Positions 1 through 38,078 of a DNA stretch of 38,078 nt are shown here, in pieces. Source of the stretch: an uncultured Flavobacteriales bacterium (GTDB lineage: Bacteria; Bacteroidota; Bacteroidia; Flavobacteriales_F; PHOS-HE28). A program made the translations under genes and the position numbers. The stretch covers positions 1-38,078 of the forward strand of contig CALMYC010000017.1 of assembly GCA_937873385.1 (NCBI GenBank), written 5' to 3'. The notes under the pieces were generated by a model. That model did no database searches. It was not told the DNA's origin and saw nothing but the letters and a program-made list of their open reading frames with translations. Position 1 is the stretch's first letter. Every line of letters begins with the position of its first letter.

Positions 1-2
1 TG

Positions 3-377
3 TGCGGCCACAACGGCAAGGAGTTCGATTTTCCGTGGATTGCGCGCCGCTGCATCGTGCACCGCATCAAGTTGCCCAAGTTGCTGGACGTGGGCGGACT
101 GAAACCATGGGAGGTGGGCTTCATCGACACCATGAACTTATGGAGCTTCGGCGACCGCAAGAACTTCACCTCGCTGGGGCTGCTCACGCACATCCTCGGC
201 ATCCCCACGCCCAAGGACGACATCAGCGGCGCCGATGTGGCGCGGGTGTATTACGAGGACAAGGACCTGGAGCGAATCGCCACCTACTGCAAGAAGGATG
301 TGGTGGCCACCGTGCAGTTGTTTTTAAGGCTGAAGGGGGAGGCGATGGTGCGGGAGGAACACATCGCGTTGGTGTGA
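3..377 (+). CDS. PolB-like 3'-5' exonuclease, C-terminal part (5' truncated by window edge)
   Basis: The gene is open from the left edge in frame 3 and ends with TGA at 375-377. The readable part (about 124 residues) begins with CGHNGKEFDFPWIARR, which has the Asn/Phe/Asp pattern of the Exo II motif of DEDD 3'-5' exonucleases. It ends with YCKKDVVAT, a YxxxD-type Exo III motif. The segment between them (WSFGDRKNFTSL) matches the predicted 3'-5' exonuclease family related to the PolB proofreading domain (PF10108-like). Such proteins probably trim single-stranded DNA or RNA 3' ends with two metal ions. The Exo I (DxE) motif must lie outside the window. The gene converges on the membrane protein gene at 403, with 25 bp between them. 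The family call is fairly secure; the biological role is unknown. Confidence 0.85.
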   Translation, partial: CGHNGKEFDFPWIARRCIVHRIKLPKLLDVGGLKPWEVGFIDTMNLWSFGDRKNFTSLGLLTHILGIPTPKDDISGADVARVYYEDKDLERIATYCKKDVVATVQLFLRLKGEAMVREEHIALV

Positions 378-402
378 ACCCCGGGCGGAACTTCCGTTTC
401 CG

Positions 403-2295
403 TCAAGGCTTTCCCTTCGGTTGGAAGGTGATGATCTGCGGGCCGCTCACATACAACGGCAGCGTATCGCGCAGCCAAAAATAGCTCACGAACAGGTCCT
501 TCTTGCTGCGCACTTCCGGGGTCAGGTAATAGGTGCGCACCGTGGTCCACACGTTGGCCGGAAGGTTCTTCTTGTCCACATCTTCCGTGGAGTAGGCGTA
601 GTTCTTCCCGCCATGCTCGAAGGTGGTAACGAAGCTGCCCTTGGTGCCGGGGTCGGGCATCATCACCTTCCATTCGGCTTCAATCCAAGCATGGTCGTGA
701 GTGGTGAGTGCATCGAAGGGTACTTTCAATGCGGGAGAGAACGGATGTTGGCCATCCAAGCGATAGGCGTTTACTTTCAATCCTGTGGTCGAGTCCAGGA
801 GAATGGTGTCCGCGGCCGGAAGCTGAACGGCGACTTCCGGCACGGGGACGCGCACATATTTCGTGCTGTCCGGCCGGCCTTGGTCGCCGCTGTAGGATCG
901 GTACACCAGCAGCAGGTCTTCCATGTCCGCAGGCACTTCCATCCTTCCAAAGCCTGCTTTGTACGCCGCCCAGGTCATCCGCGATGAGTGGATGATGCCG
1001 TGCTTGAACTGCCAGTATTGGAACACGTTGAGCAGGGTGCAAAACGCGAGTACGATGGCCGTGCCCGCGCGCCTGAACAGTGAACCCGCCCACGCCCATT
1101 GCAGCACGGCGGCCAGCGGTAGCGCCATCACGGCATACGAACCCACCATGGCGCGCGAGCCGAAGCTGTCCGCATACCACCAGTTGGTCCAGCTGGAAAG
1201 CACGAACAGGTTGAGCAGGAAGAAAGCCAGCACGGGCTTGTATGCTTCGCGCCAATGCTTGCGCAAGAGCCAGATCCCCGCCGTGGCCACGAGCATCAGC
1301 GGCGTGTAGATGTACCAGCCCTTGCGGAAGCTGAACAGGAAGGGCCACATATGTGGATCCAAGAAGTCGAAGCCCTCGCCGGCGTTATTGTACGTGTCCA
1401 GGATCCAGTGGCCGGTGGCGGCTTTCCAGTAGATGAACTGCGGCAGGCCGATCAGGAACAGCACGCCGATGATGGGCAGCCATTGCCTGCGCAGCTTCCA
1501 TGCGCGGGCGAATGGCTGGGACAGTTCACCTTCGCCGCGCCAGAGGAAGGGCAGCAGCACGCAAACCGCTTCACTGGGCCGCACCAACATGGCCAAGCCC
1601 ATCAGCACGGCAAGCACCAATGCACGCCCCAGGCGGCGTTCCGCGGTCCAGCGCAATGTGGCCCACAGGATGCCCGCGTACAGGCAGAACAAGGTAATGT
1701 GCGGCATGGCCGTGCCCACCGTGGCCTGGTCGATCAAGTTGGTGCCCGCGAACAGAAGAAGTAGCGTACACGTCACGATCCATTCGCTGAAGCGATTGCG
1801 CAGCACGGTTCGCAACGCCAATAACCCGAGCAGCAAATAGATCCATACGCCCGTGCGCACCGCAAGGTCGTACGGCGGTGAGTAGCCGTCCTGTGGCTGG
1901 CCGGTGATGCCTGCGATCCAATGCCCCGCCACGAACCACGGACTCCATACCACGGCCAGGCCCATGGGGTATTTATTCACATGCGTGCCGTCATCCAGCG
2001 TGCTGATCTGGTACAACGTTCCCGAGGCATCATGGTCCTTGCGCGCCTGGTCCACCCAGCCAAGGTCTTTCAGCAACGGGTCATGGTGGATCATTGCCGC
2101 CGGCAGGTACAACTGGTAGCCGAAGGAATCCCAGGTGAAGCGCGTGCGGCCCATGTCCTGGAAAATGCCGATGGCCAACAGGACCCAGATCGCGAAGGCG
2201 GTGAGCCGGGAAGGCGAAGAAAGGCTGTGGCGGAAGGGCATTGGAACCATTTGGCCTTCGGGGCCTGTTCGGAATGGCCTGCCAAGGTCGTTCAT
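403..2295 (-). CDS. GT-C-like polytopic membrane glycosyltransferase with C-terminal beta-rich domain
   Basis: A protein of 630 residues. Residues about 30-435 form many hydrophobic segments; the last ~150 residues are soluble and beta-rich. Near the first membrane segment is WDSFGYQLYLPAA, an acidic first-loop motif like that of GT39/ArnT-type lipid-phosphate-sugar transferases. The divergently transcribed gene at 2368 has the same landmarks in the same order (D..GY...LPAA, FSFRKGWYIYTP versus FSPRNGWFVYSP, and a WW motif), so the two are paralogs. The start at 2295 was chosen because a longer frame would run into the divergent gene; 2250 (ATGGTTCC) is an alternative start. The C-terminal domain could be a periplasmic carbohydrate-binding module. 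No specific donor or acceptor can be named. Confidence 0.7.
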   Translation of the reverse strand: MNDLGRPFRTGPEGQMVPMPFRHSLSSPSRLTAFAIWVLLAIGIFQDMGRTRFTWDSFGYQLYLPAAMIHHDPLLKDLGWVDQARKDHDASGTLYQISTLDDGTHVNKYPMGLAVVWSPWFVAGHWIAGITGQPQDGYSPPYDLAVRTGVWIYLLLGLLALRTVLRNRFSEWIVTCTLLLLFAGTNLIDQATVGTAMPHITLFCLYAGILWATLRWTAERRLGRALVLAVLMGLAMLVRPSEAVCVLLPFLWRGEGELSQPFARAWKLRRQWLPIIGVLFLIGLPQFIYWKAATGHWILDTYNNAGEGFDFLDPHMWPFLFSFRKGWYIYTPLMLVATAGIWLLRKHWREAYKPVLAFFLLNLFVLSSWTNWWYADSFGSRAMVGSYAVMALPLAAVLQWAWAGSLFRRAGTAIVLAFCTLLNVFQYWQFKHGIIHSSRMTWAAYKAGFGRMEVPADMEDLLLVYRSYSGDQGRPDSTKYVRVPVPEVAVQLPAADTILLDSTTGLKVNAYRLDGQHPFSPALKVPFDALTTHDHAWIEAEWKVMMPDPGTKGSFVTTFEHGGKNYAYSTEDVDKKNLPANVWTTVRTYYLTPEVRSKKDLFVSYFWLRDTLPLYVSGPQIITFQPKGKP

Positions 2296-2329
2296 CAGAT
2301 CCGATATTCCACCGCTGCTTGTTCCCGCG

Positions 2330-2337
2330 TTACTTTG
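2330..2337 (+). promoter_or_regulatory. Putative -7 box (TTACTTTG) for the gene at 2368
   Basis: TTACTTTG matches the Bacteroidota -7 consensus TAnnTTTG at all fixed positions but the second, 30 bp upstream of the ATG at 2368. It lies in the 72-bp divergent region between two paralogous membrane protein genes. No convincing -33 TTG element was identified. Confidence 0.4.
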
Positions 2338-2367
2338 CGCGTGAAGTAAGCACCAGCTCCCCTCCTC

Positions 2368-3678
2368 ATGCCATTCAGGAAACGCAGAAGCACGGTGCTT
2401 TCCACAACTCGGGACCGCCATCTGCCGGAATGGCTGCTCTTTATGCTGGTGGCCGTGTTATCCCTGCAGGCCGCATGGATCATGGGCGGTGGCAACACGT
2501 GCAGGTTCTTTTCCGGTGCGTATGATGGCCTGGGCTACTACCAATGGTTGCCTGCGGCCTTTGTCACGCACGATTTCGACCTCATGCCGTGGACGTATTG
2601 GATTACGCAGGACAAAGGGATCAGCCTCTTCACCAGCGGCGTTGCCGTATTGCAGCTGCCGTTCTTTCTGCTTGCGCAAGTGCTTACAGGGGTCTTCGGC
2701 TATCCTGCAACGGGATACAACCCGGCCAACATGGTGTGCATGATGGCGGCGACGGCCTTCTACGCTGGTGTGGGCTCCGTGCTGGCCTTCAAGTTGGCCC
2801 GCCGCTTCAGTAACACGCCTGCAGCGCTGTTGGCGACGGTGGCCATTTACTCGGCAAGCAACCTGTTCTACTACGCCGTCAATGAACCGCTGATGTCCCA
2901 TGTGTATTCATTCTTTCTCATTTCACTGTTTTGTTGGTGCGGGTTGCGCATCATCGACGGGCCCCGCGGTGTGCATGTGTTCCTGTTCCTGGTGTCCGGC
3001 GCCTTGCTTTTGCTGGTGCGCCAGTTGAACGTCCTGGTCTTCCTGTTCCCCTTGTGGATGGCCTGGAGCTTGCCGGGAGGGGTGCGTGCAGCATGGAAGA
3101 ACCTTTTGGAACAACGTGCAGCCGTGGTGGCGGGCATCACCATTGGCTTGATCCCGTGGGTGCTGCAGTCCATCTATTGGCACCACATCACCGGAGATTG
3201 GTATGCCAATGGGTATACCTTCAAAGGTGAACAGTTCGAATGGGACAAGATGGTGCCCGGGATGGTGCTCTTCAGCCCCCGCAATGGTTGGTTTGTTTAC
3301 AGCCCCATTTTCCTTGTGGTCGTTGCATGCCTGCTTGTGCGGTCATGGCGGAATACGCGGCCCGCCCGCCCCGTTCTTGCCATTCTGCTGCTCGTGCTGT
3401 TGTTGTACAGTGCCTGGTGGTGCTGGTGGTTGGGCGGCGGGTACGGCTATCGTGGCTTTATCGACATCTACGGGTTGCTGGCCATTCCATTGGCATGGAT
3501 ATTCCGTTCCGTATTGCGTGGGTCCTGGTCGTTGCGCGTGTTCGCCACCCTGATGGTTTGTGCGTTGGTACACTTGAACTTCGGGATGATCGATCAGCGG
3601 GACTTCGACGTGTACAACGTATGGGGGGAGTGGCCACCTCTGTTGGAGATCATCGGTAAGATCGCATCTGGACAATGA
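2368..3678 (+). CDS. GT-C-like polytopic membrane protein (paralog of the gene at 403)
   Basis: A 436-residue protein, hydrophobic nearly throughout. After the first membrane helix it carries AYDGLGYYQWLPAAFVTHD (around D53), aligned with the WDSFGYQLYLPAA motif of the divergent neighbour. FSPRNGWFVYSPIF and a Trp-rich WWCWW motif also align. Unlike the neighbour it stops after the membrane part and has no C-terminal soluble domain. The acidic residue in the first outer loop is typical of GT-C enzymes that use polyprenyl-phosphate sugars. The next gene starts in an ATGA overlap (3675-3678), so the two are probably cotranscribed and coupled. Substrate unknown. Confidence 0.7.
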   Translation: MPFRKRRSTVLSTTRDRHLPEWLLFMLVAVLSLQAAWIMGGGNTCRFFSGAYDGLGYYQWLPAAFVTHDFDLMPWTYWITQDKGISLFTSGVAVLQLPFFLLAQVLTGVFGYPATGYNPANMVCMMAATAFYAGVGSVLAFKLARRFSNTPAALLATVAIYSASNLFYYAVNEPLMSHVYSFFLISLFCWCGLRIIDGPRGVHVFLFLVSGALLLLVRQLNVLVFLFPLWMAWSLPGGVRAAWKNLLEQRAAVVAGITIGLIPWVLQSIYWHHITGDWYANGYTFKGEQFEWDKMVPGMVLFSPRNGWFVYSPIFLVVVACLLVRSWRNTRPARPVLAILLLVLLLYSAWWCWWLGGGYGYRGFIDIYGLLAIPLAWIFRSVLRGSWSLRVFATLMVCALVHLNFGMIDQRDFDVYNVWGEWPPLLEIIGKIASGQ

Positions 3679-5738
3679 GCACCGATGCCGTGGTTTCGAA
3701 GCTTGGCGGGCGGGCGCAGTGGGGCTTCCGGCTGCTTGGCGCCTGCGTGGCGCTTGGCTTGTTCCTTGCCGGCATGTGGATGGTTCCGCTGGCCATTTTC
3801 GGCCCCGGCCGCGAGTTGATCCCCGGCGACCTCGGTAATGCGCGTTTCAATAATTACATCCTCGAGCATTTCCACCGCTTCATCACCGGAATGACCGGCG
3901 CCTATTGGGATGCGCCGTTCATGTATCCGTGGAAGAACGTCATTGCCCTCTCGGACAACCTGTTGGGCACGGCTCCTTTCTATTCGGCCTTCCGCTCCTT
4001 CGGCTTCAGCAGGGAAGGAGCGTTCCAACTTTGGTTGGCTTCGCTTTTTGCGCTTAATTATTGGTGTTGCCTGATCGCATTGCGGAAGTGGTCCGGCAAC
4101 CTGGTCCTTGCCGCCTGTGCCGCATACATCTTCGCTTTCGGCATCTACAACATCGGGCAGATCAACAATGTGCAAGTGTTGCCGAAGTTCATGGCCCCCT
4201 TGGCTTTGCTCTTCCTTTGGAAGCACCTTGAAACCGGTTTGTGGAGGTGGCTCTTCTGGACGATGCTGGCCACCGTTTACCAGTTCTATTGCGGGGTCTA
4301 CTTGGGTTTCATCCTGGTGTATGCGCTCATCTTCCTGTTGATCGGTCACCTCATCGCCTATCGGAAACCCTCCTTCATGGGCCGATTCCGCAATTGGCGC
4401 TTCGCAAGCACTTGGATACTGACGCTGATGGCGGGCGCACTGCTCTTGGCCCCGATGATGCTGCACTACCTGGCCGTTCCAGCAGACATGGGGACCCGGA
4501 ACTTCAGCGACATCCTCGCCTCCGTTCCCCGCCCCACCTCCTACTTCTTCACCCATCCTGCGGCACTCTCCTGGCGTTCGCTGTCCCACCTTGGCGTGGA
4601 TGCCTTCCCGCAGTGGTGGAGCCATTTCCATTTCATCGGTGCCGTGCCATGGGCCGTCGTTCTGGCGGTGCCGTTCCTTTTGTTTTCCAAGCGTATGCCT
4701 GCAAGCGATCGAAACGTGTTGATCGCTATAGGATCGGCCCTGGTGCTCAGCACCGTGTTTTGCCTGAACATCGCCGGCTTCAGCCTCTACAAATTGGTGT
4801 TCATGCTGCCCGGCTTTTCCGTGCTGCGCGCCGTGGACCGCTTCATCAATGTGCAGGTGCTGTTTTTCCTTGTGCTTTTCGTGGCCGTGCTGCGTCCATT
4901 GTTCAACCGCCGCCGCGCCGCTTGGGCGCTCAGCATCTTGCTGCCCGTGCTGGTGGTGCAGGACAACTGCTGGGATGTTGAACAAATCAAGCGGTTTGAT
5001 AAGCTGGAATCGCAACGCATGGTGGCGGAAGTAGAACGGAGGATGACCCGGGAAATGGTGGACAATGGCCGGTACGAAGCAATCGCCTACGAACCGATCC
5101 TTCCTTATAGTGGGACTTTTGACGAACAGCATTTTGCGGTGATCACCACGCAGCTCAATGCCATGCTCGCGGCCCAAGCGTTGGGCACGCCAACGGTAAA
5201 CGCATACACCGGCGGCTATCCGGGGAACTATATCCATTTCTTTGATAATATGGACCATGGCAGCCTCAAGGCTTGGTGCGAGTTCAACGGCATCGGAACG
5301 GAGCATATCCAGGAGCTCAACGGCTTGGCCGTGGATGTGGTCGCTCGTGACACGGTCCGGTTCATTGCGGCTAATGGTCACTATTTGTGCGCGGACCGAT
5401 CAAGGGAGAACATGGTGTTGGCTAATCGCGACAAAGCAGATGACTGGGAAACCTTTCTGCGGTTGCACCTCGCTGACGGGCGCGTGGCCTTCCTGGCCTC
5501 CAACAGCCAATTCCTTTGTGCGGAGCTGGAGCAGGACAAGCAGCTTTCCGCCACGGGCAAGGACTTGGGTGATTTTGGGCTGTTCACCATGGAACTCCTT
5601 GACAGCGGCATGGTGGCCATCAGGGCGTTCAATGGGCGCTATGTGTCCCTCGATCCGGGTTCACAGGGGCTGCAAGCCAACAGTGACAGTATCGTGCCGA
5701 ATGCACGGTTCAAACTGCTACGTCCCGGACGGCCTTAA
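3675..5738 (+). CDS. Large polytopic membrane protein fused to a C-terminal fascin-like beta-trefoil
   Basis: A 687-residue protein. Residues about 15-430 are polytopic membrane sequence opening with the loop motif PGDLGNARFNNYILEH, which also looks like a GT-C type first loop. Residues about 435-555 are a soluble linker or domain. Residues 561-687 are three tandem units: FIAANGHYLCAD, FLASNSQFLCAE and IRAFNGRYVSLD each begin a ~40-residue unit. That is the signature of a fascin-like beta-trefoil, a fold that often binds sugars or proteins. Translation is coupled to the preceding gene by ATGA. The stop codon overlaps the stop of the convergent gene at 5735 through TTAA. The glycan role is inference from context; the membrane domain itself I cannot name. 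Confidence 0.72.
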   Translation: MSTDAVVSKLGGRAQWGFRLLGACVALGLFLAGMWMVPLAIFGPGRELIPGDLGNARFNNYILEHFHRFITGMTGAYWDAPFMYPWKNVIALSDNLLGTAPFYSAFRSFGFSREGAFQLWLASLFALNYWCCLIALRKWSGNLVLAACAAYIFAFGIYNIGQINNVQVLPKFMAPLALLFLWKHLETGLWRWLFWTMLATVYQFYCGVYLGFILVYALIFLLIGHLIAYRKPSFMGRFRNWRFASTWILTLMAGALLLAPMMLHYLAVPADMGTRNFSDILASVPRPTSYFFTHPAALSWRSLSHLGVDAFPQWWSHFHFIGAVPWAVVLAVPFLLFSKRMPASDRNVLIAIGSALVLSTVFCLNIAGFSLYKLVFMLPGFSVLRAVDRFINVQVLFFLVLFVAVLRPLFNRRRAAWALSILLPVLVVQDNCWDVEQIKRFDKLESQRMVAEVERRMTREMVDNGRYEAIAYEPILPYSGTFDEQHFAVITTQLNAMLAAQALGTPTVNAYTGGYPGNYIHFFDNMDHGSLKAWCEFNGIGTEHIQELNGLAVDVVARDTVRFIAANGHYLCADRSRENMVLANRDKADDWETFLRLHLADGRVAFLASNSQFLCAELEQDKQLSATGKDLGDFGLFTMELLDSGMVAIRAFNGRYVSLDPGSQGLQANSDSIVPNARFKLLRPGRP

Positions 5739-7237
5739 GGCTTGGCAGGCTCGTCGGCGTAATCCACGTGTTGCAGCACGATCTCGCCCAGGTAGAAGGA
5801 AGGCACGCTGTCCTTGCCCGTAAGGAAAGCGTTGGGCGCGCAATCGCCGCGTTCCATGGAATAGCGCGTGGCGGAGACCATCCAATGGTGAAAGCGGAAA
5901 TCGCCGTAGAGCTCAAAACTGCCGTCGGCCTTGGACTTGGTGTAATAGGACCGCGTCCAGTGCTCATTCCAACCCAGGATCACACCGCCTTCAATGGGCT
6001 TGCGGTCCTGGTCCAGCAGTTTGCCGGTGAGCTTGGCATCATGGAGCGAGGAGAAGTTGTAGTAGTTGTCCGGCTCTTCGCATGCGCCCACCTGTGTATT
6101 CGGATTGAATTCCTTGAACGCCTCCGCCACGGGCTTTACCGCCCCGTCCACAACGGGCAGCCCGGGAGCCACCTCCGTTTTTCCATCCTGGCTCAGCACG
6201 CCCATGTAGTCCGCATGGAAACGGCCCCACTTCACATCCTTGAACTGCCACCAGGAGTAGCCCACGCCGCCGCAGGCCACGGTCTGGGCGAGGGTTTTGC
6301 GGGCAAAGGCCAACTGCTCGGCATAGGGCACCGAATCATTGTCCGCAGGGAGCGAGGTTTCCCCGATGATCCACGGCTTGTCCACCTGCTCGCCGTACCA
6401 GTGGATCTCGTTCATCACCTGGTCCGGCTCGTACTCATAGGGGTGAAAGGAGATGAAATCCACGTCCAGCACATTGGGGTCCCATGCGAACACCTCCGGC
6501 ACACCCACCAGGCCGATGGTGGTCAACTGGCGGGGTGCGTGCTGCTTGAACGCTTTTTGCCACCGCTCTACGACCTCATGCACTTCCCGTTTGGGACGGT
6601 CATGTACGTCAAAGTAGAGCGGCTCATTGAAAAAGTCATAGGCCATCACTGCGGACGAGTTCCGCAACCTGTCCACCAGCATCAGAGTTTGCTTTTCATA
6701 TGCCGGTTGGCCAGGAAAGAGCTTTACCAGAATGATCAGCTTCAGGCCGGCATCCTTGGCCAAGCCCACCATGTTTTCCACGGCTTCCAAGTACCGTTCA
6801 ACTTGGTCGCCGTTCAGTTGATAAAGTGAATCCCCCCCCCAACCATATTGGGCGGGAAGGAAGGGGAACAGGGAGTCGCCCTTCAGCTTCAGGTCGGAGG
6901 CAAGGCCGGTGACCCTCACCGTGTTGAATCCCATCTTGCGGATCAGTTCAAACTCGGCTTTGACCAACAAGGACGTGGAATCCTTCCGGTCGTACCGGAA
7001 GCGGTCGTTTGCCTCGTAGTTGCGCGATGGCGCCACCCAGCACGCCGTATCGTTGAACTGCAGGTGCGCCACGTAGTTGATGGCCATCGGAAAGAAGGGC
7101 TTGCCCTGTTCGGTGAAGTGGCCGTTCTCCAGCTTCACGAAGTGGTCCGGCGCATTCGAGCCACAGCCGGCACACAACAAAATTGCCGCGAGCGCGATTG
7201 CGGAACAGCGGCCAAATGGGCGGGTCCGCAACCTCAT
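5735..7237 (-). CDS. GH5-like glycoside hydrolase lipoprotein
   Basis: A 500-residue protein starting in an ATGA overlap with the upstream GT2 gene, which fixes the start at 7237. A signal segment ends in a lipobox-like CAGC (Cys25), so it is probably a lipoprotein. The core resembles a (beta/alpha)8 family GH5-type hydrolase. YDFFNEP carries the likely acid/base Glu205, and WIIGETS carries the likely nucleophile Glu293. Residues after about 390 form a separate beta-rich domain resembling a carboxypeptidase-regulatory-like fold ([19 protein letters not shown]). Coding strand G9 at 6832-6840 is a potential slippage site. Coupling to a sugar-lipid synthase suggests it trims or remodels the glycan made by this locus, but the substrate is unknown. 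Confidence 0.72.
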
Positions 7238-7944
7238 CCAAGTCCGTATTTCACAATGCACCAGATGGCCCGGAAGCCGTCCCGCCAACCGATCTTCTTC
7301 CCCTCTGCGTAGGTGCGGCCGTAATAGCTGATGCCCACCTCGTAAATGCGTGCATCCTTCACCCGGGCCAGCTTCGCCGTCACCTCCGGCTCAAAGCCGA
7401 AGCGCTTTTCCTTCAGGTCAAGGCTCTTGGCGATGTCGCTGCGGATCAGCTTGTAGCAGGTCTCCATGTCGGTGAGGTTCAAGTTGTTGAACGCATTGGA
7501 GAGCTGGGTGAGGAACTTGTTGCCGATGCTGTGCCAGAAGAAGAGGATGCGGTGCGGGTGGTGGCCCATGAAGCGCGAACCGAACACCACGTCGGCAAAG
7601 CCTTCCTCCACGGGGCGCAGCAAGTCGTTGTATTCGCGCGGGTCGTATTCCAGGTCGGCATCCTGGATGATCAGGTATTCACCGGTGGCCTCCAAGATGC
7701 CGCGGTGGATGGCCGCTCCCTTGCCCATGTTGTGCGGCTGCTGGATGAAGCGGATGCCCAAGGTTGGGTTGGCTGCGATATAGCGCTCCACCGCGTCCAC
7801 CGTGCCATCCTTGCTGCCGTCGTTCACAATGATCACTTCCTTGCCAAAGCTGCCGATCAATTCCACGTCTCGCACCTTGTCCAGGATCAGGTGGATGGTG
7901 CGCTCCTCGTTGTAGGCGGGGATGATGATGGAAAGTGTGTTCAT
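7234..7944 (-). CDS. GT2 family glycosyltransferase, dolichyl/polyprenyl-phosphate mannose synthase-like
   Basis: A 236-residue GT-A enzyme beginning [14 protein letters not shown]. The start at 7944 is chosen because the family begins with this beta-strand; a longer frame adds atypical residues. [12 protein letters not shown] is the nucleotide-sugar binding region and QDADLEYDP holds the DxD metal motif. The family transfers mannose or glucose from a nucleotide sugar to polyprenyl phosphate on the cytoplasmic face. There are no C-terminal membrane helices, as in the soluble DPM1 type. Its product would be the donor for the GT-C type membrane proteins around it. It is the first gene of a two-gene unit with the GH5-like lipoprotein. 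Donor sugar not determinable from sequence. Confidence 0.88.
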
Positions 7945-8123
7945 TTGGGCAGGCCCATGGCGGGCGAAGAAGTGTTCATCATGCTTTGGGGGCGCGACAG
8001 GACCGTTGTCCATTCAGTCGCGGCTCCGGAAATGCCGCCTTGAAACAGAGGCCATGAGCCAGGTCGGCAGATGATGCATGGATGATGAACCATCCGTCCG
8101 GAACGGGGGTGATCAGCGGAATC

Positions 8124-9641
8124 TCAAGGTTGCGCATGCTTCGGGCCGGCTATTTGGAAAATGACCACGTTGCCATCGGTTTCAATGACCTGTTGTTCAT
8201 ACCGCGCTTCGATGAATTCCTTCACCTCGGGCTGGCTCGCCATGGCCCGCATTCCGGGTACAAGGTCGTATTTGCTGACGCTACGTATGGGATGACCTTG
8301 GTCGGTGAGGACATGGGCGTAGAACAGGAGCGGGCCATTGTAATCATCATAGCAGAACACGTCCGCCTTCAGCTCCCGCCTGCCCTTCATGGCATCTTGG
8401 AGGAAGTGCGCTGATTCGTAGTATTCGAATTCCCATGGAGAATCCTTCACCTTGTAGTAGTGATGGACCACGGATGCATACGGCATGGCAAAGGCCAGGA
8501 ACAGCGCGGTAAAAGGCACAACGTCCCCCCGCACCATCAAATTGAACGGCCGCGTAGTGCGCAGCCACTCGAACACGAGGTGCAATGGCAGGGCGCAAAG
8601 GGAAGCAAGGATGGGATACAGCGGTGCATCATACCACTGGCATTTGGTGCCCGCCGTGCTGATCACGATCAAATAGCTGGCCCCCGCGCAAGTGAGCAGC
8701 ATGGTCCACCGCCGGATGGCGATGTCCTTATAGGCCAACCCCAATGCAATCCCGCACGGGACCAGCAAATACCAGTTCGTAAAATTGGTGACCAGGAATT
8801 GCCGGATAAAGTAGTCCCATTCCCCTTCATGACCCTCCATAACGGTTCCATAGCGACCGCCCAGGTCATTGTTCCACACGGCCTCCATGTAGCCGGGGTT
8901 CAGCGTCTCCCTGCCAAGATAATAGCCGCCCACCACCATCACGGTTCCGACCAGGCCGAACCACGTGCGGCGCTCCTTGAGGAAGTCAAGCAAGGCACCG
9001 GTGATCAGCAGGTAGACGGCACAACCGGGGAGGATCAACAGACCTTGGATGCTTTTGGTGAGGATGGCCAAGGTGATCGCTATGAACATGACCACCACCG
9101 CACGTTTGGAACGAGTTTGTTCGTAGCGGTAGACGCAAAGCAGGGCCAAGGTCATGAACATCACGAGCATGGAGTCATAGTCGCCGCTGCGTGCCACGTG
9201 CATGGAGACATAGCCTTGGCTCGTGTACAGGATCAACGCGGCGATCAGGCCCCACCAAGGTTTCTTCAGCCAGTGGATGCCCACATGAACGAGCATGGCG
9301 CCGGTTACGAAGGCGCAGATCGCCGAAGGCAGCCGCAAGGCTAATTCGCCCGGCCCCAATACTTTGAACAATAAGGCTTGGATCCAGATCAGCAGCGGTG
9401 GCTTGGTGCTCCACATATCTGGTGCACCATCAAAATAGGGCACCAGGTACTGGTGATTCTTGAGCATCTCGTACGCGCTCACGGCCAAGCGGGATTCATC
9501 CCACATCCGCAAGGGCAACACGTCCAGGTCGATGAACAGGGGGAAATAGGCCAGCACGGCGAACAGCGCCCAAATGATGCGCACCTCACTGCGGGGGGCG
9601 GTCACTGATCGCGGCATGGTTGTGGCCCCCCGGTTCCTCAT
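8124..9641 (-). CDS. ArnT/PMT-like (GT39, PF13231-type) membrane glycosyltransferase
   Basis: A 505-residue polytopic protein. The first periplasmic loop has MWDESRLAVSAYEM (Asp48-Glu49), the canonical acidic motif of PMT/ArnT enzymes, followed by KPPLLIWIQALLF and the LRLPSA segment typical of the family. These enzymes transfer a sugar from a polyprenyl-phosphate carrier to lipid A, protein or another acceptor at the periplasmic side. The ATG at 9641 overlaps the upstream stop codon as ATGA; 9617 is a possible internal start. Together with the GT2 synthase downstream it makes a plausible donor-transferase pair. The acceptor is unknown. Confidence 0.85.
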   Translation of the reverse strand: MRNRGATTMPRSVTAPRSEVRIIWALFAVLAYFPLFIDLDVLPLRMWDESRLAVSAYEMLKNHQYLVPYFDGAPDMWSTKPPLLIWIQALLFKVLGPGELALRLPSAICAFVTGAMLVHVGIHWLKKPWWGLIAALILYTSQGYVSMHVARSGDYDSMLVMFMTLALLCVYRYEQTRSKRAVVVMFIAITLAILTKSIQGLLILPGCAVYLLITGALLDFLKERRTWFGLVGTVMVVGGYYLGRETLNPGYMEAVWNNDLGGRYGTVMEGHEGEWDYFIRQFLVTNFTNWYLLVPCGIALGLAYKDIAIRRWTMLLTCAGASYLIVISTAGTKCQWYDAPLYPILASLCALPLHLVFEWLRTTRPFNLMVRGDVVPFTALFLAFAMPYASVVHHYYKVKDSPWEFEYYESAHFLQDAMKGRRELKADVFCYDDYNGPLLFYAHVLTDQGHPIRSVSKYDLVPGMRAMASQPEVKEFIEARYEQQVIETDGNVVIFQIAGPKHAQP

Positions 9642-11035
9642 GGCGTGCGAAAGTCGGGCTTTTCCAGCAACCGCTTTCCCCACGCCGTTTGCGTCAATGC
9701 CAAACAGGCCGCCAGCACCACGAGCCAAGCCACGCGTGATTGCAGCCGGTCGAACACATTGGCGAGGCTGGCGGTGACCACGGCGTTGAGCAGCACCCAG
9801 CCGATCAAGAGCGGCACCAAGCTGCTGATCTGGGGGTGTGCCCACCACCGGTCACGTGTCCAGGCCAGCACAAGCACGGACAGCAACATGGTGAATTGCA
9901 CCACGCGGCTGAAGAAGATGGTGTCCCACCATGCACCGTTGTTCTGCATGTCGGCAACATAGGAGGACAGTTCATGGGGCAGGCGGTCGGCCACCTCACC
10001 GTACGGCGCGGAGCCTTCCATGGAGGGCGACATCCCCATGACGGCGTTCACCTGGAACAATTGGACCACGGAGGCCACCATGCTGCTGCGCAGGAATCGC
10101 AGGAAGTAGGCCGGCTCGGAGAGCAGGTCATGCACGATGGGGGCGAGCGCGGAATCAGCCACGGTGAGCTGCGGCCCGATGCGTCCCACCATGCTGCTGT
10201 CTCCCCAAATGAACTGCACGGGCACCATGGGCAGCTCGTCCTTGTACGGACAAAGCACGTACTGCCGCTCACCGCAGTGTTCGTCCAGGAAATCGCCGAG
10301 CATGCCGTTCTCGCACAAGCGGGCCGCAAGGAAGACGTTGGATGCGGGGGAGAACACGGGGCGCATGCCGTGCTGCCCGTTGTACCAGGAAATGAAGCCA
10401 ACCCCGGCACCCAGCACGGCCAGCATGCCGATGAGGTTGGGCCAGAAGCGCGGCCAGGCAAGCCAATGCTTCCCGGTCAGTCTTACCAAGGCCATGCCGC
10501 CCAGCAAGAGCACGGCCATCGCCACATGCGCATTGTGGGTGATCAGGAAAAAGAAGAGGCAGATCCATAGGAAGCCACGTTTCATCCAGCCCAGTTCAGG
10601 CGCGCGGAAGAGCAGGTAAAGGATCAACGCGATCATCGGTGTGAAGATGATCTGCGCGGCATACCACGGCAAGCTGGTGAACAGCACCAGCACAAGGGTG
10701 AGCAGTAAATGGGCACGCCAAAGAACCACCTGCGCGGGCAGCACCTTCCGCAAGGTTTCCCAGAGCAGCCAGGCCATCATGCCCGCTTGAAAGAGCACCA
10801 CCGTCCAGAGCGTGCTCTGCCAGGTGACGGCCCGGATGATGAGGCTGTAACCGATGGGGCGGTCCGGCGGTGGCTCCAGGAGAAAGGCCCCTCGGATATA
10901 GGTTCCGGAATCCGAGAAGACCAGCGGATAGCGATTGTAGAAGGCCAAGATGGCGATCAGCAAGGTGGCGCCTGTGAGGTGGAACAAGGAATTCCGCCGG
11001 GTGGACCAGGACGAATTGAGACCAGTCCCGCTCAT
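9638..11035 (-). CDS. Polytopic membrane protein, probable glycosyltransferase-related
   Basis: A 465-residue protein with about ten hydrophobic segments. The first outer loop has NRYPLVFSDSGTYIRGAF, with an acidic SDSGTYI motif positioned like the GT-C catalytic loop. A long hydrophilic loop with several Cys residues (around CENGMLGDFLDEHCGE) lies mid-protein and is probably periplasmic. The start at 11035 has AGGA a few bases upstream (GCAGGAACTG), a plausible ribosome binding site. A 164-bp gap separates it from the upstream gene. Its stop codon overlaps the next start, so it is coupled to the ArnT-like enzyme. I recognise no named family. Confidence 0.6.
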   Translation of the reverse strand: MSGTGLNSSWSTRRNSLFHLTGATLLIAILAFYNRYPLVFSDSGTYIRGAFLLEPPPDRPIGYSLIIRAVTWQSTLWTVVLFQAGMMAWLLWETLRKVLPAQVVLWRAHLLLTLVLVLFTSLPWYAAQIIFTPMIALILYLLFRAPELGWMKRGFLWICLFFFLITHNAHVAMAVLLLGGMALVRLTGKHWLAWPRFWPNLIGMLAVLGAGVGFISWYNGQHGMRPVFSPASNVFLAARLCENGMLGDFLDEHCGERQYVLCPYKDELPMVPVQFIWGDSSMVGRIGPQLTVADSALAPIVHDLLSEPAYFLRFLRSSMVASVVQLFQVNAVMGMSPSMEGSAPYGEVADRLPHELSSYVADMQNNGAWWDTIFFSRVVQFTMLLSVLVLAWTRDRWWAHPQISSLVPLLIGWVLLNAVVTASLANVFDRLQSRVAWLVVLAACLALTQTAWGKRLLEKPDFRTP

Positions 11036-11199
11036 CAGTTCCTGCTTGGGTACATGCCTGCTTTCATGAACATGGGGCCTCAATGCATGGCGCTATTTGA
11101 TCAATGGGAAGATGGTGCCTGCAAGCCGAAGGTAGGCCAACACCTGAAGCATCGGCCAAGTTAAACGACCGGGATCCCCAAGCATGGGCCAAGGCCGGG

Positions 11200-13122
11200 T
11201 CAATGGATCACGCAGAGTTCCATGTTGTCCAGATACATCACGTTGAGGTCGAACATGGGCCATGCGCTCATCTGCACGGTATCGCCTGGCAACAAGTCCG
11301 TCATGGGTACCAATGCCACGGCAAGCTTGGCCCATTGGCCGGGATACCGGGCCTCCAACGTGGGCCCCATGTTGCTCATGGCCAATTCCTGCCCACCGCG
11401 TGTCACGCGCAATACCAGGGCGATCCAATTATTGGCTTCGGGTTGGAGGGTACTGGCGGTACCGTAGATCAGGGCCATGCCCGCCGGAATCGTGTCGGGC
11501 ACGATCCAATTGATCGGGTTGGTTGATCGGGTTGCTGCATCAAACCGTACCGAAAAACGCCCGCTGGCGTGTTGCTCACTGCTGCGGCCTCTCACGTCCG
11601 GGTCCTCCATGTCCAGCACCCGGCGCTCCGCCTTCCTGTGGAGCGCACGCATGCGCTTGTCGCGGTACAGGTCGGTGCCGGTGGCGGCGGAATGGTACAG
11701 CAACTCCCAATTCAAGGGATCCACCTGGTCCTGTCCATCACACTCCACGATGTAATAGTCGGCGGTCGGGAACGGCTTGGGGTATTCCCTGGGGGTCGCC
11801 ATCAGCCATTGCATGTTATCCCGGACCTGATAATAGGGGAGGCAGCCCCAACTTTCGAAACTGGTGGACAGCGAGACAACGGGGCGGTCTTTGCTGAGCG
11901 GCAGGTGGTCATGGCTGATCAGTGCAAGCATTTTCGATACTTCCCCTTCCGGCTTCCATTCCACACAATAGGAGAGGTTGGCGCTTCGGGCCATGTGCAA
12001 CAGCAAGGGCAGGGCGAGCAATGTGCCCAGGGCCCCGGGAGTGAATGACCCTCTTGGCCACGCCACCAAGCCTGAGACAGGGACGAAAAGGAACAACGGG
12101 ACCAAGTACAGCGCAGTGCGGTCCTTGGGAAAGGGGGTATTGAAAAGAAGGTTTTGCATTACTATGAAGGCTATGCAGGCCCCTGTCACGCAGGCCCCGA
12201 AAAGCATGACCTTCAGTTCATTCATCCAACCGCCCCGCCATGCCGCGAACACCACGGCCATGCCACTTGCTACGGCGAATGCAAGGAACACCAACAGGAT
12301 GTTTCGTGCCGGCCATCCATAGTGGAGCAGGTACATGAGTTTATCGGCAAGCGAGTTGAGCGCACAATCCCAGATTGAACCGCAACCGAAGAAAAGGGAT
12401 CCGCCCCGGGAGAGCGCGATGGCAAAAGGCACGGTGGCGGCCAATCCCAGGGCGGTGCCCGCGGCCACCACGCCCCAATGCCTCTTGGAGGTTCCTTGGC
12501 CACGCAAAGCGTCCATTCCCCACATGGCGGCGAAAGCAGTGGCCACCGCCAACAGGTAGTTGACCATGACAAGGTTGGACAGCGCTGCCAACGCGGCCGT
12601 GAGCATGGCCAAGGTGAGCCATTTCAACTGCCTGCCCTCCGTAAAATACCGGGTGAACATCCAAAGGGAAAGCATCATCCAGCCAATGGCAAGGCCATAC
12701 CCCCGGGCAAGTGAAAAGAAATCCAGCAGATAGGGATCAAGGTTGAGGACGAGGAATGTCGTAATGGACACGATGCAGGAGGGCGACCGTAATGCGATCC
12801 GGGCGGTTGCATATAGAAAGATCGCATGTGCCAATAAATTGGGTGACCTCAAGGAGAGCTCGTTATTCCCGAAAAGGTGGCTGGCCGCGATCATGCCCCA
12901 CACATTGAGCAAATGGTGATTGGCCCCCATCGCGTCAAAGGCGTTCTGGATGTACACCCGGGGGATGACGTAATGGAGAAAGCTCCAGCTCTCATCCCAG
13001 GTGAATGACACCGTGACGGCGCGCACCACCGAGTAGCACAGCAGTACCACAGCGCAACAGAGTATGGTTGTTCGTGCACCCAAGCGCGGGCCTTCGGGCG
13101 GAACGATGGGCTGGGGTTCCAT
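11200..13122 (-). CDS. GT-C-like polytopic membrane protein with C-terminal beta-sandwich-like domain
   Basis: A 640-residue protein. FTWDESWSF (Asp43-Glu44) after the first hydrophobic segment is a GT39-like acidic motif, and AMGANHHLLN follows in the same loop. Residues about 20-420 are polytopic. The last ~140 residues (from about RRVLDMEDPDVRG) are soluble and beta-rich, with regularly spaced Trp and Asp residues and a terminal LDNMELC strand, as in jelly-roll sugar-binding modules. The start at 13122 was chosen because it gives a short N-terminus before the first helix and follows scoB by 25 bp. The tight spacing could mean read-through from scoAB, although the functions are unrelated. 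Confidence 0.68.
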   Translation of the reverse strand: MEPQPIVPPEGPRLGARTTILCCAVVLLCYSVVRAVTVSFTWDESWSFLHYVIPRVYIQNAFDAMGANHHLLNVWGMIAASHLFGNNELSLRSPNLLAHAIFLYATARIALRSPSCIVSITTFLVLNLDPYLLDFFSLARGYGLAIGWMMLSLWMFTRYFTEGRQLKWLTLAMLTAALAALSNLVMVNYLLAVATAFAAMWGMDALRGQGTSKRHWGVVAAGTALGLAATVPFAIALSRGGSLFFGCGSIWDCALNSLADKLMYLLHYGWPARNILLVFLAFAVASGMAVVFAAWRGGWMNELKVMLFGACVTGACIAFIVMQNLLFNTPFPKDRTALYLVPLFLFVPVSGLVAWPRGSFTPGALGTLLALPLLLHMARSANLSYCVEWKPEGEVSKMLALISHDHLPLSKDRPVVSLSTSFESWGCLPYYQVRDNMQWLMATPREYPKPFPTADYYIVECDGQDQVDPLNWELLYHSAATGTDLYRDKRMRALHRKAERRVLDMEDPDVRGRSSEQHASGRFSVRFDAATRSTNPINWIVPDTIPAGMALIYGTASTLQPEANNWIALVLRVTRGGQELAMSNMGPTLEARYPGQWAKLAVALVPMTDLLPGDTVQMSAWPMFDLNVMYLDNMELCVIH

Positions 13123-13147
13123 GGCGAAGTCCTGGGAACCGCCCAGT

Positions 13148-13804
<657 letters not shown>

Positions 13805-13832
13805 TTCAAAATGGATTGTTGTTCTGCTCCGC

Positions 13833-14531
13833 TTAGACCCTCTGCCGCACCGTGCGCTGCTCGATCCGCTTCTCATAGTCCTTGCCCTGAAAGATGCGGT
13901 GTACGAAGATGCCCGGTGTATGTACGTGGTCCGGATCGATCTCGCCCGGCTCCACCAGGTGCTCCACTTCCGCAATGGTGATGTTGCCGGCCATGGCCAT
14001 CATGGGGTTGAAGTTGCGTGCGGTGCGTCGGTACACCAGGTTGCCGTTGGTGTCGCCCTTCCAGGCCTTCACCAGGCTGAAATCCGCGCGGAGCCAGCGC
14101 TCCATCACGTACATCTTGCCGTCGAACGCGCGGGTCTCCTTGCCCTCGGCCACCTCGGTTCCGTAGCCTGCGGGCGTGAAGAACGCCGGAATGCCCGCTC
14201 CGCCCGCGCGGCAGCGTTCGGCCAAGGTGCCTTGTGGCGTGAGCTGCACCTCCAGTTCGCCGGAAAGCAGCTGGCGTTCGAATTCGGCGTTCTCGCCCAC
14301 GTAGCTGGCGATCATCGTCTTGATCTGCCGCTTCTTCAGTAAAAGCCCGAGGCCGAAGTCATCCACCCCTGCATTGTTGCTGATGCAGGTAAGGCCTTTC
14401 ACACCCTTGCGCACCAGCGCCGTGATGAGGTTCTCCGGGATGCCGCACAGGCCGAAGCCGCCCACCATCAGGGTCATGCCGTCCTTGAGTCCGTCCAGCG
14501 CCGCATCAGCATCTTTCACTTGCTTGTTCAT
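13833..14531 (-). CDS. scoA: 3-oxoacid CoA-transferase subunit A
   Basis: A 232-residue protein. Residues 24-35 ([12 protein letters not shown]) are the oxyanion and CoA binding glycine motif of the alpha subunit, and [14 protein letters not shown] follows. The full-length A subunit precedes scoB as usual. The first 156 bp have a second, damaged copy at 15898-16053 with identical spacing and high identity over the region coding residues about 18-52. A promoter-like TATCTTCG lies 18 bp upstream of the start on this strand. The upstream region is shared with the divergent fic gene. Confident assignment; the exact 3-oxoacid (acetoacetate or 3-oxoadipate) is not settled by sequence alone. Confidence 0.95.
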
Positions 14532-14549
14532 GGTGAATACGTGTGCTGG

Positions 14550-14557
14550 CGAAGATA
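14550..14557 (-). promoter_or_regulatory. Putative -7 box TATCTTCG for scoAB
   Basis: TATCTTCG on the minus strand differs from TAnnTTTG at one position and lies 18 bp upstream of the scoA ATG. The same octamer, TATCTTCG, survives just upstream of the damaged scoA copy at about 16057-16064. Confidence 0.4.
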
Positions 14558-14623
14558 GGGGCGTGGAAATTGTTTGGACGGAAAGTCACTTTGGCGGTAG
14601 CCATCGGACGCGGGACATCCGGT

Positions 14624-14695
14624 TGTATATCCGATGGGTACACTGCATATACACGTTGGGCTCAATATGTATAGATTTGGTCAATTATCTATACA
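14624..14695. promoter_or_regulatory. Cluster of four alternating TGTATA/TATACA half-sites (probable operator of fic/scoAB region)
   Basis: Half-sites lie at 14624-14629 (TGTATA), 14648-14653 (TATACA), 14668-14673 (TGTATA) and 14690-14695 (TATACA), with start-to-start spacings of 24, 20 and 22 bp. The last two extend to a perfect 9-bp inverted repeat, TGTATAGAT-N10-ATCTATACA (14668-14695). The first two give TGTATAT-N16-ATATACA (14624-14653). Spacing of about two helical turns fits a dimeric regulator. The Fic protein just downstream carries a C-terminal winged-helix-like segment, so autoregulation is a natural hypothesis. The sites are AT-rich in an otherwise GC-rich sequence. Confidence 0.65.
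14672..14679 (+). promoter_or_regulatory. Putative -7 box TAGATTTG for fic
   Basis: TAGATTTG is an exact match to TAnnTTTG and overlaps the left arm of the 9-bp inverted repeat, so a protein bound there would block transcription. The predicted start of transcription falls a few bases later, about 20 bp before the fic ATG at 14708. A -33 element is not clear; TTGG at 14656 is only 12 bp away, shorter than usual. Confidence 0.5.
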
Positions 14696-14707
14696 CATTC
14701 GCCGAAC

Positions 14708-15808
14708 ATGGATAGTTCCGACGCAGCTTCTTACCAAGTGCCACATTTGCCGCATGGCCGAAACATGGAGAGCGAAGCCGTTCTGCGGAAATTGGCGGAG
14801 GCGCACCGGTGGCTCGCGGAATTGAAGGGCGTGATATCCTCCATTCCCAACGACGGCATTTTATTGGACACCCTGAGCTTACAGGAGGCCAAGGACAGTT
14901 CGGCCATTGAGAACATCATCACCACCCATGATGAGGTGTACCGCAGCGATGTGCTGGCCGGGCAGTTCACCTCGGCCGCGGCCAAGGAGGTACACCGGTA
15001 TGCAGCAGCCCTGAAACATGGGTTTCAACGGATCCAACGACAAGGTGGCCTCGGTCTGCGGCTGATCATCGAGGTGCAAGCGATCGTTGAGGAAAGCGAT
15101 GCTGGCCTCCGAAAGCTTCCAGGCACCAAATTGAAGAACGACCAAACCGGCGAGGTGGTTTTCGTTCCCCCGCAGCACCATGCGGAGATCACCGCCCTGA
15201 TGCGCAATTTGGAGCAATTTCTCAATGAAGATGGCTTCGTTCAGGCCGACCCCTTGGTGAAGATGGCCGTGGCGCACCACCAGTTCGAGAGCATCCACCC
15301 ATTCTATGATGGCAATGGCCGCACCGGTCGCATCATCAACGTGCTCTATCTGGTGCGTTGCGGTCTGCTGGACCTGCCCGTGCTCTTCCTCAGCCGCTAC
15401 ATCATCCGCAACAAGGCAGACTACTACCGCTTGTTGCGGCAACTACGCACCACCGGTGATTGGGAACCTTGGGTACTGTATATGCTGGAAGGTGTGGCCA
15501 CCACTGCACGGGAGTCGATCGGGTTGATCAAGAGCATGAAGCAGCTGATGCAGCTGACCAAGCATCGGATCCGCAGTGAGCAGCCGCGCATGTACAGCCA
15601 GGACCTCATCAATTCATTGTTCCGGCATCCGTACACCAAGATCGCCTTTATCGAACGTGACCTGCACGTGAGCCGGTTGACAGCGACCAAGTACCTCAAC
15701 AAACTTGTCGCCATGGGCATACTGGCCAAAGTGAAAGTGGGGCGCACGAACTTCTACCTCAATGAGCCGCTTTTCGCCTTGCTAAGGGATGGGGTGAAGC
15801 CACAGTGA
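14708..15808 (+). CDS. Fic family protein AMPylase, class II, with C-terminal winged helix
   Basis: A 366-residue protein. HPFYDGNGRTGR (His197 to Arg208) is the catalytic Fic motif that transfers AMP (or another nucleotide moiety) from ATP to a protein hydroxyl. Residues 64-69 (SSAIEN) match the [S/T]xxxE[G/N] inhibitory motif near the N-terminus, so the enzyme is of the self-inhibited class II type (Fic_N-like domain). Residues about 300-366 (FIERDLHVSRLTATKYLNKL) look like a winged-helix DNA-binding domain. Internal ATG 14765 is a possible alternative start. It stands alone on the plus strand between scoA and a scoA remnant; the upstream operator suggests autoregulation. Targets are unknown. 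Confidence 0.92.
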   Translation: MDSSDAASYQVPHLPHGRNMESEAVLRKLAEAHRWLAELKGVISSIPNDGILLDTLSLQEAKDSSAIENIITTHDEVYRSDVLAGQFTSAAAKEVHRYAAALKHGFQRIQRQGGLGLRLIIEVQAIVEESDAGLRKLPGTKLKNDQTGEVVFVPPQHHAEITALMRNLEQFLNEDGFVQADPLVKMAVAHHQFESIHPFYDGNGRTGRIINVLYLVRCGLLDLPVLFLSRYIIRNKADYYRLLRQLRTTGDWEPWVLYMLEGVATTARESIGLIKSMKQLMQLTKHRIRSEQPRMYSQDLINSLFRHPYTKIAFIERDLHVSRLTATKYLNKLVAMGILAKVKVGRTNFYLNEPLFALLRDGVKPQ

Positions 15809-15865
15809 GCGCATGGACCTTTACCGAGTGTGTGGGATGGCCGTTACAAACGACCGCGGAGGTTA

Positions 15866-15888
15866 CGCCCGCGTTGCAAATGCGGGCG
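15866..15888. repeat. REP-like palindrome (7-bp stem, 9-nt loop)
   Basis: CGCCCGC (15866-15872) and GCGGGCG (15882-15888) are perfect inverted repeats around GTTGCAAAT. A related GTTACAAAC lies about 20 bp upstream. The pattern recalls short extragenic palindromes with a central GTTGCAAA/GTTACAAA seen in some Bacteroidota, an impression from memory. No T-run follows, so a terminator role is less likely. Located 58 bp after fic. Confidence 0.5.
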
Positions 15889-15897
15889 AGTGTGGGT

Positions 15898-16053
15898 GTT
15901 GCTGATGCAGGTAAGGCCTTACACACCCTTGCACACCAGCGCCGCGATGAGGTTCTCCGGGATGCCGCACAGGCCGAAGCCGCCCACCATCAGGGTCATG
16001 CCGTCGCGGATGCCCTTGAGGGCCTCGTCGGCATTGGACACTCGCTTGTCCAA
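15898..16053 (-). pseudogene. Remnant of a second scoA (N-terminal 52 codons, with stop)
   Basis: This 156-bp stretch aligns without gaps to scoA 14376-14531. The ATG position reads TTG, and the residues 18-42 coding region is almost identical ([19 protein letters not shown]). An AAA-to-TAA change creates a stop after ...CKGV, at the position of Lys45 of ScoA, and homology ends abruptly at 15898 before the REP-like palindrome. Divergence is concentrated in the first ~17 codons; the rest has only about three differences. This suggests either recent partial duplication or gene conversion. The rest of the 363-bp gap between fic and nuoN holds the palindrome (15866-15888), a purine-rich repeat (16073-16110) and a small hairpin (16114-16128); I see nothing else in it. 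Confidence 0.85.
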
Positions 16054-16072
16054 GCGACGAAGATAGAAGTGT

Positions 16073-16128
16073 ACCACAAAGGACACGAAGGGCGCAAAGA
16101 ATGCGCAACGCCTGAAGGAAGATCCTTC
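16073..16128. repeat. Degenerate CACAAAG/CGCAAAG repeat plus small hairpin downstream of nuoN
   Basis: ACCACAAAGGACACGAAGG followed by GCGCAAAGAATGCGC forms a purine-rich degenerate repeat (16073-16110). Next to it is GAAGGA-AGA-TCCTTC (16114-16128), a 6-bp stem with a 3-nt loop that lies 43 bp past the nuoN stop on the minus strand. Similar CTTTGCG/CTTCGCG runs occur at 27759-27791 and 28820-28888. The hairpin lacks a clear T-run. Confidence 0.4.
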
Positions 16129-16171
16129 GGTCGTATTCCGTTGCGACCGTAGCGCCGTTGCGGTGAAAAAC

Positions 16172-17551
16172 TCACACCAACCCCGGCCACACCCCCAGCA
16201 CCAGCACGCCCACCGCGCACACGCTCACCACCACCCAGTTCAGCGGTGCCACCGTGAACGCCACCGGTTGCTCCGGGCGCACGAACACCTCGCGCACCAC
16301 CATGATGTAGTAGTAGATGCCCAGCAGCGCCATCAGCACGCCGAAGCCCATCACCTTCAGCCAGCCCGCGCCGATCGCCAGCAGGAACACCTGGTACTTC
16401 GCGATGAAGCCGGCCGTGAGCGGGATGCCCGCCAGCGAGAGGAACATCGCCAGCGCACAGAGCGCCAACCAGGGCTTCGCAGCCCAGAGGCCCTGGAAGA
16501 TGCCGTTGTGCTCCGCGCCGTTATAGGCACGCTTGGCGATGGTGAAGAGGATGAACAGGCCCGTGGTGGCCAGCGAATAGGTGAAGGTGTAGTAGAGCAG
16601 CGTATGGCCCACCGCCGTGCCGTGGCCGGCCGCCTGGCCGTGGTCCGTCAGCAGGGCCAGCAGCAGGAAGCCGCTGTGCGCGATGCTGGAATAAGCCATC
16701 AGCCGCTTGAAGTTCGTCTGGCGCAGGGCGATCACGTTTCCCACCAGCAGCGTGGCCAGCACCAGCAGCACCATCGTGCGTTCCAGCGTGGGCGGCATGC
16801 CGGTGATGTCGATGAAGCGGTAGAAGCCCGCCGTGGCGGCCATCAGCACCACCGTGGCCATGAAAGTGGTCACCAGCGTGGGCGCGCCCTGGTACACATC
16901 AGGTTTCCAGAAATGGAAGGGCACGGCGCCCATCTTGAAGGCCAGGCCGCTCACGGTGAAGAAGAGCCCGAAGTTGAGCAAGGCATTGGCCCCTCCGGTC
17001 TCCGCGATGTGCCGGCCGATCACCGCCAGGTCGAACGAGCCCGCCCCACCATAGAGCAGCGCGATCCCCATCAGCAGGAAGGCCGTGCTGAAGGAGCCCA
17101 GGATGAAGTACTTGAACGAGGCCTCGTTGCTGCGCAGGTGCTGCTTCTTCGCGCCGGCCAGCACGTACAGCGGGATGCTCAGCACCTCGATGCCGATGAA
17201 GAGCATCAACAGGTTGGTGTAGGAGCTGAGCAGGAAGCCGCCCACCAGGGAAAAGAGCATCAGGGCATACTGCTCGGCCACATGGCGCTGTTCGCGGGCG
17301 TAGTAGTCCTTCCCGAAGAGGAAGATCAGTATGGTGATGGCCGCCATGCCGATGTTGAAGCCGGTGCTGAAACGGTCGAAGACCACCATGCCGCCCAACA
17401 GCGCATGGTCGATGTTCCAGCCGGTGGCGAACAGTGCGATCGCGCCCAGCAGGCCAATGATGCCGACCGGGGCCAGCCAGGATTTCTTCTCGAAGAGCCC
17501 GAGGTACAGGAGCACCACGCCCAGCACGGAGATCAGGATCAGCGCGCTCAT
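16172..17551 (-). CDS. nuoN: NADH-quinone oxidoreductase subunit N
   Basis: A 459-residue antiporter-like membrane subunit of respiratory complex [17 protein letters not shown] carries the conserved Glu122 of helix 5, and the family Lys is near residue 147 (SFKYFILG). [21 protein letters not shown] is the NuoN hallmark. It is one of three proton-pumping subunits of the membrane arm. It starts 1 bp after the nuoM stop and is the last gene of nuoJKLMN; downstream sits the scoA remnant. Hydrophobic throughout, with normal family length. Confidence 0.97.
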
Positions 17552-17552
17552 C

Positions 17553-18998
17553 TCAAGGCAGGGTGGTGATGGTGTTCAACAAATGCTGCACGGGTCCGTC
17601 CACCAGGCGTAGCACCACGTTGGGGAACAGGCCCAGGAACAGGAAGAGGACGATCAGCGGCACCAGGAAGGCATGCTCCCCGCGGTCGGCATCAGCCACG
17701 TCGATCGTGCGGTCGGGCCCCAGCATCACGCGCTGGTAGGCGTGGAGCATGTAGATGGCGCCCAGCACGATCAGCACCACGCCGGCCAGTGCCGTCCAGT
17801 TGTTCCATTCCCACAGGCCGTTGTAGATCAGCCATTCCCCCACGAAGCTCTGCGTGAGCGGCAGCGCGATGGCGTTGCCCACCACGAACATGAAGAGCAG
17901 GGCGAAACGCGGCATCCGCGTCTTCAGCCCGCCCATGCCGCCGAAGTCGTTGCCGCCGGTACGCAGGGCCACCGCGCCCACGATGTAGAAGAGGCAAACC
18001 ATCAGCACGCCGTGGGCAAAGGTCTGGAACAGGGTGCCGCTGATGCCGTAAACGTTCCAGGTGAACAGGGCCGCGCACATCAGGCCGAAGTGGCTCATGG
18101 AGGAATAGGCCACCATGCGCTTGAAGTCGTCCTGGCGGAAGGCGATCACCGCGGCGTAGATGGCGCCGAAAAGGCTTAGGCCGATCACCCAGCCGCTCCA
18201 GTGCTGCGCGCCTTCCGGCACGATGGCGAAGAGGAACAGGATGATCCCGTAGAGGCCCATCTTGCCCATCACGGCGCTGAGCACCATCGTGCCCTGCGTG
18301 GGTGCCATGGTGTACGTCTCCGGCTGCCAGCTGTGGAAGGGGAAGATCGGCATCTTGATGGCGAAGGCCAGGAATAGCGTCCAGAAGAGCCAGAGCTGCA
18401 CGTGCATCGGCAGGTGCAAGGCGGCCAGCGCGGAGAAGTCGGCGCTGTGCGGCGCGGGCGTCTGCAGGGTGACGTAGGCGATGGAGAAGAGCAGCGCGAG
18501 CCCGCCCAGCAGCGTGTACAGGAAGAAGCGGATGGTGATGGCGCGCTTGTGCTCGCCGCCCCACTTCAGCAGCAGGAAGAAGATGGGTACCAGGGTGAGC
18601 TCGAAGAAGATGTAGAACAGCAGCGCGTTCTGCGCGAGGAACACGCCGAAGAGCGCGGCCTGGCAGAAGAGCAGCAGGGCGTTCACCAGCGACGGATCGC
18701 CCACGGGCTGCTTGTAGCCTGTTCCGATGATGAAGGGGAACAGCACCGCGGTGAGCACCAGCATCAACAGCCCGATGCCGCCGTAGCCCAGCACGAAGCG
18801 CAGGCCCCAGGCCGGCACCCAATCGTGCGCGATGCCGATGGTCATGCCGCCATTCCAGCCGTACCAGAGCCAGCACACCAGTGCCAGCGTGAGCAGGGTG
18901 GAGGCCATGGCCATGCCGCGCGCCGACTTCGCCGGGCGCACGATCAAAAGCAGCAGGCCTGCCAGCAGGGGGATGAGGACCAGTGCGAGGAGCTCCAT
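17553..18998 (-). CDS. nuoM: NADH-quinone oxidoreductase subunit M
   Basis: A 481-residue antiporter-like membrane subunit of complex I. FFELTLVPIFFLL carries the conserved Glu133, and FAIKMPIFPFHSWQPETYTMAPTQ is the NuoM signature. The chain is hydrophobic with about 13-14 helices expected. The ATG directly abuts the nuoL stop (TGA then ATG, no gap) and the stop is followed by nuoN after 1 bp. It contributes one of the proton pathways in the membrane arm. Confidence 0.97.
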   Translation of the reverse strand: MELLALVLIPLLAGLLLLIVRPAKSARGMAMASTLLTLALVCWLWYGWNGGMTIGIAHDWVPAWGLRFVLGYGGIGLLMLVLTAVLFPFIIGTGYKQPVGDPSLVNALLLFCQAALFGVFLAQNALLFYIFFELTLVPIFFLLLKWGGEHKRAITIRFFLYTLLGGLALLFSIAYVTLQTPAPHSADFSALAALHLPMHVQLWLFWTLFLAFAIKMPIFPFHSWQPETYTMAPTQGTMVLSAVMGKMGLYGIILFLFAIVPEGAQHWSGWVIGLSLFGAIYAAVIAFRQDDFKRMVAYSSMSHFGLMCAALFTWNVYGISGTLFQTFAHGVLMVCLFYIVGAVALRTGGNDFGGMGGLKTRMPRFALLFMFVVGNAIALPLTQSFVGEWLIYNGLWEWNNWTALAGVVLIVLGAIYMLHAYQRVMLGPDRTIDVADADRGEHAFLVPLIVLFLFLGLFPNVVLRLVDGPVQHLLNTITTLP

Positions 18999-20878
<1,880 letters not shown>

Positions 20879-20885
<7 letters not shown>

Positions 20886-21211
20886 TTGAGCCGGTTCAGG
20901 ATGTTCATGTCCACGCCGTCCGTGTTCCGTTTCAGCAGCACCAGTATCGCCAGGCCCACGGTGACCTCCGCGGCGGCCACCAGCATGATGAAGAACACCA
21001 GGACCTGGCCGCCCGGGTCACTGTGGTACGCACTGAAGGCCACCAGCAACAGGTTCACGCTGTTGAGCATCAGCTCCAGGCACATGATCACGATGAGGAT
21101 GTTGCGCCGCAGCAAGGCCCCGACCATCCCGATGCTGAACAGCAGGAAGCTGAGGACCAGATAGTCCGTCAGGGGCACTACGCGGATCGCGGTCATCACG
21201 TTCTCCATCAC
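20879..21211 (-). CDS. nuoK: NADH-quinone oxidoreductase subunit K
   Basis: A 110-residue small membrane subunit of complex I with three expected helices. LIVIMCLELMLNSVNLLL carries the conserved Glu46, and AAAEVTVGLAILVLL carries the second conserved Glu (about residue 82). Both are key proton-channel residues. The start is fixed by the ATGA overlap with nuoJ at 21208-21211. An internal ATG five codons on (MTAIRVV) is a possible alternative start. Confidence 0.95.
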
Positions 21212-21750
21212 GCGGCGCTGTCGTCGGGTTCACTGCTCGGGGGCAGGTTCACATTTTCGGTACCGTCCTTCTTGGCCAGCATCATGGCCCCGGCCATGGC
21301 GCTGAGGAAAAGCACGCTGCTCACTTCGAAGGGCAGCAGGAATTGGGTGAACAAGGCCGTGCCAATGCGGTGCACCAGGCCGATGCCTGGGTCGAAGCCC
21401 GCAGGCACCGGCGTGCCCAGGCCTTGGCGCGTGGCGGCCAGCAGCACCAGGAAGAACAGTCCGCCCGTGACCACGGACAGCACACGCACGATCACCGGCT
21501 TGCGTTCCTCCACGATGCTGTTCAGGTTCAGCAGCATGATCACGAACAGGAACAGCACTATGATGGCACCCGTGTACACGATCACGTGCACCATGGCCAG
21601 GAACTGCGCGTTCAGCAGGATGTAGTGCGCGGCAATGCTCAGGAAGCACACCACCAACGCGATCACGCTGTTGATCGGGCTCTTGGCGGCCACCACCACC
21701 AAGGCGGCGATGACGGAGATGGCGGCGAAGAGATAGAAGAGGTATAGCAT
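21208..21750 (-). CDS. nuoJ: NADH-quinone oxidoreductase subunit J
   Basis: A 180-residue membrane subunit of complex I. Helix 3 region VHVIVYTGAIIVLFLFVIMLLN is the NuoJ signature, including the conserved Tyr and Gly residues at the pi-bulge. It is the first gene of nuoJKLMN here. The C-terminus is short and charged. A promoter-like box lies about 25 bp upstream and no nuoI gene precedes it; nuoI is about 9.4 kb away, at 31186. Confidence 0.96.
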   Translation of the reverse strand: MLYLFYLFAAISVIAALVVVAAKSPINSVIALVVCFLSIAAHYILLNAQFLAMVHVIVYTGAIIVLFLFVIMLLNLNSIVEERKPVIVRVLSVVTGGLFFLVLLAATRQGLGTPVPAGFDPGIGLVHRIGTALFTQFLLPFEVSSVLFLSAMAGAMMLAKKDGTENVNLPPSSEPDDSAA

Positions 21751-21775
21751 AGCGCACCCCTGTGGGGAACGGTGG

Positions 21776-21783
21776 CGAAAGTA
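21776..21783 (-). promoter_or_regulatory. Putative -7 box TACTTTCG for nuoJKLMN
   Basis: On the minus strand TACTTTCG differs from TAnnTTTG at one position and lies 25 bp upstream of the nuoJ ATG. It would allow nuoJKLMN to be transcribed independently of nuoGHI. Confidence 0.4.
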
Positions 21784-21929
21784 AACGCTCGGAGCGAAAT
21801 GCGGGCGCCATGGGCCATCACCCGGAAGAAAAGGAACCTTGAACCCGGTGCAGCGGATGGCTTCCGCACGCGCCCGCGGCCAACACGGCAGGTGGCATGC
21901 AACGCCGAATCCCGAACTTCAGGGCCTCA

Positions 21930-22337
21930 ATGATCCCTACCATGGACTTCACCACACATGCGCATATCGGCCGGGACCACTACCGTACGGAGATCCGGAC
22001 AGCCACCTTGGACCTGGTCGCGGACGAGCCTGTCGAGAACGGAGGCACCGGACAGGGCTTCAACGCGCATGAATTGCTCACCGCCGCCCTGGGCGCCTGC
22101 ACCAACATCACCGTTCGCATGTACGCCGATCGCAAGGGCTGGTCCTTGGAAACCATCGATACCGAGGTGACCATCAGCCATGGCGCGGGCAATGACACCA
22201 CGCACATCCAGCGCTCCATCCGCTTTACCGGCAACCTGGACGGGGAACAGACCGCGCGGCTGTTGCAGATCGCCGACCGCTGCCCCATCCACCGCACCCT
22301 CAGCAACACCATCAGCATTGATACCAAACTGTTGTGA
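21930..22337 (+). CDS. OsmC/Ohr-family peroxiredoxin-like protein
   Basis: A 135-residue protein. Two conserved Cys are in place: Cys57 in LGACTNITVRMYA and Cys118 in ADRCPIHRTL, the catalytic thiol pair that reduces organic hydroperoxides in this family. ADEPVENGGTGQGFNAHELL is the family's substrate-pocket loop. The start is uncertain (21897, 21930 or 21942); the family N-terminus fits 21930 or 21942. It is divergent from nuoJ across about 180 bp. YhfA/OsmC subgroup; cellular role is detoxification of peroxides or related thiol chemistry. Confidence 0.88.
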   Translation: MIPTMDFTTHAHIGRDHYRTEIRTATLDLVADEPVENGGTGQGFNAHELLTAALGACTNITVRMYADRKGWSLETIDTEVTISHGAGNDTTHIQRSIRFTGNLDGEQTARLLQIADRCPIHRTLSNTISIDTKLL

Positions 22338-22388
22338 GTGATGCCCCGTGCGTTTCCGCTTTGCCCAAGTTGATCCTCCGGCCACGCC

Positions 22389-22733
22389 ATGCCCATCGCC
22401 TACACGGTCTATGTCATCGAGCTCAGTCGGAAGGTCTTCACCGAGGACCGCAAGTTCCGCGAAGCCAACCCGCAGTACAACGGTGTGCTGGAATGCCTGT
22501 ACGTGGGCCAAACGGGCAAGACGCCGCAGGAACGCTTCCTTCAGCACAAGACCGGCCACCGCAACGCCAAAGGGCGGAAGCTTTCCTCGAACATTGTGGA
22601 GAAATACGGCAGGTACCTGCGGCCCAGCCTGTACCAGGACATCGGCCCGCTGAGCCGGAAGGAAGCGTTGGAAGTGGAGCGGGGCCTCGCGCTGGAATTG
22701 CGGCGCAAGGGGTACGCCGTGTGGACGAATTGA
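22389..22733 (+). CDS. GIY-YIG-like nuclease family protein
   Basis: A 114-residue protein. YTVYVIEL and CLYVGQTGKTPQERFLQH give the GIY...YVG motif and the conserved Arg and His of the GIY-YIG fold. A downstream Glu (LEVERGLALELR) could be the metal-binding residue, and the chain ends in an Asn. The protein is a single small domain, without a specificity domain, so it may act in DNA repair or processing or have lost activity. It is preceded by OsmC at 51 bp and ends 4 bp from the convergent subtilase gene. Function not known. Confidence 0.72.
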   Translation: MPIAYTVYVIELSRKVFTEDRKFREANPQYNGVLECLYVGQTGKTPQERFLQHKTGHRNAKGRKLSSNIVEKYGRYLRPSLYQDIGPLSRKEALEVERGLALELRRKGYAVWTN

Positions 22734-22737
22734 ACCT

Positions 22738-24924
22738 TCACTCGTGCATCACCTTGGCAAGAAGCAGCCTTGTGCCGCCCTCCAACCGGACCAGGTACAA
22801 TCCCGGTGCCCATGCCGAAGCATCCAAGGAGACGGCCCCTGAGGCTGTTACGGTTCGCGATAGCACGGTACGGCCCAGTGCATCCCTCACGGTCAACCGC
22901 GTGCCGGTGGCGTGATCCGGCAGTTCGATGAAAAGCCGGTCCTGGGCCGGGTTCGGCCACACGGAAAGCTGATCCCTGCCCCGTTCCGCCATGGCGGCAG
23001 TGCCCAGCACCTGTGTCACCGCGTGGTAGGCGTTCACCTTGCCCATGCCCCAACGCGTGCTGCCGCCCGGCGGAATGGTGCCGGTGAAGTTGTCCGTGCG
23101 GGCCGTGGAGCGGATGATGTCGCGGATATCCGCCGGGGTGAGCGTGGGGTCTGCCTCCAGCATCAGGGCCACGGTGCCCGTGGCGGCGGGTGCGGCCATG
23201 CTGGTGCCGCTGAAGCGTGCGAAAGGATAATTGCGGCCCTGGAACGGCACGGTGGCCACCGCTGAATATGAATCGTCCGTGAAGGAGCTGATGGACGAGG
23301 CCACGTTCACGCCGGGCGCGGAAATGTCCGGCTTGATGCGCCCGTCCAGTGTGGGGCCGAAGGAGGAGAAGTTGGCCATGTTGCCGCCGTACGTGTTCGT
23401 GCCGCCGGGAATGACGTACTGCGCCTGGTAGGCTGCCACGGTGATCGCGCTTTCCGTGCAGGCCGGCTCACCGATGCCGTACTGGTTGTCGCCCGCCGTC
23501 CAGCCCGGCTGGCCCGCTTGAAACTCCTGGCCCCAGTTGCCCACGCCGTTGTCCAGTTCCGTGACGTTCCAAAAGTGCACCGTCCCCGCCGGTGCCGTGG
23601 CCTGCATCACCACTTGCAGCCCGGTGTGCGTGTTCTTGATGCGCAGGCGTGCATGCGGCCGGCCGTTCAGCGGGTCCGTGGCTTCCATCGCCAGGTTGAA
23701 CCAGACCGTATCGGAACCGAGGACCACCAGTGAATCCACATAGCCCGCTTGCGTGGCGGTGTGGTACCAAGGCGATGCAATGCTGACATTGGCCAGGTTG
23801 TTGATCACCTTGAAACTTGTGGAGAAGGCTTCGCCCGGTTCGCCCCACATGGAGAGACTTTGCCCCCATGTATGCGGATTGGCGCTGTACGGATAGAACT
23901 GCACGCGGCTGCGCAACGTGTCGCCGGTGAAGATCTTTCCCAAGTGGAAGTCCACATTGCCGTTGTTGCCGCCCGAGATGCAGAAGGTGACGCCTTCATC
24001 CGAGAACTGGTCCAGTGCCTGACTGATCAAGGAGTTGCCGTCCAGGGTGCCCATGTAGTACAGGCCCCAGCTCATGTTCACCACCAGGCGCTTGCCGTCC
24101 TGCTGGGCAATGTCATGCATCCATGCCACACCATCGATGGCGGCGGCTGCATCGATGAGGAAGGTGCAAAAGAGGAACTGCGCATCGAAGGCCACGCCGC
24201 GGTACACCGTGCCAGCGCCGCCGCCGCCCATGATGCCCGCCACGTGCGTGCCGTGCGTGCCGTAGCTGTAAATGTTCGCGGTGTCCCCTTCGGCGGCGAG
24301 CAACGCTGCTGGCGTGGTGAATTCGGCACCATAACCGAAGGCACTCGGCGCCGGTCCCGCCTGCCGGAACTGGTCCCAGGCGGCGCGCACGCGGTAGGTG
24401 GTCATCGAGGTATCGTAGAACATGGGGTGGGTGTAATCGAAGCCCCAGTCCAGGTCGCCGATCAGCACGCCTGCACCGGTGTATGGCTGCGGCAGATTGA
24501 TGCCCTGTTGCACACTGTCCGCATGGATGTCGTGCACCAATTTGTCCAAGGTCGGCCTGGCCACGCTGGCCAGTTCCACATAGGCCAATCCGGGGATGGA
24601 GGCGGCCACATCCAGGTGGTAGGCGTCCACCCGGAAGGATTGCACCTTGCCAATGCGCGCCCCCACATGCACATGAGCCGGGTCAATGGACTGCGGGTCG
24701 AAGCTCGCGTCCACTTTGCCGAGAAAGCCCACCATGCACCGGCCGTTCATCATGGCCACCGGGTACTTGCCTTGGGCTTCCGCAGTGAGCTTGTACGCGT
24801 CGGGTTGGCGCAACGCCATGGCCTGCAGTTCGCCGATGGCCACGCGGCTTTCCACCGCCATGGGGGTTTGGGCGCACAGCGCGGTGGTGAAGAGGATCGG
24901 AAAGAGGAGGAATGAACGGATCAT
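22738..24924 (-). CDS. Secreted subtilisin-like S8 serine peptidase with T9SS sorting domain
   Basis: A 728-residue protein with signal peptide MIRSFLLFPILFTTALCAQ. The catalytic triad is Asp159 (LDWGFDYTH), His224 (THGTHVAG) and Ser575 (FSGTSMAAP). An Asn-containing SGGNNGN motif provides the oxyanion hole. A long insertion lies between the oxyanion-hole Asn and the Ser block, about residues 320-450, as in cell-surface or fibre-associated subtilases. The last ~75 residues (LSVWPNPAQDRLFIEL onward) form the type IX secretion C-terminal sorting domain, so the enzyme probably reaches the cell surface. The start at 24924 gives the clean signal peptide. Confidence 0.93.
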   Translation of the reverse strand: MIRSFLLFPILFTTALCAQTPMAVESRVAIGELQAMALRQPDAYKLTAEAQGKYPVAMMNGRCMVGFLGKVDASFDPQSIDPAHVHVGARIGKVQSFRVDAYHLDVAASIPGLAYVELASVARPTLDKLVHDIHADSVQQGINLPQPYTGAGVLIGDLDWGFDYTHPMFYDTSMTTYRVRAAWDQFRQAGPAPSAFGYGAEFTTPAALLAAEGDTANIYSYGTHGTHVAGIMGGGGAGTVYRGVAFDAQFLFCTFLIDAAAAIDGVAWMHDIAQQDGKRLVVNMSWGLYYMGTLDGNSLISQALDQFSDEGVTFCISGGNNGNVDFHLGKIFTGDTLRSRVQFYPYSANPHTWGQSLSMWGEPGEAFSTSFKVINNLANVSIASPWYHTATQAGYVDSLVVLGSDTVWFNLAMEATDPLNGRPHARLRIKNTHTGLQVVMQATAPAGTVHFWNVTELDNGVGNWGQEFQAGQPGWTAGDNQYGIGEPACTESAITVAAYQAQYVIPGGTNTYGGNMANFSSFGPTLDGRIKPDISAPGVNVASSISSFTDDSYSAVATVPFQGRNYPFARFSGTSMAAPAATGTVALMLEADPTLTPADIRDIIRSTARTDNFTGTIPPGGSTRWGMGKVNAYHAVTQVLGTAAMAERGRDQLSVWPNPAQDRLFIELPDHATGTRLTVRDALGRTVLSRTVTASGAVSLDASAWAPGLYLVRLEGGTRLLLAKVMHE

Positions 24925-24971
24925 GGGGCGGGGATGGGCAACGAAGTTGGGGATTCCTGTTTTAGTTGTTC

Positions 24972-25060
24972 GTTGTCCGTTGTCAGGCACACCTGGCCTA
25001 CACAGCTCTTCACCGAAATTCCGACGCGGAAAGGTCGGAGAAGACCTGACAACGGACAAC
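24972..25060. repeat. Perfect 16-bp inverted repeat with 57-nt spacer
   Basis: GTTGTCCGTTGTCAGG (24972-24987) and CCTGACAACGGACAAC (25045-25060) are exact reverse complements. The arms are built from tandem GTTGTC-like units and extend imperfectly outward. The element lies between two same-strand genes (MBL lipoprotein, then subtilase) and could form a large stem-loop in RNA or DNA. It lacks a T-run and does not look like a standard terminator. Confidence 0.8.
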
Positions 25061-25074
25061 CACGAACCGACAAC

Positions 25075-25851
25075 TCACCCCGCAGGATACCAATCCTCCT
25101 GCCTCACCTCGATATCCGGGTCCTTCGCGTTCACCAGTGCCTTGAATCGTCCCACGTCACTCAACCCGTCCTTGCCGCGATAATGGTATGGATAGACCAC
25201 TTTCGGCTTAAAGGCCAGCACGGCATCGGCGGCTTCGTCCACAGCCATCGTGAACGGCAGGTTCATGCAGATGAAGGCGATGTCGATGTTCTTCAGGGCG
25301 CGCATCTCCGGGATGCCCTGCGTGTCGCCGCTGATGTAGATGCGCTTGCCGCCGAAGGCGAGCACATAGCCGTTGCCGCGCCCTTTTGGATGGAACGCGG
25401 CGGGCCCGTCCGGCAGGTTGTACATCGGTATGCCCAGGATGTGCGCATTGGCCCGATCAACGGTATCTCCGTTGTTCAGCACGGTGCAGATGGTCTGCAT
25501 GCGTGCGGGCAGCAGGTCCTTCACCGCCTTCGGAGCCACGATGCGGGCATGCTCCAGCGGAAGGGACGCAAGCGTGGCGGTGTCGAGGTGGTCGGGATGG
25601 ATGTCGGTGATCAGCACCAGGTCTGGTGCGGGATAGCCGCCGAAGCGCCCGGCACCGTTGTAAGGGTCCACATAGATGGTGGTGCCCCGATACTGCAACA
25701 CCAGTGAAGCATGAAAGACGGGATGTACCTGCAGCGTGTCCATGTTCAGGGCCGGTAGGGCCGCCGTTCCATGCACTTCCACCGTGCCTGGACTTTCCGG
25801 TGATGCGCAGCCGATAAGTGAAAGGGCGGCCAGGTGGAAGAACGTTTTCAT
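25075..25851 (-). CDS. MBL-fold metallohydrolase lipoprotein
   Basis: A 258-residue protein with a short signal and lipobox (SLIGC) near the N-terminus, so probably anchored in a membrane. The metallo-beta-lactamase fold is shown by TDIHPDHLD (a HxHxDH-like motif with the first His replaced by Asp), YISGDTQG and PYHYRG near the end. UlaG-like subfamilies share this layout. It may hydrolyse a sugar lactone, phosphodiester or similar ester, but the substrate is unknown. The start at 25851 gives the lipoprotein signal. Convergent with nothing nearby; its promoter region is shared with the aldo/keto reductase gene. Confidence 0.8.
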   Translation of the reverse strand: MKTFFHLAALSLIGCASPESPGTVEVHGTAALPALNMDTLQVHPVFHASLVLQYRGTTIYVDPYNGAGRFGGYPAPDLVLITDIHPDHLDTATLASLPLEHARIVAPKAVKDLLPARMQTICTVLNNGDTVDRANAHILGIPMYNLPDGPAAFHPKGRGNGYVLAFGGKRIYISGDTQGIPEMRALKNIDIAFICMNLPFTMAVDEAADAVLAFKPKVVYPYHYRGKDGLSDVGRFKALVNAKDPDIEVRQEDWYPAG

Positions 25852-25890
25852 GGGCAAGGTGTTCGGTTTCCGGCACGAGGTGCAAGGACC

Positions 25891-25898
25891 CGAAGGTA
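25891..25898 (-). promoter_or_regulatory. Putative -7 box TACCTTCG for the MBL lipoprotein gene
   Basis: Minus-strand TACCTTCG differs from TAnnTTTG at one position and is 39 bp upstream of the ATG at 25851. Confidence 0.35.
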
Positions 25899-25924
25899 TC
25901 ACCTCCCCTTGGGAACCCAGGCAC

Positions 25925-25932
25925 TTACTTTG
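25925..25932 (+). promoter_or_regulatory. Putative -7 box TTACTTTG, 5 bp from the aldo/keto reductase start
   Basis: TTACTTTG has one mismatch (second position) to TAnnTTTG and is followed after only 5 bp by the ATG at 25938. If used, the transcript would be leaderless or nearly so. Confidence 0.4.
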
Positions 25933-25937
25933 ACAAC

Positions 25938-26882
25938 ATGCAAAAACGCAAATTGGGCAGGAGCAACCTGCACGTGGCCCCGTGGGCCTTCGGCGGGAAC
26001 GTGTTCGGGTGGACCGTGGATGAGGCCACCGCCTTCAAGCTGTTGGATGCCTTCACGGAACACGGATTCAACCTGGTCGACACGGCGGACGCGTACCCGC
26101 GGTGGGTGCAGGGCAACGTGGGCGGCGAGTCGGAAACCATGATCGGCAACTGGATGCACGCGCGCGGCAACCGTGATAAGGTGGTGATCGCCACCAAGGT
26201 GGGCAGCGACATGGGTGAGGGGAAGAACCTGCGCAAGGAGTACATCCTGCGGGCCGCTGAAGCCTCCCTGAAGCGGTTGCGCACGGACCGCATCGACCTC
26301 TACCAAACACACTGGGACGACCTGAACACGCCGGTGGAGGAAACCCTTGCGGCATACGACCAACTGGTGAAGCAGGGCAAGGTGCGCTGGATCGGCGCGT
26401 CCAACCTGGGCCCGGGGCGGTTGCGGCACTCCATGGACGTGGGCAATGGCATGGGCCTGCCGGAATATGTGTCGTTGCAGATGCGCTACAACCTGTTCAG
26501 CCGCGACGTGTTCGAGCGGGAGTATGCCCCGATCTGCGCAGAGCACCACCTCGGCGTGCTCACCTACTACTCCCTCGCCAGCGGCTTCCTCACGGGCAAG
26601 TACCGCAGCGAGGCGGACCTTGGCGACCGTGCGCGCAAGGGGGAGGTAAAAGCCTACCTGAACGAGCGTGGAATGCGCATCCTCACCGCATTGGATGCCG
26701 TGGCCGGAGGCCACAATGCCAAGCCCGCCGTAGTGGCCTTGGCCTGGCTGATGGCACGGCCCACCGTAACGGCCGCAATTGCCAGCGCCACCAGCCTGGC
26801 ACAAGTGCAGCAGCTGGCCGCGGCCGCAGAGCTGGTGCTGCACGAAGAGGACCTGACGCTGCTGCAGGAAGCGAGCGCGTAA
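25938..26882 (+). CDS. Aldo/keto reductase
   Basis: A 314-residue NADPH-dependent oxidoreductase of the (beta/alpha)8 fold. It begins MQKRKLGRSNLHVAPWAFGG. The catalytic tetrad can be read as Asp and Tyr in VDTADAYP, Lys in IATKVG and His in YQTHWDD. SRDVFEREYAPICAEHHLGVLTYYSL is the conserved strand leading to the cofactor pocket, and the late AIASATS segment binds the phosphate of NADPH. The family reduces aldehydes, ketones or quinones; the substrate is unclear. It is divergent from the MBL gene and converges on the TonB-domain gene with a 16-bp gap. Confidence 0.93.
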   Translation: MQKRKLGRSNLHVAPWAFGGNVFGWTVDEATAFKLLDAFTEHGFNLVDTADAYPRWVQGNVGGESETMIGNWMHARGNRDKVVIATKVGSDMGEGKNLRKEYILRAAEASLKRLRTDRIDLYQTHWDDLNTPVEETLAAYDQLVKQGKVRWIGASNLGPGRLRHSMDVGNGMGLPEYVSLQMRYNLFSRDVFEREYAPICAEHHLGVLTYYSLASGFLTGKYRSEADLGDRARKGEVKAYLNERGMRILTALDAVAGGHNAKPAVVALAWLMARPTVTAAIASATSLAQVQQLAAAAELVLHEEDLTLLQEASA

Positions 26883-26898
26883 AGGGAACGGACCCCGC

Positions 26899-27705
26899 TC
26901 ACCGAAGCTTGAAATCCACCGGCAGCCTGTACAGAAAACGTGCTTTTCTCCCGAAGGCCGTTCCGGGATTCCACTTTGGCATGAGCGCAATTACGCGCAG
27001 CACTTCCTCCGAAAAGGCCGCGGCAGGCGATTGCAGGATCTTCGCGTCGCGCACTACGCCTGCTTCATCCACAATGAAACGAACGTACACCCGGCCGTGG
27101 ATCCCTGCATCAAACAACTCGTCCGGGTAGTGGATCGACTTCACCAGCCAAGGGTGCATCGCGGTGTCTCCACCAACGAAGGTCGCGGAATCCTTGGCAG
27201 CGGTGAAGAGCGTATCGCGGTCAAGAACCATGAACCTGGCCAGCACCAAGCCGCTTTCATCATAAAGTACGAAATTGGAGTGCCCGTCCATTCGCCAGGT
27301 TTCCTTGGCCACCACCTGCACGCCGGGGAAATGGGCCGCGCTGAGGCCCAGGGCCCCGATGGCCGCACTATCCTTAGTGCTGCAGATTCCGCGAAATTCC
27401 GCTCGCCGCCCCTCAGGCAGCTTCCAGGTCTGTTGCATGTCCTGGCAATATCCCATCGTGTCCGCCTGAAGCAACCGCGCCCGGGCACGCACATAGTGCG
27501 CCCATTGGCCATCCGTGGAATCGATACAGGCCGTACACAAGGCCGTGGCGCGGTCGGCTTCGCCCCGGTCCAGAAGTGCTTGCGCCTCAAGCACCGCCTC
27601 CAAACATTGAACCTGCTGGGTACTATCGGGCCGCAGCATCGGAAACTGCGCAAAGGCCGATGATGCCCAACCCGCCAAGAAAAGAATAAGTGCGCTCCTG
27701 CCCAT
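26899..27705 (-). CDS. Secreted TonB C-terminal domain protein
   Basis: A 268-residue protein with signal peptide MGRSALILFLAGWASSAFAQ. Residues about 35-110 look like an alpha-helical, TPR-like stretch (ALLDRGEADRATALCTACID). The C-terminal ~75 residues match the TonB C-terminal fold: GIHGRVYVRFIVDEAGVV and ALMPKWNPG. Bacteroidota often carry such soluble or periplasmic TonB-domain proteins outside classic TonB operons. It lacks the N-terminal helix and Pro-rich spacer of true TonB, so a role in energising transport is uncertain. Convergent with the aldo/keto reductase gene. Confidence 0.8.
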   Translation of the reverse strand: MGRSALILFLAGWASSAFAQFPMLRPDSTQQVQCLEAVLEAQALLDRGEADRATALCTACIDSTDGQWAHYVRARARLLQADTMGYCQDMQQTWKLPEGRRAEFRGICSTKDSAAIGALGLSAAHFPGVQVVAKETWRMDGHSNFVLYDESGLVLARFMVLDRDTLFTAAKDSATFVGGDTAMHPWLVKSIHYPDELFDAGIHGRVYVRFIVDEAGVVRDAKILQSPAAAFSEEVLRVIALMPKWNPGTAFGRKARFLYRLPVDFKLR

Positions 27706-27758
27706 GCAGCTAAGCTACGTGTTGCAGCATAAGGTATGCGTGCCGTGCGGTACCCGCA

Positions 27759-27791
27759 CCTCCTTTGCGTTCTGCGTGCCTTCGCGTGTGG
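27759..27791. repeat. Degenerate CTTTGCGT/CTTCGCG intergenic repeat
   Basis: The segment CCTTTGCG...CTTCGCGTG upstream of the DUF6922 gene resembles, in reverse orientation, the purine-rich repeat at 16073. The 132-bp gap between the TonB gene start and the DUF6922 gene holds this and a promoter-like box. Confidence 0.35.
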
Positions 27792-27825
27792 CCATGGTCA
27801 CAGCTGCGAAAACCACCCCGCCGTA

Positions 27826-27833
27826 TACCTTTG
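27826..27833 (+). promoter_or_regulatory. -7 box TACCTTTG, 4 bp from the DUF6922 start codon
   Basis: TACCTTTG is a perfect TAnnTTTG match and the ATG at 27838 follows after 4 bp, predicting a leaderless transcript for the DUF6922/AbiEii pair. Confidence 0.5.
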
Positions 27834-27837
27834 AACC

Positions 27838-28131
27838 ATGCCCAAGCCGGAACTCGCCCGCCGCATCTTCTGGGATGTTGATTTTGACAAGCTGGACTAC
27901 GACGCGAAGGCCTCCTTCATCATCGAGCGCGTCTTCGAGCGCGGCGACGTGCCGGACATACGGAATTGCAGGCGGTACTATGGGGATGAGAAGATCACCG
28001 AGGTGCTGCTGAACGCGAAGTTCCTGCCGCTGGACACGCTTCATTTCGTGAGTGCGATATTCAACAAGCCTTTGGAGGAATTCCGATGTTACACCTTGAG
28101 GCGGTCCAACCCAACGTTATTCCCGTACTGA
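27838..28131 (+). CDS. DUF6922-type protein, probable antitoxin-like partner
   Basis: A 97-residue protein. FWDVDFDKLDYDAKASFIIERVFERGD and IRNCRRYYGDEKI fit the DUF6922 pattern found in Bacteroidota, often upstream of nucleotidyltransferase toxin genes. The next gene begins inside its 3' end (46-bp overlap), so the two are coexpressed. By position it is the likely antitoxin or regulator of the AbiEii-like enzyme. No DNA-binding motif was read with confidence. Confidence 0.72.
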   Translation: MPKPELARRIFWDVDFDKLDYDAKASFIIERVFERGDVPDIRNCRRYYGDEKITEVLLNAKFLPLDTLHFVSAIFNKPLEEFRCYTLRRSNPTLFPY

Positions 28132-28712
28132 AGCGGCTTTTCGGCTTGAAGGAACTTCAAGGCTTCTGTTTGGTGGGCGGCACTGCGCTTTCCCTCAGGT
28201 ATGGCCATCGCAGCTCCGTCGATCTCGATCTTTTCACTGACGGAAACCTGGACCGTAACGCGGTTGTTGGTGCCTTGGAAAAGGAGTTTGGCGAACTGTT
28301 CGCGTACAAACCTTCAAAGGCCAGTTGGGCAGTGTTCTGCCATATTGATGGAGTGAAGGTTGATATTGTGCGCTATCCACATCCGCGGATCGCGCCGGAG
28401 GTGATCGAGGATAACCTTCGGCTTTACAACGATGCAGACATAGCTGCAATGAAGATCCAGGCCATCCTGGGCCGTGGGGTAAAAAAAGATTTCTGGGACC
28501 TGAATGAACTGCTGTCACACCATCAACTCCAGTGGGTGATGGACCGGCACCGGGAGAAGTACCCGAACCAAATGCTCGCAGTAAGCATTCCCCAAGCGCT
28601 AATGTATTTCGTGGATGCCGATACCAGCGAAGACCCCGTGAGTCTCAAAGGCCAAACATGGGAAGGCATCAAGCGCTCCATCTCTCAAACCGTGAGTGAT
28701 TACCTGAAGTGA
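28086..28712 (+). CDS. AbiEii/AbiGii-type nucleotidyltransferase toxin-like protein
   Basis: A 208-residue protein. FCLVGGTALSLRYGHRSSVDLDLFT has the GG-T...R and DxD motifs of the nucleotidyltransferase fold used by AbiEii toxins. A conserved Lys and Asp occur in KKDFWDLNELL. AbiEii-type enzymes transfer nucleotides to tRNA or other targets and are neutralised by a partner encoded upstream, often in abortive-infection or toxin-antitoxin modules. The start at 28086 lies within the upstream gene. Targets are unknown; toxicity is inference. Confidence 0.85.
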   Translation: MLHLEAVQPNVIPVLKRLFGLKELQGFCLVGGTALSLRYGHRSSVDLDLFTDGNLDRNAVVGALEKEFGELFAYKPSKASWAVFCHIDGVKVDIVRYPHPRIAPEVIEDNLRLYNDADIAAMKIQAILGRGVKKDFWDLNELLSHHQLQWVMDRHREKYPNQMLAVSIPQALMYFVDADTSEDPVSLKGQTWEGIKRSISQTVSDYLK

Positions 28713-28730
28713 CGCATCGAGGTGAATGGT

Positions 28731-28805
28731 GGATCAGTGATAAGTGACCGGAAAACCAACGGAGGTCCGGCTGCTCCAATCACCAATCACCGATTACCAG
28801 TCACC
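28731..28805. repeat. Imperfect inverted repeat of GTGATTGG/ATCAC units
   Basis: GATCAGTGATAAGTGACCGG on the left pairs imperfectly with CCAATCACCAATCACCGATT on the right (about 15 of 20 positions). The design of short tandem units forming one large stem-loop is like that of the 24972-25060 element. It lies directly after the AbiEii-like gene. Confidence 0.5.
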
Positions 28806-28819
28806 CGCATGTTCAATGC

Positions 28820-28888
28820 TCTCCGCGCCCCTTGCGGTTAACCCTCTCAGCACATTGCGCTCCCGTTGCTTTCGTTGCGTCGTTGCGG
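28820..28888. repeat. Degenerate repeat of CTTGCGGTTAACC and CGTTGC units
   Basis: The run contains CCTTGCGGTTAACC, then CGTTGCTTTCGTTGCGTCG, near the msrB 3' end. It resembles, in part, the intergenic repeats at 16073 and 27759, especially CTTTGCG/CGTTGCG steps. It is non-coding; function unknown. Confidence 0.35.
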
Positions 28889-28901
28889 ATAAAAGCACCT
28901 C

Positions 28902-29435
28902 CTACTTGTCCGGCACAAAATCCAGCACGATGGAATTCATGCAGTACCGCTTCCCCGTAGGCGGCGGGCCATCATCGAAAATGTGCCCCAGGTGGCTGCC
29001 GCAACGGCCGCAAAGCACTTCAGTGCGGTTCATGCCGTAGCTGCGGTCCTCTTCGTAGCGCACGCTGTTGGGTCGCAAAGCCTGATAGAAACTGGGCCAG
29101 CCGCAGCTGCTGGCAAACTTGCTGTCCGAGCGGAAAAGCGCGTTGCCGCAAACCGCGCAGTAGTACATGCCCAGGCCATCCGTGTCCCAGTACTTGCCGG
29201 TGAAGGCGCGTTCGGTGGCCTTGTTCCGCGCCACCTGGTACACGCTGTCCGGCAGGATGCGCTTCCATTCCGCATCACCCACATGCAGCGTGGTGGTGTC
29301 GGTGCGGGAGTAGTACGGATTGCCTTTCGGCTGGGCTGTGGAAGGGTTTGGATCGGGCATTTGCGGGGAAGGTGTTACGCTGGTGCAGGCCAGCAAGGTG
29401 GCCGCCAGCAGGTAGAGGGGGCGGGGCAGGTCCAT
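28902..29435 (-). CDS. msrB: Peptide-methionine (R)-S-oxide reductase, lipoprotein
   Basis: A 177-residue protein with a short signal and lipobox-like LLAC near the N-terminus, so anchored outside the cytoplasm. Zinc Cys pairs are CAVC (middle) and CGRC, and catalytic Cys165 is in RYCMNSIVLDF. HLGHIFDDGPPPTGKRYC is the family hallmark. It repairs oxidised methionine (R form) in envelope proteins. The start at 29435 gives the lipoprotein signal. A promoter-like GAACTTTG lies 14 bp upstream. Confidence 0.93.
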   Translation of the reverse strand: MDLPRPLYLLAATLLACTSVTPSPQMPDPNPSTAQPKGNPYYSRTDTTTLHVGDAEWKRILPDSVYQVARNKATERAFTGKYWDTDGLGMYYCAVCGNALFRSDSKFASSCGWPSFYQALRPNSVRYEEDRSYGMNRTEVLCGRCGSHLGHIFDDGPPPTGKRYCMNSIVLDFVPDK

Positions 29436-29449
29436 GGGGTCCGGTGTTG

Positions 29450-29457
29450 CAAAGTTC
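29450..29457 (-). promoter_or_regulatory. Putative -7 box GAACTTTG for msrB
   Basis: GAACTTTG differs from TAnnTTTG only at the first position and lies 14 bp upstream of the msrB ATG. Confidence 0.35.
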
Positions 29458-29589
29458 GCAAACGTGGGTTGCCGTGGAAGCCTGCAGTGCGGCATCACAA
29501 GAAATGTTTCCGCGGACCATTCGTCAGGGCGGTGCGCCGCTTTTCCCATTCCTGGCAAGGCAACTGCCCGGGATCGACATCTTCGGTAC

Positions 29590-30006
29590 ATGAAAAACCA
29601 GCTTTCCACGCTCACCGTGCTGCACTATGTGTACGGCGCGTTCATTTGCCTGGTGGGCCTGTGCCTGCTGGGCCTCGTATTTGCGGGGGTGTTCCTGAAC
29701 AGCGATTGGTTGCAACAACAAACAGGGGATCCACCGCCGCTTTTCGTGGGCACCTTCCTCAGCTCGCTGGGCTGGGTCCTCTTTGCCTTGGTGGAATTGC
29801 ACGGTGTGCTGAACTTCATCAGCGCGGCCAAGGTCCAAAGGCAAAAAGGCCGCACCTTCAGCCAGGTGGTTGCGGCGCTCAACTGCCTCAACATTCCCTT
29901 CGGGCTGGCCTTGGGCATCTACACCTTCGTGGTGCTGGGCGACAAGGAAGTGCAGGGGCTGTATGAGGCGCGGTCCTGGGAATCGAGGGGAGGGGACATC
30001 CATTGA
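29590..30006 (+). CDS. Small integral membrane protein, unknown family
   Basis: A 138-residue protein starting MKNQLSTLTVLHYVYGAF. Three hydrophobic segments are visible (about 10-35, 55-80 and 95-120). The first contains a YVYGAF helix and Cys residues (FICLVGLCLLG), and the C-terminal tail is hydrophilic. No catalytic motif is seen and I recognise no family. It lies between msrB (divergent) and dinB (22 bp downstream, same strand), which has its own promoter-like box. Confidence 0.7.
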   Translation: MKNQLSTLTVLHYVYGAFICLVGLCLLGLVFAGVFLNSDWLQQQTGDPPPLFVGTFLSSLGWVLFALVELHGVLNFISAAKVQRQKGRTFSQVVAALNCLNIPFGLALGIYTFVVLGDKEVQGLYEARSWESRGGDIH

Positions 30007-30015
30007 GGCCCCGGG

Positions 30016-30023
30016 TAACTTTG
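30016..30023 (+). promoter_or_regulatory. -7 box TAACTTTG, 5 bp from the DinB-like start codon
   Basis: TAACTTTG is a perfect TAnnTTTG match. The ATG at 30029 follows after 5 bp, so the transcript probably has no leader. Confidence 0.5.
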
Positions 30024-30028
30024 CCGCC

Positions 30029-30526
30029 ATGAACGCATTATCGATCTTTCAAACCCGCTTGGACACCATCGCCCAAGGCAATTTGAAGATCATCGAGCGC
30101 GTCCCGGCGGACAAGCTCACGTGGAAGCCCCATGAAAAATCCATGACCCTCGGCCGCCTGGGCCAGCACCTGGCCGAACTCCCGCACTGGATGAACCGCA
30201 TCGTGGAGGCCGACCACTACGACTTCGTGCTCAGCGGATCCAAGCCCATGGAGCCACCGGCCTCCCTGGCCCAGATCATCGACCTGTACCATGCCAAGTA
30301 CACCGCCGCCAAGGCCGCGCTGGCCCAGGCGGACGGCATCGACATGGACCTGCTGTGGGAGATGCGCCGCAGTGGCGTGGCCTTCACGACCTATCCACGG
30401 GCCATCGCCATGGCCACCCAGTTGGGCCACATGGTCCACCACCGGGGCCAGCTCAGTGTGTACCTGCGGCTCCTGGACGTGCCGGTACCGGGCATGTTCG
30501 GCCCCAGCGCGGACGAGCGGCACTGA
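30029..30526 (+). CDS. DinB family four-helix protein
   Basis: A 165-residue protein of the DinB/YfiT-like four-helix fold. Conserved His residues that bind the metal are in TLGRLGQHLAEL and LGHMVHHRGQLSVYLR. Residues KLTWKPHEKSMTLG mark the first loop. Such proteins act as metal-dependent thiol transferases (for example with bacillithiol or other small thiols) or have unknown roles. The start at 30029 is chosen by the preceding TAACTTTG. It converges on the TMEM175 gene. Confidence 0.88.
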   Translation: MNALSIFQTRLDTIAQGNLKIIERVPADKLTWKPHEKSMTLGRLGQHLAELPHWMNRIVEADHYDFVLSGSKPMEPPASLAQIIDLYHAKYTAAKAALAQADGIDMDLLWEMRRSGVAFTTYPRAIAMATQLGHMVHHRGQLSVYLRLLDVPVPGMFGPSADERH

Positions 30527-30549
30527 CCGGACTTCCGCGAACCGGGGTG

Positions 30550-30569
30550 GAACGGGCTCCAAACCGTTC
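30550..30569. terminator. Stem-loop between convergent dinB and TMEM175 genes
   Basis: GAACGG (30550-30555) pairs with CCGTTC (30564-30569), an 8-nt loop apart, in a 46-bp convergent gap. No T-run, so bidirectional terminator is only a guess. Confidence 0.3.
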
Positions 30570-30572
30570 TGC

Positions 30573-31151
30573 TCACTCCTCCTTCAGCACACGCCCAAAG
30601 CGCCGGTCCGGCACGATCCACACGAGCGCCACCAGCGCATACAGGCAGGCCGACAGAACGGGCCGCCAAAAGGCCGAAGCGATGGCCACGATGTACAAGG
30701 CAGCGGAAAAATTGCCCTTGAGGTCCTTCCCCACCACTTTCTTCAACCGGGAATCCGCACCCTGGTTCCGGATGCTGGCGGTTTGCAGGATGAACCAGGC
30801 CGTGGCGCACATCAGCAGCACCACGCCGTACACGGCCGTGGGCAGCGGCGCCAAATGGTGCTCGCCCATCCACGCCGTGGCGAAGGGGATCAGCGACAGC
30901 CAGAAGAGCAGGTGCAGGTTGGCCAGCAGGATGGCCCCGTTCACATTGCCCACGGCATGCATCAGGTTGTGGTGGTTGCTCCAGTAGATGCCCACATAGA
31001 TGAAACTGAGAATATAGCTGAGGAACTTCGGCGCCAAGGCCAAGAAGTCCCCCATGGTGGTTCCATCCGGCACCCTCAGCTCCAGCACCATGATGGTGAT
31101 CGCCACGGCCATCACGCCGTCACTGAACGCTTCCAGGCGGTTGGTTCCCAT
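30573..31151 (-). CDS. TMEM175/DUF1211-type potassium channel-like protein
   Basis: A 192-residue membrane protein with about six helices. RLEAFSDGVMAVAITIMVLEL contains the RxxxFSDG motif (Arg5, Phe9-Gly12) characteristic of TMEM175 K+ channels (DUF1211). YWSNHHNLMHAV follows in the next loop. The bacterial proteins form leak-type K+ channels as tetramers. It starts 34 bp after the nuoI stop on the same strand and could be cotranscribed with nuoGHI. Confident as a family call; conductance is inferred. Confidence 0.9.
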   Translation of the reverse strand: MGTNRLEAFSDGVMAVAITIMVLELRVPDGTTMGDFLALAPKFLSYILSFIYVGIYWSNHHNLMHAVGNVNGAILLANLHLLFWLSLIPFATAWMGEHHLAPLPTAVYGVVLLMCATAWFILQTASIRNQGADSRLKKVVGKDLKGNFSAALYIVAIASAFWRPVLSACLYALVALVWIVPDRRFGRVLKEE

Positions 31152-31185
31152 GATATTAAAACTGCGAACCCCGTACCCCGAACGC

Positions 31186-31794
31186 CTACCTGTTGTGCGG
31201 CATCCGCTTGTTCGCCTTGAACTTCAGCACGTCCGGGGTTTGGCGCTTGCCAATGTCCACACGCTCGTTGAGCGGCTCCACCAATTCCTCTTTCGTGTAG
31301 ACGAAGGGTTTGCGCTGGTACCCGCTGTCCACCAAGCGGTCGGTCAGGAAGATGGCTTCCTTGGGGCAGGCTTCCTCGCATAGGCCGCAGAAGATGCAGC
31401 GCAGCATGTTGATCTCGTACATCACCGCGTACTTCTCCTCGCGGTACAAGTGTTCCTCGCCCTTTTTGCGCTCGCCGGCATCCATGGTGATCGCTTCCGC
31501 CGGACAGGCTACGGCGCACAGCCCGCAGGCGGTGCAGCGCTCGCGTCCCTGGTCGTCGCGTTTCAGCACGTGGCGCCCGCGGTAGATGCCGGGGCGCGGA
31601 CGCACCTGCTCGGGATATTGCCAAGTGGGCTTCTTGATGGTGAAGAAGTGCTTGATGGTGATCCACAGCCCCGTCAGCACGGCCGGCAGGTAGATGCGCT
31701 CCATGAACGTCATCTTCTTTTGGCTCACCTGCTTGCCGCGGGATGTGAGCGGGGCGAAGCCGCCGGTTGCCGGAGCGTTGCTGGCCGTGCTCAT
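31186..31794 (-). CDS. nuoI: NADH-quinone oxidoreductase subunit I
   Basis: A 202-residue ferredoxin-like subunit of complex I. Two 4Fe-4S motifs, CTACGLCAVACP and CIFCGLCEEACP, carry clusters N6a and N6b, which pass electrons toward quinone. A short N-terminal membrane-facing helix (MERIYLPAVLTGLWITIKHFF) is seen. The start at 31794 overlaps the nuoH stop as ATGA. nuoI is the last of nuoGHI; nuoJ is 9.4 kb away. Confidence 0.97.
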   Translation of the reverse strand: MSTASNAPATGGFAPLTSRGKQVSQKKMTFMERIYLPAVLTGLWITIKHFFTIKKPTWQYPEQVRPRPGIYRGRHVLKRDDQGRERCTACGLCAVACPAEAITMDAGERKKGEEHLYREEKYAVMYEINMLRCIFCGLCEEACPKEAIFLTDRLVDSGYQRKPFVYTKEELVEPLNERVDIGKRQTPDVLKFKANKRMPHNR

Positions 31795-32813
31795 GGTGCC
31801 AATTGGCCTTGGGCGAGCATGATGCCGCCGGTGATCAGGATATTGAGGATGGCCAAGGGGATCAGGCCCTTCCAGCCCAGGTTCATCAGCTGGTCGAAGC
31901 GGAAGCGCGGAAGCGTCCAGCGCACCCACATGAAGAAGAAGATGAAGAAGAAGGTCTTCGCCAACATCGCCATTGCCCCGAGGATCGTGATCAGGTTGGG
32001 GTTCCACCCACTGTTGGCCAGCCCCGGCACGTCGTAGGCACCGAAGTACAAGGTGGCCATCACGGCACCGCTGATGAACATGTTCACGTATTCGGCAAAA
32101 AGGAAGAAACCGAGCTTCATGCTGCTGAACTCGGTGTGGTAGCCGCCCACCAGTTCCGTTTCGCACTCGGGCATGTCGAACGGTGAGCGATTGGTTTCTG
32201 CGAAGGCGCAGACGATGAAGATGAGGAAGCCCAAGGGCTGGCGGAGGATGTTCCAGCCATGCTCCACCTGGTAGTCCACGATGCCGCCCATGCTAAGCGT
32301 GCTGGTCATCATCACCAATGCAACGATGCTCAGGCCCATGGCCAGTTCATAGCTCACCATCTGGCTGGCGGCGCGGATGGCGCCCAGCAGGGAGTACTTG
32401 TTGTTGCTGCCCCAGCCGCCCAGCATGATGCCGTATACGCCGATGCCGGTCATGGCGAACACGAAGAGGATGCCCACTTCGGGGTTCATGCCTTGCAGGC
32501 TCACGTGTACATCACCGAAGGTGAGCGTGCCGCCCCAGGGGATGATCACGCCGGTGATCAGCGCGACCGTCATGGCCACGGCCGGCCCGAGGAAGAAGAG
32601 GGTGCGGTTGGCGTTTGCCGGCACGAAATCCTCCTTCATGAACATCTTGGCGCCGTCGGCCAAGGGTTGCAGCAGGCCAAAGGGCCCGGCGCGGTTGGGG
32701 CCGAGGCGGTCCTGCATGAAGGCGGCCACTTTGCGCTCGCCGTACGTGGAATAGGCCGCCACGGTCAGGGTGATCACAAACAGCACCAGCAGGAAGATCG
32801 CAGTGGGGATCAT
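31791..32813 (-). CDS. nuoH: NADH-quinone oxidoreductase subunit H
   Basis: A 340-residue membrane subunit of complex I that forms much of the quinone-binding chamber. ERKVAAFMQDRLGPNRAGPFGLLQPLADGAK and NRSPFDMPECETELVGGYHTEFSS are the conserved loop motifs, including the acidic cluster. Expected eight helices. It starts in the stop of nuoG (ATGA) and its own stop overlaps the start of nuoI. Confidence 0.97.
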   Translation of the reverse strand: MIPTAIFLLVLFVITLTVAAYSTYGERKVAAFMQDRLGPNRAGPFGLLQPLADGAKMFMKEDFVPANANRTLFFLGPAVAMTVALITGVIIPWGGTLTFGDVHVSLQGMNPEVGILFVFAMTGIGVYGIMLGGWGSNNKYSLLGAIRAASQMVSYELAMGLSIVALVMMTSTLSMGGIVDYQVEHGWNILRQPLGFLIFIVCAFAETNRSPFDMPECETELVGGYHTEFSSMKLGFFLFAEYVNMFISGAVMATLYFGAYDVPGLANSGWNPNLITILGAMAMLAKTFFFIFFFMWVRWTLPRFRFDQLMNLGWKGLIPLAILNILITGGIMLAQGQLAP

Positions 32814-33823
32814 CGGTTCTTCTTGGCGGGTTTCAGGCGGGCGAGCTCCGGTACATTGGGGGTGCCGCTGTCCAGCACCTTTTGTTGGGGTGCGTGCACG
32901 TAATGCCCTTGTGAGATCACACTGTGCCGGTCGATGTTGCGGGGGCCTTCCACCACCCAGTCGGCGAGCTGCTTCTTGTCAAAGCGGCATTCGTTGCAGA
33001 TGAATTCCTCCACCTCGCCCCATTGGTCCTTGCGGCCGGTGACGCGCAGTACTTCCTGCCCCTTCAGCCAGAGTGCAACCTTGCCGCTGCACTGCTTGCA
33101 ATCGCGGTGGGCGTCCATGGGCTTGGTGAACCACACGCGGCTGCTGAAGCGGTAAGTGCGGTCGGTGAGGGCGCCCACGGGGCAAACGTCGATGATGTTG
33201 CCGCTGAAGTCGTTGTCGATGGCCTGCTGGATGTAGGTGCTGATCTCGGCCGCATCGCCGCGGTTGATCACGCCATGCACGCGCCCGTCGGTGATCTGCT
33301 CGGCCACCTTCACGCAGCGGTAGCACATGATGCAGCGCGTCATGTGCATCTTGATCTGCTCCCCGATGTCGATCGGGTCGAAGGTGCGCTTCTCGAACTG
33401 GTAACGGCTGGTGCTCACGCCATGCTCATAGCTGAGGTCCTGCAGGTGGCACTCCCCGGCCTGGTCGCAGATCGGGCAGTCCATCGGGTGGTTGATCAGC
33501 AGGAACTCGGTGACGGCGCCGCGCACGTCCATGACCTCTTGGCTCAGGGTGTTCTCCACCACCATGCCGTCCATCACGGCGGTGCGGCAGCTGGCCACGG
33601 GCTTGGGCATGGGCCGCGGGTCGCGCTCGCTGCCCTTGGTCACCTTCACCAAGCAGGTGCGGCAATAGCCTCCGCTGCCCTTCAGGCTGCTGTAATAGCA
33701 CATCGTGGGCGGAGCCACGTAGCGCTCGGCGCTGTTCCGCTCACCAATGCGGCGGGCAGCCTCCAGGATCGTGGTGCCCTCGGGAACCTCGATCTCGATG
33801 TTGTCAATGGTGACCTTCGGCAT
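32810..33823 (-). CDS. nuoG: NADH-quinone oxidoreductase subunit G, short form
   Basis: A 337-residue protein. Residues 42-79 (Cys42, Cys54, Cys57, Cys79) hold the 2Fe-2S cluster N1b. HPMDCPICDQAGEC is the His-Cys3 ligand set for N5. CIMCYRCVKV with a later CPVGAL gives N4. A further CKQC...CNECRF region resembles the start of the molybdopterin-type domain but lacks the third Cys of that motif, and the protein ends soon after. The short NuoG without the large domain is usual in Flavobacteriia-like lineages. The start at 33823 fits MPKVTIDNIEIEVPEGT. First gene of nuoGHI, downstream of the DUF1003 gene. Confidence 0.95.
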   Translation of the reverse strand: MPKVTIDNIEIEVPEGTTILEAARRIGERNSAERYVAPPTMCYYSSLKGSGGYCRTCLVKVTKGSERDPRPMPKPVASCRTAVMDGMVVENTLSQEVMDVRGAVTEFLLINHPMDCPICDQAGECHLQDLSYEHGVSTSRYQFEKRTFDPIDIGEQIKMHMTRCIMCYRCVKVAEQITDGRVHGVINRGDAAEISTYIQQAIDNDFSGNIIDVCPVGALTDRTYRFSSRVWFTKPMDAHRDCKQCSGKVALWLKGQEVLRVTGRKDQWGEVEEFICNECRFDKKQLADWVVEGPRNIDRHSVISQGHYVHAPQQKVLDSGTPNVPELARLKPAKKNR

Positions 33824-33852
33824 GCGTGACCACGATAAGGCGCTATTGGCCA

Positions 33853-33860
33853 CAAAGAAA
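33853..33860 (-). promoter_or_regulatory. Putative -7 box TTTCTTTG for nuoGHI
   Basis: TTTCTTTG on the minus strand has one mismatch to TAnnTTTG and lies 29 bp upstream of the nuoG ATG, inside the 89-bp gap after the DUF1003 gene. It may let nuoGHI be transcribed independently. Confidence 0.3.
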
Positions 33861-33912
33861 GGCAAGCAACGGGACAAAAGCGAACACGACCATCAGGGCG
33901 CCCGCCAGGCGG

Positions 33913-34497
33913 CTAAGCTGCTCCGTGCGGCCCGGGACCCGCGCCAAGCCGGGCCAGCTTGCGGTCCATGGCCGCCAGGAGCTTGTATTGCTCCTGTTGC
34001 ACCTCGGTGATGGAGCGCACCTCGTCCTGCAGCAGCAGGTCCATTTTCTGGTGCAGGCTGCGCAGTTCCAGTTCAGCCTTCAAGTTGATCAGGTAGTCGT
34101 TCTCGCTGCGCTTCCGGTCTTTTTCCTCCTGCCGGTTCTGGCTCATCATGATCACCGGGGCCTGCAACGCGGCAACGCAGGAAAGGACCAGGTTCATCAG
34201 GATGAAGGGATACGGGTCGAAGTCGCTTCCCCGCGGTGCAAGGGAGTTGAAGAGGATCCACACGGCAAGGACCAACAGGAACAGGATGATGAAGACCCAA
34301 CTGCCGCCGAACGCGGCCACACGGTCGGCCAACCGTTGCCCGCGCGATATGGCCTCCTGCGGGGGGTTGGCCAGGTTGTTGATGATCAGTTCCTGCTCAT
34401 CGATCGCCTCCTTCACGATCTCCTGTAGTTTGTGCATCCGCTCGTTGCGCGCGGAAAGCAGTTTGTCCAATTCGCTGTCCGCCTTTTTCCTGGCCAT
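33913..34497 (-). CDS. DUF1003 family membrane protein
   Basis: A 194-residue protein. The core GGSWVFIILFLLVLAVWI and the block DPYPFILMNLVLSCVAALQAP, ending in MMSQNRQ, are the DUF1003 signature, with two hydrophobic segments. The N-terminal and C-terminal thirds are charged, helical and probably coiled coil. Function unknown. The start at 34497 is chosen to match the family; a longer frame is not preferred. It precedes nuoG on the same strand. Confidence 0.88.
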   Translation of the reverse strand: MARKKADSELDKLLSARNERMHKLQEIVKEAIDEQELIINNLANPPQEAISRGQRLADRVAAFGGSWVFIILFLLVLAVWILFNSLAPRGSDFDPYPFILMNLVLSCVAALQAPVIMMSQNRQEEKDRKRSENDYLINLKAELELRSLHQKMDLLLQDEVRSITEVQQEQYKLLAAMDRKLARLGAGPGPHGAA

Positions 34498-34681
34498 GGT
34501 CGTAGTGCCCCTTTGGAACGGGTGCAAGGCAAATATCGGCGGCATTGCGTGCTGTTTCCATGAAACCCTGCCAAGCCTTGTCAATGCGCAGCAGGTCCCT
34601 TCGCTGTTCCCCAACTTTGCATCCCTGGCGGAACCGCAATGCAAAACATCATTGCGGCCCAAAGCCCTTACACGTGCAGCC

Positions 34682-35530
34682 ATGTGCCGCTTCATTGCCT
34701 ACCTCGGTGCCCCCATCAGCATGGGCGCACTGCTTTATGACCCCTCGGATTCATTGATCCACCAGAGCTATGCCGCCCGCGAGCTGGATGAGCCACTGAA
34801 CGGCGACGGCTTCGGGGTGGGCTGGTACCACCATGACCATAGCCCGGAACCGGCGGTCTTCACCAGCGTAACGCCCGCCTGGAACAACCGCAACCTACGG
34901 CACCTTGCGCCCAAAGTGGTCTCGCACTGCATTGCCGCCCACGTGCGCGCAGCCAGCGTGGGTGACGTGGCCGAGGCCAACTGCCATCCGTTCCAATACA
35001 AGGACAGGTTACTGATGCACAACGGCGGCGTGGAACATTTCCACCGCATCAAGCGCGAGCTGTGCAACAGGTTGCCACAGGAACTGTATGACTGGGTGCA
35101 GGGGCAAACGGACAGCGAGCACCTCTTCGCCTTGATGCTAAGCCACCTGAATGCCGATCGGCCATCGCCTGACCAAGTGGCCGATGCCTTCGAGGCCATG
35201 ATCGCCGAGCTGAAGGGACTGATGGCCAAGCACGCCATCACGGAACCGGCCTACCTGAACATGGTGTACACCGATGGCCGCATCGCCGTGGGCCTGCGCT
35301 ATGTGAGCGATGGAAGCGATGCCCTCACCCTGTACTACAGCGAAGGCAAGAAATACGAATGCAACGGCAGCGTGTGCCGGATGGTGCGCGGTGCGGACAA
35401 GGCGGAGCACGCCGCGCTGATCGTTTCCGAAAAGCTCACGGACGTGGCCGATGATTTCACCGAAGTGCCCACGCAGCACTTTGTGCTGGTGGATGCTGAC
35501 TTGGCGATCCGGCTGAGGGCGGTGGGATGA
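34682..35530 (+). CDS. YafJ-like class II glutamine amidotransferase
   Basis: A 282-residue protein whose Met is followed by Cys2 (MCRFIAYLGAP), the nucleophile of N-terminal-nucleophile class II glutamine amidotransferases after Met removal. LNGDGFGVGWY, AHVRAAS and CHPFQYKDRLLMHNG complete the glutaminase site. There is no synthase domain, so the ammonia acceptor is unknown. The start at 34682 is fixed by Cys2. A CAACTTTG box 62 bp upstream may be a promoter, though this is far. Confidence 0.9.
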   Translation: MCRFIAYLGAPISMGALLYDPSDSLIHQSYAARELDEPLNGDGFGVGWYHHDHSPEPAVFTSVTPAWNNRNLRHLAPKVVSHCIAAHVRAASVGDVAEANCHPFQYKDRLLMHNGGVEHFHRIKRELCNRLPQELYDWVQGQTDSEHLFALMLSHLNADRPSPDQVADAFEAMIAELKGLMAKHAITEPAYLNMVYTDGRIAVGLRYVSDGSDALTLYYSEGKKYECNGSVCRMVRGADKAEHAALIVSEKLTDVADDFTEVPTQHFVLVDADLAIRLRAVG

Positions 35531-35590
35531 AAGGGCAGGGATTCTTCCGAGGCTGGAAGCCCCTGTACCTTGCGAAACAATTTTCATCCA

Positions 35591-35968
35591 ATGAACATCA
35601 GACCTGTCCATTTTATGGCCGTGCTGCTTTTCCCTTCGCTGGGCTTCGGGCAAGTGGCCGGCAAGCTCCTTGCGGAACCCGATCCCAAAGAAGACCTCAT
35701 GGTAGTGGAGACCAGTTGCGGCGAATGCAATTTCGGCTTGCGCGGCGATGGCTGCGATGTGGCCGTGCGGCTGCCGGAGGGCAGCTTCTACGTCAAGGGC
35801 GTGGGCATCTCGGAATACGGCCACCCGCACAATGTGAACGGCTTTTGCATGGTGGTGCGAAAGGCCGAAGTGCAGGGCAAAATGGTGGATGGCCGTTTTC
35901 AGGCCACTTACTTCAAGCTGCTGCCCGTGGACACCGGCAAGCCCTTGGGCAAGGAAGGGACGGAATAG
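35591..35968 (+). CDS. Secreted DUF6370 family protein
   Basis: A 125-residue protein with a signal peptide (MNIRPVHFMAVLLFPSLGFGQ). The mature part has SCGECNFGLRGDGCDVAVRL and GFCMVVRKAEV, a Cys pattern typical of DUF6370 proteins in Bacteroidota, with a possible metal or disulfide role. The start at 35591 gives the clean signal. It follows the amidotransferase by 60 bp and may share its transcript; TACCTTG lies upstream. Function unknown. Confidence 0.82.
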   Translation: MNIRPVHFMAVLLFPSLGFGQVAGKLLAEPDPKEDLMVVETSCGECNFGLRGDGCDVAVRLPEGSFYVKGVGISEYGHPHNVNGFCMVVRKAEVQGKMVDGRFQATYFKLLPVDTGKPLGKEGTE

Positions 35969-35973
35969 CACAA

Positions 35974-36078
35974 GGTCCGGCATGGTGATCAGGGGAGCAG
36001 CACCTGAGGCTCCGGACCGATTGCGTTGCCGGGGTGGTTCCCGCCGAACTTTGGCCTGCTGGGGCGCGCCGGGCGGGA
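35974..36078. terminator. Nested inverted repeats between convergent genes
   Basis: GGTCCGG (35974-35980) pairs with CCGGACC (36012-36018), with inner TCAGG/CCTGA arms. A second repeat, TCCCGCC (36039-36045) and GGCGGGA (36072-36078), follows. The 149-bp gap separates convergent genes, so termination is plausible, but no T-run is seen. Confidence 0.35.
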
Positions 36079-36117
36079 GTCCCCCTATGCATGGCCTGGA
36101 TCAGCGGACCATAACAA

Positions 36118-37662
36118 TTACTTGTCCACGACCACCCTCACCGCACCGGTACTGCCGGGGCTTGCATTGACCTGCACGAAATACACACCATTGCCCACCC
36201 CGAGGTCAAAGGTTGATGTTTGGCCAGAGCCCACGGGGACCGTGTTCACCAAGCGCCCCGTTACATCGGTGACGCGGATATCAAATTGGCCGTACGGCTT
36301 GTCCAGTTGAAGGGTCAAACGGCCTGGGGTCGGATTGGGGAACAAGCGCAGTCCCCCAAGCCCGTCCTGTTCACCGATCTCGGTGACGTCGGAGGCCAAT
36401 TTCACCACCCAGATGTCCCGGTCCCCGTGGTTGCCTGAGACATCACCATTCGTGGAGCCGCTCCATCCGGCCACCACGTAGCCGCCATCGGAGGTGGGTT
36501 GCATGGGCCAGGCGATATCTGAATTGGTCCCGCCCATGGATTTTTCCCAGACAGTGGCTCCGGCAGCATCCAGTTTCGCCATCCAATAATCATCTGATCC
36601 ATGGTTGCCGGTGTCATCGCCGTCGGTGGAGTTGGAGCTGCCCGCCACCACAAAACCGGCATCCGCCGTTTCACGCACCGTGTAGGCTTTGTCCACCATG
36701 CTTCCGCCCAAGGCGCGCTGCCACAAGATGTTGCTGGAGGAGTCCAACTTCACCACCCAATAATCGCCGTTGCCGTGGTTGCCGCTCACATCCCCGTCAT
36801 TGGAAATGCTCCATCCGCCCACGATGTAGCCGCCATCCGTGGTTTGCTGGATGGAATAGGCGTATTCCTCATTGAGGCCGCCCAACGTCTTCTGCCATTC
36901 GAAGTTGCCCGACGCGTCCATCTTCACCACCCAGTAGTCAAAATCGCCGTGGTTGCCGTCCACATCTCCATTGTTGGAATTGGTGTACCCGGCAAAGATG
37001 AACCCGCCATCGCTGGTCTGCTGCACGGAATAGGCCTTGTCATCCAAGGAACCGCCGAAAGGCTTTTGCCATTGCAAGGTGCCGGAAGCGTCCAGTTTGA
37101 TCACCCAGGCATCGGAGCCGCCGTGGTTGCCGACCACAGTTCCGTTCGCCGACAAGGCATAACCGGCAATGATATAGCCTCCGTCGCTGGTCTGCTCCAC
37201 CGAATATGCGGCATCCTCCATGGAACCGCCAAAGGACTTCTGCCACTCGATCACGCCGCTGAAGTCCAGCTTCACCACCCAGGCATCGGCATTGCCGTGG
37301 TTGCCGCTCACTTGGCCGCTGTTCGAAAAGGTCCAGCCCGCCACCACGTAGCCGCCGTCCGTCGTTTGACGGATCGCCACCGCGCCGTCATTGACGGAAC
37401 CGCCCAAAGGCTTTTGCCACAACATTTGGCCGGCCGTGTCCAGCCGAACCACCCAAAAGTCATCCTGTCCCTGGTTCCCTGCAACGTCGCCGTTGATGGA
37501 CCGGGTGCGGCCGGCCAATACGTAGCCCCCGTCCGTGCACTGTTGCAGAAAGTAAGCCTCGTCGTAATTGGACCCCCCCAGTGATTTCTGCCATTGAATG
37601 CCCGGCTGGGCCTGGGTGAATGCAGTGATCGATCCGGCGAACAGGAGTAGTGTTGGTTTCAT
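36118..37662 (-). CDS. Secreted seven-repeat (probable beta-propeller) protein with T9SS sorting domain
   Basis: A 514-residue protein with a signal peptide (MKPTLLLFAGSITAFTQAQ). Residues about 23-426 are seven repeats of 58 residues with pattern W-K-x-GGS, then TDGGYxxAG, then GNHG and WVVKLD. Seven such units strongly suggest a seven-bladed beta-propeller. The last ~75 residues (from LRLFPNPTPGRL) are the T9SS sorting domain, so it is secreted or surface-attached. DNA of the repeats is similar but not identical. It is probably an adhesin or binding protein; no enzyme motif is seen. The start at 37662 gives the signal peptide. Confidence 0.9.
   Translation of the reverse strand: MKPTLLLFAGSITAFTQAQPGIQWQKSLGGSNYDEAYFLQQCTDGGYVLAGRTRSINGDVAGNQGQDDFWVVRLDTAGQMLWQKPLGGSVNDGAVAIRQTTDGGYVVAGWTFSNSGQVSGNHGNADAWVVKLDFSGVIEWQKSFGGSMEDAAYSVEQTSDGGYIIAGYALSANGTVVGNHGGSDAWVIKLDASGTLQWQKPFGGSLDDKAYSVQQTSDGGFIFAGYTNSNNGDVDGNHGDFDYWVVKMDASGNFEWQKTLGGLNEEYAYSIQQTTDGGYIVGGWSISNDGDVSGNHGNGDYWVVKLDSSSNILWQRALGGSMVDKAYTVRETADAGFVVAGSSNSTDGDDTGNHGSDDYWMAKLDAAGATVWEKSMGGTNSDIAWPMQPTSDGGYVVAGWSGSTNGDVSGNHGDRDIWVVKLASDVTEIGEQDGLGGLRLFPNPTPGRLTLQLDKPYGQFDIRVTDVTGRLVNTVPVGSGQTSTFDLGVGNGVYFVQVNASPGSTGAVRVVVDK
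36388..37596 (-). repeat. Seven tandem 174-bp coding repeats in the propeller gene
   Basis: Repeats run Trp to Trp (58 codons each), seven times in sequence, the seventh slightly shorter. Conserved blocks are TDGGY and GNHG. The period and count fit a closed propeller. Recombination between repeats could change blade number. Confidence 0.85.
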
Positions 37663-37911
37663 GGAAAGGCAGTTTCGGTTTATTGGATCACAGGTATTAG
37701 ACGGCGCGTTCGCTATCAGTTGCCCTGCACACGGCATGGCCATGATGGCCGGAAAACAGACTTTGCCCGCCGCCCCGGGAGGGCCAAGGGTGATGTGCGG
37801 TACGAAGTGTATTCAGGCACTCAGCTCCGGACGGATGGACTTGGGCGCAAGATCAGCGACTGCCGAACAGCGGGTCAGCCGTCCATTGGGCACGCCAAGT
37901 TGGAAGGCGAC

Positions 37912-37929
37912 GGACCGGAGATCCGGTCC
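37912..37929 (-). terminator. Stem-loop just after the OmpA-like gene
   Basis: GGACCGG (37912-37918) and CCGGTCC (37923-37929) form a perfect 7-bp stem with a 4-nt loop, beginning right after the stop codon at 37930-37932 on the minus strand. There is no T-run, so intrinsic termination is uncertain. The rest of the 267-bp gap to the propeller gene has nothing I recognise. Confidence 0.4.
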
Positions 37930-38078
37930 TCAATGGTCCTTCACCAGCTCATAAAGCTGCTTGAGGTCCGGGGCCAGGATGATCTCGATGCGGCGGCTTT
38001 TTGGCCTTGCGTTCGGATCTGCCCGGGTGGACTCGCCCCTTCGCGCTCCGCGGGGTGGCCGGGGGGGGCGCGTTGCGC
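37930..38078 (-). CDS. OmpA/MotB-like protein, C-terminal fragment (truncated by window edge)
   Basis: The final ~34 residues read RADPNARPKSRRIEIILAP, then DLKQLYELVKDH, a typical end of an OmpA-like peptidoglycan-binding domain (the NxxPxxRRIEI motif). Further upstream, toward the window edge, the translation becomes Arg/Gly-rich and unlike the family, and the DNA is G-rich (GGGGGGGG near 38062-38069), which may be a sequencing or assembly problem. Gene continues beyond the window. Confidence 0.7.
   Translation of the reverse strand, partial: ATRPPRPPRGARRGESTRADPNARPKSRRIEIILAPDLKQLYELVKDH

What the first reader, a model, noticed from the sequence alone, without database searches (positions are those of the whole stretch)
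14624..14695. Operator-like array overlapping the fic promoter
Four TGTATA/TATACA half-sites with near two-turn spacing form two inverted repeats. The second, TGTATAGAT-N10-ATCTATACA, contains the TAGATTTG promoter box of fic. The Fic protein has a C-terminal winged-helix-like segment. Inference: a self-repressing Fic module, possibly also controlling scoAB in the other direction.
Basis: partly seen in the sequence, partly recalled or inferred. Interest (0 to 1): 0.6.

Follow-up and report, generated by a model that had tools for sequence, protein, structure and literature searches.

The report
SoFic toxin's own DNA operator array
The repeated DNA half-sites just in front of this anti-phage Fic toxin gene belong to a widespread array that the toxin's own DNA-reading helix very probably recognises, because across bacteria the site sequence changes in step with one residue of that helix, and similar arrays occur in phages that show no such toxin gene.

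Summary
In detail: four TGTATA/TATACA half-sites lie at 14624-14695; the whole 38-kb window holds only five, and the exact paired patterns occur once each in the 3.5-Mb genome. The gene is a SoFic-type class II Fic (PADLOC SoFic E 1.5e-118) with a C-terminal winged helix. Of 116 orthologues from many phyla, about 84% carry an adjacent array of alternating half-sites about 20.5 bp apart (period 41-42 bp), either upstream or downstream of fic, almost never both. Half-site sequence does not follow overall protein distance (r = -0.05) but follows residue 324 at the start of the recognition helix (L/I: TATA; P: TAAA; N: CACA; Q: TTAA; K: GG/CC-containing), the strongest of 287 positions; independent plasmid and viral SoFics fit. 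Here the array covers the presumed fic promoter, so autorepression is the best reading; control of scoAB is not supported. Two results go beyond autorepression: downstream arrays that face no promoter, and arrays of the same design in phage contigs with no SoFic in the record. They suggest that DNA binding may also restrain the toxin. No binding or repression has been measured.

The parts
14624..14629 (+). half-site 1 TGTATA (outer; off-phase by 2 bp; not kept in L020)
14648..14653 (-). half-site 2 TATACA
   Evidence: kept in L020
14668..14673 (+). half-site 3 TGTATA (TGCATA in L020)
14690..14695 (-). half-site 4 TATACA
14664..14699 (.). main operator unit, 13-bp arms with 10-bp centre, 12/13 complementary
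14672..14679 (+). TAGATTTG, Bacteroidota-type -7 box (TAnnTTTG) inside the operator; inferred fic promoter
   Evidence: sequence; TAGCTTTG in L020; no -33 box seen
14708..15808 (+). fic: SoFic-type class II Fic AMP-transferase, 366 aa
14897..14914 (+). residues 64-69 SSAIEN, inhibitory-helix motif (S/T)xxxE(G/N) of class II Fic
   Evidence: read from translation; SoFic structures matched
15296..15331 (+). residues 197-208 HPFYDGNGRTGR, Fic catalytic motif
15545..15772 (+). residues 280-355, SoFic-like C-terminal winged helix
   Evidence: PF21248 E 1.2e-24; predicted structure
15671..15712 (+). residues 322-335, start and body of the recognition helix SRLTATKYL...; residue L324 is codon 15677-15679
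   Evidence: DSSP of model; co-variation with half-site
13833..14531 (-). scoA, divergent neighbour; not supported as a target
15890..16050 (-). decayed duplicate of the scoA 5' end on the far side of fic, mark of the insertion
   Evidence: 85% identical over 141 bp to the intact 5' end

Best explanation
The array is the operator of SoFic. SoFic dimers bind alternating half-sites (general form CRTGnnnAnnAAA; here aTGTATAGA) with the recognition helix of their C-terminal winged helix, residue 324 choosing the base core. The 20-22 bp steps put successive half-sites on one face of the DNA, allowing cooperative binding. Here the bound protein would cover the inferred -7 box and start region of fic and repress it, keeping a toxic AMP-transferase scarce until needed. 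Shown by sequence: the array, its geometry, its linkage to SoFic, and its co-variation with the helix. Inferred: physical binding, dimer arrangement, repression, and release during phage infection.
For: Array present and beyond chance, unique in the genome. Orthologues: model-free inverted 8-mers at 13-28 bp (about 40 loci versus 14 expected) and direct repeats at exactly 41-42 bp (36 versus 10.6); half-site pairs at f-r 19/20 and r-f 21/22 in 35 of 113 upstream regions versus 0.56 in shuffles; density 1.15 per kb upstream versus 0.07 elsewhere; palindrome centres 20.5-21 bp apart. Co-variation: residue 324 has the highest mutual information of 352 positions (1.31 bits), S322 next; largest effect of 287 positions after correcting for protein distance, in every divergence bin; independent pairs on the tree never discordant (few pairs). 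Out of sample: plasmid SoFics fit the predicted class (L143 and L149 only in part) and viral SoFic L212 (K324) has GGTA sites. In the reverse search 3 of 4 Bacteroidota sites lie at SoFic. A related Fic-HTH protein, CccR, is a proven autorepressor (PMC9755527).
Against: No binding or expression data. In 59-61 of 116 orthologues the array is only downstream of fic, and in 13 of these the next gene is convergent, so promoter repression cannot be the only role. 18 of 116 show no array by this test. The search for 41/42-bp periods was chosen, and several loci are near-duplicates. The E. coli SoFic array has a 70-bp period and only partly fits the code.
Confidence: 0.7

Rival explanations
1. The array is, at least in part, a DNA antitoxin: binding to it in cis holds SoFic inactive or sequestered, wherever the array sits, and phages carry copies as decoys to keep the toxin off.
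For: Arrays lie downstream of fic in about half of the family, also before convergent genes, where a promoter role is unlikely; the C-terminal domain controls EcSofic toxicity (PMC12249575); DNA binding changes CbFic2 activity (PMC10628234); phage contigs carry 3-5 half-site arrays with no SoFic in the whole record, while a scrambled palindrome gives 0 hits.
Against: In CbFic2 DNA stimulates rather than inhibits. Downstream arrays could act on internal promoters, e.g. of hsdR. Phage records may be fragments, and phage arrays could serve another protein.
Confidence: 0.2
2. The repeats act as transcribed RNA hairpins (type III-like antitoxin RNA).
For: Perfect hairpins could form in downstream arrays; repeat arrays are typical of type III systems.
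Against: Arms within a hairpin are no more alike than arms of neighbouring units (mismatches of 13: 3.28 within, 3.43 across, 3.01 direct repeats downstream); both spacings are fixed to about two helical turns; the co-varying protein residue is in a DNA-recognition helix.
Confidence: 0.03
3. The array is a shared operator that also controls scoAB.
For: It lies between the divergent genes, about 93 bp from the scoA start.
Against: None of the other 29 scoA loci of the genus examined has the motif pair; fic is an insertion next to scoA; other orthologues have other neighbours.
Confidence: 0.06
4. Another DNA-binding protein, not Fic, uses the sites.
For: No binding experiment exists; phage contigs carry arrays without SoFic.
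Against: Site sequence follows Fic residue 324 and not overall relatedness; arrays move with fic across phyla.
Confidence: 0.03

Closest known systems
SoFic / Sofic anti-phage Fic proteins (Shewanella 3eqx, 3zcn; E. coli 9vjc; PADLOC SoFic)
   Same: Same three domains Fic_N, Fic, SoFic-like_C; class II inhibitory motif; PADLOC model E 1.5e-118.
   Different: Below the NCBIfam SoFic equivalog cut-off (377 versus 550 bits). No operator or DNA binding was found described for SoFic in the open papers read: PMC10628234 states DNA binding had not been demonstrated; PMC12249575 treats the C-terminal domain only as a toxicity regulator.
CccR of Yersinia pseudotuberculosis (PMC9755527)
   Same: Fic with C-terminal HTH that binds inverted repeats in its own promoter and represses itself.
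   Different: One pair AGATAATCAT-N26-ATGATAATCT; different dimer; not an array of 20.5-bp steps; about 29% identical to SoFic over part of its length, as that paper reports.
CbFic2 of Coxiella burnetii (PMC10628234)
   Same: Class II Fic with winged helix; DNA binding alters enzyme activity.
   Different: No specific operator known; random DNA was used.
Type III toxin-antitoxin ToxIN and phage pseudo-ToxI (PMC3475682, abstract seen)
   Same: Repeat array next to a toxin, mimicked by phages.
   Different: There the repeats act as RNA; here the evidence points to DNA, and no antitoxin action is shown.

Membership tests
SoFic-type class II Fic | Fic_N + Fic + SoFic-like_C domain order | tested here: met
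   Pfam hits all above cut-off
SoFic-type class II Fic | Catalytic HPFx(D/E)GNGRxxR and N-terminal inhibitory (S/T)xxxE(G/N) | tested here: met
   HPFYDGNGRTGR 197-208; SSAIEN 64-69
SoFic-type class II Fic | PADLOC SoFic profile | tested here: met
   E 1.5e-118
SoFic-type class II Fic | NCBIfam SoFic equivalog cut-off | tested here: not met
   377.2 bits versus 550: a relative, not the same equivalog
SoFic-type class II Fic | AMP transfer and anti-phage activity | not testable with these tools
   no assay
Autorepressing Fic (CccR-like) | Inverted-repeat operator at own promoter | tested here: met
   promoter itself inferred
Autorepressing Fic (CccR-like) | DNA-binding helix specific for those repeats | tested here: inconclusive
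   strong co-variation, no binding assay
Autorepressing Fic (CccR-like) | Loss of the protein raises promoter activity | not testable with these tools
   no expression data
Type III (RNA) antitoxin array | Arms of each hairpin co-vary as base pairs | tested here: not met

The most novel reading that the evidence does not exclude
SoFic is restrained by its own cognate DNA array (a DNA antitoxin as well as an operator), which would explain why the array may sit on either side of the gene, and several phage lineages carry matching arrays as decoys against SoFic.
Probability: 0.2. Interest if true: 0.92.

Novelty: new variant of a known kind. Interest (0 to 1): 0.75.

Why it matters
How SoFic toxicity is kept off is an open question in the papers read, and DNA binding by SoFic had not been shown as of PMC10628234. 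A family-wide operator array, and a one-residue specificity code that can be tested by helix swaps, make the question directly testable. Arrays of the same design in phages that show no SoFic point to a possible DNA-level counter-defence.

Tried and rejected
RNA hairpins: arm co-variation test negative. Idea that the AS1 antitoxin ORF of E. coli is itself array DNA: rejected, since in strain SE15 the array is upstream and a 47-codon ORF lies downstream in unrelated sequence (its identity with AS1 is presumed from length and place). scoAB control: rejected. Half-site class as mere phylogeny: rejected (r = -0.05). Sign tests on independent pairs of the tree all point one way but have too few pairs to reach significance. 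Phage scans for the exact CACA and TTAA palindromes gave nothing. A gene common to the neighbourhoods of the phage arrays was looked for and not found.

Full report
1. The observation. The inner inverted repeat 14664-14699 has 12 of 13 arm positions complementary. No shuffle of the 176-bp scoA-fic gap reached that repeat or the alternating-array score (0 of 400 each), one of 400 reached four hexamers, and the rest of the 38-kb window holds a single further TGTATA/TATACA. Exact pairs of either orientation occur once each in the genome, both here. The leftmost half-site is less secure: it is 2 bp off phase and is missing in the nearest relative.

2. The gene. fic (14708-15808) has Fic_N, Fic and SoFic-like_C domains, matches the SoFic structures and the PADLOC SoFic model (E 1.5e-118), but is below the NCBIfam equivalog cut-off. 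An AlphaFold model (mean pLDDT 84.4) gives helices 298-306, 312-319 and 323-335 and two strands 340-344 and 347-351: a winged helix whose recognition helix starts at 323.

3. Orthologues. Same-genus orthologues (68-70% identical) carry the same alternating half-sites before the start codon, and more distant ones carry TGTAAAG versions. In 113 orthologues from many phyla inverted 8-mers are enriched at 13-28 bp and direct repeats at exactly 41-42 bp, without any assumed sequence. With the TGTAWAGA half-site, 35 upstream regions have correctly spaced pairs against 0.56 in shuffles. The same scan found arrays immediately after the fic stop codon in many of the remaining loci, and other loci have other half-sites of the same design. 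Palindrome centres are 20.5 or 21 bp apart in 54 cases.

4. Place of the array. With a sequence-free score, 35 loci have it upstream only, 59 downstream only, 4 in both (two of these have almost no upstream sequence) and 18 in neither. Downstream arrays go with an upstream gene within 130 bp (42 of 57 against 10 of 30; p 0.0005), often hsdM/hsdS with hsdR following (these names are read from clusters of size and order, and plasmid records annotate such neighbours as methyltransferase and subunit S). But 13 downstream arrays face a convergent gene. On the tree the side changes only about six times.

5. Who reads it. The half-site core was compared with all protein positions. Residue 324 carries the most information (1.31 bits) and residue 322 is second (0.91 bits). 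Half-site difference is unrelated to overall protein distance (r = -0.05), yet pairs sharing residue 324 differ by 0.6-1.4 of 5 bases and pairs not sharing it by 2.0-2.9 in every distance bin; 324 has the largest effect of 287 positions. The table: L 25 TATA, 2 TAAA; I 17 TATA, 5 TAAA, 2 other; N 15 of 16 CACA; Q 9 of 9 TTA-; P 5 of 5 TAAA; K mostly GG/CC/GC-containing. Twelve plasmid SoFics were read afterwards: of the eleven with a readable helix, all show the predicted class, two only in part (CATA for TATA, TTAG for TTAA), and two of the arrays do not exceed every shuffle. The E. coli protein and two plasmid relatives, with Q324, have TTTAA-type sites in a different, 70-bp design: a partial fit.

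6. RNA or DNA. Arms within a potential hairpin are no more alike than arms across neighbouring units, which argues against base-paired RNA as the selected feature.

7. Reverse search and phages. An exact palindrome of the TATA class occurs in 4 of 395 Bacteroidota genomes: three at SoFic (one a fragment) and one beside a tyrosine integrase and a Vsr-like gene. In IMG/VR, TATA- and TAAA-class palindromes give 26 loci, 18 of which form arrays of 3-5 half-sites with SoFic spacing. None of the 26 records shows a SoFic by protein or PF21248 search; the control records G700 and G701 do, while one search had no positive control. Some are clear phages: terminase and P22-type portal (L186), RecT and exonuclease (L187), ThyX (L188). 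A scrambled palindrome gave none. Many of the loci are copies of one another; by eye there are about eight or nine lineages, and in a few copies the array lies inside an open reading frame. The records may be fragments.

8. Mechanism. Best reading: SoFic dimers bind the array and repress fic at this locus. CccR does this with another operator (PMC9755527). Whether binding also restrains toxicity is open: the C-terminal domain controls EcSofic toxicity (PMC12249575), and DNA changes CbFic2 activity, though upwards (PMC10628234). The downstream and phage arrays are easiest to understand if DNA binding itself matters to the toxin, but that is inference.

9. scoAB. Among 30 scoA loci of the genus only this one has the motif pair. 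A decayed scoA 5' copy lies beyond fic (85% over 141 bp), and in four relatives nuoN was seen next to scoA, so fic with its array appears to have been inserted there.

Limits.

Noticed in passing
window 15890-16050: Decayed duplicate of the scoA 5' end on the far side of fic; the start codon is lost. Suggests fic arrived by recombination between nuoN and scoA.
   Followed up: partly
L186, L187, L188, L190, L191, L194, L198, L203, L207, L208 and copies: Phage contigs with SoFic-type half-site arrays, mostly between genes, and no SoFic found in the whole records.
   Followed up: partly
L046, L052, L066, L067, L071, L091, L104: SoFic sits in type I restriction-modification loci, with the array between fic and a roughly 1075-aa HsdR-like gene.
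   Followed up: partly
L139 upstream of fic: E. coli SE15 SoFic has a roughly 300-bp repeat array upstream with a 70-bp period; a 47-codon ORF overlaps the fic stop.
   Followed up: partly
L212 3001-4060: Viral contig that encodes SoFic with K324 and a downstream CATGGGTAGAAAAT...ATTTACCCATA array.
   Followed up: partly
L182 around 1501: Orphan array unit in a Bacteroidota genome beside a tyrosine integrase and a Vsr-like gene.
   Followed up: no
L020 (G032): Fic fragment (residues 2-61, 88% identical) with three of the four half-sites kept upstream.
   Followed up: partly
window 14597-14608 and 14630-14641: Second inverted repeat GTAGCCATCGGA / TCCGATGGGTAC next to the outer half-site.
   Followed up: no
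L186 8515-10791: Terminase large subunit that appears to carry an intein with a LAGLIDADG domain.
   Followed up: no
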